From positions 124,001-188,000 of the forward strand of contig CABYPW010000002.1 in assembly GCA_902520885.1 (NCBI GenBank): a stretch of 64,000 nt of DNA, in the 5' to 3' direction. This stretch comes from an uncultured SAR116 cluster alpha proteobacterium (GTDB lineage: Bacteria > Pseudomonadota > Alphaproteobacteria > Puniceispirillales > Puniceispirillaceae). Below are positions 1 to 64,000 of the stretch, one piece after another. Position numbers and translations under genes: made by a program. Every line of letters begins with the position of its first letter. Position 1 is the first letter of the stretch. The notes beneath the pieces are model-generated. The model was given only the letters and a program-made list of their open reading frames with translations, was not told where the DNA came from and did no database searches.

Positions 1-743
1 AAATTTCTAAACGATTGGGTGGAAGATTAAAATTTTTTGTTTCGGGAGGCGCAGCTCTAAACCCAGATATTGGTAGATTTTTTTTAAGCTTAGGAGTGCA
101 AATATTACAAGGTTATGGGCAAACTGAAGCGTCACCACTGATTGCAGCTAACCGGCCAAATTCGATAAGAATAGAAACTGTTGGTCCACCTGTTAAAGGA
201 GTAAATGTTAAGTTATCAAAAAATTCAGAATTGCTTGTCAGGGGTAATTGCCTGATGAAAGGTTACTGGAAGGATGCAAAGGCTACTAAGGAAACATTAA
301 AAGACGGATGGTTGCATACAGGAGACATTGCTAGTATTCATGACGATGGATTTATAGAAATAACAGGTAGAGTTAAAGAAATAATAGTCAATTCAGGTGG
401 TGACAACATTTCACCTGCTCGGGTTGAGTCTATACTTTGTTTTCAGCCTGAAATTGAAGCAGCTGTTGTGATTGGAGATAAAAGGCCGTGGCTATGCGGA
501 ATCATCACTACTACAGAACAGTTTAATGAAAAGTATGTCTCAAAAGCTGAAAAACAACAACGTATTAGTGAAATCATAAAAACTGTAAATAGTGCTTTAT
601 CTCAAGCAGAAAAAATCAGAAAGTTTATTATAGCTGACGAGCCTTTTACAGTGTCAAACAAGATGTTAACACCCACGTTAAAAGTGAGGCGACATGAGAT
701 TTACAAAATTTACGAAAAACTAATCGATGAACTATATAAATAA
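1..743 (+). CDS. Long-chain acyl-CoA synthetase, C-terminal part (5' end outside window)
   Basis: The frame is open from base 3 with no start, so this is the 3' third of a longer gene. The product would activate fatty acids to acyl-CoA through an acyl-adenylate. Visible adenylate-forming-enzyme motifs are YGQTEASP (about residues 38-45 of the visible part), TGD near 106-108, GRVKEIIVNSGG about 20 residues later, and the C-terminal LTPTLKVRR, whose lysine matches the catalytic lysine of the mobile domain. FVSGGAALNP near the start is typical of the long-chain AMP-binding subgroup. It converges on the GntR gene, 27 bp between stops. The family assignment is firm; chain-length preference cannot be read. 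Confidence 0.88.
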   Translation, partial: ISKRLGGRLKFFVSGGAALNPDIGRFFLSLGVQILQGYGQTEASPLIAANRPNSIRIETVGPPVKGVNVKLSKNSELLVRGNCLMKGYWKDAKATKETLKDGWLHTGDIASIHDDGFIEITGRVKEIIVNSGGDNISPARVESILCFQPEIEAAVVIGDKRPWLCGIITTTEQFNEKYVSKAEKQQRISEIIKTVNSALSQAEKIRKFIIADEPFTVSNKMLTPTLKVRRHEIYKIYEKLIDELYK

Positions 744-770
744 TTTTCAAGTTAACATTGCAAATGATTT

Positions 771-1406
771 TTAAATTACTGGTCTATTATGGTGAATATG
801 ATTTATAATTTCATTTCTGGCTCTAGGGGCATCAAAAACTTTAAATGCCTCAATAATCTGATAATGAGAGTTTGCCATCTCTAATAAGTTTTTTTCTTGT
901 CTATCTACAATTAAAAAAGTTTTAATTTGAATATGTAAAGTTTGCCAAGTCTTTAATAATATTTCATTGCCAGCGTTCTTGATAATTATTGAATGAAATT
1001 CATGATTTATAGAAGAAAATGACATGAGCGCCTCTCTTTTAGCGGCTTCAATCATTCTCTCCGCTGCTTCAGTTAACTCATTCGAAATTGATATTTTTTT
1101 TTCGCAAACTATTTGAGCTGCATAGCCTTCAAGTTGTGCGCGAACATCGTAGATATCAAATAGTTCCTGATTGCTAACTTTTCGAACCCTAGATCCACGG
1201 TTAGGAAGCGTTTCTAACAGGCCAGTGGCTTCGAGCTCTCTAATTGCCTCTCTTACTGGAGCTTGGCTTGTCCTCATTTGGTGAGCAATTTTCATTTCAA
1301 TTAGGCGTTCACCGGGTTCAAACTCACCATTTAGTATTTTTGTAAGTATGTATTCTCTGACCTGACCAGATAGCGTGCCAACATTTTTTTTAGCAGTTGC
1401 TTCCAT
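771..1406 (-). CDS. GntR-family transcriptional regulator, FadR/FCD subfamily
   Basis: A 211-residue DNA-binding repressor or activator. Residues about 10-78 form the winged helix-turn-helix (GEFEPGERL, then SQAPVREAIRELEATGLL and PNRGSRVR). Residues about 80-205 are an all-helical FCD ligand domain with the usual Asp/His metal-site pattern (DVRAQLEG, NHEFHSII, late HIHHN). The start has no strong ribosome site, but no other Met gives a complete HTH. FCD regulators usually sense a small organic acid and control neighbouring catabolic genes. The adjacent hydrolase and the nitrile hydratase genes are possible targets, which is inference. An inverted repeat lies about 60 bp upstream. Confidence 0.88.
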   Translation of the reverse strand: MEATAKKNVGTLSGQVREYILTKILNGEFEPGERLIEMKIAHQMRTSQAPVREAIRELEATGLLETLPNRGSRVRKVSNQELFDIYDVRAQLEGYAAQIVCEKKISISNELTEAAERMIEAAKREALMSFSSINHEFHSIIIKNAGNEILLKTWQTLHIQIKTFLIVDRQEKNLLEMANSHYQIIEAFKVFDAPRARNEIINHIHHNRPVI

Positions 1407-1464
1407 TGCGTTTAATTTTTTACCTTAATAATTAATTTAAATGGTTATTTTTTACTCCCACATT

Positions 1465-1477
1465 AGTCAGTATGACT
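1465..1477. promoter_or_regulatory. Inverted repeat AGTCA-N3-TGACT upstream of the GntR gene
   Basis: A perfect 5-bp inverted repeat with a 3-bp spacer in the 163-bp gap between the GntR start and the hydrolase stop. Its size and place suit an autoregulatory operator. The spacing differs from the classic FadR-type GT-N3-AC core, so the assignment is tentative. Confidence 0.25.
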
Positions 1478-1569
1478 TAATCGGGCTAAATATCAAGTGG
1501 GTTAACTGATAAGGCTTAATTTTAAACTAAATGTTTAGACTAAATATCTGAAATAACTATGTTTAAAAT

Positions 1570-2457
1570 TTAATCATCTGGTGTCCATAAAATATTTGAG
1601 GTTATTGAACGCTTATCCCTTATTTCCCATCTTCCAACATCTACGCGCGCTAAAAAATCTCCTAACATCTGATTAAAAAGAGCAGGTTCTTCAAGATTGA
1701 TTAAATGACCGGACCTTGGAAGAAGAACAAGAGCAGATGAATGAATGTTACGCTTCATGAAAAGTGCTACATCAAGGCACGGATCATCCTCGTCCCCATT
1801 AATTATAAACGTAGGTACAGTAAGATTTTGCATCTGATTAGCAAAATTATACAAAGATGGTCTTTTTCCTTGTACAGATCGCATTGTGTTTGCTGAGCCA
1901 ATAGTCGAATGTTCTTTTAATTGATTTGCAAATATTTTCCAGCCATAAGGGTCTTTGTTTGCAAATTGAACTCGTGTGGGTCCTATGGCATAAATCTCAG
2001 CAAATTTTTCCATAGTATCTGCTTCAATTCGTTTTGCAACTTGTTTTGTCTCTTCAGAAAATTGCTTATGTACGTCAGGATGAGCGCCATATCCCGCACC
2101 AGCAACAGTTAATGATAGAGCGCGATTTGGATAATTAAATCCAAAATGAAGTGTTGCAAACCCGCCCATCGACAATCCGACAATATGTGCTTTATCAATT
2201 TGCAGTTCATCAAGCAAATCTAATATATCATCGGTAGCTCTTTTCTGCCCATATGATTTATCATCATTTGGTACATCTGACGGTGGATAACCTCTAGCAT
2301 TGAAGGCAATCACCCTATAATTTCGGGCAAAATGTCGAATTTGAGGTTCCCAACTTTTAATATCTCCGCCAAATTCATGTGCAAAAACTATTGGAATGCC
2401 GCTGCCAGCTTCTTCAAAATATAATTTAAAATCGTCACTGGTTTTAATAAATGGCAT
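1570..2457 (-). CDS. Alpha/beta-fold hydrolase
   Basis: A 295-residue alpha/beta hydrolase. The ATG at 2457 is preferred over an upstream in-frame start at 2490 because it has an AAGGA ribosome site about 6 bases ahead and gives the normal N-terminus (MPFIKTSDD). Motifs are the oxyanion-side HEFGG, the nucleophile elbow GLSMGG, the acid in INGDEDD and the catalytic His in RSGHLINLEEP. These make an esterase or lactonase/dienelactonase-like activity plausible, but the substrate cannot be inferred. It is divergent from the nitrile hydratase genes and may share a 234-bp control region with them. Confidence 0.85.
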   Translation of the reverse strand: MPFIKTSDDFKLYFEEAGSGIPIVFAHEFGGDIKSWEPQIRHFARNYRVIAFNARGYPPSDVPNDDKSYGQKRATDDILDLLDELQIDKAHIVGLSMGGFATLHFGFNYPNRALSLTVAGAGYGAHPDVHKQFSEETKQVAKRIEADTMEKFAEIYAIGPTRVQFANKDPYGWKIFANQLKEHSTIGSANTMRSVQGKRPSLYNFANQMQNLTVPTFIINGDEDDPCLDVALFMKRNIHSSALVLLPRSGHLINLEEPALFNQMLGDFLARVDVGRWEIRDKRSITSNILWTPDD

Positions 2458-2619
2458 ATTATATTCCTTATTTGTTAAGTCTAATAGCAACCTTAAATTA
2501 TCTAACTTTTTTATTTAATATATCTTAACCTTATGCAAAGAAATTATGTCAATTATTTTGATTTATGATAATAGATATTCTTTATCTAATTAATAGAGAT
2601 CATAACGAATTTGTCTGAT

Positions 2620-2650
2620 ACTTGACCAAATTACTTATTTATATTTAACT
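2620..2650 (+). promoter_or_regulatory. Candidate promoter of the first nitrile hydratase fusion gene
   Basis: TTGACC (2622-2627) and TTAACT (2645-2650) are spaced 17 bp, 41 bp before the ATG. The string TTGACCAAAT recurs before the second fusion copy and before the NCS2 permease, so it may be a regulator site rather than only a -35 box. Confidence 0.35.
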
Positions 2651-2691
2651 GATTATTGAAGTTATTTTGATATTATGGTCGAATTTGTATA

Positions 2692-3684
2692 ATGGTTAAT
2701 GATTTTCTTAAAATGGGTCCACATGATGTAGGTGGGGAATCATCGCATCCCATAGATACCCATGACCATAAAATGAGATATTGGGAAAAGTTCTCTAATG
2801 GACTGAGAATGGCGTTAACCTCTACAAAAATAATAACACTAGATGAACTGCGCTTGACCGCTGAGTCTTTTGGTCAAAAATATTTTGAAATGGAATATTT
2901 TCACAGGAATGCTCGTGCCTTGGTTGAAATATGTCGCCAGAGGGAGTTATTTACTGAATCAGAATTTCTGGAAGAATTAAAACGTCAGAAAAAAATATTT
3001 GAAGTACCAATTATTAGCTTACCCAATAAGGAAAAGATCACACATCTTCATAAAGGGGTTGAACATATACACAGCCAATCCGACTTCCAAGAAGATGAAA
3101 CTGGGGAGGGTCCTCCTGAATTTTATTTTGATATGCTTGCAGCCGCATCTATCTTGCAAAGGAAAAATGTTATTTCCGCGCAAGATATCCAATCTAGAAT
3201 AGAAAAATTCGATACAGTGTTTCCGTTTCGCGGAATATCTGTAGTTGCTAGAGCATGGGTTGATCCAAATTTTAGGGAACATTTATTGAATGATGCAAAG
3301 ACTGCGATAAAAGAAATAGGAATTCAACTTGAGTCATTTGCGGAAATTATTTGCTTTGCTCAATCTGATAGTGTTCATCATATAGTAGTTTGCACATTAT
3401 GCTCGTGCTATCCTCGTACACTATTAGGGATGCCTCCAACATGGTATAAATCACGAACTTATAGGTCTAGAGTTGTTCATGAACCGAGAGCAGTTTTAGA
3501 AGAATTTGGAACAAAAATTCCAAATAATAAGGAAGTTAAAGTTCATGACTCAAATGCAGATATGAGATATCTAATACTACCGCAAAGGCCAAAAGGCACA
3601 GAAGGGTGGAATGAAAAGGAGCTAACTCAACTTATTTCACGAGATCATTTAGTAGGTGTCAGGATCCCGGCAGATGTCATATAG
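2692..3684 (+). CDS. Nitrile hydratase: beta N-terminal domain fused to cobalt-type alpha subunit
   Basis: Residues about 8-100 resemble the N-terminal half of the nitrile hydratase beta subunit: MGPHDVGG, then DTHDH, YWEKF and DELR..E. Residues about 118-330 are a full alpha subunit: GISVVARAWVDP, the metal loop VCTLCSC (Cys234, 237, 239), GMPPTWYKS, YRSRVVHEPR and MRYLILPQRP. CTLCSC with Thr is the cobalt type, in which two cysteines are oxidised. Known enzymes keep alpha and beta apart, or have three subunits as in thiocyanate hydrolase. The beta C-terminal half is the next gene, overlapping the end of this one. Expected reaction is nitrile plus water to amide; thiocyanate hydrolysis is an alternative. 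Domain identity is firm, substrate is not. Confidence 0.85.
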   Translation: MVNDFLKMGPHDVGGESSHPIDTHDHKMRYWEKFSNGLRMALTSTKIITLDELRLTAESFGQKYFEMEYFHRNARALVEICRQRELFTESEFLEELKRQKKIFEVPIISLPNKEKITHLHKGVEHIHSQSDFQEDETGEGPPEFYFDMLAAASILQRKNVISAQDIQSRIEKFDTVFPFRGISVVARAWVDPNFREHLLNDAKTAIKEIGIQLESFAEIICFAQSDSVHHIVVCTLCSCYPRTLLGMPPTWYKSRTYRSRVVHEPRAVLEEFGTKIPNNKEVKVHDSNADMRYLILPQRPKGTEGWNEKELTQLISRDHLVGVRIPADVI

Positions 3685-3985
3685 TAATAGCGTTGAACCA
3701 AACCCCAAATTTAAATCAAATGATAAGATTATAATTTCAAAAAGGAGTTCGAGAGGTCATTGCAGAACTCCTGCCTATATTAGGGGAAAAATAGGTCTAA
3801 TAGAACGTCATTGTGGTAATTTCCGAAATCCGGAACAGTTAGCAGAAAATATAAAAAATGCTGAAATTATACCTTTATATAGATGCGTATTTAAACAACA
3901 TCATATTTGGGATAATTATGATGGTCCAAATGCTGATACGCTTGAACTTGAGGTTTATGAGCACTGGATAGAAAAAACTTCTTAA
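3674..3985 (+). CDS. Nitrile hydratase beta subunit C-terminal (SH3-like) domain protein
   Basis: A 103-residue protein matching only the C-terminal half of nitrile hydratase beta, comparable to the small alpha subunit of thiocyanate hydrolase. It shows FKSNDKIII, then GHCRTPAYIRGKIG, NPEQLA, PLYR, IWDNYDGP and a closing EVYEHWIE. The arginine in GHCRTP corresponds to the beta arginine that contacts the oxidised cysteines of the metal site. The ATG at 3674 lies 11 bases inside the end of the upstream gene, giving translational coupling; a GTG at 3656 is less likely. It should complete the active site of the fusion protein. No second copy accompanies the downstream paralogue. Confidence 0.85.
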   Translation: MSYSNSVEPNPKFKSNDKIIISKRSSRGHCRTPAYIRGKIGLIERHCGNFRNPEQLAENIKNAEIIPLYRCVFKQHHIWDNYDGPNADTLELEVYEHWIEKTS

Positions 3986-4001
3986 AAATAGAAAAAATAC
4001 A

Positions 4002-5345
4002 TTAATTTATTGTGCTCACCGGTAGTTTTCCAAAGTAGTTTTTCATTTTATTTTCTATTTCGTTACAATAACTAAGTAATTGTTTATCTTTATTTTGTGG
4101 TCCAATAACTTGTATTCCTATCGGTAGTCCATTAGCTCCCAGAAAATAAGGAAGATTGACGCAGGGTACATACATTAATGTCCATAGATGATTAAAACTA
4201 TATTTTGGGATTTCCATGAGTTCCTTAGGAGCCTCACCAATTGCACTTGGTGAAATAAGAACGTCAATCTCTCTAAAAATTTTTTTGAGAATAGACCTTG
4301 TATATTCAGCTTCTTCTAATGCTTCTTGATAATCTTGAAAGGTAATATCATCTAAGAATTTTATGGCCCATTTAAACCAAGGATTAAATGATTCAAAATG
4401 ATTTCTTATTTCTTGTTTATGTGCAACTCGTAACTCCCAAGAATAAATTACTTGAAAAGAACGTTCCATTACTTTGTCAAATTCAGCTGGAAGAATGATT
4501 TCATCGAAAATACAATCTGTTGCCTTAAGAGATTCAATTGATTTATTAATAGCATTTTTAGTATCTCTACTAGCTGCATGCCAATTTGATGTTTTACAAA
4601 TTCCAATTCTGACCGGCGGCTTTATACTAATAAAATTATTAGAGTTTAAGTCATTCGTAAGAACTTGTCTTAATAACTCTATATCTTCTAAGCACCTTGC
4701 AAAGTGTCCAACCGTATCAATCGAGGGTTTCAAATGCTTAATGCCAGCCCCAGTTATATGTCCAAAACTTCCCTTATAACCAAAAACTCCGCAAAGAGAT
4801 GCAGGTCTTATAATCGAACCACCTGTTTGAGTTCCATTAGAAATTGGAACCATAAAATCAGCAACGCTAGCCGCTGAACCCATAGAAGAAACTCCTGGTG
4901 TGCGGTTAAGAGAATGCGGATTTAAGGTGGGGCCAGGGTAGGGACCTGCAAACTCAGAGGTAACTGTTTTTCCAAGAAATATCACACCAGCATTCCTTAA
5001 AATATTTATCACTTCTGTATCTTCCTGAGGCTGAAATTCTGGATAAATAGATGTTCCGTATTCTGTAGGCATATCTTTGGTATCAAAATTATCTTTAATC
5101 GCCATTGGAATTCCGGATAAAGGTGATAAAGTTTTTACCTGATTTAAATTATCTAGCTGTTGTTCAATTTTACTTTCATTAATGTATGTCCATGCTTTAA
5201 CCTTAGGGTTTCTTAATTTAATTCTTTTTAAACAATCTCTAATAATATCTGAAGGCTGACACTGAGCCTCGAAGAGCAATGATGCCAATTCTGTAGCAGT
5301 AAAGTGATTTAAAGTTCTTTTCAGGTTAGGGGACATATTTAACAA
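4002..5345 (-). CDS. Amidase-signature family amidase
   Basis: A 447-residue amidase-signature hydrolase that would convert an amide to acid and ammonia. The catalytic triad is visible: Lys84 in MAIKDN, cis-Ser153 in GVSSMGSAAS and nucleophile Ser177 in GTQTGGSIIRPAS, 24 residues apart as in the family. The usual GGSSGGS loop is changed to GVSSMGS. Length is normal. It lies between the two nitrile hydratase fusion genes on the opposite strand, the classic nitrile hydratase/amidase pairing, so it may take the product amide. Amidase-signature members also include GatA and other hydrolases, but no GatB or GatC is nearby. An alternative Met is three codons in. Confidence 0.87.
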   Translation of the reverse strand: MLNMSPNLKRTLNHFTATELASLLFEAQCQPSDIIRDCLKRIKLRNPKVKAWTYINESKIEQQLDNLNQVKTLSPLSGIPMAIKDNFDTKDMPTEYGTSIYPEFQPQEDTEVINILRNAGVIFLGKTVTSEFAGPYPGPTLNPHSLNRTPGVSSMGSAASVADFMVPISNGTQTGGSIIRPASLCGVFGYKGSFGHITGAGIKHLKPSIDTVGHFARCLEDIELLRQVLTNDLNSNNFISIKPPVRIGICKTSNWHAASRDTKNAINKSIESLKATDCIFDEIILPAEFDKVMERSFQVIYSWELRVAHKQEIRNHFESFNPWFKWAIKFLDDITFQDYQEALEEAEYTRSILKKIFREIDVLISPSAIGEAPKELMEIPKYSFNHLWTLMYVPCVNLPYFLGANGLPIGIQVIGPQNKDKQLLSYCNEIENKMKNYFGKLPVSTIN

Positions 5346-5363
5346 AATTTTGAATTTCTAATA

Positions 5364-5394
5364 ACTTGACCAAATATATTTATTATATTGTAAT
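5364..5394 (+). promoter_or_regulatory. Candidate promoter of the second nitrile hydratase fusion gene
   Basis: TTGACC (5366-5371), a 17-bp spacer and TGTAAT (5389-5394, five of six to consensus) lie 58 bp before the ATG in the divergent gap shared with the amidase. The 12 bases ACTTGACCAAAT here repeat those at 2620-2631. Confidence 0.4.
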
Positions 5395-5452
5395 TAATAA
5401 CTTTAAAATAGTATAGCTTGCACTTTATAAAGAAAATAAATAATAAAAAATA

Positions 5453-6442
5453 ATGTCGAATAATAAACTAAAAATGGGTCCTCATGATGTTGGTGGAGAA
5501 TTTGATTATAAAATAGATACTCATGACCATGGTATGACTTATTGGGAAAAATTTTCAAATGGCTTGGTCTTATGTGTGCCGGAAACAGGTTTGATAAAAC
5601 TCGACGAGTTAAGAAAAACTGCAGAATCATTCGGTGATAATTATTTTAAAATGGATTATTTTAGGAGAGTTGGATTATCGCTTGTTGAGTTATGTATTCA
5701 AAGAAAAATATTTAATAGGAAGGAATTGGCAAACGAAAAGAAAATTGCCAAAAAAAATTTTAAAGTACCTATTCTTGATCTTCCCGACCCAAAATTGATT
5801 ACACACCTTCATGATGGTATTGAACACAAACATAAACAATCTGACTTTCAGGAGGATGAAAACGGAGAGGGACCTCCAGAATATTATTTTGATATGTTAG
5901 CGACTGCCCAGATACTTCATAGTAAAAATATTATCTCGATAGAGGATATACATAAAAAAATAGATAATTTTGAAAGAACGTACCCAGCAAGAGGGATTTC
6001 AGTTGTAACAAAAGCTTGGACAGATTCTACTTTTAGGGCAGCACTTATAAATGATGCAAAATCAGCAATATATGATATGGGCATTCACCTAGAGTCATTT
6101 GCTGATATTATTTGTTTTGCTCATGATAGTAGAACACACCATGTCGTTGTTTGTACACTATGCTCTTGTTATCCAAGAACATTACTCGGTATGCCTCCTT
6201 CCTGGTATAAATCACGGAGCTACCGGTCACGGGTTGTCCATGAACCTCGAAGGGTTCTTAAAGAATTTGGAACTATTATTCCTGAAAATAAAGAGGTTAA
6301 GGTTCATGACTCTAATGCGGATATGCGCTATTTAGTTTTACCAGAACGGCCTTCGGGAACAGAAAACTGGGATGAGGAAGAATTATCTAAATTAATTTCT
6401 AGAGACCATCTAGTTGGTATAAGAGTGCCAACTTTAAAGTGA
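5453..6442 (+). CDS. Second nitrile hydratase beta-N/alpha fusion protein (paralogue)
   Basis: A 329-residue protein that aligns without any gap to the product of 2692-3684; by hand count about 218 of 329 residues are identical. The same layout is seen: MGPHDVGG and DTHDH in the beta-N part, then DSTFRAALIN, VCTLCSC (Cys234, 237, 239) and WYKSRSYRSR. All metal ligands are kept, so it should be functional. No beta C-terminal gene follows; the next feature is a terminator hairpin and then the convergent MBL operon. It may share the small subunit encoded at 3674-3985. Conservation is highest around the metal loop and lowest around residues 40-105 of the beta-N part. Confidence 0.85.
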   Translation: MSNNKLKMGPHDVGGEFDYKIDTHDHGMTYWEKFSNGLVLCVPETGLIKLDELRKTAESFGDNYFKMDYFRRVGLSLVELCIQRKIFNRKELANEKKIAKKNFKVPILDLPDPKLITHLHDGIEHKHKQSDFQEDENGEGPPEYYFDMLATAQILHSKNIISIEDIHKKIDNFERTYPARGISVVTKAWTDSTFRAALINDAKSAIYDMGIHLESFADIICFAHDSRTHHVVVCTLCSCYPRTLLGMPPSWYKSRSYRSRVVHEPRRVLKEFGTIIPENKEVKVHDSNADMRYLVLPERPSGTENWDEEELSKLISRDHLVGIRVPTLK

Positions 6443-6482
6443 AACAAAATTAACAAATTAGTTCTTACATAAAAACCACGCC

Positions 6483-6512
6483 GCTAGTTATTGTATTAAC
6501 TAGCTATTTTTT
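6483..6512 (+). terminator. Rho-independent terminator after the second fusion gene
   Basis: Arms GCTAGTTA (6483-6490) and TAACTAGC (6497-6504) form a perfect 8-bp stem with a 6-base loop, followed by TATTTTTT on the plus strand. It begins 41 bp after the stop at 6442. The opposite strand also has a T-rich tail, so it may act in both directions; it overlaps the stop codon of the convergent MBL gene. Confidence 0.65.
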
Positions 6513-7275
6513 CATATGGCCCGTGTAATCCTTCAATTACTTTAGGTATGGTTTCCTCAACATTCATTATTGGTAATCCATGTGTTGGAGCAATGCATTG
6601 TACATTAAGTTCCTTTATAAGCTTTATAAGCCTTTCTGAATATATATTCATGTCTACAAAATTTGTCCAAAACAAAGCAAGTTCTGCAAACACAGAAGTA
6701 ACTTCAAACAGGTTAAGTGATTCTGCTTCTTCTGCAAGTTTTCCACAATGCCCATCCCAATGATAATGGCTGTAGGCAAACCCATCACCAGGAAATAGTA
6801 TTCGTTGTGGGTGAATAAAACCCCATAAAGATGTTCTTATATCTCTTACAACTGGCTCAGCAGCGATAAATTCTATTCTACCCAAATCGATTTTTTCACC
6901 TACCTCCATTGATACAAAATTATCTGTAAACATAGGAAATGCCATATGATAGTCACTAACATCACCAAGAACTTTTACATCAGGATATAAATTAAGGAAA
7001 CGAGCTATACCTCCTGCATGAGGTGTCTCTTGATGGGTAGTAAAAATATATTTTAAGGGAACTTGCTTTTTATCTAGTATTCTTATCATTTGTTCATGAA
7101 GAATGTTAAAATCTTTTGGGTGTCCTGTTTCTACAAGAAGCGCTTTATCGTTCCCTACAACTAAATAAGATGAATTGTATGAATGATATGTTTTCCCTTG
7201 ATAATGCTGTACGAGGCAGTCACCTAACCAAAAAATGTTCTTCAAAATTTCTCGTGGTAATCTATTTTGATGCAT
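6496..7275 (-). CDS. Metallo-beta-lactamase-fold protein with altered metal motif
   Basis: A 259-residue MBL-fold protein. Beta-strand motifs are present (YLVVGNDKALLVETG, YIFTTHQETPHAGG, LFPGDGFA, IAPTHGLP). The usual HxHxDH motif is replaced by H81-x-E83-x-x-H86, which resembles the H-x-E-x-D pattern of flavodiiron proteins but with Pro in place of Asp. The Asp of PGDG and the C-terminal His are kept, so a di-iron or other metal site is possible. It is the last gene of the minus-strand operon, two bases after the preceding MBL gene with a GAGG ribosome site. The reaction is unknown. Confidence 0.75.
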   Translation of the reverse strand: MHQNRLPREILKNIFWLGDCLVQHYQGKTYHSYNSSYLVVGNDKALLVETGHPKDFNILHEQMIRILDKKQVPLKYIFTTHQETPHAGGIARFLNLYPDVKVLGDVSDYHMAFPMFTDNFVSMEVGEKIDLGRIEFIAAEPVVRDIRTSLWGFIHPQRILFPGDGFAYSHYHWDGHCGKLAEEAESLNLFEVTSVFAELALFWTNFVDMNIYSERLIKLIKELNVQCIAPTHGLPIMNVEETIPKVIEGLHGPYEKIAS

Positions 7276-7277
7276 TA

Positions 7278-8153
7278 TTACCTCAAATGATTTCTAGAAA
7301 CATAATATGCTTTAGTATTCGAAACATCAAAATCCGCAAGGATAGCGTCTAACTTAACGAATTGTTTTTCTACCAAATCTTTACCACAAAACAATTTACC
7401 ATAACCAGGCGCTATGGTTTTGATATCATATTTTTCAAATATATGATTTATATTTTTCCGAAGCAAGTTTGTTTTAGCACCTTCTAACCACCAATATCTA
7501 GTATTCAACATAAAAGATTTTATAAACTGGCTTTCACAAAAAAAATCATCTTTTTTTAAAATCCAGGTGTCATTGGGATTTTCAGAGACACCATAAGTAA
7601 ACATGTCAGACGTAAAAAGTGTTTTACTCGTTTTATCATAAACCCATGCTGTATTTATGAGTCTTAAGGGTGCTGACATAATTTCTATAACTCTACCTGT
7701 TTTAAAGCCAATTTCGCATTCAATATGTTTTCCAATGACGTGGGTTGGAATTTTTCTAAGACTATGATCGCGTTCTCTATCTGTGAAATCAAACCAATCT
7801 GGTGCATCAGGTTGTGCGAGATAATAGCTTTGGGTATTAAATTTTTGCGAAATCGATTTAACGTTGCCAACTGTCATAAATTCATTTACGCGAGTAGGGA
7901 GTATAGATAAAGGCGTATCAAAGGAGATAACCCTGGATAACTGATCTAAAATAGAATCCTTATGATAAAGGTATCCTGTATCTATTAAAAACGCTCCTGT
8001 ATCTTCTTTTAAAACATAACAATTTAAAGGTGCAAAACCCGCAAGATTTGGTGGAAAAGCAATTAATCTTCCATCCAACTTAACTATATTTTGAAGAAGA
8101 AATAATTTATCCTTTTCAAGTTCAAAAACTTCTTCATTTTTATTTTTATTCAT
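7278..8153 (-). CDS. Metallo-beta-lactamase-fold protein lacking the canonical histidine motif
   Basis: A 291-residue protein with the MBL scaffold: GAFLIDTGYLYHKD in the N-terminal half, then LPTRVNEFMTVGN where HxHxDH is expected, APLRLINTAWVYDKTSKTLFTSDMF and IAPGYGK. The histidine cluster is replaced by R-x-N-E-F, so a normal dizinc site is unlikely. The segment ending in LFTSDMF is like that of flavodiiron and related MBL proteins. It is the first of a pair of MBL genes and may form a heteromer with the next one; that is inference. Function unknown. Confidence 0.7.
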   Translation of the reverse strand: MNKNKNEEVFELEKDKLFLLQNIVKLDGRLIAFPPNLAGFAPLNCYVLKEDTGAFLIDTGYLYHKDSILDQLSRVISFDTPLSILPTRVNEFMTVGNVKSISQKFNTQSYYLAQPDAPDWFDFTDRERDHSLRKIPTHVIGKHIECEIGFKTGRVIEIMSAPLRLINTAWVYDKTSKTLFTSDMFTYGVSENPNDTWILKKDDFFCESQFIKSFMLNTRYWWLEGAKTNLLRKNINHIFEKYDIKTIAPGYGKLFCGKDLVEKQFVKLDAILADFDVSNTKAYYVSRNHLR

Positions 8154-8193
8154 ATCATATTTACTTTTAAAGATGTTTAATTAAGTAGCTTAT

Positions 8194-8994
8194 TTATAGT
8201 TCATTCAAGAACTTTGTAACTTTGCTATTAAAAATTTCTGGTTGCTCAATATTTGATAAATGCCCAGCGCCAGTAATTATTTCTAGTTTAGCACCAGGTA
8301 TTTCATTTGCTATTTCATTTGCTAAACTTGGCGGTGTAAGACTATCTAGTTCTCCGACCACAACAAGGGTTGGAACATTAATTTTGCTCAAAATATCAGT
8401 ATGGTCACTTTTGACGGAAGCTTCTATTGATTTTATATAGCTAAATTTATGCAATCTATTCATGGAGTCTACTAACTGGTCATATACGTTTTTATTATTG
8501 ACATCCCCTATAAGAGTTTTAGCCACAATCGGTGCAATATCACTCGGCTCTTTACCTGAAATAAGGGGTTCCTTTCTAAGTCTAATAAATTCGTTCTGTT
8601 GTTCTTCACTAAAATGTTTGAAGCCTTTATGCGTATCACACAAAACTAAGGAAGCGACTTTAGTAGGAAAGTTTTTAAAAAAAGTAAATGCAATTCTTCC
8701 TCCCATTGACAATCCAACAATATGAGCTTTTTCATATGAAAAATATTCAATTACTTTATTTAAGTCTGACGCAAAATCATCAAAGTTTAATTCTCCTTCA
8801 TAATCGTCACTATCCCCATAGCCTCTTGCATCCCACGCGACTGTTTTAAAATGTTTTGAGAAACTCTCCATATTTGGGATCCAGTTTCTCTTATTTCCGC
8901 CAATTCCATGCAGTAAAATTACCAAATCTCCATCACCGCATTCATCGACAGAAATGAAAGGGGCAGGGCCAATACTATGTGTAATTTTTGTCAA
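8194..8994 (-). CDS. Alpha/beta-fold hydrolase
   Basis: A 266-residue alpha/beta hydrolase. It shows HGIGGNKRNW (oxyanion region), AWDARGYGDSDD, the nucleophile elbow HIVGLSMGG, the acid in VGELDSLTPP and the His in GAGHLSNIEQPE. It is close in type to 3-oxoadipate enol-lactonase and related esterases, but no further assignment is possible. The start is a TTG one base after the preceding permease stop, supported by AAGGAGAG (9000-9007) five bases upstream. Its place inside an ABC importer operon suggests it acts on the imported compound. Confidence 0.83.
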   Translation of the reverse strand: MTKITHSIGPAPFISVDECGDGDLVILLHGIGGNKRNWIPNMESFSKHFKTVAWDARGYGDSDDYEGELNFDDFASDLNKVIEYFSYEKAHIVGLSMGGRIAFTFFKNFPTKVASLVLCDTHKGFKHFSEEQQNEFIRLRKEPLISGKEPSDIAPIVAKTLIGDVNNKNVYDQLVDSMNRLHKFSYIKSIEASVKSDHTDILSKINVPTLVVVGELDSLTPPSLANEIANEIPGAKLEIITGAGHLSNIEQPEIFNSKVTKFLNEL

Positions 8995-8995
8995 G

Positions 8996-9760
8996 CTAGC
9001 TCTCCTTTAAATTTATGGAATATTTATTGGCAATTGGTTTCAAAATTAAAAAGTCTATAGCCGAAAAAAGTAAAACAATTAAGAGGCAGATTGCCAAGAC
9101 TTTTTCAGAATCTGCATTAGTTTGCGCCTGTTGGAGAAGCCAACCGAGACCAGAACTAGCTCCAAATAATTCAGCTATTATAGCTATTTTCCAGGCAATT
9201 CCATAGGAAATTCTAATTCCAGCGATAATAAAGGGAAGAGCAAGAGGTAAGTCGATTTTGAAAAATGTCAAAACACGATTTCTAGAAAAACTAATACCCA
9301 TCTCTTTGATTTCTTTATCAACTTGGCGAAACCCTTGAATACAATTAATCAGACAAAAGGGTATTATTATCATTATTTCGACAAAAATAACCGTAATATC
9401 TGAAATAGAAAACCATATAACCCCTAAAATTGCCCAGCCTATAGAAGGAAAACTATTTAAAACAATCAATATGTTGTTTTCTATAATTATAGTAAAAACA
9501 TAGTTTGTCCTTGATAAAATTGCCAAAGAAATTGAAACCATAGCCGCAAAAATTAAAGCGCCCGTTACCCTAAACATACTGATAGCTATGTGTTGGAAAC
9601 TCTCCAGAGTTACAGCTAACTGAAATAAGGCCTCCAACACCTCTAAAGGCTCAGGCAAAATAAAATCTGGTATATCCTTGGCAATAAACCACCAAAAAAT
9701 ACAAAAAGTTATGATAAATATTTCCGATATCGGATTCACAATTTTTAATGAATTAATCAC
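8996..9760 (-). CDS. ABC transporter permease, SsuC/TauC type
   Basis: A 254-residue inner-membrane permease of the nitrate/sulfonate/taurine importer class with about six membrane segments. The cytoplasmic coupling loop is visible in EMGISFSRNRVLTFFKIDLP, followed by LPFIIAGIRISYGIAWK. The N-terminal half has the EPLEVLEALFQL stretch common to SsuC-like proteins. Its start overlaps the end of the first permease by 8 bp, so the two are probably made as a heterodimer. Substrate unknown. Confidence 0.88.
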   Translation of the reverse strand: MINSLKIVNPISEIFIITFCIFWWFIAKDIPDFILPEPLEVLEALFQLAVTLESFQHIAISMFRVTGALIFAAMVSISLAILSRTNYVFTIIIENNILIVLNSFPSIGWAILGVIWFSISDITVIFVEIMIIIPFCLINCIQGFRQVDKEIKEMGISFSRNRVLTFFKIDLPLALPFIIAGIRISYGIAWKIAIIAELFGASSGLGWLLQQAQTNADSEKVLAICLLIVLLFSAIDFLILKPIANKYSINLKES

Positions 9761-10520
9761 GAATATATCTTTTATCTAAGTGTCTTTGTATTGGCGAAAA
9801 AAACAAAATTTCTGCTATTATTACAAAGGTAATAATGAATGCTATAACTGCAAAAATCATCTCAGTTTCAAATTCTTGTCTAGATTTGTTGAGGATGTAC
9901 CCCATTCCTCCAGCACCGCCAAATAATTCTGCTGTCAAAACAACTTTCCAACTTACTCCAAAGCTTGTTCTAAGAGTTGCAAAGGCATAGGGAAATAGCA
10001 TTGGAGCTTTTAAGCTTAATAATAATTTTTTTGTGGTCCTTGTGAGACTTTTTCCAAGTTCTAAAATCTCTGTATCCATCTCCAATATTCCAGTCCTAAG
10101 ATTAATAATTGCAAATGGAATCAAAACCATTGTAACCGCAAAAATTACAGTAAATGAATTTATTCCAAACCATAATATTGCGATAAATAACCAGCCAACA
10201 CCGGAAAATGAATTTAGAAAAGGTGTAAGTCTATGGTCAATAAAAAACTCAAAATGTGCATTATACAATGGTAGAACAGAGAAGAAAGTACCAACACAAA
10301 AAGCAATAAAAATCGAAGCTATAATATGAAAAAGAGATAATCCAATTTGTTGTATCAAGTCTAAATCTAAAACTATGTTCAACATAGCTGTTGCAACCAT
10401 CATTGGTGAAGGCAATTGATATGAAGGCATGAAGTCTGAATATATGTGCCAGACTATTATCAGAAAAGCCCAGAAAACTATCGAAACAAAAAGTTTAAGA
10501 TTGTTTAAAATGATCTTCAT
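9753..10520 (-). CDS. ABC transporter permease, SsuC/TauC type
   Basis: A 255-residue integral membrane protein, the first of two tandem permeases. It shows SYQLPSPMMVATAML near the N-terminus and the coupling motif ELGKSLTRTTKKLLLSLKAP followed by FATLRTSFGVSWKVV, as in SsuC and TauC. About six hydrophobic segments are visible. It follows the binding-protein gene by 30 bp and overlaps the second permease. Most importers of this class use one permease gene as a homodimer; having two different ones is less common. Confidence 0.88.
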   Translation of the reverse strand: MKIILNNLKLFVSIVFWAFLIIVWHIYSDFMPSYQLPSPMMVATAMLNIVLDLDLIQQIGLSLFHIIASIFIAFCVGTFFSVLPLYNAHFEFFIDHRLTPFLNSFSGVGWLFIAILWFGINSFTVIFAVTMVLIPFAIINLRTGILEMDTEILELGKSLTRTTKKLLLSLKAPMLFPYAFATLRTSFGVSWKVVLTAELFGGAGGMGYILNKSRQEFETEMIFAVIAFIITFVIIAEILFFSPIQRHLDKRYIRD

Positions 10521-10550
10521 TTCAATTTAATTTTCTGGGTTTTTTTGTAT

Positions 10551-11528
10551 TTAGTCCACAATAATAGTTTCAGTCCAAATAGTATCTCGGACATTTGGAG
10601 CAGATTTGAGCATTCCAAGCTTTACTGACTCATCCCATAACATTTGTATCGCTTTCATATCATCGTTGCTCATTAAAACTGGAAAGTCACTATACTCAGC
10701 GAACCAACGTTGAAGAAATTTTTCATCAGTATCATTTTCTTTTGCTACAGCTTTAAAAACTTCGTCAGGGTTTGATTTTGCGTATTCTACGGATTGATGA
10801 AGTAAACGGAGAAATTCTTTGTGTATTTCTGGATTTTTATCTAATTTTTCACCATAACCTGCAAGAACAGCTGAGACACCTCTTACACCAAAACTTTTAT
10901 AATTATCTGGAGCAGTCGAGACAATTGAACGAAATGATTTAGTGTTTTGCGCCTGATAAGCTTGCGAATGAATTAGTGTGGCGGCATCAATGGTACCAGA
11001 CTCTAAAGCTGCTGGCATAGCTGGAGGAGGCATTTCAACAAACTCGATATCTCCACTTTCTAAATCCACATTAAATCCATGTGCATTCGCAAGGGCTATT
11101 CTGATTAGAGTGATTCCAGAAGAACCAAGAGAATAAACTGCTAATTTTTTACCTTTTAAATCAGCTGCAGATTGCAGTACACTATCACTTTTAACCCAAA
11201 TATCTGAACCTTCACCTCCTGTATGATACCGAAGCGCAGTTCCCACAATTCTTAGGTCTAACCCTTTTGAGCGTGCCCTTGGAATAGCCATTCCAGCTGT
11301 CTGAATCACGTCATAAGTTTTTGATACAGTGGCTTGAATGAGCGCTGGAATTTGAAGCGGGTCCGCTTTCACTTCAATAATATCTGAAGTGACCTTGCCA
11401 TTTTTTAATGCCCACATAACAGCTTCATGACTTGGGTCAGCTAAATACCCAAACTTTATCAATTCCTTCGCCATTAAAGATGGACTAAGAATAATAAAAA
11501 ACGAGAATGCTATAAATATTCTTTTCAT
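10551..11528 (-). CDS. ABC transporter periplasmic binding protein, NMT1/SsuA type
   Basis: A 325-residue secreted binding protein. The signal peptide is residues 1-20 (KRIFIAFSFFIILSPSLMA, cut before KELIKFGY). The mature part follows the NMT1/SsuA plan: DVIQTAGMAIPRARSKGLDL, DLKGKKLAVYSLGSSG, PPAMPAALESGTIDAATL. The ATG directly follows the ATPase stop with an AAAGG ribosome site. Relatives bind sulfonates, taurine, nitrate, pyrimidines or aromatic acids; the sequence does not tell which. The neighbouring hydrolases and nitrile hydratase suggest an organic nitrogen compound, which is inference. Confidence 0.85.
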   Translation of the reverse strand: MKRIFIAFSFFIILSPSLMAKELIKFGYLADPSHEAVMWALKNGKVTSDIIEVKADPLQIPALIQATVSKTYDVIQTAGMAIPRARSKGLDLRIVGTALRYHTGGEGSDIWVKSDSVLQSAADLKGKKLAVYSLGSSGITLIRIALANAHGFNVDLESGDIEFVEMPPPAMPAALESGTIDAATLIHSQAYQAQNTKSFRSIVSTAPDNYKSFGVRGVSAVLAGYGEKLDKNPEIHKEFLRLLHQSVEYAKSNPDEVFKAVAKENDTDEKFLQRWFAEYSDFPVLMSNDDMKAIQMLWDESVKLGMLKSAPNVRDTIWTETIIVD

Positions 11529-12284
11529 TTAATTCACCTTTGTTTTTGCTAAATTTTCAAATACTAATTTTAATTCTTTTTTAATATTACGCAATTCGTC
11601 AGATATATCTACATCTCTTGGCCTTTTTTCAAAAGGATTTATTATTTTTTCAACTTTTGAAGGGCGCGTACCCAATACTATAATCCTATCTCCTAGTTCT
11701 AGGGCCTCATCGATATCATGTGTAACAAATATGATGGTCATTCCAATGTCCTGCCAAAGTTGTACAAGTTGAGAACGCAGTATTCTCCTTGTATTTGGGT
11801 CTAAAGCTGAGAATGGCTCATCCATAAGAATTATCTCAGGCTCAAGAGAAAGTGCTCGTGCAAGTGATACACGTTGTCTTTCGCCGCCAGATAACATTAA
11901 AGGCATCTTATTAATATCGCTCCCAAGTCCAACTTTTGTTAATTGTTTAAGCGCAATTTCATTTCGAATTTCTTTGCTCATATCAGGATGCCTCATTTCC
12001 AAACCAAATGCTGCATTATCAAGTGTGTTTTTCCAAGGCAATAGTCTTGGATTTTGGAAAACATAAGCCATTTGGTCCCAACATTCAGTGGGGGACTTTC
12101 CTGCGATTGTTATCTTTCCTGAATAATCTCTTAATAAATCTCCAATGAGCCTAAGAGTAGTAGATTTTCCGCATCCTGAAGGCCCCAAAATACAGAAAAA
12201 TTCTCCCCGGTTTATTGAGAAACTCAAATCTTCAATAATACGTGTATCGCCAAATTTTAGTCCAACATTGTTAAATTCAATCAT
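11529..12284 (-). CDS. ABC transporter ATP-binding protein, SsuB/TauB type
   Basis: A 251-residue ATPase. Walker A GPSGCGKST near residues 34-42, Q-loop VFQNPRLLPW, signature LSGGERQR, Walker B IILMDEPFSALD and switch His in FVTHDIDEA are all intact. PRLLPW after the Q-loop is typical of the nitrate/sulfonate/taurine importer family. It is the first gene of the minus-strand operon ATPase, binding protein, permease, permease, hydrolase, MBL, MBL, with no internal gap above about 40 bp. Confidence 0.92.
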   Translation of the reverse strand: MIEFNNVGLKFGDTRIIEDLSFSINRGEFFCILGPSGCGKSTTLRLIGDLLRDYSGKITIAGKSPTECWDQMAYVFQNPRLLPWKNTLDNAAFGLEMRHPDMSKEIRNEIALKQLTKVGLGSDINKMPLMLSGGERQRVSLARALSLEPEIILMDEPFSALDPNTRRILRSQLVQLWQDIGMTIIFVTHDIDEALELGDRIIVLGTRPSKVEKIINPFEKRPRDVDISDELRNIKKELKLVFENLAKTKVN

Positions 12285-12444
12285 TTTAGTGATAATATTT
12301 TCCTATATTGTAAAATTAATTTAAACTTAACTAAAGTTGAAACCCGATTACAATGACTGTAAATATAAAACTTTAAAACTTTTTAATATTTGGCTTTAAA
12401 ATAATTAAGTTAATCAAAAATAACGATATCATCTCTAAATAATC

Positions 12445-12462
12445 TGTTTGAAACGTCAAACA
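12445..12462. promoter_or_regulatory. Inverted repeat TGTTTGA-N4-TCAAACA upstream of the ABC operon
   Basis: A perfect 7-bp inverted repeat with a 4-base loop in the 228-bp gap between the ATPase start and the Old Yellow Enzyme stop. It could be an operator for the importer operon or a weak transcription terminator for the OYE gene, but the T-rich tail is on the plus strand where nothing is transcribed toward it. Confidence 0.3.
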
Positions 12463-12512
12463 ATTTTTATTTATATATTCTTATCTTAAAATTAGAACGA
12501 ATAATCTAAAAC

Positions 12513-13619
12513 TTAAATACTACTTTTTCTCCAATTCCGGGTATTTTCTATCGTCGCTAATGGTCGTATCATTTCTGGTACAAATTCATTTATAGACCTG
12601 CCTAACTGAATATCTTTTGGAAGGTTAGGATTAGCAATTGCACCTTTTCCAACCGCTGCCAAATCTGCTTCTTTATTTTTTAGCAAGTTCTCTGCTTTTT
12701 CTGGAACATGGAGGCCGCCACAAGCTATTACTTTTCCTTCAAAATACTTCTTAGCATAAAAAGATAGATTATTCTCTGTTTGCCAAACTGGTTCCAATCC
12801 TTTGTGAGTACTTATATGCAAGTAATTAGGTCCTATTGACTTCATTTTTTTGAATATAAAAGCAGCATCTTGTTCTCCTCCTGGCCACTCATATTCAAAA
12901 TTATTCACTTTTGTTTGTGATATTCTCATTCCAACTGGAATTTTACCTTTAACAGTGTCTAATATAGATTCTAAAACCTCACAATGAAAACGAATGCGAT
13001 TTTCAATATTTCCTCCATATTCATCATCACGCTGATTAGAAAATAAGGTAAGAAATTGGTCTAATAAATATCCATTTGCTCCATGAATTTCGACTCCATC
13101 AAAACCAGCCTCCATTGCATTTTTTGCCGCTGAAGAAAAATTTTTTATTGTTTCTAATATTTGATGTTTTGTGATTTCCATAGGAATAGGAAATTTTCCT
13201 TCTCCATAATAATGCGGAAGCATCTTGCCAAGTAATTCTGTTTTAGAGGGGGCAATGGCATATTTGTTATAAATATTTTCCTGTATAAGTCCGCCCGCAT
13301 GTATTAATTGTAAAAAAATAGGTGTGTTTGTTTCATGTACAGCCTCAACAATTTTTCTCCAACTATCAATATGTCGTTTATTTGCTATGCCGGGTTGATT
13401 TCGATAACCTTGGGAATATTGCTCATCTATGTAGGTTCCCTCAGTGATAATTAAACCCCAACCACCTTTTGCATAATCCTCATAATGTTCTCTCATTATT
13501 TCAGTTGGAATGCCATTTGGAGTTGCGCTAACTCGCGTCATAGGTGCGACTACCAGTCTATTTCTTAATTTAAGAGTACTAATTTTAGTCTCAGTAAATA
13601 ATTGTGAAAAATTAGACAT
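12513..13619 (-). CDS. Old Yellow Enzyme family NADH:flavin oxidoreductase
   Basis: A 368-residue FMN-dependent TIM-barrel ene-reductase. It shows LRNRLVVAPMTR at the start, IFLQLIHAGG, GFDGVEIHGANGYLLDQFL with the substrate-binding His/Asn, NQRDDEYGG and, at the end, AVGKGAIANPNLP for phosphate binding. Members reduce activated C=C bonds of enones, nitro compounds or nitrate esters with NAD(P)H. It is read in the same direction as the ABC operon but is separated by 228 bp, so it probably has its own promoter. Physiological substrate unknown. Confidence 0.9.
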   Translation of the reverse strand: MSNFSQLFTETKISTLKLRNRLVVAPMTRVSATPNGIPTEIMREHYEDYAKGGWGLIITEGTYIDEQYSQGYRNQPGIANKRHIDSWRKIVEAVHETNTPIFLQLIHAGGLIQENIYNKYAIAPSKTELLGKMLPHYYGEGKFPIPMEITKHQILETIKNFSSAAKNAMEAGFDGVEIHGANGYLLDQFLTLFSNQRDDEYGGNIENRIRFHCEVLESILDTVKGKIPVGMRISQTKVNNFEYEWPGGEQDAAFIFKKMKSIGPNYLHISTHKGLEPVWQTENNLSFYAKKYFEGKVIACGGLHVPEKAENLLKNKEADLAAVGKGAIANPNLPKDIQLGRSINEFVPEMIRPLATIENTRNWRKSSI

Positions 13620-13768
13620 TGTAAAATTCTTTCCTAAATATTATTTCCTAAAACAAGTTTACAGAATTTACTATTTAAATCCAGAATATCATTATTTTGA
13701 TTTCTTTATTTGATGCATTTCATATATTTCTAATTGAATATATTTTTTAAATTTTCATGGAAGACCTA

Positions 13769-14662
13769 ATGGCTAATCACCACATTTTTGCAGGAATAAT
13801 ATTTGCCAGTTTATCTGCAGGCTTGGGTGGTAGTGGACTTGTATTTACACGCCTTGCATTGCCACAAACAGACCCCTTCACATTAGGTTTTTTGCGTTGG
13901 TTCATATTAGCCGTTATCTTATTTTTAATTTATTGGAAGAAATTAAATTTTAGTAAAATAAATAAATCTGATCGGCACATAATTTCTATTCTAGGATTAA
14001 TTTATTTTGCAGCGTTTCCAATTTTGTTAACTTTTGGTCTAACATTTACTACTGCTGGACGCGCTGGGCTTGTATTTGCAACAATGCCTATTTGGACTTT
14101 AATTATCTCTTCTTTTTTTAAAATTGAACCAATAACAAAAGTAAAGTTATTCGCCATTTTTGTCGCAATATTGGGGGTTTTTATTGCTTTAGGAAATCAT
14201 TTTAATGAGGTAAATTTTACGTTCATATTAGGCGATATTATTGTAATGGCTGGGGTAATTTGCTCATCTATTTTTGCAGCTTTTTCTTCTAACTATATAG
14301 AAAAATATGGAAATTTAAACGTTTTACTTTTTGCACTTATTTCTGGCGTTTCAGCTATGCTTATTGCTGCACTTAGCTTGGGCAGTCCCTTTAGTGGTTC
14401 CCTGGATTTTAATCTCTCAGGTTGGTCATATGTATTTGTTTTGGGAATTCCTTGCGGAGCGATAATGATTTATTGTTGGGGAAAAGCCCTGCAATTAGCT
14501 ACACCAACCCAAGCCTCGTTATGCATGGGGTTTCATCCGCTTACGGCAATATTATTAGGCTCTTTGATGCTTAATGAGCAAATTACCTTAAATTTGTTAA
14601 TAGGGTTTATTCTCGTTTTTTTAGCTGTTTTATTTATACAAATCAAAACAGAATTTATTTAA
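13769..14662 (+). CDS. EamA-family (DMT) transporter
   Basis: A membrane protein of about 297 residues with ten hydrophobic segments in two EamA repeats. Markers are LPQTDPFTLGFLRWF in the first repeat and ATPTQASLCMGFHPLTAILLGSLML in the second. The ATG at 13769 is chosen because GGAAG at 13759-13763 is five bases upstream; an in-frame ATG at 13757 has no ribosome site. Such proteins usually export metabolites or amino acids. Its TAA is shared with the convergent gene: the four bases TTAA at 14659-14662 give a stop on both strands. Confidence 0.85.
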   Translation: MANHHIFAGIIFASLSAGLGGSGLVFTRLALPQTDPFTLGFLRWFILAVILFLIYWKKLNFSKINKSDRHIISILGLIYFAAFPILLTFGLTFTTAGRAGLVFATMPIWTLIISSFFKIEPITKVKLFAIFVAILGVFIALGNHFNEVNFTFILGDIIVMAGVICSSIFAAFSSNYIEKYGNLNVLLFALISGVSAMLIAALSLGSPFSGSLDFNLSGWSYVFVLGIPCGAIMIYCWGKALQLATPTQASLCMGFHPLTAILLGSLMLNEQITLNLLIGFILVFLAVLFIQIKTEFI

Positions 14663-16383
14663 TCAGAAGGTATAATTGGTAAAAGTATATAACTATTATG
14701 ATTTTCACCTGAATAAATAGAAGTTTCACCGCTAAATATTTCTTTTGGCCTATCAAATGGATCATTATGCAGAAAAGGCCCTGAACCTCGACAAGGCATA
14801 TAATCCCCTATTGATTCACCGGGCCTATCAAAATCCTGTCCAGAAATATTAATTCCAATTTTGTAGCCCTTTGGAAGGATTATACTTTGCGGCCAAATCT
14901 CAATATCTAGTTCATAGATTTCGTTTGGCAATAACATTTGCTTTTCATCATGAGAGTGATACGGTCTCCAAAACAAAGATTTATTTTTATCTAATTTTCT
15001 GTGCGAAGCTCTCAACCAACCCTGAGCAAGAGGAGTTCTTGGGTCAACTGTACCTTGAAAATAAACTTCTTTTCCGGTTTCAGAAAAAGCTTGTAGCGTA
15101 ATAAAAATATCACAGTCTTCAGTGGAGGAGGATACAAATAATTTCGCCACAATTGGACCTGTTATTTCAGTCTCACTCTTTAATGGATCAGATAAAATAG
15201 AGATTCCTCGTGAGTTTGATGAAAAATTAATCTCAGCAGACTTTGGATTTTCCTTCCAAGATAAACTTCCATTTTGGCTGGCATCAATAAATAGTTTTGT
15301 CCATTTGGTGCGTTCTAATGGCCATTCATTTTCTTTTCTTAATGTAAAATCGTTACTAAAAGGTCTTCGCAAGTTAAGCCATACTTTTGGCTCTTTATCC
15401 CAACCATTTTTCTCATCTTTCAAATAAAAATCAAAAAATCTTTTTTGTAATTGCATTCCATATTCCAGATAAAACCATTCCTCATGTCTTCCAGGGTGCA
15501 CCTCTAACCATTTATCTGCTGACTTTGCTTGAATAAATGCTTCAAAATTTCCACGAGGATGTAGTCCAAAACCAGCCCAACTAGCAGCGCTTAAAAAAGG
15601 AACTTCAACATTATCCCAATTTGGAGACCTCTGTTGATACCACTCATCGTCTAATTCTCTTGCTCTGAAATTATCTAGAGTATGTGCATGATTTTCTTTT
15701 CTTTCTCTTTCTGACAAAATTGAAGGGCCAGTAGATAAGTGTTGCTCTCCTTTATCTTCAGTTAACCAATGGTCTGTTGGTCCATTTGGATTTCCATGTT
15801 GTATTGCCAAAACCTGAGATGGAAACCAAAATTCCATAAAATGATTTGATAATATACCTCCATGGCGAGCCCAATCACGGTAATGATCAGCAGCTCCCTC
15901 CCAAGGTATCATTGCTTTTAAATGCTTTGGCTTTAGAGCGGCAACTTGCCACTGATTAATGGCATAATAAGAAATACCGTTCAAACCAACTGCCCCATTT
16001 GACCATTCCTGAGTACCACACCATTCAATTACTGTTGCAAAATCCTCTGTCTCTCTCGGTGAAAATATGTCCAAAAACCCTTGACTTCTTCCAGCACCTC
16101 TTGAATCAAATCTAACACAAGCATATCCCCATGGAACCCAGATTTCAGGATCAACTGTTTCCCATGTGAGATATTTTTGAGTAGAGTTTTTTAAAACATC
16201 AGGGTGCATTTCGACTAATGAGTCCCACAAGCGCTTATAATGTTCCTGATATTTTACTCCTTTACCATACGGCCCACCTGCAAGAATAACAGGAACTTTG
16301 TCAGAGGTTTCGGGACGGTAAACGTCGGCCTTAAGAATAAGACCATCACTCATTGGAATTTCAAGATCTCTCTCTATAATCAT
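14659..16383 (-). CDS. CocE/NonD-family hydrolase (X-Pro dipeptidyl-peptidase S15 type)
   Basis: A 574-residue serine hydrolase. The N-terminal S15 alpha/beta domain has the nucleophile in GLNGISYYAIN and FDSRGAGRSQG before it; the C-terminal half is the jelly-roll domain typical of CocE (SETEITGPIVAKLFVSSSTEDCDIF and the closing SYILLPIIP). Length agrees with CocE-type esterases and glutaryl-7-ACA acylases. It may cleave acyl, ester or amide bonds in small molecules. No signal peptide is seen, so it is probably cytoplasmic. It is convergent with the EamA gene. Confidence 0.85.
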   Translation of the reverse strand: MIIERDLEIPMSDGLILKADVYRPETSDKVPVILAGGPYGKGVKYQEHYKRLWDSLVEMHPDVLKNSTQKYLTWETVDPEIWVPWGYACVRFDSRGAGRSQGFLDIFSPRETEDFATVIEWCGTQEWSNGAVGLNGISYYAINQWQVAALKPKHLKAMIPWEGAADHYRDWARHGGILSNHFMEFWFPSQVLAIQHGNPNGPTDHWLTEDKGEQHLSTGPSILSERERKENHAHTLDNFRARELDDEWYQQRSPNWDNVEVPFLSAASWAGFGLHPRGNFEAFIQAKSADKWLEVHPGRHEEWFYLEYGMQLQKRFFDFYLKDEKNGWDKEPKVWLNLRRPFSNDFTLRKENEWPLERTKWTKLFIDASQNGSLSWKENPKSAEINFSSNSRGISILSDPLKSETEITGPIVAKLFVSSSTEDCDIFITLQAFSETGKEVYFQGTVDPRTPLAQGWLRASHRKLDKNKSLFWRPYHSHDEKQMLLPNEIYELDIEIWPQSIILPKGYKIGINISGQDFDRPGESIGDYMPCRGSGPFLHNDPFDRPKEIFSGETSIYSGENHNSYILLPIIPSD

Positions 16384-16708
16384 CTTAATTTCCTCAATTT
16401 AATAAACAGTATGCAGTTACAATGAATATTTTAGGCAATTCAACCCCAATTTCTATTGTTCTTGAATTTTTCAAATTTTTCAAGAATACGTTTTTAAAAA
16501 ATTGTGCAAGGCATTATTTTTGTCCAAGTTTATTTTTTTTTTTTTTTTTTGAATTGATTTTGAAAATGAATTTTATCAAGCCTTTTTGATATTTCACTCC
16601 TTAATTTTTCTTGACTATAAACTCTATATTTGAGAACTTTTTTCTGAAGTGGTCGGTCACAAGCCCACTATAAAAAAAGGCCTCTAAAAATGAATAAAGG
16701 GGGAGGTA
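16384..16708. other. 325-bp divergent spacer with an 18-T tract and a hairpin
   Basis: No gene is seen. It holds an 8-bp inverted repeat (16459-16466 with 16479-16486) and an uninterrupted run of 18 T at 16533-16550. A very strong ribosome site (16698-16706) sits at the right edge, before the small gene. No convincing promoter boxes were found. Confidence 0.5.
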
Positions 16709-16957
16709 ATGACCGAAGAGGCAGTTAATAAAGAGCTTAATAGCCAAGGTTTTTTTGATAAGTGTACCGGTAAGAAATACCTTTGCCAATCTGCTACAGA
16801 TTTAGGTGGAATTAAACATTACAGGTTGAAATCAGTCGAATCCGAAGACGTTTTACTTTTGTCCGAGAGCGGAATTAAAATACGCTTTGATGATAAGCCA
16901 GATGTTGGCGATAAAAATATTAAAAATTTATTTCTTAAGGCAGTTTTTAAGAAATAA
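16709..16957 (+). CDS. Small protein of unknown function (82 aa)
   Basis: An 82-residue protein that I do not recognise. It is charged and appears soluble, with CTGKKYLCQSAT (two cysteines, residues 19 and 26) and a Lys/Asp-rich C-terminal half. No signal peptide or membrane segment is seen. It is judged real because AAGGGGGAGG lies directly upstream, an unusually strong ribosome site for this genome, and because a terminator-like hairpin follows 66 bp after the stop. It would thus be a monocistronic, possibly well-translated gene. Confidence 0.6.
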   Translation: MTEEAVNKELNSQGFFDKCTGKKYLCQSATDLGGIKHYRLKSVESEDVLLLSESGIKIRFDDKPDVGDKNIKNLFLKAVFKK

Positions 16958-17275
16958 CAAAAACAAGTTCACTTCTTTTATTCTGAATTATATTAGCTTT
17001 GCACTACTATGAAAAATAATAATTAAATGTCAAAAATTGAGACATTTATTTTTTTAAACACTAAAATCTTTTTAGGAATTCAATGATTTCATTGGCTAAA
17101 AAGCTTATCTTTATAAATATCTGATTTTTTATAGTGCATAATTCAGGTAACTTTTTAAAAAACTCTCATTTACAAATAAATAGTTATTGAAATTATATGA
17201 ATAAAATAAATTTTTATTTGATTTCACCACAAATTGTTTTAACTCATATAAAATAATATTTTTTTTGAGTGGTAA
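16958..17275. other. 318-bp A/T-rich spacer, no gene seen
   Basis: The only structure I can support is the terminator-like hairpin at 17024-17055. The rest is A/T-rich and shows no gene; GAGTGG at its right edge is the ribosome site of the FAD monooxygenase gene. Confidence 0.5.
17024..17055 (+). terminator. Probable terminator of the 82-aa gene
   Basis: Arms TAAATGTC (17024-17031) and GACATTTA (17041-17048) form an 8-bp stem with a 9-base loop, followed by seven T (17049-17055). The stem is A/T-rich, so its strength is uncertain. Confidence 0.5.
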
Positions 17276-18466
17276 ATGAGATATTTCGATATTTGTATCA
17301 TTGGAGGAGGTCACACGGGATTAGTGGCCACTCTCGCTTTCGCTAATAAAAAATTAAATGTTCTTTGTGTTGAGAAGAAAAGTTTTAAAAAAAATAATAA
17401 GCGTGATTTGGAATTGCGAACTACCGCTCATCTTATGCCGGCAGTAAATTTTTTAAATACAATAGGTGTATGGAAGCACCTCGAAAGCCATAGTTGTCCC
17501 TTGAATTCATTAAATATAATCAATTCCAGAGATATTAATAATAATCCATCAAAAATATCAGAAAATACATTTGAAGCTAAAGAGATTGGAAAAGACTGTT
17601 TTGGCTATAATGTGCCGTTAGAGAAAAGCATAAAAATTTTACGCGAACTCGCAATATCAAAAGAAAATGCTGAACTTCTGGAGGCCACATCCTTAATATC
17701 TTCAAGCTTAGATGGTGAATTTAGAATAGCTCAATTATCCAACGGTGAAGTTATCAAAACAAAGTTAATTATTGGCGCTGATGGCTCAAATTCTGTCGTC
17801 AGAGATTTGTCTAATATTTCTACCTTTGAAAGAGATACCAGACAAACAGCTCTAACATTTAATGCAAAACATGAGATAAAACATTGCAATGTTTCTTATG
17901 AAATTTATAAATTTGGAGGACCACTTACAACGGTTCCCATATCAGATGAATTCGAAGGCATGCACTCTTCTATCGTTTGGATGAATAAAGAAGATTATAC
18001 TAAAAAATTATTAAATTGTAGTAAAAAGGAATTCTCTTTGAAATTAAAGGAGCGGTCTCTTTCCATTTTAGGAGAAATATCACCAATTACTAATTTAGTA
18101 GAAATTCCCGTAAAATTCATGGTTGCAAAAAAGCTAATAAGTGAAAGAATTGCACTCATCGGTGAAGCCGCACATAAGCTTCCCCCGATTGGGGCACAAG
18201 GGTTTAATATAAGTGTAAAAGATATTGAAACGATTGTAAATTTATCCACAGATTATCCTAATACCATTGGTTGTTTTGAGATGCTAAATAAGTACCAACT
18301 TAAACGGTTACCTGAAATATTAGGAAAATCATGGTCTGTAGGCTTACTAAATATATTAGCAGGGTCAGAGCAGATTCCATTGCAAAATTTAAGGGCTATT
18401 GGCCTAGAAGCATTAAACAATTCGTCGTTCCTTAAAAAAACAATAATGCGCTTTGGCTTGGGATAA
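17276..18466 (+). CDS. FAD-dependent monooxygenase, UbiH/Coq6 family
   Basis: A 396-residue aromatic-ring hydroxylase-type flavoprotein. The N-terminal Rossmann motif is CIIGGGHTGLVATLAFA, the middle motif is LIIGADGSNSVVR and the FAD ribityl motif is IALIGEAAHKLPPIGAQGFN, a form usual for alphaproteobacterial ubiquinone hydroxylases. The expected role is an O2-dependent ring hydroxylation in ubiquinone biosynthesis at the inner membrane. Which ring position (UbiH, UbiF, UbiI or UbiL type) cannot be told. It stands alone and converges on the nucleoside hydrolase gene. Confidence 0.85.
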   Translation: MRYFDICIIGGGHTGLVATLAFANKKLNVLCVEKKSFKKNNKRDLELRTTAHLMPAVNFLNTIGVWKHLESHSCPLNSLNIINSRDINNNPSKISENTFEAKEIGKDCFGYNVPLEKSIKILRELAISKENAELLEATSLISSSLDGEFRIAQLSNGEVIKTKLIIGADGSNSVVRDLSNISTFERDTRQTALTFNAKHEIKHCNVSYEIYKFGGPLTTVPISDEFEGMHSSIVWMNKEDYTKKLLNCSKKEFSLKLKERSLSILGEISPITNLVEIPVKFMVAKKLISERIALIGEAAHKLPPIGAQGFNISVKDIETIVNLSTDYPNTIGCFEMLNKYQLKRLPEILGKSWSVGLLNILAGSEQIPLQNLRAIGLEALNNSSFLKKTIMRFGLG

Positions 18467-18508
18467 GTTGAAATTAATAAATGAAAATTACAGATCAGAC
18501 GAGGGAAC

Positions 18509-19468
18509 TCATAGAACGGCTAGTCTTTCTGTTAGTAGATTAAAAAAGCCTTCTATATCCACGTCACCAATAAAATTAGCATTTGCCTCTCGACCAGATA
18601 CACCCCACCAGTCTGCCACGGTCATACCTTGGGTTAATAAAGATTCGGTTTCGATTTCAACATTAACAAATCGGCCCGAGAATAAGCTAGGTTTTAAGAG
18701 ATAAGCAATAACAGATGGGTCATGCAAAGGAGCAGCGTGAGAACCATATTTTTGTTTGTCAAATCTTTCAGAAAATTTAAGCATTTCTGATACCACTTTT
18801 CCAACACGAGTGCCAAAACTTTCAAATGCCTCTATTTGGGCTTTTGTTACTAACAACTTATGTGTGACATCTAATGGAAGGAAAGTTTTTTTAACTGAGG
18901 AATTGAGAACAATTTTAGCAGCTTCTGGGTCAACAAATACATTAAATTCCGCTGCTGGTGTTATGTTACCTACTTCAAAATATGCTCCAGCCATCATAAC
19001 TATCTCTTTGGCTCTTGTTATAATTTTAGGTGCTTTATCTATAGCAATAGCAATATTAGTTAGCGGACCTAAACAGCATAATGTTATGGACCCGGGTTCA
19101 TGCGATTCCAGAGTTTCAATAAGAAAATCAACGCCATTTTTATCTTGTAAAGACATTTTTGGTTCGGGAAGAATTGGACCATCCAATCCTGTTTTACCAT
19201 GTACATGCTCCGCTGTAATTAGTGGCTTAAACATTGGTGAATCAGAACCAGCAAAAACTTTTAATTCAGATCTACCAGCTAATTCACAAATAATTCTTGC
19301 GTTTTTACTGGTAAGATTTAACGGAACATTCCCTGCTACAGTAGTAATACCTAGACAATTTAGTTCATCGGGACTTGCTAAAGCTAATAATATGGCTACG
19401 GCATCATCTTGACCAGGATCAGTGTCAATAATAATTTTCTTTTGCATGATAATCACAAACCCAATCAT
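18509..19468 (-). CDS. Inosine/uridine-preferring nucleoside hydrolase
   Basis: A 319-residue N-ribosyl hydrolase that splits nucleosides into base and ribose. The calcium-binding signature DTDPGQDDA is at residues about 14-22, followed by GITTVAGN, VHGKTGLDGPILP, LCCLGPLTNIA and HDPSVIAYLL, whose Asp completes the calcium site. Length matches the family. Neither possible start (19468 or the Met at 19447 that yields MQKKIII) has a clear ribosome site; the shorter one gives the usual N-terminus. It may work with the NCS2 permease encoded at 38858 in nucleobase use, which is inference. Confidence 0.9.
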   Translation of the reverse strand: MIGFVIIMQKKIIIDTDPGQDDAVAILLALASPDELNCLGITTVAGNVPLNLTSKNARIICELAGRSELKVFAGSDSPMFKPLITAEHVHGKTGLDGPILPEPKMSLQDKNGVDFLIETLESHEPGSITLCCLGPLTNIAIAIDKAPKIITRAKEIVMMAGAYFEVGNITPAAEFNVFVDPEAAKIVLNSSVKKTFLPLDVTHKLLVTKAQIEAFESFGTRVGKVVSEMLKFSERFDKQKYGSHAAPLHDPSVIAYLLKPSLFSGRFVNVEIETESLLTQGMTVADWWGVSGREANANFIGDVDIEGFFNLLTERLAVL

Positions 19469-19657
19469 TAATTAATATATTTATAATGCATATGATAAAA
19501 CTGATTGATTACAACAAATTTTTAAATTAATCCAATATATCACAATACCTTATTTTTTTTATTACTTAACAACATGTATTTTTTCAAAGGGTGTATATTA
19601 TTTTTATTTAAATATTATAATATATTATGGGTTGTTCAGGGTAGGAGGGATAATTTT

Positions 19658-20224
19658 ATGAAATTGCAGAATAATAATATTGAGCCATTTGTATGGGGCC
19701 ACGGCGAACGTATTTTAGAAATGTTTCTTGAACCTACATGTCCATATTCGGCTAAAGCTTTCGGAAAGATTGATGAGCTTGTCTCGAAAGCTGGTGAAAA
19801 CCAACTAAAAGTTATAGTTCGTTTTCAATCACAACCGTGGCATTTGTTTTCAGGTATCGTTATTAGAGCCATTCTTGCGGCATCTATCATGGAAGATGGA
19901 AGAAACAAAGCCATTTCAGTGATGAAAGCTGTGTTTGCCCATAGAGAAGATTTTGAGTTTATCGACCATTGCAGCGGACCAAATATGGCGACCACTCCCA
20001 ATGATATTATTAGACGAATTTCCACTCTCAGTGGCTGTGACGTCTCAGCTACCTTCCAACATAAAAATCTTCAAAATCGGATGAAATGGCAGGCAAAATA
20101 TGCCAGGCAGAATGGCATCCATGTCAGCCCCACCTTTATGATTGATGGGGTAGTAGCGCCTAAAATGAGCAGTGGAGATAATATAGAGGAATGGATATTA
20201 GAATTAGAGAACTTTACAAAATAA
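19658..20224 (+). CDS. DsbA-like thioredoxin-fold protein
   Basis: A 188-residue protein. The ATG at 19658 is chosen over an upstream one at 19574 because AGGAGG (19644-19649) precedes it. It has the thioredoxin-like start ILEMFLEPTCPYSAKAF, a helical insertion and the cis-Pro loop HVSPTFMIDG. The active site is CPYS, so the second cysteine of CxxC is missing and normal disulfide exchange is not expected. No signal peptide is seen from this start. It may be a glutathione- or thiol-binding member of the DsbA group. Function unresolved. Confidence 0.75.
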   Translation: MKLQNNNIEPFVWGHGERILEMFLEPTCPYSAKAFGKIDELVSKAGENQLKVIVRFQSQPWHLFSGIVIRAILAASIMEDGRNKAISVMKAVFAHREDFEFIDHCSGPNMATTPNDIIRRISTLSGCDVSATFQHKNLQNRMKWQAKYARQNGIHVSPTFMIDGVVAPKMSSGDNIEEWILELENFTK

Positions 20225-20512
20225 TCGGCAAAATAGTATTTTTAGGTTGCAATTAAAGACTATTTTTTAAATTCATAACGAAAATCTAAATATTTTCAAC
20301 TCCGCAGTTATTGTAATTCCAATTATCAATACATTATTTTTATAGAATATATTTTAGTTTTTAAAACACAGTAAAAAAGCTTAAAATTATTAAATCATCT
20401 CTAAAATAGTTGATTAGACTGAATAAATTTATATTTAAACAAAAGATTTTCTTCTCGTAAACTCTACTAAACTGGCTAACAAAAGCCAAAGAGTGCAACA
20501 AAAGAGGTATAT

Positions 20513-21607
20513 ATGAAGAATCTGCCAAACAAAATGTGTGCTGTTTTGTTAACTGGGCATGGAGGATTTGACAAATTAGTTTTTCGTGATGATGTTCCTG
20601 TTCCTAGGCCTTGCAAAGATGAGGTTGTTATAAATATAACAGCAGCTGGTGTGAATAATACTGATATTAATACCCGTATAGGCTGGTATTCAAAATCGGT
20701 GAAGAGCGAAACAAATAAAGGTGGGTCTGAGGGTTTTGCCAAGGTAAATATTAATGATGCTAGCTGGTCTGGTAAGCCTTTAGTTTTTCCTCTTATTCAA
20801 GGAGCTGATTGTTCAGGTGTGATAGTCGCAACAGGTGAGGGAGTTAAACCAGAGCGTATTGGAGAACGTGTGGTAGTGCGAACAATGATGCAAAACCCAA
20901 AAAATAATACTCCTTTTTCTTGCTGGACAATGGGGTCCGAATGTAATGGAGCTTTTGCACAATTCACTGCTGTCCCGTCATCTGAAGCATTTAAAATTGA
21001 ATGTGATTGGAACGACATAGAATTAGCATCAATTCCCTGTGCTTATTCAACTGCAGAGAATATGTTGCATAGAATTGGGCTTAGCGCAGAACGTGTTTTG
21101 ATTAATGGTGCTTCGGGTGGGGTAGGCTCTGCTGCTATTCAATTAGCAAAATGTAGAGGAGCTGAAATCATTAGCATAAGTAGGATTGAAAAAGCAGATT
21201 TATTAATTTCACTTGGATCAACAAAAGTAATTGATCGTGAGCAAGATTTAGTTGCTACACTTGGCTCAGAAAGCATAGATGTGGTTATAGATCTAGTTGG
21301 AGGGATCAGATGGCCGGATCTCCTAAATATTCTTAGGCCTGGTGGAAGGTATGTTACCTCAGGAGCGATAGCTGGGCCTATTGTTGAACTAGATCTCAGA
21401 ATACTTTATTTAAAAGATCTAACGTTGAAGGGGAGCACGTGGCAAGATGTCAAGGCTTTTAAAAATCTCATAAGCCTTATAGAAAAAAATAAGATTAAAC
21501 CCATTATAGCAAAGACATTTGAACTACAAGATATTATAAAAGCACAACAAATGTTTTTGCAAAAGGATTTCATAGGTAAGATAGTGCTAACAATACCAAA
21601 ATTATAG
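20513..21607 (+). CDS. Medium-chain dehydrogenase/reductase (quinone oxidoreductase-like)
   Basis: A 364-residue MDR-superfamily oxidoreductase. The N-terminal GroES-like domain shows AAGVNNTDINTRIG and IQGADCSGVIVATGEGV; the cofactor domain has GASGGVGSAAIQLAK near residues 195-209, typical of NADPH-dependent quinone reductase or enoyl reductase members. The structural-zinc cysteine cluster of alcohol dehydrogenases is not seen. A short insertion around residues 55-85 is unusual for simple quinone reductases. AGAGG lies before the ATG. It is monocistronic. Substrate unknown. Confidence 0.87.
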   Translation: MKNLPNKMCAVLLTGHGGFDKLVFRDDVPVPRPCKDEVVINITAAGVNNTDINTRIGWYSKSVKSETNKGGSEGFAKVNINDASWSGKPLVFPLIQGADCSGVIVATGEGVKPERIGERVVVRTMMQNPKNNTPFSCWTMGSECNGAFAQFTAVPSSEAFKIECDWNDIELASIPCAYSTAENMLHRIGLSAERVLINGASGGVGSAAIQLAKCRGAEIISISRIEKADLLISLGSTKVIDREQDLVATLGSESIDVVIDLVGGIRWPDLLNILRPGGRYVTSGAIAGPIVELDLRILYLKDLTLKGSTWQDVKAFKNLISLIEKNKIKPIIAKTFELQDIIKAQQMFLQKDFIGKIVLTIPKL

Positions 21608-21816
21608 GCCTTAAGTTTTTTATTGAATAATTCTCTATAATTTATTGTTTTAAAATGTAAAATATGAAGACGAACTCTCTAAAATAACTCATTACAAATA
21701 TTTAAACTTATCAAATAATATTTTATCTTTTTAAAACAACCCAAAAATTTTTCTATGTTCACAAATTTCATAAAGGAAATTTCCTCGTAAATACTTTTGA
21801 AATTAAGGGGCAATAA

Positions 21817-22677
21817 ATGCTTAATCAGATTTTTTTAAGACAAACAATATATGTCGTGTTCTTTTTGCTAATTTTTGCAGTAAAACCTGCAATATCGGAT
21901 TGCCCAAATATTAAGGGTATAAAAATAGTTAAAAGTTTTGGAATTGAAATTTGTGCCATGCCAAAGGTAGACGATAAGTACCTGAAGCACGCCAAAAAAA
22001 TTATGGATAAATTAGTTGACTATAATGGCGATGGGAAGGTGGATAATCAAAAAGTAATAGACAAAATAATTAAAACAGGAAGCGTTTTTGCAGTTTTCAG
22101 AAATAGCAGAGATGAGCGTAATTTTGGAAAATATTTTTATCCAGACGAAGTTATGGAAGAAATAAAAGATATCATGGAGCGAAACGGATGGGATTTTCAA
22201 AGTGACGAAGATAAAATCACTGCCGTATTTGAGCCAATATATGGAACATTTTTATCTGTATTTACTAAAGAAATGAACCTTAATAGCACAAATTGGGACC
22301 CAACTATAGAAGAAGCTCTACACCTTATCACACATATGGGCTATGCGCAGGCATATCCTAATATTTTTGGGCAGACTAAGAACTCTAGAATAGCAAAGCT
22401 AATGGATGAGGCAAGAGGAGGGTATTTTGAGAGGGCTCAACTACGTTATCCTTCCGATGCATACTACACCTATGATGATATTACTTGCACATATTCTTGC
22501 CAAATCACAGAATTTACGTATTGGGCTATTACATCCCTAAGAGGACAACAAGCAGATAGAGGTAAAGAAATAAGTGATGAATGGCAATTAAACACTCCTG
22601 AAAAAATAAGAAGCAAGGCGCCTAAGCTTGAAAAGCTTCTAACAAAAGATGAATACAAGATATTTTTTGAATATTAG
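21817..22677 (+). CDS. Secreted protein of unknown function with EF-hand-like loop
   Basis: A 286-residue protein with a clear signal peptide (IYVVFFLLIFAVKPAIS, cut before DCPN). Residues about 68-77 read DYNGDGKVD, matching an EF-hand calcium loop or a dockerin-like loop. The motif EEALHLITHMGYAQAYPNIFG near 168-188 resembles a zincin helix (E-x-x-H-x-x-x-H) but lacks the standard HExxH. Four late and early cysteines (DCPN, EICAM, TCTYSC) could form disulfides. AAGGGG precedes the ATG. I do not recognise the family; a periplasmic or secreted hydrolase is a guess. Confidence 0.7.
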   Translation: MLNQIFLRQTIYVVFFLLIFAVKPAISDCPNIKGIKIVKSFGIEICAMPKVDDKYLKHAKKIMDKLVDYNGDGKVDNQKVIDKIIKTGSVFAVFRNSRDERNFGKYFYPDEVMEEIKDIMERNGWDFQSDEDKITAVFEPIYGTFLSVFTKEMNLNSTNWDPTIEEALHLITHMGYAQAYPNIFGQTKNSRIAKLMDEARGGYFERAQLRYPSDAYYTYDDITCTYSCQITEFTYWAITSLRGQQADRGKEISDEWQLNTPEKIRSKAPKLEKLLTKDEYKIFFEY

Positions 22678-22800
22678 CGTTCATAAATGGGTATGTAATT
22701 GATTGATTTAAGATGAGATGATATGTTCGGTTGGGAATCAATAAACCTTAGGAAAACTGATGCATAATGCGTCGTAATACGTTGTTTTAATATGTTATAA

Positions 22801-22890
22801 TGGCGGAGGAGGTGGGATTCGAACCCACGATGGGCTTTCACCCATGCCGGTTTTCAAGACCGGTGCATTCAACCACTCTGCCACCCCTCC
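22801..22890 (-). tRNA. tRNA-Ser (UGA)
   Basis: Read on the minus strand: acceptor GGAGGGG pairs with CTCCTCC (one G-U), D-arm contains GCAGAGTGGTTGAATGC, anticodon loop CTTGAAA gives UGA, a long variable arm is present and the T-arm is GTGGG-TTCGAAT-CCCAC. The discriminator is G and CCA is encoded (22801-22803). The long variable arm and anticodon both indicate serine. Confidence 0.96.
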
Positions 22891-23157
22891 GTAAGAATTA
22901 TTTAATACCTAAAATTATGATAAAGTGATATTTTATCTGGGTACCGTAATTTTCAAGCATATTCTAATCGAAATTTTACTAATAATTCAATAAAATTATA
23001 ATTAAGTTTAAGATTTTGTTGAATATGTTTTTATCAAAATCAAAAATTTTCAGCTTTGGCTTTATTGTTTAAATTATCAATATTTGATATTTTTAAAATA
23101 TAAACTTAGAATTAATTTTTGGCAACGCAAACCAATGTTTTGGGGGGGAGAAATTTT

Positions 23158-24165
23158 ATGCTTAATAAAAATTTTGGTTGTGTTAGTCATAAATTAACAA
23201 TGACAAAAAATTTTTTTATTTTTACTTTTATTTTCTCAATTTTTTCCTGGATATCAATTGCAAATGGAGAAGATAAATTTAATTTATGGATTTCTGAACT
23301 ACGACGAGATGCTCTTGCAAAGGGTATAACAGAAAAAACCTTTGATGCAGCTCTTTCTGGCTTTAAACCCAATAAACGCATTATTGAACTAGATAGAAAC
23401 CAACCAGAATTTACTATTACACTAGATGACTATCTTTCAAAGCGTGTTACATCTACTAAAATAGCCAGGGCAAAGGAATTGGTTATAAAACACAAGGATA
23501 TATTAGAACCCATTTCTAAGCATTATAGTGTACAACCACGTTTTATAATCGCACTCTGGGGTTTGGAAACTAATTTTGGCATGTATCTAGGAAAATTTCA
23601 TGCTCCAAGCGCTCTTGCAACTCTCGCCTTTGATGGAAGAAGGGGCGAATTTTTTCGAAAAGAACTCTTTAATGCATTAAAAATTATTGATGAAGGTCAT
23701 ATTTCCCCAAATGACATGAAAAGTGGTTGGGCGGGTGCAATTGGTCAAGCCCAATTCATGCCCTCTAGTTTTCTAAGTTACGCGCAAGATTGGGATGGTG
23801 ATGGGAAAAAAGATCTCTGGGGTAACGAAAAAGATGTATTTGCCTCGATTGCTTTTTATCTTAAATCTGCCGATTGGAAAAGCGATATCACATGGGGAAG
23901 ACAGGTGCTTCTTCCAGAAGATAAAAACTTCGTCAAATTGGTGAAAAATAAAAAATATTTGACTCTTCGTAAATGGGAAAAATTGGGAGTAAGAAATTTA
24001 GATGGAAGCTTGCTGCCAGAACGTAATTTATCTGCCCGATTAATAACTTCAGAAACTAGTAAAATTGCATTTTTGGGTTATAGTAATTTTGATTCTATTC
24101 TTAAGTGGAATCGTTCGATTTATTTTGCAGCATCTGTGGGGAAATTGTCAGATGCACTTAGGTAA
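23158..24165 (+). CDS. Lytic murein transglycosylase, MltB type
   Basis: A 335-residue secreted muramidase that cuts the MurNAc-GlcNAc bond with 1,6-anhydro product formation. The ATG at 23158 is preferred to 23119 because a G7-A-G ribosome site (23142-23150) precedes it by seven bases. A signal peptide follows an extended n-region (KNFFIFTFIFSIFSWISIANG). Catalytic Glu is in ALWGLETNFG; the other family motifs GWAGAIGQAQFMPSSF and DWDGDGKKDLW are intact. There is no C-terminal peptidoglycan-binding domain and no lipobox, unlike MltB of enterobacteria, so it is probably soluble in the periplasm. Confidence 0.9.
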   Translation: MLNKNFGCVSHKLTMTKNFFIFTFIFSIFSWISIANGEDKFNLWISELRRDALAKGITEKTFDAALSGFKPNKRIIELDRNQPEFTITLDDYLSKRVTSTKIARAKELVIKHKDILEPISKHYSVQPRFIIALWGLETNFGMYLGKFHAPSALATLAFDGRRGEFFRKELFNALKIIDEGHISPNDMKSGWAGAIGQAQFMPSSFLSYAQDWDGDGKKDLWGNEKDVFASIAFYLKSADWKSDITWGRQVLLPEDKNFVKLVKNKKYLTLRKWEKLGVRNLDGSLLPERNLSARLITSETSKIAFLGYSNFDSILKWNRSIYFAASVGKLSDALR

Positions 24166-24301
24166 TTTTTTTGTTTATATTTAATTTTTAATTATCTGTT
24201 AAACTATTGATTGGAGATAGAAAGCTGTTTTTGGATATGATATTGTTTTTGAATCATTCTGCATAATTTGTTTTTTTTCAGTTGTTTTAGGTGTGTCTAA
24301 G

Positions 24302-25369
24302 ATGTTCTCTTTTAGAGAAAAACCATCAAACTTAATTTTGCTCTTTGCCTATGGTTTAATATTAAATGGGTGCGCTGTAACTGAAGTTGCGGTAAATCTT
24401 GCAAAAGTGGATAAAGTGAAATCTAATCAGGAAGAAACAACCGAGAATATAAAAACAAACGGTATTGAAGATAAATTGGACTCAAACCTTCTAAAAAGTC
24501 CCAGTATAGTCTCAAAAAATAATTTGGCTACTTCCTCTAACGATAAATTCAAAACCACTGCTAAGCCACATTATAAGATAGGGGATCCTTATGAAATTAA
24601 TGGAAACTGGTATTATCCTGAAAGGGACTTGAGATATGACAAAACAGGGATAGCATCCTGGTATGGCGACGAATGGGCTGGGAAGCTAACTGCAAACGGA
24701 GAGATATTTGACCCAGAATTAGTGTCTGCTGCTCATAAAACACTCCCTATGCCATCTGTGGTAAGGGTTACTAATTTAGAAAATGGAAAATCGCTTGTTG
24801 TAAGATTAAATGACAGAGGGCCTTATATAGCAGGACGAATAATTGATTTATCTAGAGAAGCTGCAAAAAGGTTGGGTTTTGTTAAAAAAGGTATTGCTAA
24901 AGTTAGAGTGCAAATTTTAGCTGAACAAAGTTTAGCATTGGAAAGAGATGCAAAAAATAATAAATTTCCATTACTAATCTCTAATGATGTAATGCCACCT
25001 ATTCAATCCGACAACATTCCAGAGGTCAGTCTAGATGCCACTACAACGAGAAAAATTGAAAGCATGCCCGCTAATAGAACTTCAGCAATAGAATTGCTTT
25101 CGCAATCACGAATAGGAGAGATTATTCAAATTCCAGTTACTGAGACAAAAATCTGGGTCCAGATCGGTGCCTTTCATAACAAGGAAAGCGCACTCTCAGT
25201 AATAAAAAATTATAAAAAAATGTTAGGTTCAGTCTCTGAAAATTTACATGATGGCAGGGTTATCTATCGAGCTAGATTAGGTCCAATTGAAACAGTAAAT
25301 GATGCAGATACCATTCTCGCTGATGTATTGGCCTTTGGCTATGAAGGGGCACATATTGTTGTCGAATAG
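24302..25369 (+). CDS. rlpA: RlpA septal lytic transglycosylase, lipoprotein with SPOR domain
   Basis: A 355-residue outer-membrane lipoprotein. The lipobox is LNGC after a hydrophobic stretch; ATG 24302 is favoured over GTG 24293. A linker of about 90 residues leads to the double-psi beta-barrel: GIASWYGDEWAGKLTANGE, AAHKTLPMPS, VRLNDRGPY with the catalytic Asp, and RIIDLSREAAKRLGF. The final 75 residues are a SPOR domain (IWVQIGAFHNKESA...YRARLGP), which binds denuded glycan at the septum. It cuts such strands during daughter-cell separation. It is the first gene of the rlpA-dacC-tmk-holB-metG-tatD-MBL run. Confidence 0.93.
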   Translation: MFSFREKPSNLILLFAYGLILNGCAVTEVAVNLAKVDKVKSNQEETTENIKTNGIEDKLDSNLLKSPSIVSKNNLATSSNDKFKTTAKPHYKIGDPYEINGNWYYPERDLRYDKTGIASWYGDEWAGKLTANGEIFDPELVSAAHKTLPMPSVVRVTNLENGKSLVVRLNDRGPYIAGRIIDLSREAAKRLGFVKKGIAKVRVQILAEQSLALERDAKNNKFPLLISNDVMPPIQSDNIPEVSLDATTTRKIESMPANRTSAIELLSQSRIGEIIQIPVTETKIWVQIGAFHNKESALSVIKNYKKMLGSVSENLHDGRVIYRARLGPIETVNDADTILADVLAFGYEGAHIVVE

Positions 25370-25428
25370 TGTTTTAGTTTTGCACGCAGCCTGTTTTGTA
25401 ATTATTGACTTCATCAAGAGGAGCGAAG

Positions 25429-26589
25429 ATGAAATTTTTTATTAAAATCTTACTTACACTTAGTTTATTTGAATTTGGGGCGAGCGCTCATGCAAATGAC
25501 CATATAAACACAGTAGCAGATTTTGCTCATATTATTGATTTTGAGTCCAATAGAGTATTAATGTCAAAAAATGCCGATAGCCCAATGAAACCCGCTTCGA
25601 TGGCTAAGATTATGACTTTATATATTGTTTTTTCAAGAATAGCGGAGGGTAGTTTAACCCTTGAAGATGAATTTTTGGTCAGCGAGAAGGCATGGAAAAT
25701 GGGAGGCTCCAGAAGTTTTTTGGATGTTGGCACGAGGGTTAGTGTCGAAGAGTTAATAAATGGAATAGCCGTGCAGTCAGGCAATGATGCAGCAGTTGTA
25801 GTTGCTGAGGGTATTTCTGGTTCAGAAGAAGCATTTGCTGATGAAATGAATAGCTTCGCACTACAACTAGGTATGGGTGATACAAATTTTACAAACTCAA
25901 CTGGCTGGCCAGATGAAATGCTTACAACAACAGCTAGAGATTTATCATTATTAGCAGCTGCAATAATAAGAGATTTTCCAGTTGATAAATTTCCTAACCT
26001 TTACCCAGTATTTGCCAAACCTCATCACACTTATAATAATATAAAACAGCCAAACCGAAATCCTTTAATTGATAGAAGCCCTGGCGCAGATGGTTTGAAG
26101 ACAGGGTCAACAAAAGAATCAGGATATGGGTTAGTAGGTTCTGCAGAACGCAATGGTCAACGAATTATTATAGTGCTAAATGGGTTAGAATCAAAAAAAC
26201 AACGGTCAATGGAATCAAATAGATTGATGGATTTCATGTTTAGAGAATATAAAAAGTATGACTTTTTCAAAGCAGGAGAGACAGTAAAAATTGCTAATGT
26301 TTGGCTTGGTAAAGAACCTACTATTTCATTGGTATTAGAAGAAGATTTAGCTAGGGTATTATCTAGAAATGAGAGAAATAATACCAAGTTAACAGTAAAT
26401 TATAATAACCCAATTCAAGCACCTATTGCTGCAGGAGAAGAGGTTGGTACATTATGGTTTGAGGTAAACGGGGTACGTGAAGAAATTGCGCTAATTTCCA
26501 GGGAAGATGTAAGTCAATTACCGGTATTTAGTCGTATTTCCGAGGCAATAAAATATCTAATTTTTGGCGCTGCGCCGTCACTAAATTAA
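25429..26589 (+). CDS. dacC: D-alanyl-D-alanine carboxypeptidase (PBP5/6 type)
   Basis: A 386-residue penicillin-binding protein that trims the terminal D-Ala of the stem peptide. ATG 25429 has AAGAGGAG (25416-25423) upstream and starts a signal peptide (KFFIKILLTLSLFEFGASAHA). The three active-site motifs are S-x-x-K in PASMAKIMT, SGN in VQSGNDAAV and KTG in ADGLKTGSTKESG. The C-terminal 90 residues form the PBP5 beta domain and end in a segment that may anchor the protein to the membrane. The dacA or dacC name is by family only. Confidence 0.93.
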   Translation: MKFFIKILLTLSLFEFGASAHANDHINTVADFAHIIDFESNRVLMSKNADSPMKPASMAKIMTLYIVFSRIAEGSLTLEDEFLVSEKAWKMGGSRSFLDVGTRVSVEELINGIAVQSGNDAAVVVAEGISGSEEAFADEMNSFALQLGMGDTNFTNSTGWPDEMLTTTARDLSLLAAAIIRDFPVDKFPNLYPVFAKPHHTYNNIKQPNRNPLIDRSPGADGLKTGSTKESGYGLVGSAERNGQRIIIVLNGLESKKQRSMESNRLMDFMFREYKKYDFFKAGETVKIANVWLGKEPTISLVLEEDLARVLSRNERNNTKLTVNYNNPIQAPIAAGEEVGTLWFEVNGVREEIALISREDVSQLPVFSRISEAIKYLIFGAAPSLN

Positions 26590-26622
26590 TTTGTTAAAAT
26601 CCGTACCTTGGAAGAAAAGATA

Positions 26623-27288
26623 ATGGTAAAGAAAACTAATAAAAATGAAGGAATTTTTATTACTTTTGAAGGTGGTGAGGGTAGCGGAAAATCAACTCAG
26701 ATACAAAAACTAAAAAATAACATATTAGGCTTTATTTCAGATGTTGAAATAGTAATTTCTAGAGAACCAGGTGGTACTGAAGTTGCGGAACAAATAAGGG
26801 AGATATTAGTTAACGGAGCTGCAGATAAATTATCTGTAAGAACAGAAACTTTGCTGATGATTGCGGCAAGAGCTGAACATATCGATCGTGTTATTTTACC
26901 AGCAATAAAACGTGGAGCAATCGTCTTGTGCGACAGATTTAAGGACTCATCTATTGTTTATCAAGGTATTGCAAATAAAATCCCAAATAGGGAAATAGAT
27001 AAGATACATGCATTTGCGTTAAAAACTTGTGAACCTGATTTAACAATATTAATAGATGTTCCTGCAGAGATAGGTATAAAAAGAGCCTTAGATAGAAACG
27101 AGAACAACCAAAGGTTCGAGAGAAAAGGAGAGCTTTTTCATAAAAAAATTAGAGATGGTTATCTTAAGATTGCTTCTTTACATCCAGACCGTATCAAAAT
27201 CATAGATGGCTCTCAAACAATCGAAAAAATTTCAGATGAAATTTTTCAACTTGTTTTTCCAATACTCCGAAGTAGTTTGAGCAAATGA
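26623..27288 (+). CDS. tmk: Thymidylate kinase
   Basis: A 221-residue dTMP kinase making dTDP. P-loop FEGGEGSGKSTQ, the DRE-like motif SREPGGTEVAEQIR, LCDRFKDSSIVYQG and the lid segment RNENNQRFERKG are visible. The ATG at 26623 follows GGAAG closely and replaces a TTG at 26608. Its end overlaps holB by 4 bp, a pairing common in bacteria. Confidence 0.95.
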   Translation: MVKKTNKNEGIFITFEGGEGSGKSTQIQKLKNNILGFISDVEIVISREPGGTEVAEQIREILVNGAADKLSVRTETLLMIAARAEHIDRVILPAIKRGAIVLCDRFKDSSIVYQGIANKIPNREIDKIHAFALKTCEPDLTILIDVPAEIGIKRALDRNENNQRFERKGELFHKKIRDGYLKIASLHPDRIKIIDGSQTIEKISDEIFQLVFPILRSSLSK

Positions 27289-28385
27289 GCTTGAAAAATA
27301 GAGAATTAATTAAAAATCGTCTTTATGGCCATAAAGACTTTTTAAATCAATTCTGTATTTCAAAGCAGAATGGTGAGCTTCACCATGCTTATTTAATTTC
27401 TGGAAATATTGGAATAGGAAAATCCTTTCTGTCGAGGCAGCTAGCAGTCTATTTACTTAATGATAATAATAAAAAAACTTTATTAGATAATTACTCTATA
27501 TTAAATGAGGTCGAGTATGTTCTGAGTTTGGATCAAGAAAACTCTGTTTGGAGACAAGTATTTTATCACTCACACCCGGACATGACCTATCTTTCTGCTA
27601 TTAAGTCTGATCAAAATAAATCTGGTCTTATTAAAATAGAGGATATCAAATCAATTGCAAATATTACTAATCATCGGTCGGGGAGAGGCGGGTGGAGGGT
27701 CATTATAATTGACAGCCTCGATAAAACCAATCGCAATGGAGCTAACGCTATTCTAAAGATTTTAGAAGAACCTCCTTATAAAACAATTTTTTTTCTTATT
27801 GCCCATAATACTTCTAGTGTTATCCCCACAATTCGATCTAGATGCCAACAGATTAAATTAAACCCTTTGTCTATTGAAGATACCTGCTTAATTCTGAAGG
27901 ACAAAATAAGAGATATAGAAGATGAGCAGACAAAAAATCTAGCCTTACTTTGCGAGGGTTCACCTGGAATGGCTCTTTTAATTTATGAATCAGGAATAGA
28001 CAAATATATGGACGAATTAGATGAGCTCATTAGAAAGAAATTAGAAATTGATGAAATTTTGAAGCTCGCTCTTAACTGGGGTAATAATATCCCTAAAAAC
28101 CCAAAACTATCACTGGCAACTCAATTTATTTTTGATAAATTATTCTCAGAATCTGCTCTTCGCGCACTTAATATCAACAATAACTTTTCTTCTGACCAAC
28201 AATTTTATTTTTCTATTTCAAAATTAGCAGACATACTAGCGCAAACATTCACATCTAATGAACTAGCAAATATACACATGGATTGGCAAAAAGAGTTTCA
28301 GTTTAATCAAGCCAACTATCTTGATATGGGAATTTTTATGCAACAAACATTTTACAAATTATATAGCCAAATGCACTTTAGATAG
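27285..28385 (+). CDS. holB: DNA polymerase III subunit delta'
   Basis: A 366-residue clamp-loader subunit. It shows SGNIGIGKSFLSRQ (P-loop-like), HPDMTYLSA, IIDSLDKTNRNGANAILKILEEPP and the SRC motif in TIRSRCQQIKL. The helical collar domain follows. It loads the sliding clamp with gamma/tau and delta. The ATG overlaps the tmk stop as ATGA. The alphaproteobacterial form is long compared with E. coli, consistent with this length. Confidence 0.92.
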   Translation: MSLKNRELIKNRLYGHKDFLNQFCISKQNGELHHAYLISGNIGIGKSFLSRQLAVYLLNDNNKKTLLDNYSILNEVEYVLSLDQENSVWRQVFYHSHPDMTYLSAIKSDQNKSGLIKIEDIKSIANITNHRSGRGGWRVIIIDSLDKTNRNGANAILKILEEPPYKTIFFLIAHNTSSVIPTIRSRCQQIKLNPLSIEDTCLILKDKIRDIEDEQTKNLALLCEGSPGMALLIYESGIDKYMDELDELIRKKLEIDEILKLALNWGNNIPKNPKLSLATQFIFDKLFSESALRALNINNNFSSDQQFYFSISKLADILAQTFTSNELANIHMDWQKEFQFNQANYLDMGIFMQQTFYKLYSQMHFR

Positions 28386-28444
28386 GCTATGTAAAAATTG
28401 GGATAGTGTAACATAAGTTTAGCTGCATGTGAAAAGGTTTCTTT

Positions 28445-29977
28445 ATGCGTAAAAAGTTTTATATAACAACGCCAATATATTACGTTAATGATAATCCTCA
28501 TATTGGTCACGCTTATACAACATTGGCATGTGATGTTTTGGCTCGGTTTAAACGATTAGACGGTCATGATGTTATGTTTCTTACAGGAACAGACGAACAT
28601 GGTCAGAAAGTACAAATGGCTGCAGAGAAAGCTGGAATATCTCCAAAAGATTTTACTGATAAAGTCTCTAAAAACTTTGAATACTTGGCAAGGAAAATGG
28701 GGTTCTCCCATGATTGTTTTATTAGAACAACAGAAGCCAGGCATTATGAAGCGTGTCAAAAAATATGGCATAGGCTCATGGATAGAGAAAATATAACTTT
28801 ATCATCATACTCTGGTTGGTACTCAGTACGAGATGAGGCTTTTTTTGCTGAAAATGAATTAGTTAATGGTGTTGCGCCTACAGGAGCACCCGTTGAGTGG
28901 GTGGAAGAACCATCATATTTTTTTAATCTTTCAAAATGGCAGCAACCTTTGCTTGATTTTTATGAGACACATCCCGATTTTGTGGCACCTGAAAGTAGAT
29001 TTAATGAAATCAAGAGATTTGTAGAAGGTGGGTTAAATGATTTATCAATTTCTAGAACTACCTTTGATTGGGGTGTGCCTGTCCCAAATGATCAAAAACA
29101 TGTAATGTATGTCTGGTTAGATGCTTTAACAAACTATATCACGGCAACTAACTGGAATAACAAGGAACAAAATCAATTCGATAAATGGTGGCCTGCTGAT
29201 TTACACATGGTAGGAAAAGATATTTTAAGATTTCATGCAGTATATTGGCCTGCATTTTTAATGGCAGCTGACTTACCCTTGCCTAAACGTGTATTTGCTC
29301 ACGGATGGTGGACAAATGAAGGGCAAAAAATATCAAAATCTTTAGGAAATGTAATAAATCCAATAGCATTGATTGAAGAATACGGTCTTGATCAAATAAG
29401 ATATTTTATGATGCGTGAAGTACCATTTGGAAGAGATGGGGATTTTTCAAAAACAGCATTAATTAATCGAATAAACAGCGATCTTGCAAATGATCTTGGT
29501 AATCTCTCTCAGCGAGTGTTATCCATCATTTACAAAAATTTAGACGGTAAAATTCCCTCAATACCAGAAGTCCTTCAAAAAGAAGACCACTTTTTACTTA
29601 ATAAGCTGAAAGAACTTCCAAATAATGTGCGTGTTCTTATAAACGAACAATCATTTCATGAAGCACTAAGAATAATCTGGTATGTCATAGCCGAAGCAAA
29701 CAGATATGTTGACAAGCAAGCCCCATGGTCATTGAAAAAAACTGATTTCAATAGAATGTCAGAAGTACTAGGTATTTTAGTTGAAGTTATAAGAGGTGTT
29801 TGTTTGCTAACACAGCCCTTTATGCCAGATGCAAGTGAAAAACTTTTAGATCAAATTAAAGTTTCTCCAAAAGAAAGGCTGTTTAGCTCACTAACTGATA
29901 TTAATTCTTTATCAGGACGAATAATAGAAAAACCAGAGGGTGTTTTTCCCCGCTATCTAAAATCAAAGGAAGCGTAA
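28445..29977 (+). CDS. metG: Methionyl-tRNA synthetase
   Basis: A 510-residue class I synthetase charging tRNA-Met. The HIGH signature is HIGH in NPHIGHAYT, the KMSKS loop is KISKS in GQKISKSLGN, and the connective peptide with TGTDEHGQKV lies between. The zinc-knuckle cysteines of the E. coli form are absent and there is no C-terminal tRNA-binding (EMAP-like) domain, which gives the short form usual in alphaproteobacteria. AAAGG precedes the start. Confidence 0.95.
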   Translation: MRKKFYITTPIYYVNDNPHIGHAYTTLACDVLARFKRLDGHDVMFLTGTDEHGQKVQMAAEKAGISPKDFTDKVSKNFEYLARKMGFSHDCFIRTTEARHYEACQKIWHRLMDRENITLSSYSGWYSVRDEAFFAENELVNGVAPTGAPVEWVEEPSYFFNLSKWQQPLLDFYETHPDFVAPESRFNEIKRFVEGGLNDLSISRTTFDWGVPVPNDQKHVMYVWLDALTNYITATNWNNKEQNQFDKWWPADLHMVGKDILRFHAVYWPAFLMAADLPLPKRVFAHGWWTNEGQKISKSLGNVINPIALIEEYGLDQIRYFMMREVPFGRDGDFSKTALINRINSDLANDLGNLSQRVLSIIYKNLDGKIPSIPEVLQKEDHFLLNKLKELPNNVRVLINEQSFHEALRIIWYVIAEANRYVDKQAPWSLKKTDFNRMSEVLGILVEVIRGVCLLTQPFMPDASEKLLDQIKVSPKERLFSSLTDINSLSGRIIEKPEGVFPRYLKSKEA

Positions 29978-30778
29978 ATGCGATCAAATATACCTATTAT
30001 TGATTCACATGCGCATCTTGATTATCCAAAAATAATTGAACAATTGGATGATGTTATTAAGAGAGCAAACGAAGCGGGTGTGAAAAAAATAATTTCTATT
30101 GGTGTTAAATTAAGTAAATCTAAGAACGTACAAGCGATATCTGAGAGGTATGATAATATATTCTTTTCAGCTGGAATACACCCTCATGAAGCATCTTCTG
30201 AACCAAACGCTTGTAATTTAGAAGCCATAATTCAAGCAGCTTCTCACCCTAAATGCGTGGCGATAGGAGAAGCAGGACTTGATTATTTTTATGACCATTC
30301 CCCTCAAGAAGCACAGCAAGAAAGTTTCAGGGCACAAATACAGGCTGCGAGAGAATTAGATTTGCCTATAATTATTCATTCTCGTAATGCGGATGAAGAT
30401 ATGGCATCGATAATAGAAGAAGAATATCATAAATCTCCTTTCAGGGGTGTTTTACATTGTTTTAGTTCTGGTAAAGACCTGGCAAAAAGAGCAATTAATA
30501 TAGGATTTTATATAAGTTTTTCAGGTATTTTAACTTTCCCTAAATCAACAGAATTGCGAGAAATTGCATCTGAATTGCCAAGTGACCGTATTCTAGTTGA
30601 GACTGATGCACCATTTTTGGCACCAGTGCCTTTCAGGGGCAAAGCTAATGAGCCAGCCTATACCGTATATACACTTAAAACATTGAGTGAAGCGATAGGA
30701 AAACCTTTTGATGAGATGGCTAAACAAACTTTTCAAAATACGTTAAAGTTATTCTCCAAAATGGGGGCATATAAATGA
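29978..30778 (+). CDS. TatD-family metal-dependent deoxyribonuclease
   Basis: A 266-residue TIM-barrel metalloenzyme. The metal ligands are visible: HxH in DSHAHLD, Glu in IGEAGLDYF, His in IIHSRNADED, His in VLHCFSSG and Asp in LVETDAPFLAP. Members act as 3'-5' exonucleases on DNA or as D-aminoacyl or peptide hydrolases. It starts directly after the metG stop and overlaps the next gene by 4 bp, the usual metG-tatD-MBL arrangement. Confidence 0.92.
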   Translation: MRSNIPIIDSHAHLDYPKIIEQLDDVIKRANEAGVKKIISIGVKLSKSKNVQAISERYDNIFFSAGIHPHEASSEPNACNLEAIIQAASHPKCVAIGEAGLDYFYDHSPQEAQQESFRAQIQAARELDLPIIIHSRNADEDMASIIEEEYHKSPFRGVLHCFSSGKDLAKRAINIGFYISFSGILTFPKSTELREIASELPSDRILVETDAPFLAPVPFRGKANEPAYTVYTLKTLSEAIGKPFDEMAKQTFQNTLKLFSKMGAYK

Positions 30779-31551
30779 AAATCACGATGTTGGGTTGTGG
30801 TACTTCTGTTGGCATTCCTGCGTTAGGTCGGGCAGGGTGGGGTACTTGTGACCCACAAAATCCTAAAAACAGAAGACAACGATGCGCAATTCTTATTCAA
30901 ACAAAAAGTACAACTATATTGATTGATGCGGGTCCTGACATAAGAAACCAGTTATTACCTATGAACATCAGTAAGTTAGATGCCGTTCTTATTACTCATA
31001 CACATTCTGACCATGTTGCAGGCATGGATGACTTACGAGTATTCTATTGGCCTGACCAAAACAAAATTAAACTATTTGGGTCTGAGAAACATGGGAAAGA
31101 TGTTTTATCCAGATTCCCTTATTTATTTCAGAAAGATTTATCTTCACCTAGCTATTTTATTCCACCTTTTGAGTGGAATACTATTAAATCTGATGAGCTC
31201 TTTAAAATTGGGGATGTAACTATAAGAACTCAATTTCAAAAACATGGAAATGGATTTTCTCTTGGTTTTGTTTTTAATGAAAAGTTTGCATATTCCACAG
31301 ATGTCAGCGAACTAGATGATGAATACTTAAATTCTATATCTAATATTCCTATTTGGATTGTAGAAACTCTTAGAGAAACACCACATTCGGCTCATGCCCA
31401 CTTTGACCTAACGTTTTCTTGGATTCAAAAAGTAAAACCAGCTAAATGTTATCTTACACATCTTGGACTCGAGTCTGATTATGAAAGTTTATTAAATATT
31501 TGCCCTCCAAATGTAGAGCCAGGTTATGATGGTTTAGTATTAGAAATTTAA
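30775..31551 (+). CDS. MBL-fold hydrolase (PhnP/RNase Z-like)
   Basis: A 258-residue metallo-beta-lactamase-fold protein with a full metal motif, THTHSDHVAGMDDLR, plus GPDIRNQLL, the later Asp in AYSTDVSEL and the His pair in TLRETPHSAHAHF and TLTHLG region. The N-terminal GCGTSVGIPALG is typical of the PhnP and cyclic phosphodiesterase branch. It likely cleaves a small phosphodiester. It is coupled to tatD by a 4-bp overlap and is the last gene of the run. Confidence 0.9.
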   Translation: MKITMLGCGTSVGIPALGRAGWGTCDPQNPKNRRQRCAILIQTKSTTILIDAGPDIRNQLLPMNISKLDAVLITHTHSDHVAGMDDLRVFYWPDQNKIKLFGSEKHGKDVLSRFPYLFQKDLSSPSYFIPPFEWNTIKSDELFKIGDVTIRTQFQKHGNGFSLGFVFNEKFAYSTDVSELDDEYLNSISNIPIWIVETLRETPHSAHAHFDLTFSWIQKVKPAKCYLTHLGLESDYESLLNICPPNVEPGYDGLVLEI

Positions 31552-31738
31552 AAATTGAATTTATTTTTACATAATATATATTATGCGACAAAAATATATT
31601 AATTGTTTTGATGGTTAAAACTATTTAATTGAAATAATTGAAAACTGATGATTAACTAAAAGGTTTTTCTTAATAAAAAACAATATTTAAAATACCAAGG
31701 TAAAACATAGGTATTAAAGGTACATAGATATACCTTCT

Positions 31739-32356
31739 TTAATCTGGTCGTCTCATGGAGAATGTATCCTTTACTTGAGAATAGTCGTAATAACCAAGTC
31801 TAGCTAGTGGTTCATATGAAGTGACATCAATTTTTCCATTTTTTATGACGCCCTCGTCAATATTCATTCCAGTCACTACACCCATAATCATCGTTGTTGA
31901 AGAGCCATCTGGTTTCTCTGGCAACGTTAATGTTTTCCATAACTTGCATTCCAAAGAAGCAGGTGCAAATTTTACATGTGGCACAGAAACTGTTTTGCAT
32001 TGTCCTACTTCTATACCTGCTTTTTCAAATTCGTTTATCTCTCTTGGATAATCTTTAGATGTAATATTCATTTTCTCACGAAGAGAATAACTTACAATAT
32101 TAACAACAAATTCTTCTGTATCTTCAATATTTAAAAGTGAGTCTTTTCCAAGTGACCCCTCTTTTTTTGGCGAACTAGAGAACATAACCATTGGCGGTTG
32201 TTCCGATATTGCATTAAAAAAACTGTAAGGAGCAATGTTCAAGTGGCCATCGCTTGAGCGAGTTGAAATCCATCCTATCGGTCGCGGTGAAACTATTGCC
32301 TTAAAAGGATTATGGGATAAACCCGCCTCCTCATACTTATTTGGATAAATAAACAT
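31739..32356 (-). CDS. Flavin reductase-like FMN-binding protein
   Basis: A 205-residue DIM6/NTAB-type protein. ATG 32356 has GAGGA five bases upstream, so the upstream TTG at 32368 is rejected. The FMN-binding fold shows KAIVSPRPIGWISTRSSDG, NIAPYSFFNAIS, PPMVMFSSS and, late, EPLARLGYYDYS. Members bind FMN and reduce it for a partner monooxygenase or act directly. The partner is not obvious here. It is divergent from the AEC transporter gene. Confidence 0.87.
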   Translation of the reverse strand: MFIYPNKYEEAGLSHNPFKAIVSPRPIGWISTRSSDGHLNIAPYSFFNAISEQPPMVMFSSSPKKEGSLGKDSLLNIEDTEEFVVNIVSYSLREKMNITSKDYPREINEFEKAGIEVGQCKTVSVPHVKFAPASLECKLWKTLTLPEKPDGSSTTMIMGVVTGMNIDEGVIKNGKIDVTSYEPLARLGYYDYSQVKDTFSMRRPD

Positions 32357-32451
32357 AAAAATCCTCAAAAAAAAACTATTTTAAAATAATGCAAAGATAA
32401 TAAGATCGATAACATTTTACTAAAATGATTTTTTTTTGTTAAATATTAAAA

Positions 32452-33384
32452 ATGTCCGATTTTATTCAGTTTTTCCTTAATTCAGTAGCGCCAGTGGCTT
32501 TTGTATTTTTCCTTGGTTATATCACGGGTAAAAGAGGTAGTTTTTTGAATAGTGATGCTTCTGGTATATTTAAATTTATTGCTATGATTAGTGCGCCAGC
32601 AATAATAATAAATATCCTAATTACTACAGATATCTCTAGTTTGAACACTAATTTATTAACATTATATGTTCTCAGTGAACTAATTATTTATTTATCAGCG
32701 TTTTTATTTTGTAAAATAGTTCTGAAACTTGCTTATAAAGAAGCATTGTTGTGTGGTTTAGCCGCCTCTTTTGGAAATCATGTTTTGTTTGTCTATCCAG
32801 TGGTTTTATTTGCTTTCCCTTCAGAATTAATAACGCCCGTAAAAGGTATTATCACTGTTGATATTTTCATTTTCACTTTCACTCTGATTTTATTAGACAT
32901 TATGTCTAGACCAGAAATAAAAAAAACCATTGCCGCACTAAAGCAAATTCAAAATCCCATTTTTATGGGCATGATAATAGGCTTATTACTCCGATTTTGT
33001 CTGCCTGACGAATATCCAATATTAGTGCGTGGTTCTGAGTTTATATCTTACGCAGCGGCACCATGCGGTCTTTTTGCATCTGGTATTTTGTTATCTCAAA
33101 CACCTCTTCTTGGGAATATAAAAATGGCTGCAGTTTTAACTATTTTTAAAATGCTTTTACATCCATTTGTTGGTTTTTTGTTAATTATTATAATTGGAAG
33201 TTACTCTTTTGCAGAAGCGCAAACCACTTTAATGGTAACGGTTGCTCCAGTTGGAATCATGGCCGTAACGTTTGCAAATCGATATAAAATAAACGCTGAG
33301 GCTGTTGCACAATCCGTTCTTTGGAGTTTTTTAATGTCTATTTTATTCATTCCTATTTTAGGACTTCTAGGAAAAGAATTTTAA
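32452..33384 (+). CDS. AEC-family permease (auxin efflux carrier type)
   Basis: A 310-residue inner-membrane protein with about ten hydrophobic segments in two inverted halves. SDFIQFFLNSVAPVAFVFFLGY at the start and the GLLLRF region in the middle are typical of AEC and malonate/malate permease-like carriers. The end carries VTVAPVGIMAVTFANRY, a conserved stretch of the second repeat. Substrate is unknown; carboxylates are common for the family. Confidence 0.85.
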   Translation: MSDFIQFFLNSVAPVAFVFFLGYITGKRGSFLNSDASGIFKFIAMISAPAIIINILITTDISSLNTNLLTLYVLSELIIYLSAFLFCKIVLKLAYKEALLCGLAASFGNHVLFVYPVVLFAFPSELITPVKGIITVDIFIFTFTLILLDIMSRPEIKKTIAALKQIQNPIFMGMIIGLLLRFCLPDEYPILVRGSEFISYAAAPCGLFASGILLSQTPLLGNIKMAAVLTIFKMLLHPFVGFLLIIIIGSYSFAEAQTTLMVTVAPVGIMAVTFANRYKINAEAVAQSVLWSFLMSILFIPILGLLGKEF

Positions 33385-33389
33385 TAAAA

Positions 33390-33782
33390 TTAATCAGCAG
33401 ATGATTTTGTGCAATTAAATATCTCGCTTTGAATAGATGGCTCTCTGCCATAACTTACTATTGCCGTATGAAATAATTGACCATTTGAAAAATAAAAAAT
33501 ATCTTGTCTATCTTCATCGATACCGAATGCTTTAAAACCAGTATTTCCATTTACATCAGCAAAAGAGGCCATCTCATAATTCTGATGATAAAACACTCCA
33601 TTAGCCTGTATGGTATTACCATCCCAAATGAATGTTAACGAACGGCCTGGATATGCAGGGGTCATTAAACCCGATCCTGCTACTGTAACTCTCTCAAGCT
33701 CAAAACAATCGTATGAATAATTAGCTACGGCCTCTGATGAAAAGAACATGATTAGTAAAAATTTCGTAATTAACTTATACAT
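33390..33782 (-). CDS. Small secreted protein of unknown function
   Basis: A 130-residue protein with an N-terminal signal peptide (KLITKFLLIMFFSSEAVA). The ATG at 33782 is chosen because GGGAG lies five bases ahead; an ATG at 33794 is less well placed. The mature part is mostly beta-strand in character, with one cysteine near each end (YDCFEL and FNCTKS) that could form one disulfide. No family is recognised. It ends 5 bp from the convergent AEC gene stop. Confidence 0.65.
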   Translation of the reverse strand: MYKLITKFLLIMFFSSEAVANYSYDCFELERVTVAGSGLMTPAYPGRSLTFIWDGNTIQANGVFYHQNYEMASFADVNGNTGFKAFGIDEDRQDIFYFSNGQLFHTAIVSYGREPSIQSEIFNCTKSSAD

Positions 33783-34007
33783 ACATTCTCCCATTTAACG
33801 TAACTAAATGCTCTTATTGTCTACATTCAAGTTAAAAGAAATCCCAATTTACTTGTCATTTTCTTCCTTCTACTCATTTTAGCAAAAGAAATTCTGAATA
33901 TTTTAAAGTGAAATTCAATTCACCAAAACCTATTTTAACATGAATTTTCTCTTATCCGATAGCTTTGAACGTTTTACATCTATAGAATTTGATGTTATAA
34001 AAAGTCA

Positions 34008-34087
34008 AACCTCTTGGGGTGCCCTTTATTAAGGCTGAGACATACCCATGAACCTGAACCAGATAATGCTGGCGTAGGAAAGAGGAA
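34008..34087 (+). promoter_or_regulatory. TPP riboswitch (THI element)
   Basis: The conserved core is plain: CTTGGGGTGCCC, GGCTGAGA, ACCC, then GAACCTGA, ACCAGATAATGC and GGCGTAGGAAAG. P1 is CCTCTT (34010-34015) with AAGAGG (34080-34085). A second partner for the 3' P1 strand lies downstream: AAGAGGAAA (34080-34088) can pair with TTTTCTCTT (34119-34127), a likely alternative helix when thiamine diphosphate is absent. It precedes thiBPQ by 88 bp and should switch the importer off when TPP is plentiful. Confidence 0.95.
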
Positions 34088-34175
34088 ATTGTAAAATATA
34101 ATTTTTATTTTCATTCTTTTTTCTCTTGCTTATGCCGCAAACCTTTTGAACTACTTTTTAAGTTGAGAAATAACC

Positions 34176-35189
34176 ATGAAAATTTTAAGAATAGCCAAAT
34201 TTGTAGTTTTTTTTGTTTTTTGCGGGCTCCCTGCCCTTGCTGATAAGCCTGTACTTACAATTTATACCTATGACTCATTTACATCGGATTGGGGACCTGG
34301 TCCGGCTGTTGAAACAGAATTTGAAAAGATATGTGAATGTGACTTACAATTTGTAGGGTTAGACAGTTCTATTGGAATTTTAGGAAGGATACAGCTTGAA
34401 GGAAAAAATACAAAGGCAGATATTGCACTCGGACTTGATACAAATCTTGTTCACATTGCAAAAGAAACAGGATATTTTGCTGAGTTGCCAAGCACAATAA
34501 AAGATATTCATGTTAAGAATAGCTCTTTACCTATTGAATATACTGACAAAGTATTCATGCCATTTGATTGGGGCTGGTTTGGATTTGTCTTTAATAAAAA
34601 TATTTTAAAAAATCCGCCAAAATCCTTTCAAGAATTGTCGAATATGCCTGATGATATTAAAATTGTAATTCAAGACCCAAGAACCTCAACCCCAGGTTTG
34701 GGCTTATTATTATGGATTAAATCTGTATACGGTGATAAAGCAATTGATTACTGGAGAGAGTTACAACCGAAAATTCTCACTGTAACGAAAGGATGGTCGG
34801 AAGCTTATGCTCTTTTCTTAGATGGAGAAGCAGATATGGTATTATCCTATACTACTTCGCCTGCTTATCATTTAATTGCAGAAGAAAATGATCATTATGA
34901 TGCTACTGTTTTTGCAGAGGGAAACTATTTACAAATCGAGGTGGCGGGAATGCTGAAAAGTACTTCTGAGCCACAGCTAGCTGCCCAATTTTTGAAATTT
35001 ATAGCATCACCTGTATTTCAAAATATCATACCCACAACAAATTGGATGTATCCGGCTTACAATGCAGAAGTACCAGAAGGGTTTGAAGCGCTTGCTAAAC
35101 CCTCTAAAACTCTTCTTTTTGATTCTGAAAATGTGGCTACAAATCAAAAAAATTGGATTGATGAGTGGCTTACCGCAAGCACAAAATAA
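34176..35189 (+). CDS. thiB: Thiamine ABC transporter, periplasmic binding protein
   Basis: A 337-residue binding protein for thiamine and its phosphates. The signal peptide is KILRIAKFVVFFVFCGLPALA, cut before DKPVLTIYTYDSF. The mature start YTYDSFTSDWGPGP, the DIALGLDTNL segment and TTSPAYHLIAEEND are family features. It is the first gene after the TPP riboswitch and is followed by thiP and thiQ. Confidence 0.93.
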   Translation: MKILRIAKFVVFFVFCGLPALADKPVLTIYTYDSFTSDWGPGPAVETEFEKICECDLQFVGLDSSIGILGRIQLEGKNTKADIALGLDTNLVHIAKETGYFAELPSTIKDIHVKNSSLPIEYTDKVFMPFDWGWFGFVFNKNILKNPPKSFQELSNMPDDIKIVIQDPRTSTPGLGLLLWIKSVYGDKAIDYWRELQPKILTVTKGWSEAYALFLDGEADMVLSYTTSPAYHLIAEENDHYDATVFAEGNYLQIEVAGMLKSTSEPQLAAQFLKFIASPVFQNIIPTTNWMYPAYNAEVPEGFEALAKPSKTLLFDSENVATNQKNWIDEWLTASTK

Positions 35190-36874
35190 AGGGGGCAGAA
35201 AAACAAGGGGTAAAATTTTTAAATACTTCTCAGTCCGTTGTTTTATTAGAGTACTTCAAACTTTCTAGATTATATGGTCTTTCTTTTGGATTAATATTAT
35301 CATTGCTAGGATGCGCTATTTTGGTCCAGCTCTTGTTGATAGCCAGCAATGATAATTATCTTGCTGTTATCTTTTCTTCTGGTACTTTTTATATAATTAA
35401 AAGTGCTGGTTGGCAGGCATTTCTGTCTACATTTTTTTCTTTATTAGTTGGTATACTGTCTGCACGAGCTCTTCACCGGCGAGGGAATCAATGGTTCGTT
35501 AAATTTGTTTTATCTACAAGCTTTATTGCGTTGGTTGTTCCCACTACTGTAGCTGCTTTGGGAATTGTTGCAGTTTGGGGAAGGTCTGGTTTTATGAATT
35601 CCATTGGGTTAACCGGTTTTTCACTATTTGGATTGTGGATGGTTATACTTGCACATGTTTTCTTTAACGCCCCTCTTGTTTTGAGAGTCGCTTATTCTGC
35701 TTTAAAATCCCAACCAAACTACTACTGGAAGATAGCATCCCATCACAATCTGACAGAAGTTGAGATATTTAAAGTTATTGAATGGCCAACGTTTAAGTCA
35801 TTCATGGTTCCTTTAGCAAGTCTAATCTTTTTGCTCTGTTTTACTTCATTTTCCATAGTGCTCATGTTAGGAGGTGGACCTGATGTGACAACGTTAGAGG
35901 TATCAATCTATCACGCGGTTCGTTTCTCTTTTGACATGCAATTGGCAGCATCTTTGAGTATACTCCAAATTTTAATTTGCTCAGGTCTAATTTTAATATC
36001 CAAACCACTAAACTTTTCTCTTACCTCCCCTGCCCCAAATTCAGAAAATACAATAATTCGAAATGATATAGAGAATTTTTTTTCTAGGTTAACGGACTTT
36101 TTCTGTTTTTTGATTTTTTTTATGGTAATTTTACTACCATTAGTAGCACTTTTTTACCGCCTTGACTTGTCTTCTGGTTTAAATTTATTCGGACAAAATA
36201 GGTTCTGGAATGCTCTCTATATTTCTACTAAACTTGCTTTTTTTTCTTCAATATTAAGTGTAATGATCGCGATTGTTTTAATTCATAGTAGATTTAGATT
36301 AAATCAATCAGGTAGTATTATCTCAATTCAATTCATTGATATTTCGGTATCTTTCTATCTTCTGATGCCAGCAATCGTTTTCGCGACAGGCTGTTTTATT
36401 CTTCTTCAAGATCATGTAAATTTGTTTGAACATACGTTTTGGTTGGTACTATTAGCAAATATACTTTTCTCCTTGCCTTTTATTTTACGTATATTGTCGC
36501 CATCATTAGAGCAAGCGCTGTCTCAGCATGACAAATTATCCCTGCAGTTAGGTATAACGGGTCTGAAAAAATTTATTTTCTTAACTTTTCCCTCGATAAC
36601 TCGAGAATTACAGCTCGTGTTAGGTATCAGTTTTGCTTTTTCGTTGGGCGATCTGAGTGTAATCACTTTATTTGGCAATAGAGAATTCGAGACATTACCT
36701 TATTACCTCTATCAACTTTTTGGCCGATATGGAGCTAGTGAAGCAGATATTTTGGGTATATTTATTCTAGTATATATTTTTGTGGCTTATTTTATTTTTG
36801 GTGTAATATTGATGTCCTTTGAAAAAATCCATAGATTCTGTCGAACGGTGGTTCACAATGCTACAAATAAATGA
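35165..36874 (+). CDS. thiP: Thiamine ABC transporter permease
   Basis: A 569-residue fused permease with twelve or so membrane segments in two halves, as in ThiP. The first coupling loop is near WKIASHHNLTEVEIFKVIEWP and the second near LSLQLGITGLKKFIFLTFPS. The only in-frame start is a GTG at 35165, 25 bases inside thiB; no downstream ATG, GTG or TTG exists before the first membrane segment, so translation is probably coupled. Transports thiamine across the inner membrane. Confidence 0.92.
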   Translation: MAYRKHKIKGAEKQGVKFLNTSQSVVLLEYFKLSRLYGLSFGLILSLLGCAILVQLLLIASNDNYLAVIFSSGTFYIIKSAGWQAFLSTFFSLLVGILSARALHRRGNQWFVKFVLSTSFIALVVPTTVAALGIVAVWGRSGFMNSIGLTGFSLFGLWMVILAHVFFNAPLVLRVAYSALKSQPNYYWKIASHHNLTEVEIFKVIEWPTFKSFMVPLASLIFLLCFTSFSIVLMLGGGPDVTTLEVSIYHAVRFSFDMQLAASLSILQILICSGLILISKPLNFSLTSPAPNSENTIIRNDIENFFSRLTDFFCFLIFFMVILLPLVALFYRLDLSSGLNLFGQNRFWNALYISTKLAFFSSILSVMIAIVLIHSRFRLNQSGSIISIQFIDISVSFYLLMPAIVFATGCFILLQDHVNLFEHTFWLVLLANILFSLPFILRILSPSLEQALSQHDKLSLQLGITGLKKFIFLTFPSITRELQLVLGISFAFSLGDLSVITLFGNREFETLPYYLYQLFGRYGASEADILGIFILVYIFVAYFIFGVILMSFEKIHRFCRTVVHNATNK

Positions 36875-37454
36875 ATTAATTTTCAAATGGCCAAATTCTA
36901 TTCAACTGGAAGTAAATTTAGATGCTTCAGCTGGAGAAATAGTGTTAATTGGCGGACCCTCTGGGATTGGCAAAACCACGTTATTTAATATAATCTCTGG
37001 ATTTTACGAACCAATTTCTGGTTCAGTAATCTTTAATGGGAAATATTTATTATCAAAACCTCCTTGGAAAAGACCCGTTTCTACTATGTTTCAAAGTGAT
37101 AACCTTTTTCCTCATTTATCTGTAAGGCAGAATCTAATGTTAGGAATAAATAAAATTTCAGAAGATATTGAAAATCATTTACATTTTTTAAAAATTTTTT
37201 CTCTCATTGATCGAAAATGCAATGAACTATCAGGTGGTGAACTTCAACGTGTTGCCCTTATTAAAACATTATCAAGAGAAAAACCGATCATATTATTAGA
37301 CGAACCATTTTCCGCTTTAGATGGCGATATGATAAAAAAAGCATCTATTTTAATTCAAGAACATACAAAAAAGACAAAATCAACTACGCTCATAATATCT
37401 CATCAAGAAGTAAGACCTTACCTAGAGGTTGAAAAGAGAATTGAGTTAAGCTAA
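36858..37454 (+). CDS. thiQ: Thiamine ABC transporter ATP-binding protein
   Basis: A 198-residue, compact ATPase. Walker A GGPSGIGKTT, Q-loop TMFQSDNLFPHL, signature LSGGELQR, Walker B IILLDEPFSALD and the switch His in LIISHQE are present. ATG 36858 (CGGTGG upstream) is chosen over a TTG at 36819; it overlaps thiP by 17 bp. No C-terminal regulatory domain is present, as normal for ThiQ. Confidence 0.92.
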   Translation: MLQINELIFKWPNSIQLEVNLDASAGEIVLIGGPSGIGKTTLFNIISGFYEPISGSVIFNGKYLLSKPPWKRPVSTMFQSDNLFPHLSVRQNLMLGINKISEDIENHLHFLKIFSLIDRKCNELSGGELQRVALIKTLSREKPIILLDEPFSALDGDMIKKASILIQEHTKKTKSTTLIISHQEVRPYLEVEKRIELS

Positions 37455-37531
37455 TTTTTATAGATTATTATCGAATTGATGAGTTTAAAATCAATAAGCT
37501 TATACATAAACGGCAAGGAATAATTTTATTA

Positions 37532-37607
37532 TGGTGAGCGGTACAGGATTCGAACCTGTGACCCAGTGATTAAAAGTCACTTGCTCTACCAGCTGAGCTA
37601 ACCGCCC
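37532..37607 (-). tRNA. tRNA-Lys (UUU)
   Basis: Read on the minus strand: acceptor GGGCGGT pairs with ACCGCTC (one G-U), D-arm TAGCTCAGCTGGTAGAGCA, anticodon loop CTTTTAA gives UUU, T-arm ACAGG-TTCGAAT-CCTGT, discriminator A and an encoded CCA (37532-37534). Length is 76 bases. Confidence 0.97.
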
Positions 37608-37759
37608 TTAACACCACCGTTTTTAGATAGCCCTTAGCAGTATAGAGGTCAAGTAATTTAGGCTAAATTGTTCAGATGTTTAGCTCACATTATGTATGGA
37701 CTTAGAACAATCATTTTTTTATTGTAAAATTTGGTGTTTTTGAAAATGAATTAAAAATT

Positions 37760-38566
37760 ATGATTAATAAGAAATTTGGAACATATTATCCTACTATATT
37801 TGGTAAGTTTTTACTCTTATTTATAAATACGGGCATTTCTAGAGGAAAGCTGAAAAAATTATTTCATAATATTTGGAGGAAATATTTGAACGAAAACCCC
37901 GTGGATTTGATTTATAATGGATTAAAACTAAGGGTCAGGCCATTTGAAAATACCATTGAATCAAACATTTTATTTTCTTCAAAGACTCGTGAAAAAAGTG
38001 AACTCAAAATCATTAAAAAATTTGTAAATAGCAATACGTTATTTTTAGATATTGGAGCAAATTTTGGCTACTATTCTCTATTCGTTGCCAGTTTTGGTGC
38101 AAGAAAATGTATCGGTTTTGAACCCAATCCCGTTCTAATAGAAAGGATGAAAGAAAATATAAATTTAAATAAACTTAGCGAAAAAATAGTAGTTGCTCCT
38201 TTTGCTCTTGGTAAAAACTCGAAAATGGTAAACCTACACATTTCAAAATTTGGACTTGGCAGCAGTTCGATAGTCAAAAATAATTCTTCACTGGAAACAA
38301 TCAGGGTAAAACAAAAGTCTCTAAAAAAAGCACTTGAAGAATTAAATGAGATTAAAGCTGACATTGTAAAAATCGATATAGAAGGATTCGAGGATAAAGT
38401 TCTATTTCCATATCTCTCAGTGCTAGAAAAGGATTATCTTCCTTCATTGATTATAATCGAAGATAACAGTGCAGATTGGGATTTAAATATACTGGATTGG
38501 CTTGAAAAAAGTTACTATAAACGTGTAGGAGAAACTAGAGGAAATATTTTTCTTGTTAAAAACTGA
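37760..38566 (+). CDS. FkbM-family methyltransferase
   Basis: A 268-residue SAM-dependent methyltransferase. SAM motif I is FLDIGANFGYYSLFVA with IGFEPNPVLIERMKENI after it, and IVKIDIEGFEDKVL is the later acidic motif typical of FkbM proteins. Such enzymes often O-methylate sugars of surface glycans or secondary metabolites. No glycan cluster surrounds it here. It is monocistronic; the start has no strong ribosome site. Confidence 0.87.
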   Translation: MINKKFGTYYPTIFGKFLLLFINTGISRGKLKKLFHNIWRKYLNENPVDLIYNGLKLRVRPFENTIESNILFSSKTREKSELKIIKKFVNSNTLFLDIGANFGYYSLFVASFGARKCIGFEPNPVLIERMKENINLNKLSEKIVVAPFALGKNSKMVNLHISKFGLGSSSIVKNNSSLETIRVKQKSLKKALEELNEIKADIVKIDIEGFEDKVLFPYLSVLEKDYLPSLIIIEDNSADWDLNILDWLEKSYYKRVGETRGNIFLVKN

Positions 38567-38653
38567 AATAAACAGTCACTAAATAAACTAAAAATAATTC
38601 ATTACTTTGTTTTTTTAATTTTTTTAATAAAAAATTTTATTCTCAATTAGAAT

Positions 38654-38671
38654 GATTGACCAAATTCAATC
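38654..38671. promoter_or_regulatory. Inverted repeat GATTGA-N6-TCAATC upstream of the NCS2 permease
   Basis: A perfect 6-bp inverted repeat with a 6-base spacer, about 190 bp before the permease start. It contains TTGACCAAAT (38656-38665), the same 10 bases found before both nitrile hydratase fusion genes. A regulator binding site is possible; no evidence beyond the recurrence. Confidence 0.3.
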
Positions 38672-38857
38672 AACATTGTTCTGTGTGTGTACAGTAATTA
38701 ATTTATAAAAGCAGCTTTTTTGACGTATGGCTAATTTGTTGCTAGCCTTCCACATATAGTGCATCTAATTTAGTTTTGATACTATATGTAATCATAGATG
38801 CTCAAAATTACAGTAATGCTTTTAATTTAAAGTATATACTTAACTAGGAGAAGAATT

Positions 38858-40168
38858 ATGTCTGATATTGATTATAGCAATTCTCATAATACGCCACCTG
38901 TAGGACAAGCAATTCCATTGGGATTACAGCATGTCTTAGCGATGTTTGCATCAAATGTTACTCCCTCTATAATTGTAGCTGGAGCAGCAGGGCTGGCCTT
39001 TGGTGGTGCAGAACAAATTTATTTAATCCAGATGGCTATGCTTTTTGCTGGAATAGCAACGTTATTTCAAACAATCGGTGCAGGTCCAATAGGCAGTCGA
39101 TTACCTATTATGCAAGGTACAAGCTTTGCGTTTGTTGGTGTTTTAGCTGGTGTAGCTGCTACCCAAGGTCTCAGCGTGGCTCTTTCGGCCTGTATAATAG
39201 CAGGATTAATTCATTTTGCATTAGGAAGTATAATTCAAAATATTCGCTTCATGTTTCCTCCATTAGTTACTGGCCTAGTTATCTTGGCAATAGGATTATA
39301 TTTAATTCCAGTTGCAATAAAATATTCAGCTGGTGGAGCTGCTGAATTTCAAATGAATGCCGAGAGTTTTGGTTCTTTAATGCACTGGTCAGTAGCACTT
39401 ACAGTCGTTGTAGTGTCATTAATTTGTAAATTTATGACTAAGGGACTAATTTCTAATGCAGCTGTTTTAATTGGATTAATTGCTGGTTATATCGTCGCTA
39501 TTCTAATGGGGATGGTAAGCTTTGGCGGTGTTGCAAAATCTGCTTGGTTTCAAATTCCAGAGGTTATGCCTTATGGTTTCGAATTTAGTCTTGGTGCTGT
39601 AATTGGAGTAACACTCGTTTCTATTGTATCTGCAATTGAAACGGTAGGTGACACTTCTGCCACAACAAAAGCTGGTGCGGGTCGAGATGCAACTGATGAG
39701 GAGATATCTGGAGCAACGTATGCAGACGGATTAGGAACTGCAGTAGCGGGTGTTTTTGGTGGGCTTCCGAATACCTCATTTAGTCAAAATGTTGGAATTG
39801 TTGGTATGACAGGGATTATGTCTCGCCATGTTGTTACAATAGCAGGACTTATTATGGTAATTTGTGGTTTAATACCAAAGATTGGTGCAGTAATTTCTTC
39901 TATGCCATTACCTGTATTAGGGGGAGGCGTTATAGTTATGTTTGGAATGGTTGCTGCTGCTGGAATGAATATGCTTAGCACTGTGAAAATGTCACGTCGA
40001 AACATGATAATTATTTCAGTTTCTCTGGCTGTAGGCTTAGGTCTAAATTTAGTCCCGTCAGCAGTTCAATATCTTCCAGGAATTTGGAAAACATTGGCTA
40101 CCTCAGCAGTAGCGCCTACTGCGCTTTTGGCTGTTACCTTAAACTTAATCTTGCCTCAAGAGGACTAA
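38858..40168 (+). CDS. NCS2-family nucleobase (xanthine/urate/uracil) permease
   Basis: A 436-residue inner-membrane symporter of the 14-segment UraA/UapA fold. The family signature QNVGIVGMTG lies in NTSFSQNVGIV, and the substrate-side SAIETVGDTSATT segment and TQTIGAGPIG-like helix start (LFQTIGAGPIGSRLP) are present. The S-F-S-Q-N form is more like purine (xanthine or urate) members than UraA, which has E-N-I-G. AGGAG (38846-38850) precedes the ATG. A perfect hairpin terminator follows. It may serve purine nitrogen scavenging. Confidence 0.9.
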   Translation: MSDIDYSNSHNTPPVGQAIPLGLQHVLAMFASNVTPSIIVAGAAGLAFGGAEQIYLIQMAMLFAGIATLFQTIGAGPIGSRLPIMQGTSFAFVGVLAGVAATQGLSVALSACIIAGLIHFALGSIIQNIRFMFPPLVTGLVILAIGLYLIPVAIKYSAGGAAEFQMNAESFGSLMHWSVALTVVVVSLICKFMTKGLISNAAVLIGLIAGYIVAILMGMVSFGGVAKSAWFQIPEVMPYGFEFSLGAVIGVTLVSIVSAIETVGDTSATTKAGAGRDATDEEISGATYADGLGTAVAGVFGGLPNTSFSQNVGIVGMTGIMSRHVVTIAGLIMVICGLIPKIGAVISSMPLPVLGGGVIVMFGMVAAAGMNMLSTVKMSRRNMIIISVSLAVGLGLNLVPSAVQYLPGIWKTLATSAVAPTALLAVTLNLILPQED

Positions 40169-40180
40169 AAATTACAACTT

Positions 40181-40210
40181 AAAGCCCCAAAAAATATTTT
40201 TTGGGGCTTT
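40181..40210. terminator. Rho-independent terminator, perfect 30-base palindrome
   Basis: AAAGCCCCAAAAAAT is followed directly by its exact reverse complement. The G+C core (GCCCC/GGGGC) is flanked by A and T runs on both sides, so it can act in both directions between the permease and coaD. It is the strongest terminator in the window. Confidence 0.85.
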
Positions 40211-40280
40211 AAATGATATTAGAGCACCATCGAAATTTATTGAATAAAATTTTAAATATAATTTTTACAATAAGTTCTAG

Positions 40281-40784
40281 TTATTTATTAAAAAATAACT
40301 TTAATTCTTTTTCAATAATATTCGGAACGAAGGAGCTTACATCCCCACCATAACGCGCTATCTCTTTCACTAATTTAGATGCGACAAAATGCTGTTTTTC
40401 TGATGCTGTTAAAAATACTGTTTCTAAATTTTCGTGCAACCTTTTATTAGCACTGGCCATCTGGAATTCATATTCAAAATCTGAGACAGCCCGAAGCCCT
40501 CTTATCAACATAGATGCGTTCACGCGCTTAGCAAAATCAGTTAAAAGCCCTGTGAATGCCTGGACTTCAACGCTCTCAGAAATAATACCCTTATCTTTCA
40601 TAGTATTTATTTCAATTTCTACGAAGCGCTTGCGTTGTTCAAGGCTAAATAAAGGATTTTTACCAGGATTTTCTGCGATACCCACTATTAATTTTGAAGA
40701 CAATGTAGATGCTCGCACTACCATATCTAAATGTCCAAATGTTAATGGATCGAATGTCCCTGGATATAAAGCTATTTGAGCCAT
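40281..40784 (-). CDS. coaD: Phosphopantetheine adenylyltransferase
   Basis: A 167-residue enzyme of coenzyme A synthesis that joins 4'-phosphopantetheine and ATP. The nucleotidyltransferase signature is YPGTFDPLTFGHLD near residues 7-20, with the later SMLIRGLRAVSDFEYEFQMA and SKLVKEIARYGGDVSSFVP. Length is standard. It follows gyrA by about 35 bp on the same strand. Confidence 0.95.
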   Translation of the reverse strand: MAQIALYPGTFDPLTFGHLDMVVRASTLSSKLIVGIAENPGKNPLFSLEQRKRFVEIEINTMKDKGIISESVEVQAFTGLLTDFAKRVNASMLIRGLRAVSDFEYEFQMASANKRLHENLETVFLTASEKQHFVASKLVKEIARYGGDVSSFVPNIIEKELKLFFNK

Positions 40785-40819
40785 TTCTCTATTTCCGATA
40801 ATTCCAAAACTTCGTAAGA

Positions 40820-43462
40820 TTAATTTTCTTCATTTTTATTAACTAGGCTCTCAGTCAACTCAATATCAGATTTACCAGAATCTCCATTATAATTTTCTGT
40901 TGATTCAATGCTATCTGAATTTTCATTATCATCTTCTCTTATAATAGCAACTGAAACAACTTTTTCATCCTCAGCTAGCTCAAATAATCTAACACCCTGC
41001 GTTTTTCTACCAGTGATACGAATGTTATCACCATCATTTCCATTAATTCTAATACGAATTATTTGACCAGAAATAGTGACCAGCATAATTTGGTCAGTTT
41101 CAAATACTATGAACGATGCTACCACGTTTCCATTACGTTGGCTTGTCTCAATATTAGCTACACCCAGACCCCCACGACCTGTCTCCCTATAATCAGTTAC
41201 TTTAGTTCTTTTTCCATATCCGTTTTCACATATGGACAAAACATATTCATTTGTTTCATCCGCTATAGCGCTCATTGATACAACTTGGTCATTTCCAAGC
41301 AATTTTATGCCTCGGACACCAGAACTATCCCTACCCTTAAAAACTCGGACTTGATTGATTGAAAAGCGAATTGCCTTGCCGTTTTTGGATGCGAGCAAAA
41401 TTTGAGAATCATTTTTACAGGTTGTAACGCCAATTAACTTATCATTTTCAGAAAGCTTAATCGCGATTTTTCCATTGCGCTTTATGTTAACAAAATCATT
41501 CAATTTGTTTCTTCTAATTGAACCAAATGATGTTGCAAATAATATGTTTAAATTATCCCAACTCTCTTTGTCTTGTGGCATTGGCATAACCGCCTGAATA
41601 GTTTCTTCAATACCTATAGGCAATAAATTCACCATTGCTTTCCCAATAGATTGAGGTGAGCCAAGCGGTAACTTATAGCATTTCAGCTGATAAACCATAC
41701 CCCTTGAGGTAAAAAACAAAATTGGGGTATGTGTATTTGCGACAAACAAATTTGTAACAAAATCTTCATCACGGGTTTTCATCCCAGCTCTGCCCTTACC
41801 TCCGCGTCGTTGGGCCCTATAGTCACTTAACACAACACGCTTGATATAGCCACGATGAGACACCGTGACCACCATATCTTCCTGCTGTATTAAATCTTCA
41901 TCATCTTGTTCAGCAAGCGAATCAGAAATTAATGTTCTTCGAGGAGAATCGAGTTTTTCTCTAACTTCATATAACTCTTTTAAAATTACTTCTATCAAAC
42001 TATTTTTATTTGATAAAATGTCTAAAAGTTCTTCAATTTTTATTGATAATTCTTGCGTTTCTTCTGCAAGTTTTCTTTGTTCCATACCAGTAAGGCGTTG
42101 TAACCTTAATTCTAAAATTGCACGTGCTTGTGTTTCAGAGAGTTTATACTTTCCTTCTACTACCCCATGCCCCAAATCATCAATCAACGCAATAAAGGAT
42201 GCAACCTCTTCTGCTGGCCAACTCTCATCCATGAGGGCATCTCTGGCTGACTCAGCGTTTGGTGCAGAGCGTATCATTTGTATAATTCGGTCAATCGATG
42301 TAAGTGCAACAAGAAGACCAGCTAATATATGAGCTCTATCCCTTGCCTTATTTAACAGAAAACGTGTCCTCCTTAGCACTACTTCTTCTCTAAAACCACA
42401 GAAAGCCTTTAATACCTCAAGTAAACTCATTTGCCCTGGCTTTCCATTATTCATAGCAAGCATATTAACAGCAAAACTTGTCTGTAATCTTGAATGACGA
42501 TAAAGCTGATTTAAAACAACTTCACCAGAACCATCACGCTTAATTTCTATAACGATGCGCATTCCATTTCTATCAGACTCATCACGAATATCTGATATAC
42601 CCTCAATTGTTTTATCACGGACCAATTCGCCAATACGCTCAAGCAACAAAGCTTTATTTACCTGATAGGGTATTTCATCAACAATTATTGCTTCCCTATC
42701 ATTTCCATAAGTTATAACTGAGGCCTTTGCTCTCATGATAATAGAACCTCGCCCTGTCTTAAATGCATCTGTTATTCCTTTTCGGCCCATTATGAGAGCA
42801 CCTGTCGGAAAATCAGGGCCTGTAACGATTTGGAATAGCTCTTCTTCACTGAGCTCAGGGTTTTTCATGAGAGCAATACATGCATCTATTACTTCATTTG
42901 GATTATGAGGAGGAATATTTGTTGCCATTCCTACAGCAATTCCGCCTGCTCCGTTAACCAAAATGTTCGGATATTCAGCAGGCAACACAGATGGCTCAAG
43001 CTGTGTTTCATCATAGTTAGAAACATAATTTACCGTATCAGAATCAATATCTCTCAATAAAAATTCTGCTGGTCTGGCTAAACGAGACTCAGTGTACCTC
43101 ATAGCTGCAGCGGAATCGCCATCAACCGAACCAAAATTTCCTTGTCCATCAACTAATGGTAAGCGCATAGAAAATGGCTGAGCCATTCGAACCATAGCTT
43201 CATAGATCGAACTGTCCCCATGAGGATGAAAATTACTAATTACATCTCCAACTATTCGAGCAGATTTCCTGTGTGGTTTCGTCCAATCATATCCGCCTTC
43301 GATCATAGCATAAAGTATTCGCCGATGAACTGGCTTAAGGCCATCTCTAACATCTGGGAGCGCTCTTGATACAATAACGCTCATCGCGTAATCAAGATAA
43401 GAACTCTTCATTTCATCTGTAATTGAGACGCTACTTTCGAATTGTTGGTGTGTATCTGTCAC
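40820..43462 (-). CDS. gyrA: DNA gyrase subunit A
   Basis: An 880-residue type II topoisomerase subunit. The catalytic tyrosine is Tyr123 in [10 protein letters not shown]. The quinolone region reads [10 protein letters not shown], with Ser84 and Glu88 at the positions of E. coli Ser83 and Asp87, so the usual susceptible residues or a conservative acid are kept. The GyrA box QRRGGKG marks the DNA-wrapping C-terminal domain, which ends in an acidic, Asn/Glu-rich tail. ssb lies upstream on the same strand and coaD downstream. Confidence 0.97.
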
Positions 43463-43608
43463 GCTAATTTTTAAACCTTATATACTCTTTGTTTTATGAG
43501 TAATTTATTATGAGTTGGTTATACCATTAAATTGCTGAAAAACACTACATATAGTTTGTGATTTTGGGGGAATCCACCATATATATATATTCATTTTTTC
43601 CAGTTCAG

Positions 43609-44112
43609 CTAAAATGGGATATCGTCATCTAAATCATTCATAGGTGGCAGTTGCCCACTTATTTGGGACTGTTCAATTGATGAATTCGATTGGAAAGCTT
43701 CCTGTGAAGAATGAAAGGGGTCAGTTTGAGGTCCTTCATCACTTATTTGCTGCATATCACCCCTATTCCCAAGAAGAGTTAACTCTCCTTTAAATCGAGA
43801 AAGAACGACTTCTGTTGTATATTTTTCAATACCTTGTTGGTCTGTCCATTTTCGTGTTTGTAATTGCCCCTCAATATACACGTTACTGCCTTTTCTAAGG
43901 TATTGCTCAGCAATTCTTGCCAGATTCTCATTAAAAATTACTACCCTATGCCATTCAGTTTTTTCTCTTTGCTCTCCTGAATTCCGGTCTTTCCAACGTT
44001 CTGAGGTAGCGATGGATAAATTTACAATCTTATTTCCATCCTGAGTTGCTCTAATATCAGGATCTCTTCCTAAATTACCAAGTAACATAACTTTATTTAC
44101 ACTTCCTGCCAT
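43609..44112 (-). CDS. ssb: Single-stranded DNA-binding protein
   Basis: A 167-residue OB-fold protein. The N-terminal 110 residues are the OB fold (VNKVMLLGNLGRDPDIR, TEWHRVVIFNENLA, YIEGQLQTRKW). A Gln/Ser-rich linker leads to the acidic tip DLDDDIPF, which binds partner proteins. It is divergent from uvrA across 172 bp, an order seen in many proteobacteria. Confidence 0.95.
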   Translation of the reverse strand: MAGSVNKVMLLGNLGRDPDIRATQDGNKIVNLSIATSERWKDRNSGEQREKTEWHRVVIFNENLARIAEQYLRKGSNVYIEGQLQTRKWTDQQGIEKYTTEVVLSRFKGELTLLGNRGDMQQISDEGPQTDPFHSSQEAFQSNSSIEQSQISGQLPPMNDLDDDIPF

Positions 44113-44171
44113 TAGTAACTCCTGACGCAGATGATGGATTGCAATTTTTCAAAACTAGGCTATTTAGAAAT

Positions 44172-44183
44172 TAGTTATAACTA
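44172..44183. promoter_or_regulatory. 12-bp palindrome between ssb and uvrA
   Basis: TAGTTATAACTA is a perfect palindrome in the divergent ssb/uvrA promoter region, 60 bp from the ssb start and 102 bp from uvrA. No GTTC-N7-GTTC alphaproteobacterial LexA box was found in the gap, so this is the only candidate operator seen. Confidence 0.3.
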
Positions 44184-44284
44184 GCAAATTTAGCAGAAAT
44201 ATTAAATAACTTAAAATGCCTACAATTACTATTATTAACTTATCAGAATTAATATAAATTGTAACTCAAAATTATTAGTAAGCC

Positions 44285-47149
44285 ATGACAGAAAATATTA
44301 GAAAAATAAGCATACAAGGGGCAAGAGAGCATAATTTAAAAAATGTAAATCTTGAAATCCCTCGCGATAAATTAATTGTTTTTACCGGACTTTCCGGTTC
44401 AGGAAAATCATCTCTTGCATTTGATACAATTTATGCTGAGGGTCAACGCCGATATGTGGAATCACTTTCAGCTTATGCAAGACAATTCCTTGAAATGATG
44501 CAAAAACCGGATGTTGATCTAATAGAAGGTTTATCTCCTGCTATTTCAATTGAACAAAAAACAACCTCACGCAATCCTCGATCAACAGTTGGTACTGTAA
44601 CAGAGATTTACGATTATATGCGTCTATTATGGGCGCGTGTCGGCATTCCCTATTCCCCGGAAACAGGTCTACCAATTCAATCACAAACAGTTTCACAAAT
44701 GGTCGATATTTTAATGGATATGCGAGACAATAGTAGACTAATGATACTATCTCCAATCATCCGAGGAAGAAAAGGAGAATATAAAAAAGAACTAGCTGCT
44801 TTTCTTCAAAAAGGTTTTAGTCGTGTGAAAATTGATGGAACATTATATGATTTGGATTCATCACCTGCGCTCGATAAAAAGAAAAAACATGATATAGAAA
44901 TTGTCGTGGACAGAATTGTTCTAAAAGGAGACTCTGATTCACTGGCGACTCGTTTGGCTGACTCCATAGAGATAGCATTGTCTCTATCCGATGGATTAGT
45001 TTATGTTCAAGACGCAGAAACAAACCATAAGACAGTATTTTCTGCAAAATTTGCCTGCCCTGTTACAGGGTTTACGATTGACGAGATTGAACCTAGGCTT
45101 TTTTCATTTAATAATCCTTTTGGTGCATGCCCTTCTTGCGATGGACTAGGAGTAAGTAGTCATTTTGACGAGCAACTTGTTATTCCAAATACGAAACTTA
45201 GCTTACGAGAAGGTGCTTTAGCACCCTGGGCTAATTCCAGTTCAAAATATTATTTGCAAACGCTTCAATCTATAGCTAATCAATTTGGTTTTTCCATTGA
45301 TGTTTCTTTTGAAGAATTGCCGGATATTTATAAAGATATAATTTTGAATGGTAGCGGTGAAAAACCTGTTGAGATGATTTATGACGATGGAATAAGGTCT
45401 TATAAAACACTTAAACCATTTGAGGGAATTCTCCCAAATTTAGAACGTCGTTACAGAGAAACGGACTCTAATTGGGTAAGAGAGGAACTTGAAAAATACA
45501 GAAGAATTCAACCGTGCGAGTCTTGTGGTGGCAAAAGATTAAAAAAAGAATCGTTGGCCGTAAAAATATTGAATAAAGACATTTCAGATATATCTGCGTT
45601 ATCAATTGGGGATGCAGTAGACTGGTTTGGCGGCTTAAATAGTCATCTCTCGGCCAAAGACAAAGAAATAGCATCAAGGATCTTAAAAGAAATCAATGAA
45701 CGATTAGGTTTTTTAGATAATGTTGGATTAAATTATTTAAATTTATCAAGAAACTCCGGTACTTTATCAGGTGGAGAGTCTCAACGTATCAGACTAGCAT
45801 CTCAAATTGGTAGTGGTCTAACGGGGGTATTATACGTACTTGACGAGCCATCCATAGGATTGCATCAAAGAGATAATGATAGACTTCTTGGAACTCTTAC
45901 AAGACTCAGAGATCTCGGAAACACGGTCATTGTTGTAGAACATGACGAGGATGCAATACGCTGTGCGGACTTTGTAGTTGATATTGGCCCTGGGGCGGGC
46001 GTTCATGGTGGTAATGTTATTGCTACTGGTGTTGCTGAGAGTATCATGAGTGCTAGTGACTCCATTACTGGACAGTATTTATCAGGTATCAAGAAAATAG
46101 CTGTTCCAGAAAAAAGAAGAAAAGTTAATAAAAATCGACTTCTCACAATTAAAAAGGCAACTGGAAATAATTTACGATCTATATCAGTTGATATTCCTTT
46201 AGGAATTTTAGTTTGTGTAAGTGGTGTATCTGGAAGCGGAAAATCTACTCTCATTCTTGAAACATTATGGAAAACACTTGCTCGTGATTTACATAGAGCA
46301 CAAGAATTACCATCCAAATGCGAAAATATTGAGGGTATCCATCACTTAGATAAAGTTGTGGTTATCGATCAGTCTCCTATAGGAAGAACACCTAGGTCAA
46401 ATCCCGCTACTTATACTGGTGCATTTACTCCAATTCGAGAATGGTTTGCAGGATTACCTGAAGCTAAAGTTAGGGGATATACCCCAGGAAGATTCTCATT
46501 TAATGTAAAGGGAGGAAGGTGTGAGTCATGTCAAGGCGATGGCGTTATCAAAATTGAAATGCATTTTCTACCAGATGTGTATGTAACTTGTGATGTTTGT
46601 GAGGGGCACAGATATAATAGAGAAACTTTAGAAATAAAATTCAAGAGCAAATCTATTGCAGATATTCTCAATATGAGCGTTGAGGATGGCGTAAAGTTTT
46701 TTTCTGCTGTGCCTTCGATAAGAGAAAAGTTAGAGACTATGCTTCGTGTGGGTCTTGGATACGTAAAGATCGGACAACAAGCCACAACACTATCAGGAGG
46801 CGAAGCACAGCGAGTCAAATTATCTAAAGAGTTATCTAAAAGGGCAACTGGAAAAACTGTTTATATTTTAGATGAGCCAACAACAGGATTACACTTCGAA
46901 GATATTTCAAAATTATTAGACGTTCTTCAGGAACTTGTGAAAAACGGGAATAGCATTATTATAATTGAGCATAATTTAGATGTAATTAAAACAGCAGATT
47001 GGGTTATTGATTTAGGACCAGAAGGTGGGGTTGGCGGAGGTAAAATTTTAGCCACTGGAACTCCAGAACAAATCGCAGATAATCATGCCTCATATACTGG
47101 TAAATACCTAAAACGTATGCTCTCATACCGGCATGATAAGGCAAGCTAG
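44285..47149 (+). CDS. uvrA: Excinuclease ABC subunit A
   Basis: A 954-residue nucleotide excision repair ATPase. It carries two ABC modules: Walker [11 protein letters not shown] near residue 35 and [10 protein letters not shown] near 645, signatures LSGGESQR and LSGGEAQR, and Walker [13 protein letters not shown] and [11 protein letters not shown]. Zinc modules are visible as [16 protein letters not shown] and the second-half CESCQGDG with CDVCEGHR. The stop overlaps the trmFO start by one base. Confidence 0.97.
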
Positions 47150-48492
47150 TGACAAAAACTCTACACATTATTGGCGGAGGTTTAGCCGGTTCTGAAGCTG
47201 CGTGGCAGGCCGCTAAAATTGGCATAAATGTAGTTTTACATGAAATGCGTCCAATTAAGAAAACAGAGGTTCACAAAACACAAACTCTTGCGGAACTAGT
47301 ATGCTCAAACTCATTTCGTTCTGATGATCATTTAACAAATGCTGTCGGTGTTTTGCACCAAGAAATGCGAATGATGGATTCTCTTATCATGAGGATAGCT
47401 GATTTGCACAAGGTCCCTGCTGGTGGCGCGTTAGCTGTTGATAGAGATTTATTCTCTAAAGAAGTCGAACTCGCATTAAACTCTCACCCAAAAATAACTA
47501 TAAAAAGAGAAGAAGTTCTCTCATTAGATAAACCTGATTGGTCACAAATTATCATTGCGACTGGTCCTTTAACAGCTTTGCAACTTGCGAATGAAATAAA
47601 AAAGAAAACAGGAGAAAAAGAATTAGCTTTTTTTGATGCAATTGCACCTATTGTGTATTTTGAGAGTATTAATATGGACATAGCCTGGTTTCAGTCGAGA
47701 TATGACAAAGGCGAAGGTAAGGACTACATTAACTGTCCAATGAATAAATCCCAATATGAGGCATTCGTCCAAGCTCTCAATGCGGGAGAAAAAATGCTTT
47801 TTAGGGAATGGGAAAAAAATACGCCATATTTTAATGGTTGCATGCCTATAGAAATTATGGCCTCAAGGGGATTAGAAACTTTAAGATTTGGGCCTATGAA
47901 ACCAGTCGGATTAAAAAATGCCCATGACAATTCAAGTCCATTTGCAGTTGTACAATTGCGACAAGATAATCAATTAGGTACCTTATTTAATATTGTTGGA
48001 TTTCAAACAAAACTCAAATATGCAGAGCAGACTCGTATATTCAGAATGATACCAGGGCTAGAAAACGCGGAGTTTGCTCGACTTGGCGGTTTACATCGTA
48101 ATACATTTATTAATTCTCCTCACATTTTAGATAATCAACTTCGCCTAAAAACAGAGCCTAAAATTCGATTTGCTGGCCAGATAACAGGTGTTGAAGGATA
48201 TGTAGAATCTGCAGCTATTGGCGGAATGGCTGGAAAGATGGCTGCTTATGAAATAATAAATAAGCAATGGATTACACCGCCAGAAGATACAGCCCATGGA
48301 GCACTTTTATCACATCTGATAAGCGGTGCAATCGGCGAGAGTTTTCAACCGATGAACATTAATTTTGGCTTATTCCCACCTCTTACAGTAAAAAATAAAA
48401 ATTATAAAAGGTTGAAAGGTAGGGAAAGAAGGGTTGCCCACGCTTCACGTTCTCTTGCAAGTATGGAAAAATTTATAAAATATAAAAACTAA
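47149..48492 (+). CDS. trmFO: Methylenetetrahydrofolate-tRNA (uracil-5-)-methyltransferase
   Basis: A 447-residue flavoprotein that makes m5U54 in tRNA with methylene-THF and NAD(P)H. FAD motif [16 protein letters not shown] is at the start, followed by [18 protein letters not shown] with the conserved cysteine, and the late [17 protein letters not shown]. The GTG start overlaps the uvrA TAG stop by one base (TAGTG). Confidence 0.95.
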
Positions 48493-48501
48493 ATGAAATA
48501 T

Positions 48502-49143
48502 TTATTTTTTCAACAACATATTTAAAAACAATCGAAAAGGCAAAAACTTAAAATTTTTTAACTTATTTTGTTCTGTTAAAACTAGTAAATATACGCAAGA
48601 TTTGATAAACCCATCCTTACTTTTAATTAAACTAATTACATTCATTTCTCTGTATATAATTTTGTTCTTTATTAATTTTTCTAACTTTTCTGGATTATAT
48701 GCTATATATGAAATTAAAGAACCAAGAATATTAATGGATTCGAGCCTGTCTTGATTAGATAAGACGCAATAATAGTCGAAGATAGAACTCCAACATACCT
48801 TAAGGTATTCGTCTGAGCTATCAGCAAAGGAAGCTTTTTGAAAATTCTCAATTATAGAAAGAATCTTCTTTTTATTTAAGCGACCGTCACATATGTATGA
48901 AATAATTCTATCTGAAAGAGGGCTGTTATTTTTTTGTAATTCTGTGATGCAATCTATCCACCATTGAACTCTTATAGCTTTTAACATTTGCTCGGAAGGT
49001 TGTGTTACAGCATTTGTAAGATTACAGGATAAACTTAACAAATCCTGCAAAAGACCCTGATTAGAAGGTGATACAAAAGAAGTGCACAGGTAAAGAGGAA
49101 AGTTTAAACTCCTCAATTCTGCTTGTTCAACACGTAAGCCCAT
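48502..49143 (-). CDS. Squalene/phytoene synthase-family-like protein (NDUFAF6-like)
   Basis: A 213-residue protein resembling the short bacterial relatives of squalene/phytoene synthases. IRVQWWIDCI is the remnant of the IR-x-W-W helix of that family. The two Asp-rich motifs (DxxxD) needed for prenyl-diphosphate chemistry are not visible, so it is probably not a synthase. Mitochondrial NDUFAF6, a complex I assembly factor, belongs to the same group. The place between trmFO and a Mth938-like gene is typical for alphaproteobacteria. ATG 49143 is preferred to TTG 49146. Confidence 0.68.
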   Translation of the reverse strand: MGLRVEQAELRSLNFPLYLCTSFVSPSNQGLLQDLLSLSCNLTNAVTQPSEQMLKAIRVQWWIDCITELQKNNSPLSDRIISYICDGRLNKKKILSIIENFQKASFADSSDEYLKVCWSSIFDYYCVLSNQDRLESINILGSLISYIAYNPEKLEKLIKNKIIYREMNVISLIKSKDGFIKSCVYLLVLTEQNKLKNFKFLPFRLFLNMLLKK

Positions 49144-49151
49144 CAATTAAT

Positions 49152-49574
49152 TCAAGGAACAGCTATTAAACAAGCGACAACGTTTCTTCCCTCAGATAAT
49201 AAAACATTCCAAGTCCTGCAAGCAGATGAAGTAGACATAATATCAATCCCTATTGTAACTTGTTTTGCATAATCCCTCAAAGGCTGGTATAAATGTGTTG
49301 GTTTATCGCCGACTCCCACCAATAGCATATCTGGTTTTATATCCTTTATATGTGGATCCAATAATTCTTGAGATATTTCCGACGAACTAGATATTGGACA
49401 ATTTAATAATTTTCTTGGATATAAAATAATACTACCAGAAACAAATTCGTCATTTACCTGGAAACCGCCACCAAAATAACCACGTAATATCTTTAGCTTG
49501 CCATCCGACTCAAAGCTTTGAACAGAAATTAGTTTATTAATAGGAGCGTTTTGATTAGCCATCTGGATACTCAT
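49152..49574 (-). CDS. Mth938-like (DUF498) domain protein, NDUFAF3-like
   Basis: A 140-residue protein of the Mth938 fold. GSIILYPRKL, LLVGVGD and the C-terminal GIDIMSTSSACRTWNVLLSE followed by GRNVVACL are family features. The mitochondrial relative NDUFAF3 helps assemble respiratory complex I. It overlaps secF by 4 bp as the downstream gene, so it is co-translated with the Sec accessory genes. The bacterial role is unknown. Confidence 0.85.
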   Translation of the reverse strand: MSIQMANQNAPINKLISVQSFESDGKLKILRGYFGGGFQVNDEFVSGSIILYPRKLLNCPISSSSEISQELLDPHIKDIKPDMLLVGVGDKPTHLYQPLRDYAKQVTIGIDIMSTSSACRTWNVLLSEGRNVVACLIAVP

Positions 49575-50509
49575 TCTTCAAACTCTGGCTTCGAAACATT
49601 ACCATTATCATCCTCACCTCTATTTAGGGAAACATATGTAAGCACACCAGCCGCGATAAAAATAGAAGAATAAGTGCCAATAAACACCCCCCATAGCATA
49701 GCTGCAGAAAAATCTCGTAAAACAGGGCCTCCAAAAACAATAATAGCAATCAAAGCAAGTGCAGTGGTAAGAGAGGTCATAATTGTGCGTGATAATGTTT
49801 CGTTCAATGACTTATTAATAATATCATTTTGTTTCCAACTTTTATATCTCCTAAAATTTTCTCTAATCCTGTCAAATACCACAACGGTATCATTAATAGA
49901 ATAACCTGAAATAGTGAGAATAGCTGCAATTGTTGCAAGATTAAACTCAAATGATGTTATTGCAAAAAATCCAATTGTAGAAATCACATCATGACTTAGC
50001 GCAAGAATAGCTGCAATCGAATACTGCCATTCGAATCTAAACCAAATATATATCATGATGGCAATAAGAGCAGTAATTACAGCTAAAATACCTTTTTGCG
50101 TCAGCTCTGCGCCAATCGTAGGGCCTACGAACTCTGTCCGCCTTACCGTGTATTTATCAGAAATGAGTAAATTAACTTCCTTAATTACCTTAATTTGAGC
50201 TTGTTCATCTCCCTCTTGCTTTTGAATACGTATAAGAACTTCATCTTCTCCACCAAATAATTGTATCGACACCTCTCCAAAGGAGTTTCCCTGAAGCCCA
50301 TTTCTTAATTGCTGCACATCAGCTTTTCCAGATTTAGATTTAGCTTCAATTAGTGTACCCCCCTTAAAATCAATTCCAAGATTTAACCCTTGAAATAAAA
50401 ATGAACTTATAGAAAGAACAATTAAAACCGCAGAAAAAATAAATCCAAATTTAAAATAATTTAGGAAAATAAATGAAGGATTGTCTGGAATAAGTTTTAA
50501 CCTAAACAT
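49571..50509 (-). CDS. secF: Protein translocase subunit SecF
   Basis: A 312-residue RND-type membrane protein that works with SecD to pull preproteins across the inner membrane using proton flow. It has the first helix followed by LGIDFKGGTLIEAKS, a periplasmic domain and the membrane motif GYSINDTVVVFDRIREN. It follows secD by 13 bp. Confidence 0.95.
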   Translation of the reverse strand: MFRLKLIPDNPSFIFLNYFKFGFIFSAVLIVLSISSFLFQGLNLGIDFKGGTLIEAKSKSGKADVQQLRNGLQGNSFGEVSIQLFGGEDEVLIRIQKQEGDEQAQIKVIKEVNLLISDKYTVRRTEFVGPTIGAELTQKGILAVITALIAIMIYIWFRFEWQYSIAAILALSHDVISTIGFFAITSFEFNLATIAAILTISGYSINDTVVVFDRIRENFRRYKSWKQNDIINKSLNETLSRTIMTSLTTALALIAIIVFGGPVLRDFSAAMLWGVFIGTYSSIFIAAGVLTYVSLNRGEDDNGNVSKPEFEE

Positions 50510-50522
50510 TTAAGTTGTATCC

Positions 50523-52064
50523 TTAAATAACAAGTGTTTTGGGTTTGGTTGCATTTATCCAGAGTACAATTAACATTCTGGTAAATAGAATGGCGGTAAA
50601 TAAAGATGTTATAATTCCAATTCCCAGTGTAACTGAAAATCCACGCACAGGACCAGAGCCAAAGACATACAATAATATAGACGCAATGAGCGTGGTCAAA
50701 TTCGCATCAATAATGGTTGCGATAGCTCGAGAATACCCTGCCAAAATCGCATCCCTTATAGCTCTACCTCTTCGCAATTCTTCTCTTATTCTTTCAAAGA
50801 TAAGAACGTTAGAGTCAACTGCCATTCCCATGGTCAAAACAATCCCTGCGATGCCAGGCAAGGTCAGAGTTGCTTGAAGCAATGATAAAGCGCCAAGAAT
50901 GAGCATTAAATTTACTAATAATCCAACAGATGCCATTGCGCCATAAATTCCATAACTTAGCACGATAAACAAGATAACCAAAATTACACCCACGATAGCT
51001 GCTATTTGCCCTGCTGCGATGGAGTCAGCACCTAGACCAGGGCCAATTGACCTTTCCTCAAGAACAGTAAGAGGCGCTGGCAAAGCTCCTGCTCTCAGCA
51101 CAAGCGCAAGATCGTTGCTTTCTTGAATGGAAAAATCACCTGTAATCTGGCCATTTGCAAATATTTGAGCTCTGATAGTCGGAGCTGAGACCACCAAACC
51201 ATCTAGTATAATTGCGAAAGGGCGACCAATATTATTTCCTGTTACAGTAGCAAATTTTTTTGCGCCAATAGAATTTAAAGAGAAATTAATCGCAGGACTG
51301 TTATTTTGGTCAAACCCAGCTGAAGCAGTCTCCAACATATCACCACTGACCATTACCCTCTTCTCAACAACATAATATTGGCCATCGTTTGAAGAGGATT
51401 CAAGTAACACTGATCCCGGAGGAACTCGTCCACTGGATTTAGCCTCCGCCCCTGTGACCCTCATATCAACTAATTGAAAAGTGAGTCTTGCCGTTCTTCC
51501 AAGTAACGCTTTAACGCGCTCGGGATCATCTATACCAGGCACTTGAACTAATATTCTATCTACACCTTGTCGTTGGATAACTGGTTCCTTTGTACCATCA
51601 GGGTCTAATCGGCGACGGATTATCTCTATAGCTTGTTCGACAGTACGTGATTGTAACTCAATAAAACCGCTTTCACTAAAATTAATTCGAGTAGTATCTC
51701 CATTTGTCTCTACAACAAAATCATCCCCAAATTCTTTTAAAATATTGTCTCTTTTAGAATAATCATCATCATCTCGAATAACAAAACTTACTACATTATT
51801 GTCAGAAGATAATGATTTGAATTTTACCTTCTCTTCTCTGAGGGAGATTCTTATACCTTCAGCAATATCACTAAGTCTTTCAGATACTACCGCGTTAATA
51901 TCGGCTCGAAGTAATAAATGAGACCCACCTCTCAAATCTAGACCTAAATTTATAGATTTTCCAGGAAGAAAGGGCAATGATACTAAATTAGGCAACGCAA
52001 AAAGCAAGCCAGCTAAGAACACACTTAGAATAACGAACCGTTTCCATGCTTCAAAATGTAACAT
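50523..52064 (-). CDS. secD: Protein translocase subunit SecD
   Basis: A 513-residue partner of SecF. It shows LGLDLRGGSHLLLRAD after the first helix, the P1 periplasmic domain with RRRLDPDGTKEPVIQRQG, the P2 part, and the RND motif MGMAVDSNVLIFERIREE near the C-terminus. About six membrane segments. yajC is 58 bp upstream, giving the standard yajC-secD-secF order. Confidence 0.96.
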   Translation of the reverse strand: MLHFEAWKRFVILSVFLAGLLFALPNLVSLPFLPGKSINLGLDLRGGSHLLLRADINAVVSERLSDIAEGIRISLREEKVKFKSLSSDNNVVSFVIRDDDDYSKRDNILKEFGDDFVVETNGDTTRINFSESGFIELQSRTVEQAIEIIRRRLDPDGTKEPVIQRQGVDRILVQVPGIDDPERVKALLGRTARLTFQLVDMRVTGAEAKSSGRVPPGSVLLESSSNDGQYYVVEKRVMVSGDMLETASAGFDQNNSPAINFSLNSIGAKKFATVTGNNIGRPFAIILDGLVVSAPTIRAQIFANGQITGDFSIQESNDLALVLRAGALPAPLTVLEERSIGPGLGADSIAAGQIAAIVGVILVILFIVLSYGIYGAMASVGLLVNLMLILGALSLLQATLTLPGIAGIVLTMGMAVDSNVLIFERIREELRRGRAIRDAILAGYSRAIATIIDANLTTLIASILLYVFGSGPVRGFSVTLGIGIITSLFTAILFTRMLIVLWINATKPKTLVI

Positions 52065-52122
52065 ATACTGCCCTCATTTAGTACAATTACGCTAACTATT
52101 AAAAAATATCTATTATGTAGAT

Positions 52123-52494
52123 TTAAGACTTCTTAGTTTTTTGCAATGACTTTTTGGCTGGTGCTTTTTGCGGCAACGTTATAGTGCTATTGTTATCGAG
52201 TAGAGTGGTTACATTGGCACGAAGAAGATTTACATATACACCGGTTGCAATTTCAACCTCAATAGTATCTTTTTCTGCTACAGCTTTGGAGACTATGCCT
52301 GTGATACCACTAGAAATAATTACTTTATCTCCTTTTGAGAGCTTAGAAACCATCTCTTTATGTTGCTTTGCACGTTTTTGCTGAGGTCTTATCAGCATAA
52401 GATAAAAAACACCAAAGATGAGAACAAATGGAAGTAATTGCGATGCAATCATTGAAGGGCCGGCGGACTGTGCAAATGCAGTACTGATGAACAT
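52123..52494 (-). CDS. yajC: Sec translocon accessory protein YajC
   Basis: A 123-residue single-span membrane protein. The helix (LLPFVLIFGVFYLMLIRPQ) is followed by QQKRAKQHKEMV, LSKGDKVIISSGITG and a Lys-rich tail. The QQKRxKxH segment after the helix is the family marker. It starts the SecDF accessory operon. Confidence 0.93.
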   Translation of the reverse strand: MFISTAFAQSAGPSMIASQLLPFVLIFGVFYLMLIRPQQKRAKQHKEMVSKLSKGDKVIISSGITGIVSKAVAEKDTIEVEIATGVYVNLLRANVTTLLDNNSTITLPQKAPAKKSLQKTKKS

Positions 52495-52680
52495 GGATAC
52501 CTCTCAAATAATTTTTTGTTATTTGTACTATTTAAAACTTAATCATAACGATAATTCTCGAACAATAAACAACCTTATGTCTAACGTCTACTCCGAAACA
52601 ATATTTTTTCGTTTTGCAATGATAATATATATACTGATAGAGTAACATTGAATAACAACAATTACCTCTAAGAAAATTTA

Positions 52681-53550
52681 ATGACATATAAACTTGATTT
52701 AGAACAGATAACTATTTTACTTAGTCGAATGGCTGAAGCACTTGAGAGAATAGCGCCTTCATATCAATTTCCTGATAATTTAGAGAAAGCTGAGGGTTTT
52801 ATCTGGGAGGCACAATTGCGTAAACTTCAAATAATAGAGGAAATTGAGCGTTTACCTTTGTCGTGCTTACAAGGTATTGAACAACAAAAACGAGAATTAC
52901 TTGAAAATAGTCGTGCATTTGCAAGAGGATTAAAAGCTAATAACGCCTTATTGTGGGGGGCAAGAGGAACTGGAAAATCTTCTCTTTTAAAAGCGGTTCA
53001 TGGTCAGCTTCTATCTGAGGGACTTGATTGCGCCATTGTTGAGGTACAGAGAGAGGATATACAAGATTTACCCCATGTAATGCAGGTACTTAAACATAGT
53101 AATCGGAGGTTTATTCTTTTTTGCGACGATTTAGCATTTGAAGAGGCTGACTCTAGTTATAAATCTCTAAAAGCTGTGCTTGAAGGCGGTCTTTCCGGGA
53201 GACCTGACAATATCGTATTTTATGCCACTTCGAACAGAAGACACTTGATGCCTCGTCAAATGATAGATAATGAAAGAGGCTCAGCTATCAACCCATCTGA
53301 AGCAATTGAAGAAAAAATCTCTTTATCTGATAGATTTGGTTTATGGATTGGCTTCCATTCTGTTGACCAGGATACTTATTTGTCTATGATTGAGAATTAT
53401 GTTGGTTTTTATGAACTTCCAGTCGATTTGGAACAAACTAAGAGTCAAGCATTGACGTGGTGTATGGGACGTGGCCACCGTTCTGGCAGAACAGCATATC
53501 AATTTATTATACATTTAGCAGGTACACTTGGTATTACACTCAAAAAATAA
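52681..53550 (+). CDS. DUF815-family AAA-type ATPase
   Basis: A 289-residue P-loop protein. Walker A is GARGTGKSSL near residues 97-106 and Walker B is RFILFCDDLAFEE. LSDRFGLWIGFH and the closing WCMGRGHRSGRTAYQFI are typical DUF815 stretches. It resembles DnaA/Cdc48-like AAA proteins, but its role is unknown. It stands on the plus strand, opposite to the yajC and M23 genes that flank it, at a place where alphaproteobacteria usually have it. Confidence 0.87.
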   Translation: MTYKLDLEQITILLSRMAEALERIAPSYQFPDNLEKAEGFIWEAQLRKLQIIEEIERLPLSCLQGIEQQKRELLENSRAFARGLKANNALLWGARGTGKSSLLKAVHGQLLSEGLDCAIVEVQREDIQDLPHVMQVLKHSNRRFILFCDDLAFEEADSSYKSLKAVLEGGLSGRPDNIVFYATSNRRHLMPRQMIDNERGSAINPSEAIEEKISLSDRFGLWIGFHSVDQDTYLSMIENYVGFYELPVDLEQTKSQALTWCMGRGHRSGRTAYQFIIHLAGTLGITLKK

Positions 53551-53572
53551 ATTACTGAGATATTTTATTTTT

Positions 53573-54601
53573 TTATGATTTAATTACACTAGCCGGGTCT
53601 ATTGGTGTTCTATTCTGTCTAATCTCAAAATGCAACGTTGGAGACCCAACTCTACCCGTTTGCCCTACCCTTCCAATTATCTGGCCTGATGAAAGAACAT
53701 CTCCCTCGTTCACAAGCACTTCGGATAAATGGGCATAAGCAGAAATAATACCGCCATCATGCTTAACAAGAATAAGTGTACCAAAAGATTTTAGTCCAGT
53801 ACCTATATATGCAACAGTTCCAGGAGCTGTTGTTTGAATGTCTGAACCAAAACTAGCTGCAATATCCACTCCATCATTATGAACCCCTCGTTCTGCTAGA
53901 CCAAAAGGATTAATAATCTGACCTGATAAGGGCCAATTAAATGAATCACCCGCGACTAACTTGGGTGCAACAAAAAACTTTCTCTCAGTATTTTTTTCAA
54001 TAACTACTTGTTCATCCTCGATAGTAGAAAGAGAATCAGGTTGAATTTCAATAGCCAATATCTCTTCGCTAGGTGACGTCATTTCAAAAACTGAAAAATC
54101 TTTTACGTCTGGTAGTTGCAGAACCTGGCCAACTTGCAACTCGTATGGTTCTTTTATAGCATTTAACTGTGCAATTTCGAACTGATTCACAGAATATTGC
54201 TTTGATATTGAAAATAAGCTATCTCCCAAGCGGACTGTATGTGTATTTCTCGAAATAATTTTTAATACCTGCCCCTCAACAAGGTCAAAAGGAGCTTTTA
54301 AATTATTTTCAGAAATTAATTTATATGGAGTGACGTCGTATCGATTTACTATACTATATATCGTATCACCTTTTTGAACTGTAATAAAACCAGAGGGTGG
54401 CACGGGTAGTTTTTTAAACTGGTCTTGTCTATTTATAACAATTGCAGGAACCTTTTTACCCTCACTAACGAAGGGAAGATTTATATCTCCAATGACTGGT
54501 AATTTTCTTTCTGATGTCACACTACTACATCCAGAAAATCCGATAATTAATGTAAGTGGTATAAAGATAAATAAATGCGTATTTAACACTAATTTAAACA
54601 T
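53573..54601 (-). CDS. LysM/M23 lipoprotein (NlpD-like amidase activator)
   Basis: A 342-residue lipoprotein with lipobox near IIGFSGC. Two LysM domains (VQKGDTIYSIVNRYDVTP and VRLGDSLFSISKQYSV) are followed by an M23/LytM domain (HNDGVDIAASFGSDIQT, YAHLSEVLVNEGD, SPTLHFEIRQN). The HxH pair of active M23 peptidases is reduced to T-L-H, so it is likely a catalytically dead activator of cell-wall amidases, like NlpD. ATG 54601 lies inside the end of pcm. Acts at the division septum. Confidence 0.87.
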   Translation of the reverse strand: MFKLVLNTHLFIFIPLTLIIGFSGCSSVTSERKLPVIGDINLPFVSEGKKVPAIVINRQDQFKKLPVPPSGFITVQKGDTIYSIVNRYDVTPYKLISENNLKAPFDLVEGQVLKIISRNTHTVRLGDSLFSISKQYSVNQFEIAQLNAIKEPYELQVGQVLQLPDVKDFSVFEMTSPSEEILAIEIQPDSLSTIEDEQVVIEKNTERKFFVAPKLVAGDSFNWPLSGQIINPFGLAERGVHNDGVDIAASFGSDIQTTAPGTVAYIGTGLKSFGTLILVKHDGGIISAYAHLSEVLVNEGDVLSSGQIIGRVGQTGRVGSPTLHFEIRQNRTPIDPASVIKS

Positions 54602-55232
54602 CTGCAATTCCTGGTATCATGGGCACGAACCTTACAGAGATAAGTTTTTCTGTATGAATAACATCACCTTTTTTTGTAACTTTGGTCAAGAATTCTTTAC
54701 CTGGAGGGCCTAAAGGCGCAATTATGACTCCATCTGGTTTTAGTTGTTTAATTAATTCAAAAGGCAAACTCTCTACCTGACAAGTAATAATTATACGATC
54801 AAACGGTGAAACCTCAGGCCATCCACTAAATCCATCTCCTAACCTAATGGTTATATTTGTTAATTTTAGTTCTAAAAAACGATTACGCGCCTCTACAAAT
54901 AGGGGTCTATGACGCTCTATACTGTAAACTCGTCTTACCAATAGAGATAATATGGATGCCTGATAGCCACTACCTGTACCTATCTCAAGTACAATATGAC
55001 GGCTCTTTACATCAAGTGCTTCAGTCATTTTAGCAACTATATATGGCTGACTAATTGTTTGCCCACATGCGATAGGAAGAGACGCATTTTCATAGGCATG
55101 GCGCCTTAATGCTGAGGCAATAAATTTTTCTCTAGGAATAGTTTCAATAGCAGATAATATTGGAGAGGATAAGATAGCCTGAGACCTTAGCGCCATAGTA
55201 AGTTTTAATTTTTTTTCTAATAAATTAATCAT
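54594..55232 (-). CDS. pcm: Protein-L-isoaspartate O-methyltransferase
   Basis: A 212-residue SAM-dependent repair enzyme for isoaspartyl residues. ASLPIACGQTISQPYIVA is the substrate-binding segment, LEIGTGSGYQASILS is SAM motif I, and RLGDGFSGWPE and IAPLGPPG follow. It overlaps surE by 4 bp upstream and the M23 gene downstream, the classic surE-pcm-nlpD order. Confidence 0.94.
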   Translation of the reverse strand: MINLLEKKLKLTMALRSQAILSSPILSAIETIPREKFIASALRRHAYENASLPIACGQTISQPYIVAKMTEALDVKSRHIVLEIGTGSGYQASILSLLVRRVYSIERHRPLFVEARNRFLELKLTNITIRLGDGFSGWPEVSPFDRIIITCQVESLPFELIKQLKPDGVIIAPLGPPGKEFLTKVTKKGDVIHTEKLISVRFVPMIPGIADV

Positions 55233-55969
55233 AAAGTAAAATTTGGTATTTTTTTCATCAAATCCATTGCTGTAGTATCAATTAAGAGTGGTGTGAAAGT
55301 TACGTATCCATTTTCCAAATAAAACCTATCACTTTTAGGATTTGTCTCTAAACGTTGATTGATAGGCCCAATACTGTAAAGATTTAGATTTTTACTCGCA
55401 AAAATCTGGTCAGACATTTTATGGCTATCCAATACCGCCGCTCGGATCCCTCTAACTTTTGAAACATCTACTGAAGGGAAATTTACATTTAATACATGGC
55501 GTGGGGGAAGTTTAACAGACAAAGCATTATCAAGAACTTGTTTGCCGAATTTTCTAGCTACTTCAAAGTCTGTTTCTAATTTTCCATAGCGCTGGCTAAA
55601 AGCAATGGCCCTAATTCCAACAATAGATGCCTCTCTCGCAGCTCCTACTGTTCCTGAATAGCCCACGTCATCTGAAGCGTTCATTCCATGATTAATGCCA
55701 GAAAGAACAAGGTCAGGAGGATTATCTTTAAATAACAAATTTAATGCCAGCATTACGCAATCTGCAGGAGTGCCAGAACAAATATATCGATTAGCAGTAA
55801 CTTTAGAGAAATATAGTTCATCTTGGAGGGATATAGCTTGACTTGTCCCTGAGCGGTTATCTCTTGGTGCAACAGTAGTGATATTGTTTGTAAGAGTCTT
55901 TGCCAGGCTTTCAAGCAATTTAAGACCATATGAATCAATACCATCATCATTTGTAATTAGAATTTTCAT
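55229..55969 (-). CDS. surE: 5'/3'-nucleotidase SurE
   Basis: A 246-residue divalent-metal nucleotidase. The metal site is ITNDDGID at residues 4-11 with later Ser (APRDNRSGTS) and Asn (LSGINHGMN). GTVGAAREA is also typical. Removes phosphate from nucleoside monophosphates, and is linked to stress survival together with pcm. Confidence 0.95.
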   Translation of the reverse strand: MKILITNDDGIDSYGLKLLESLAKTLTNNITTVAPRDNRSGTSQAISLQDELYFSKVTANRYICSGTPADCVMLALNLLFKDNPPDLVLSGINHGMNASDDVGYSGTVGAAREASIVGIRAIAFSQRYGKLETDFEVARKFGKQVLDNALSVKLPPRHVLNVNFPSVDVSKVRGIRAAVLDSHKMSDQIFASKNLNLYSIGPINQRLETNPKSDRFYLENGYVTFTPLLIDTTAMDLMKKIPNFTL

Positions 55970-56059
55970 TTTACCACATAAACAATCATTTTTCTTGAGA
56001 ATAAAATTAGCAACAAGAATATTTTTTTATAGTTTTAATTAAAAAAATTTTTCAGATTA

Positions 56060-57337
56060 CTAGCTAATTTTTTCTACACCCATATAGCTATGGAGCACTT
56101 CAGGAAGAAGGATGCTACCATCCTTTTGTTGGCCGTTTTCCATTATAGCAACAATACATCTACCTACTGCTAATGCAGAACCATTCAAAGTGTGAACAAA
56201 TTCTGTATCCTTTTCACCCGATTTTCTAAATCTAGCATTCATTCTTCTTGCCTGAAAAGGTCCACAGTTAGAACATGAAGATATTTCTCTAAAACGCCCC
56301 ACTCCATCATCCTGTCCTGGCAACCAAACTTCAATATCATATGTTTTCTGTGCAGAAAAACCTGTATCACCGGCGCATAATTTTACTACACGATAAGGTA
56401 AGTTAAGTTTTTTAAGCACACTTTCTGCGACGGAAGTCATTCTTTCTAGCTCTTTTTCAGAATCTTTAGGATCGGTAATTGAAACCAATTCAACCTTGGA
56501 AAATTGATGTTGGCGTATCATTCCCCTTGTATCACGACCCGCAGAGCCTGCTTCAGAACGGAAGCATGGTGTGTAAGCCGTTAATCGCATTGGCAAAGAG
56601 TCTAAATCTATTATTTGGTTGGCTGCTAAGTTGGTAAGCGGCACTTCAGCAGTCGGAATTAGCCATCTTCCATCCGTCGTTTGGAATAAATCATCCTCAA
56701 ATTTGGGGAGTTGCCCAGTCCCTGTCATCGTCTTTGAATTAACTAGGGCAGGAGGTAGGATTTCGGTGTATCCAAATTCTAGAGTGTGTATATCAAGCAT
56801 AAATGACGAAAGTGCTCTTTCTAATCTTGCCATATGGCCTTTCAGAATAACAAATCTTGCGCCTGATAAATTAGCCGCTGCTTCAAAATTTAGGCCCTTA
56901 TTTATTTCACCAAGCGCCACATGATCAAGAGGCTGAAAATCAAACGAAGGAATGATCCCAAACTGTTTCAACAATATATTATCTTCCTCATTCAAGCCAT
57001 CAGGCACATCATCCGACAAAATATTTGGCATTGAAAATAATAAAGAATTAATTCGCTCAGCCAAATTTGATTCTTCATGCTCTAATTCTGGAATTTCTAA
57101 TTTAATTGATGCAACTTCGGACATTAAATTGACTACATCAACACCCGCAGCTTTCATGCTACCAATTTTTTTTGATACTTCATTTCTTCGTGCTCGAAGT
57201 GACTGTAACTCAGTTTGTATTTTACGCCTTTTTTCATCAAGAGACAAAACCTCCAGCGAGGGACTATTAAGTCCTCTTCTCTGCATAAACCTATCAAATT
57301 CCGTTGGATTATCGCGAATAAATCTTATATCGTGCAT
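56060..57337 (-). CDS. serS: Seryl-tRNA synthetase
   Basis: A 425-residue class II synthetase. The N-terminal 100 residues form the coiled-coil arm that contacts the tRNA-Ser variable loop. Motif 2 is FRSEAGSAGRDTRGMIRQHQ and motif 3 is in NGSALAVGRCIVAIMENGQ. Charges serine and selenocysteine tRNAs. It lies between tatC and surE. Confidence 0.96.
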   Translation of the reverse strand: MHDIRFIRDNPTEFDRFMQRRGLNSPSLEVLSLDEKRRKIQTELQSLRARRNEVSKKIGSMKAAGVDVVNLMSEVASIKLEIPELEHEESNLAERINSLLFSMPNILSDDVPDGLNEEDNILLKQFGIIPSFDFQPLDHVALGEINKGLNFEAAANLSGARFVILKGHMARLERALSSFMLDIHTLEFGYTEILPPALVNSKTMTGTGQLPKFEDDLFQTTDGRWLIPTAEVPLTNLAANQIIDLDSLPMRLTAYTPCFRSEAGSAGRDTRGMIRQHQFSKVELVSITDPKDSEKELERMTSVAESVLKKLNLPYRVVKLCAGDTGFSAQKTYDIEVWLPGQDDGVGRFREISSCSNCGPFQARRMNARFRKSGEKDTEFVHTLNGSALAVGRCIVAIMENGQQKDGSILLPEVLHSYMGVEKIS

Positions 57338-57368
57338 AAGGCTTCTCCTTAGCGTATGCTAAAGTAAA

Positions 57369-58184
57369 TCAATCGTTTGTATTTTCAAAATCTTTATTCT
57401 TATTAAAAAAACGAGATCCTATAATCGAAATTTCGTAAAGTAAAATCACTGGTATCGCCAACATTACCTGAGAAATTACATCTGGTGGAGTAAGTATTGC
57501 TGCAGCAATAAAAGCTATCAATATTGCATATTTTCGATTTCGAGCTAAACCAGATGGTGTAACAATACCTGCTTTAGTAAGTAATAATAAAATCACTGGT
57601 AATTCGAATGATACTCCAAAAGCAAACATTAATCTCATCACAAGGCTTAAATATTCGCTTATTCTCGGCTCAACTTCAATTGGGAGAGTCCCCTCTCCTC
57701 CAACCATTTCGAAAGACAAGAAAAAATCCCAGGCAAGAGGAATGACAAGATAATAAACCATGGCTGCACCCGTGGCAAATAAGATGGGTGTAGCAATGAG
57801 AAAGGGCATAAAAGCTGAACGCTCATTTTTATAAAGACCTGGAGCTACAAACCTCCAAACCTGAAGTAAAATTAAGGGAAAAGTAATGGAAATTGATATA
57901 AAAAATGCTACTTTAACTTGTGTAAAAAATCCCTCATGTAATCCAGTAAAAATCATCCGACCACCGCGTTCTGAAAGTATTTCAGCTAGAGGCGCTTGTA
58001 ACCAAAAATAGACATAATCTGCTGCGTTAAAAGACCCACCCCCAAAAGGTCTGATAAAGCATAAGAAAAATAAAACAATAAAAGCTAGGAAAATAATCCC
58101 AATACGATTGCGTAATTCGGTTAGGTGTTCCATAAGAGACATAGAACCTAGCTCTTCGTCTTTTTTTTGTTCTTTCTCTGACAT
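57369..58184 (-). CDS. tatC: Sec-independent protein translocase subunit TatC
   Basis: A 271-residue membrane protein with six hydrophobic segments. SLMEHLTELRNRIG at the N-terminus and the periplasmic FVAPGLYKNERSAF loop are highly typical; the Glu of PLVMRLMFAFGVSFELP is in the fourth segment. Forms the twin-arginine signal receptor with TatB. The start overlaps the tatB stop by one base. Confidence 0.95.
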   Translation of the reverse strand: MSEKEQKKDEELGSMSLMEHLTELRNRIGIIFLAFIVLFFLCFIRPFGGGSFNAADYVYFWLQAPLAEILSERGGRMIFTGLHEGFFTQVKVAFFISISITFPLILLQVWRFVAPGLYKNERSAFMPFLIATPILFATGAAMVYYLVIPLAWDFFLSFEMVGGEGTLPIEVEPRISEYLSLVMRLMFAFGVSFELPVILLLLTKAGIVTPSGLARNRKYAILIAFIAAAILTPPDVISQVMLAIPVILLYEISIIGSRFFNKNKDFENTND

Positions 58185-58534
58185 TACCCATCCCTAAGGG
58201 AAGAGGGATCCTTAGAATCAACATACACTTGCTTTAAGTCGCTTTCTAATTCTTTCCCCACTGATTTTACATCTTTAGAAATTGAATCATCTAACAACTC
58301 AGAAATTTCTTCAAAATCTCCAGACTTTGCATCCTGAAAAACTCTCTTTACATCCTTTAATTCATCATCATTCGACATTTCCCTGAGGCTTTTCGTGAAT
58401 TCAGATGACATACTTCTTGCTTGAGACGAAAACTTTGTAAAAGCACGCAAAACTCTTGGTAAGTCTTTTGGTCCTACTACCAAGACTAGCACAAATGCTA
58501 CTAACATAAATTCTTGCCAACCAAAATCAAACAT
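58184..58534 (-). CDS. tatB: Sec-independent protein translocase subunit TatB
   Basis: A 116-residue protein: one short helix (FDFGWQEFMLVAFVLVLVVG) with GPKDLPRVLRAF after it, the TatB signature, then an amphipathic helix and an acidic tail. The spacing to tatA is 54 bp. Confidence 0.92.
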   Translation of the reverse strand: MFDFGWQEFMLVAFVLVLVVGPKDLPRVLRAFTKFSSQARSMSSEFTKSLREMSNDDELKDVKRVFQDAKSGDFEEISELLDDSISKDVKSVGKELESDLKQVYVDSKDPSSLRDG

Positions 58535-58588
58535 AAATAAACCTAGATATTAGAGTTAGAACGAAGTTAAAAGGATACTAAATTTTAC

Positions 58589-58921
58589 TTATTTCTTTAT
58601 TGCTTGTTTCTTAGACGACTTCTTTTTTACTGTTTTCTTTTTTGCAGCTTTTTTTGGAGTTTTTTTCTTAGAACTCTTTTTAACAGAAGTGGCTTTAGGA
58701 CGAACAGTTGTTTGTTCAGAAGGACCATTATCTTCGATGTAAACAGCGTCTTGAGCTAAACTGTCATCACCGTTGGTATTTTCATCTTTCATACCTTTTT
58801 TGAAGTTCTTTAGCCCCTTTCCAAAGTCACCCATTATTCCTGAAATTTTTCCTGGCCTTGCAAACAATATTAATACAACTGCAAGTACCACTAACCATTG
58901 CCAGAGACTAAAAGCGCCCAT
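58589..58921 (-). CDS. tatA: Sec-independent protein translocase subunit TatA, Lys-rich tail
   Basis: A 110-residue pore-forming Tat subunit. The short helix [17 protein letters not shown] is followed by the TatA signature [14 protein letters not shown]. The last 40 residues are unusually basic, built of Lys-Lys-Ser/Thr/Ala repeats ([16 protein letters not shown]), where most TatA tails are short and acidic or neutral. First gene of the tatABC-serS-surE-pcm-M23 run. Confidence 0.92.
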
Positions 58922-59128
58922 TTTAAATACTCCCTTTTATTTTAACTTACCTTAATTACTAACTATCACTAAAACTTTTATATTAAAATATTTCATGTAG
59001 AAGAATTGGGAACCCCATACACCTGATTATTTATATCGTCATCAATAAATAATTTACAGAACTTTATGATCAAAATCTTATACTTAAGATATCTATTTTT
59101 AAAGTCACAAAATAACCTGCTACAAAGT

Positions 59129-60160
59129 TTATTCTGGAAAAATAAATACCTGTTCAGGGTCTATCTCTACAAAAACGTTTTCTCCAATTTCAAACCAGCT
59201 TAAACCTGGTATTCTTGCATGTAAATGCAACTCAGCGCTTCCAGCAGAAACTGATAAGTGGACTAGCGAATTTTTTCCTAGAAGATGTGTCTCAACCACT
59301 GATGCAGTTGCACCTTGAGATTTTAAGGATAAATTGAGAGCCTCATGCCTGACAACTATCTGAACTCTTGTGCCTTCAGCATAATTATCTGCGTTATAAG
59401 TTCCAAACACAGTCTCTATTTTTTTATTTTTTACAGTACCAGGAATATGATTTACTTCGCCAAAAAATTCTGCAACAAACCTATTCTTAGGTCTGCAATA
59501 TAAATCTATTGGTCTCCCCTGTTGAATTTCCTTACCCTTATTTAAAACTATAATTTTATCTGACATGAACATTGCTTCTTCCGCGTCATGAGTTACCATT
59601 AAAGCTGATGTTTCAGTATTCCTCAATATATGAAGTATTTGGTCACGCACTCGCTCCCTCAACCTACTATCAAGTCCGCTAAATGGTTCATCCAGCAATA
59701 TGATAGCTGGATTTGGTGCTAATGCTCTTGCTAACGCGACACGTTGCTGCTGGCCGCCAGATAACTCATGTGGATATTTCTCAGAAAACTTTTCAATATC
59801 CAGTTCCCTCATTAAATCGGTAATATTTTTTACGCTTCCAGAAGTTTTTTCATTTAGACCAAACAGAATATTCTGTTTAACAGTTAAATGCGGAAACAAA
59901 GCATATGATTGAAAAACTAATCCCACACCCCTTTCTTCTGGGGGAAGGACAAAGCCAGGTGATGAAATAATTTTCTCATTTAGTTTAATGAATCCAGCAT
60001 CCGGGATTTCTAATCCAGCAGCTAATCTTAAGAGTGTAGTTTTACCGCACCCTGAGGGCCCAAGCAATGAGACAACTTCATTATGTTGAACATTAAACGA
60101 TATATTAGAAATAATTTTCTCTGTTTCGTAGCTGTGTGAAATATTATCAAAAGAAATCAT
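59129..60160 (-). CDS. ABC transporter ATP-binding protein, FbpC/PotA-like, without partners nearby
   Basis: A 343-residue ATPase with all motifs: Walker A GPSGCGKTT, VFQSYALFPHL, LSGGQQQR, Walker B IILLDEPFSGLD and MVTHDAEEA. The last 110 residues are a TOBE domain of the iron(III)/spermidine/sulfate importer class. No permease or binding-protein gene is close, so it must serve a transporter encoded elsewhere. It sits between scpB and tatA, where most alphaproteobacteria have none, 60 bp from scpB and 207 bp from tatA. Confidence 0.87.
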   Translation of the reverse strand: MISFDNISHSYETEKIISNISFNVQHNEVVSLLGPSGCGKTTLLRLAAGLEIPDAGFIKLNEKIISSPGFVLPPEERGVGLVFQSYALFPHLTVKQNILFGLNEKTSGSVKNITDLMRELDIEKFSEKYPHELSGGQQQRVALARALAPNPAIILLDEPFSGLDSRLRERVRDQILHILRNTETSALMVTHDAEEAMFMSDKIIVLNKGKEIQQGRPIDLYCRPKNRFVAEFFGEVNHIPGTVKNKKIETVFGTYNADNYAEGTRVQIVVRHEALNLSLKSQGATASVVETHLLGKNSLVHLSVSAGSAELHLHARIPGLSWFEIGENVFVEIDPEQVFIFPE

Positions 60161-60220
60161 ATCGGAATTTGCCTATCCACTTCATGTATTTTCTGTTTCA
60201 TAAATTTTCTCCAATTCATC

Positions 60221-60889
60221 TTAGTCATCTAATAAAGTTTCTAATTCAAAATTCTCTTCATCTTCCTTATAAAAACTTTCTTCATTTTCTTCAAATAAAG
60301 CTACTTCAGTCCCTTCTGAGGGGAATGATTGATCTTCCAGTTCTCCGATTGATTGTCCTTTCCGCAGTAAACCAGCTGACTTAAGCTCTTCAATACCAGG
60401 CAAATCATCTAAATCTGAGAGCCCGAAATAATCTAGAAAATTGATTGTAGTGCCCCAAGTAAGAGGTCTGCCAGGAGTACGTCGTCTACCACGAGGTTTA
60501 ATCCAATTTTGCTCTAGCAAAATATCTATTGTACCTCTAGAAAGACCAATACCCCTTATTTCTTCGATTTCTGAACGAGTTATTGGCTGATGATAAGCAA
60601 TTATAGAGAGCACTTCCATTGCTGCACGTGAGAGAGGTCTTTCAACAGCCCGTTCTAAGTTTAATCTTGCAGAAATATCTGGGCGAGTTCTAAACACAAA
60701 ATGGTCTGAAGAAATCTTTTGAAGCTGCACACCACTATCGCTTGAATACCTTTTTTCAATTATTTCAATTATGTCGTTTAATTCAAATTCCTCTAAATAA
60801 GGCGATAATTCCTTTGCAGAAACGGGGGTTGTAGATGCAAATATTAAGGCCTCTATAACTCTTGCAATATTTTTCTTATTTTCAATCAT
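60221..60889 (-). CDS. scpB: Segregation and condensation protein B
   Basis: A 222-residue kleisin-associated protein with two winged-helix domains. RVIEALIFASTTPVSAKEL, AMEVLSIIAYHQPITRSEIEEIRG and FLDYFGLSDLDDLPGIEEL are typical. The acidic C-terminal tail (about 40 residues, many Glu) is a common extension. Works with ScpA and SMC in chromosome condensation. Overlaps scpA by 8 bp. Confidence 0.93.
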   Translation of the reverse strand: MIENKKNIARVIEALIFASTTPVSAKELSPYLEEFELNDIIEIIEKRYSSDSGVQLQKISSDHFVFRTRPDISARLNLERAVERPLSRAAMEVLSIIAYHQPITRSEIEEIRGIGLSRGTIDILLEQNWIKPRGRRRTPGRPLTWGTTINFLDYFGLSDLDDLPGIEELKSAGLLRKGQSIGELEDQSFPSEGTEVALFEENEESFYKEDEENFELETLLDD

Positions 60890-61664
60890 TTATTTCTCTT
60901 TTTGCACGTAACAAAATAGGTGAAAATTTTGAATCTTGTTTTATGGATACAGAACCCTCTTTTACTAATTCAAGCACAGCCCCAAAATGGGAAGCAACTA
61001 CGGAAGAATAATGTTGTTCTTTCCTACCTTTGGGGGGCAAAAATTGTATTAGATCCAACCATTCTGGGATGGATGGAATTAATTTGCGTAGACGTTCTAT
61101 CGCTTCTTGTACAGTGTATAACTTAGTTACTTTATAGGTTAACGTATTATTATTCTTAGCTGAACGAATATCTCCATATACTTTAAGTAGATCATAAAGA
61201 TTCGCAGTAAATGTTATTTTATCTGAAATTGGGAAGTCATCCGGCATTCCGCGTATAAGCCTGGATTTATGAAGTTTAGGCAATTGCATAAGATGCTTTG
61301 ATGCTGATTGCATAGCTTCTAGACGTTTCAGCTGAAACTTTAATGCGTCGGTCATATCAATTAAATTATCTACCTCTTCTTGATTAGAGTTAGGTATTAT
61401 CAATCTAGATTTTAGAAAAGTAAGCCATGCAGCCATTACTAAGTAATCAGCTGCAATTTCTAAATCTAATTTTTGAGCTTTTTCTATAAATGTTAAATAC
61501 TGTTCTGCGAGAGGCAAGACCGCTATTCGTGATAAATCAACTTTTTGCTCTCTTGCCAAAGATAACAGCATATCTATTGGACCTTCGTACCCATCTAAGT
61601 TCAACAAAAATGGCAATTGCAATTGTCCAGATTGGCTTAGATCACTTGATAACCTATCCGACAT
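60882..61664 (-). CDS. scpA: Segregation and condensation protein A
   Basis: A 260-residue kleisin. ATG 61664 is chosen because GGAAAGAGAG lies before it and the upstream gene ends at 61667; a start at 61700 would overlap more. FLLNLDGYEGPIDMLLSLAREQKVDLSRI and AADYLVMAAWLTFLKSRLIIP are the SMC-binding family motifs. Bridges the SMC dimer with ScpB. Confidence 0.93.
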   Translation of the reverse strand: MSDRLSSDLSQSGQLQLPFLLNLDGYEGPIDMLLSLAREQKVDLSRIAVLPLAEQYLTFIEKAQKLDLEIAADYLVMAAWLTFLKSRLIIPNSNQEEVDNLIDMTDALKFQLKRLEAMQSASKHLMQLPKLHKSRLIRGMPDDFPISDKITFTANLYDLLKVYGDIRSAKNNNTLTYKVTKLYTVQEAIERLRKLIPSIPEWLDLIQFLPPKGRKEQHYSSVVASHFGAVLELVKEGSVSIKQDSKFSPILLRAKREIND

Positions 61665-61666
61665 AA

Positions 61667-62542
61667 TCAACTCTCTTTCCTGATTTTTCTTACAATACAA
61701 TCCTGCCCTGCAGATTTTAAGAGATTACAAGTTGATACAGCACGATTTTGCAAAATGGGCTCTGTAATAACACGCCAATAAATCCCAGAGGAACCCGTAT
61801 CAATCTTTGTTACCTCCAGCATAATTCCATCCAACCTGTTTTTATGCTTTTCCATTAAGATTGCGGCTTGCTGTTTTGCCTTCTCACGTTTGGCAAACGC
61901 TGCTAGTTGTACTTTATATGTTTTATTACTGGAATTGATTTTTGGCGGAACAGGTTTGTTCATCGATTCTAAATTTGAAGATTGTTTACTTTTATTATTT
62001 GTTATTTTTTCTTGAGAATCCTCATTTGAAATGTTTCGCAAATCAAGTTTCGTATTGTCTTGGTCAATTATGTCAGTAAGTTTAATCTCGTTTTTTTCAT
62101 TATTTGATGGATTTATTTTATTTTCTGATGAATCTTTAAGAGTAGTTGTGCTGTTTTCAGCATGTTTAACTGAATTTTTTTGTTGAATAAGTAATTTTTC
62201 TTCAACATCACTATTTTCTTTTACTAACGCAACTGGCGGTAATTCTGGTGCAGCATCGGGCAGAAGTAATTTTTCGGTTCTATTGTCTGTTTCTGTAAGT
62301 CCCTCCAATATTCTAAGAACCTGAGATTCTTGATAAGGTATAACTTTACCACCGGGGTCCTCAGGCTTAATTTTAAATACAGTTTTATTTGGTTTTAGCA
62401 CAGGTAACTCCGAAATTGATTCTGACCTTTTCATAGAATACCAGAAACCAAAACTTGCTACAGCGACAGCTGATAAAATAAAGCTTATTAAAAGGAAAAT
62501 TCTTAAAAATGAACTTGACTTTTCAGTCTCTCTTTCTGTCAT
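61667..62542 (-). CDS. SPOR-domain membrane protein
   Basis: A 291-residue single-span protein. The N-terminal helix (IFLLISFILSAVAVASFGFWY) anchors a long Asn/Ser/Lys-rich linker; the last 75 residues form a SPOR domain (YKVQLAAFAKREKAKQQAA...IYWRVIT...CIVRKI). SPOR domains bind septal glycan. The gene lies between argS and scpA, a position where alphaproteobacteria usually have a SPOR gene. It is named only by domain. Confidence 0.87.
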   Translation of the reverse strand: MTERETEKSSSFLRIFLLISFILSAVAVASFGFWYSMKRSESISELPVLKPNKTVFKIKPEDPGGKVIPYQESQVLRILEGLTETDNRTEKLLLPDAAPELPPVALVKENSDVEEKLLIQQKNSVKHAENSTTTLKDSSENKINPSNNEKNEIKLTDIIDQDNTKLDLRNISNEDSQEKITNNKSKQSSNLESMNKPVPPKINSSNKTYKVQLAAFAKREKAKQQAAILMEKHKNRLDGIMLEVTKIDTGSSGIYWRVITEPILQNRAVSTCNLLKSAGQDCIVRKIRKES

Positions 62543-62546
62543 TATT

Positions 62547-64000
62547 CTACATTTCCTCCAGAGCGTTAATAGAAAGCAAATTTAATCCAATTTTTGTAAC
62601 AGTTGCCGTTGCCTCAACCAAATGCATTCTAGATAATGTTAATTCATCATCTATTTCATGAATAAATTTTAATTCTGGATTATCTCTACCTGCATTCCAC
62701 AGAGCGTGAAACCTTCCTGCTAGCTCCATTAAATAAAAAGCAATTCGATGAGGCTCATACTGTTTGACCGCTGCTTCGATATACTTTGGCCAACAAGCAA
62801 GATGCTTTATCAAACGAATTTCATAAATATTAGTAAGTAATGAAAGGTTAGCTTTGCCTAATGGTTTTTTGTTTTGCCGCAGAACTGACCTTGCACGCGC
62901 ATGAGCATACTGAACATAAAATACAGGATTTTCTCTACTTTTTTCCGTTACTTTCGCATAGTCAAATTCAAGAGGTTGGTCGTTTCGTCTGGTTAACATC
63001 ATAAAACGCATAACATCTGATCCCACGGCATCAATAACATCGCTCAAAGTTACAAAGGTGCCTGCTCTTTTTGACATTTTCACAGGCTGCCCTCTATCCA
63101 GAAGCGTAACGAGACCGCATTGCTTAACCTTAAGCATTTCTTCTTTTCCTGACATTGCTTGAACAGCGGCTGTCATCCTTTTAACATAACCACTATGGTC
63201 TGCACCTAACACGTCTATTAGCTTCCCACTAGTTCTTTGCAACTTATCATAATGATAAGCTACATCTGATGCAAAATAAGTCCAACTATTATCTGATTTT
63301 TGAAGTGGTCTGTCCACATCATCTCCAAAATCTCTTGAACGAAACAATAATTGTTCTCTTGGCTCCCAATCATTGTCTGAATGTCCCTTTGGCTGTTCTG
63401 GTATCCCATGATAAATCAGACCATTTTCTTGTAATTTATTTATGGCAAAAGACACCTTGCCTTTATTAACTAGCTCTTGTTCAGATGAATAAACATCCAT
63501 CTCTACCCCAAGCCTTGCAAGGTCCTTTTTTATAGAAGTCATCATAATATCAACAGCAATCGGTCCAATTTTTTCAATAACTTCATCTTCAGTGAGATAT
63601 TTTAATTCATTATTAAATTTTGAGGCTAAATGCTCTCCTACTTCAATTAAATAATCACCCGGGTATAATCCCTCTGGAATATTAGCAATTGTCTCTCCTA
63701 ATGCCTGGCAATAACGAAGAAAAGCAGATTTTGATAATGTAACTATTTGTGAACCTGCGTCATTGATATAATATTCTCGAGTAACATTATAACCAGAGAA
63801 CTTCATTAAATTTGCTAACACATCTCCTAAAATAGCACCGCGCGCATGAGCTGCGTGTAAAGGCCCTGTCGGATTGGCTGACACAAACTCAATATTTATA
63901 TTCTTATCAACACCGAGATTATTTTTTCCGTATTCAAATCCTTTGTTTAAAATATCCTCTATTTCTTTACCCCATCTTGAACTGTCAAGATTTATATTTA
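62547..64000 (-). CDS. argS: Arginyl-tRNA synthetase (5' end outside window)
   Basis: The frame is open to the right edge of the window, so the N-terminus is missing; the visible part has 484 codons. The class I HIGH-like motif is SANPTGPLHAAHARGA, and LGADHSGYVKRMTAAVQA, VKMSKRAGTFVTL (KMSKS-like) and the C-terminal all-helical anticodon domain with AHARARSVLRQ and LAGRFHALWNA are typical. It charges arginine to tRNA. Confidence 0.95.
   Translation of the reverse strand, partial: NINLDSSRWGKEIEDILNKGFEYGKNNLGVDKNINIEFVSANPTGPLHAAHARGAILGDVLANLMKFSGYNVTREYYINDAGSQIVTLSKSAFLRYCQALGETIANIPEGLYPGDYLIEVGEHLASKFNNELKYLTEDEVIEKIGPIAVDIMMTSIKKDLARLGVEMDVYSSEQELVNKGKVSFAINKLQENGLIYHGIPEQPKGHSDNDWEPREQLLFRSRDFGDDVDRPLQKSDNSWTYFASDVAYHYDKLQRTSGKLIDVLGADHSGYVKRMTAAVQAMSGKEEMLKVKQCGLVTLLDRGQPVKMSKRAGTFVTLSDVIDAVGSDVMRFMMLTRRNDQPLEFDYAKVTEKSRENPVFYVQYAHARARSVLRQNKKPLGKANLSLLTNIYEIRLIKHLACWPKYIEAAVKQYEPHRIAFYLMELAGRFHALWNAGRDNPELKFIHEIDDELTLSRMHLVEATATVTKIGLNLLSINALEEM

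Follow-up and report, generated by a model that had tools for sequence, protein, structure and literature searches.

The locus and its genes

The window, by which we mean the whole 64,000-nucleotide stretch of DNA that was analysed, carries two genes in which the N-terminal domain of a nitrile hydratase (NHase) β subunit (βN) is joined to an NHase α subunit, together with one separate gene for the β-subunit C-terminal domain (βC) and an amidase. The features are as follows.

2692–3684, + strand: fusion gene 1, 330 amino acids, NHase βN, linker and NHase α (PF21006 and PF02979 in one frame)
2716–2988, + strand: βN domain of fusion 1, residues 9–99 (PF21006, E = 1.5e-7)
2851–2853, + strand: R54 of fusion 1, the Arg52 equivalent (arginine alignment column)
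2989–3138, + strand: linker of fusion 1, residues 100–149, conserved core 116–142 (comparison with three-gene relatives; low pLDDT)
3139–3660, + strand: α domain of fusion 1, residues 150–323 (PF02979, NHase_alpha, E = 9.7e-71)
3391–3408, + strand: claw CTLCSC of fusion 1 (α alignment)
3674–3985, + strand: βC subunit gene, 103 amino acids from the ATG at 3674 (PF02211, NHase_beta_C, E = 6.8e-17)
3764–3766, + strand: R31 of βC, the Arg157 equivalent (arginine alignment column)
4002–5345, − strand: amidase, between the two fusions (PF01425, E = 5.2e-69)
5453–6442, + strand: fusion gene 2, 329 amino acids, βN and α, without a βC of its own (PF21006, E = 2.5e-7; PF02979, E = 4.5e-67)

Fusion gene 1 is one uninterrupted open reading frame of 330 codons, with zero stops and zero frameshifts. 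In the Pfam search its NHase_beta_N match scores 32 bits against a cut-off of 21.5, and the VCTLCSC claw occupies residues 233–239. The βC gene starts at 3674, ahead of the fusion 1 stop codon at 3682–3684. The resulting overlap of 11 nucleotides, which may couple translation of the two genes, is kept at the same length in the related clusters L004, L005 and L006 and is a 4-nucleotide ATGA in L007. The first-pass annotation had proposed that βN is fused to α with βC as the next gene; the three Pfam matches, that to βN at residues 9–99 among them, and the overlap bear this out. Membership of the NHase/thiocyanate hydrolase superfamily is indicated on the α side by the PF02979 domain with its Cys-Thr-Leu-Cys-Ser-Cys claw, and on the β side by the N- and C-terminal domains with their Arg52 and Arg157 equivalents.

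For comparison we sorted 103 loci by gene layout into 63 canonical α–β loci, 31 three-gene loci (βN–βC–α), seven fusion loci and two others. The layouts were assigned with profiles built up from the window's own domains across these very loci, hits below 35 bits being dropped, and the 63 canonical loci represent 59 distinct ones (L103–L106 repeat L039, L035, L042 and L040). The claw reads CTLCSC in all 107 α rows, the 11 fusion rows included, and we take this to be the cobalt-type signature; on its sequence, the fusion enzyme is probably of cobalt type. The Arg52 equivalent is present in 11/11 fusion, 31/31 three-gene and 63/63 canonical β rows and in none of 62 activator rows, the latter being βN-like genes of canonical loci that were not each scored against the activator profile TIGR03889. 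The Arg157 equivalent is equally constant (5/5 fusion-linked, 31/31 three-gene and 63/63 canonical βC rows). These two β arginines have been described as binding the oxidised claw cysteines (PMC7193024). A D-x-G-G motif is found in ten of the 11 fusion βN rows, the exception being a truncated sequence (L008).

By eye, the first part of the linker resembles a βN tail (..RFNVPDEMES..) and the second part the His/Asp-rich α N-terminus of three-gene enzymes, ending GPPGEYEIM. Across nine fusions, 15 of 27 columns of the linker core (116–142) are invariant, as are 34 of 92 in βN and 108 of 177 in α, and the invariant linker residues include the histidines and acids H118, H120, E124, H127 and D131. 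The predicted structure of fusion 1, made from an alignment (A3) of 30 rows of fusions and α only, has a mean pLDDT of 83.3 and a pTM of 0.78; confidence is good for about residues 21–100 and for α, and low across the linker. The α part of the model fits NHase α chains with Z of about 25, while βN fits β chains weakly (Z of at most 6.9).

The C-terminal half of βN also resembles the N-terminal helices of α (βN and α of L013; α of L127–L129 and L131–L134), as if the two shared an old helical hairpin. Matches of the βN profile to α N-termini are weak (17–20 bits), and a mixed βN/α alignment (A2, MAFFT), which set the βN rows on the α N-terminus, was left unused.

Fusion 2, which was absent from the first-pass annotation, is 67% identical to fusion 1 over the match. 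The window's genome (2.17 Mb, 95% complete) gives two α, two βN and one βC match, all within this cluster. The amidase lies between the fusions in all four clusters that hold both (window, L004, L005 and L006) and beside fusion 2 in L116; it likely takes the next step, from amide to acid and ammonia. Further neighbours are a GntR regulator, hydrolases and an ABC uptake system with an NMT1-like binding protein, most of which are shared by L117 and L118. Taken with the amidase, they suggest that a nitrile is taken up and hydrolysed step by step.

The ABC operon (8996–12284; two permeases, the NMT1-like binding protein and an ATPase) adjoins the cluster, as does a tandem pair of metallo-β-lactamase-fold proteins of the ODP family (6496–8153), next to fusion 2 and kept in relatives. 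A terminator-like hairpin with a T-run lies at 6483–6504, between fusion 2 and the convergent metallo-β-lactamase-fold gene. A terminator scan of the region returned seven sites, some overlapping, against 1.7 (s.d. 1.4) expected, with one about 40 bases past the fusion 2 stop; a promoter scan returned 19 sites against 19.9 expected, no excess over chance.

Recurrence and ancestry of the fusion

The order fusion 1, βC, amidase (reverse) and fusion 2 recurs in full in three further genomes of the window's genus (L004, L005 and L006). These are Alphaproteobacteria records, of which two carry the name SAR116. In L116 the contig runs out after fusion 2 and the amidase, and L007, a gammaproteobacterial record (TMED78), holds a fusion and βC only. 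That the fusion is an assembly or frameshift artefact, a case in which the first-pass annotation would have had to be withdrawn, has next to no likelihood and was rejected, since the same open, in-frame join stands in the separate assemblies of the window, L004, L005, L006, L007 and L116; L008 does look broken or chimeric, but nothing of the kind applies to fusion 1. In L008 (3860–4100) a fusion 2 with a truncated start abuts an unrelated, efflux-pump-like transporter gene; its isolate name is of single-cell style and it may be an amplification chimera.

The distinct fusion genomes number seven (G000, the window's own, and G098, G101, G103, G104, G105 and G535); three more (G533, G534 and G552) have the same coordinates as G103, G104 and G098, appear identical to them and were counted once. 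Within the window's genus, fusions occur in six of ten genomes, one of them truncated. An NHase α match was found in 82 of the 136 genomes of the order. The order outside the genus accounts for 76 of these; the layout was read in 33, with 43 unread, and was canonical in 33/33. A sample of the phylum gave matches in 58 of 398 genomes, with a fusion, judged by match span, only in the window's own, and in the order of the gammaproteobacterial fusion genome 36 of 196 genomes matched, one with a fusion.

Comparison of the window with L004 and L005 (NG86) gave dN/dS of about 0.13 for both fusions and 0.09–0.14 for βC, and all three genes look to be under purifying selection. The comparison with L006 (dN 0.09–0.13, dS 1.0–2.1) is near saturation and was left out of this result.

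The α trees took in 21 of the 63 canonical α rows. A 65-row tree groups the 11 fusion rows in a single clade (100/100) within the three-gene group, and this clade joins 24 betaproteobacterial-type rows (22 three-gene, L009 and L017) at 99/98. Addition of six thiocyanate hydrolases and eight three-gene rows (79 rows) left the fusion clade at 100/100 and the join at 99/91; the thiocyanate hydrolases were placed in the wider three-gene group, close to that join but not within it (93/85). The branch leading to the fusions is long (1.63 in the 65-row tree), so their exact placement is less sure than their monophyly. Fusions 1 and 2 arose by duplication within the genus, with clades supported at 97/92 and 100/98, respectively, in the 65-row tree. 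Since the fusions nest among three-gene enzymes, we read the trees as placing the division of β first and the joining of βN to α second.

In a betaproteobacterium (L009, 3965–4927) only one stop codon separates the adjacent βN and α, which are in the same frame, and the fetched stretch contains no βC; a complete three-gene set is present on another stretch of that genome (L107). We read this arrangement as a parallel step toward the βN–α layout. A gene of about 390 amino acids follows the three-gene NHase in ten loci (L013, 5525–6688; homologues in L011, L012, L014, L019 and L023–L027). Neither of the two copies scanned with Pfam (L013 and L027) gave a match, and that of L013 had no PDB sequence match.

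Assembly, metal loading and reaction

Our preferred reading, which we consider reasonably probable, is an enzyme of the NHase/thiocyanate hydrolase superfamily that derives from the three-gene form, in which two βN–α fusions share a separate βC and the metal is loaded directly. From a three-gene ancestor with βN, βC and α, βN would have fused to α and βC would have been left separate. Each fused chain would supply the metal claw and R54, and βC would complete the active site with R31. The two fused chains, as isoenzymes differing at a likely pocket position, would probably share the single βC, and the amide product would pass to the neighbouring amidase. Because α is tied to βN, α-subunit swapping in its known form should be impossible; the metal is probably loaded directly, before βC closes the site, with the fused domain chiefly structural. 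We infer in this way the composition of the complex, the sharing of βC, the metal and its order of loading, and the reaction.

One part of this scheme that may be doubted concerns fusion 2, which has no adjoining βC in a genome with a single βC match. It might instead be a solo enzyme, a regulator or a decoy, or be drifting after duplication, which we regard as a minority possibility. Of the positions kept throughout the three-gene rows and L007, eight are changed only in fusion 2 (six in α and two in βN, several of them mildly) and one only in fusion 1, so fusion 2 has drifted further. The L009 arrangement, with βN and α adjacent and the full three-gene set elsewhere in the genome, offers a parallel, and solo-subunit NHases are mentioned in a review (PMC7193024). 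Against this, fusion 2 is intact in the window, L004, L005, L006 and L116, it keeps the claw and the Arg52 equivalent, and its dN/dS against L004 and L005 is that given above. Variation among the four genomes of the genus is similar for the two genes, at 32 (fusion 1) and 33 (fusion 2) of 187 α columns.

The pocket position in question is residue 39 of the fusions, which we take to correspond to β37. It is Arg in fusion 1 and L007 (5/5), as in 22/22 betaproteobacterial-type three-gene rows and in one of nine other three-gene rows, and Val in all five intact fusion 2 rows (Ala in the truncated L008). Mutants at β37 have been described as altering selectivity in other NHases (PMC7193024). The difference at this position suggests that fusions 1 and 2 may be isoenzymes of different substrate range.

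The first-pass annotation saw no activator gene, and by the TIGR03889 and PF21006 searches this holds throughout the genome: TIGR03889 has no match at E ≤ 0.1 in the window's genome, the fused N-terminal domain included. Nor does it match at that threshold in any of the seven distinct fusion genomes, two of which are quite incomplete (G101, 61% complete with a truncated fusion only, and G105, 73%; for G535 and the betaproteobacterial genomes considered below a completeness figure is lacking). Of nine genomes that belong to the order but not to the genus and contain a stand-alone α frame, eight pass its cut-off; the layout of the ninth (G078) is unread. A search for the cobW family gave four matches in the window's genome but also hit 13 of 14 control genomes, and so does not discriminate. 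A divergent activator, or one of these four, could serve the fusion enzyme.

Absence of an activator is common among unfused relatives. Ten of the 14 betaproteobacterial-type three-gene genomes (one titled Chitinophaga) have none over the TIGR03889 cut-off, two of the ten giving weak partial matches (G542, E = 0.014; G549, E = 0.07); the other four (G541, G545, G548 and G550) pass, with the activator beside a canonical operon. Of three alphaproteobacterial three-gene genomes examined, two pass (G151 and G274) and one, G415, does not; the activator of G274 is again beside a canonical operon. The fusion thus did not simply replace the activator; its loss is probably older than the fusion and, as far as this distribution tells, probably took place in the branch that gave rise to it.

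Two alternatives give the fused chain a part in its own maturation. In one, which we think unlikely, the enzyme would be a self-maturing, mix-and-match system: the fusion would be a permanently docked equivalent of an activator–α intermediate, taking cobalt via the His/acid linker, and would be activated by one βC shared by two chains of different substrate range. In the other, proposed in the first-pass annotation and in our judgement less likely still, the fused βN is a built-in metallochaperone that loads cobalt into its own α domain in place of the activator. The lack of an activator match in all seven fusion genomes and the invariant His and acid residues of the linker agree with such a role, and activators have been noted to resemble the β subunit (PMC4709657). 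The proposal is weakened by the structural marks of βN in the fused domain, its Arg52 equivalent included, and by the ten genomes above, which have no activator over the cut-off although their three-gene loci are unfused. When the whole β subunit of a Pseudomonas NHase was fused to α by engineering, the separate activator was still required (PMC4709657), and the His linker of the Monosiga enzyme is described as dispensable for metal incorporation (PMC7193024). We also rejected descent of the fused domain from an activator, given the Arg52 equivalent that it keeps and that 62/62 activator rows lack. On residue conservation the domain is best regarded as a structural βN, not an activator, although it or the His/acid linker may have a role in metal loading.

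The reaction can be approached through the residue after CSCYP. Every one of the 44 fusion, three-gene and other rows has Arg here, whereas the 63 canonical rows have Trp, Phe or His, with Trp in most. Because it is Arg and not Trp, the reaction may differ from ordinary nitrile hydration. The same Arg (R136 of thiocyanate hydrolase) is found in 6/6 reference thiocyanate hydrolases as in 11/11 fusion rows, and the titles of two PDB entries describe mutants that swap this residue (3vyg, R136W; 3vyh, αW116R). One could therefore take the enzyme for a thiocyanate hydrolase, converting SCN− to COS and ammonia, with its β and γ subunits fused. The placement of thiocyanate hydrolases inside the same three-gene group of the 79-row tree would fit, but we see little prospect of this being correct. 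The Arg also occurs in the 31 three-gene rows and so is not specific to thiocyanate hydrolase. The γ-subunit profile TIGR03887 (cut-off 291.45) gives fusion 1 only 178.4 bits and fusion 2 163.6; the fusions join betaproteobacterial three-gene enzymes, of which L013 passes the NHase α cut-off; and an amidase is not needed for thiocyanate hydrolysis. A strict thiocyanate hydrolase was rejected on profile score and tree placement. The fusions also fall below the NHase α equivalog profile TIGR01323 (cut-off 249.85), with 231.8 bits for fusion 1, 221.4 for fusion 2 and 221.7 for the L007 fusion, whereas the unfused relatives L009, L013, L067 and L069 reach it.

Relation to known enzymes

The nearest relatives of the fusions in the 79-row α tree (99/91) are the betaproteobacterial three-gene NHase-like enzymes (22 loci among L010–L032), which share the domains, the claw, the arginines and the Arg after CSCYP; they differ in having separate genes in the order βN–βC–α where the fusions have βN–α and then βC. 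Three-subunit thiocyanate hydrolase likewise has β in two parts, the same Arg and a place within the three-gene group, but it is unfused, and the fusions miss its γ cut-off. It has a known activator, P15K (PMC3511329). Canonical cobalt-type NHases, as in other genomes of the order, share the superfamily, the claw and the β arginines, but their β is undivided and their α free, and an activator-like gene accompanies them in 62 of 63 loci (59 distinct).

The first-pass annotation named α plus β and three separate subunits as the known layouts; the list is incomplete, as full β–α fusions are known in eukaryotes (PMC2603476, PMC3323583). The enzymes of Monosiga brevicollis and others also have the β part upstream of α and a His-containing linker, and accounts of them describe their activator as undiscovered (PMC2603476, PMC3323583, PMC7193024). 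They carry the whole of β in the chain, whereas here only the N-terminal domain is fused and PF02211 lies in a separate gene. The six gene layouts set out in a 2020 review omit a βN–α fusion with separate βC (PMC7193024), and a 2012 survey reports that fused NHase genes were absent from the prokaryotic data (PMC3323583). The literature that we searched on NHase yielded no bacterial βN–α fusion, and nothing on nitrile hydratase with SAR116.

Cobalt-type NHases are thought to gain their metal by exchange of α with an activator complex. With α locked to βN and no recognisable activator, the cluster makes the need for α swapping and for an activator directly testable, and the unfused relatives, often without an activator too, add to the same test of activator need. 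The fusions are also a clear case of a subunit that was split and of which one half was then fused to a different partner.
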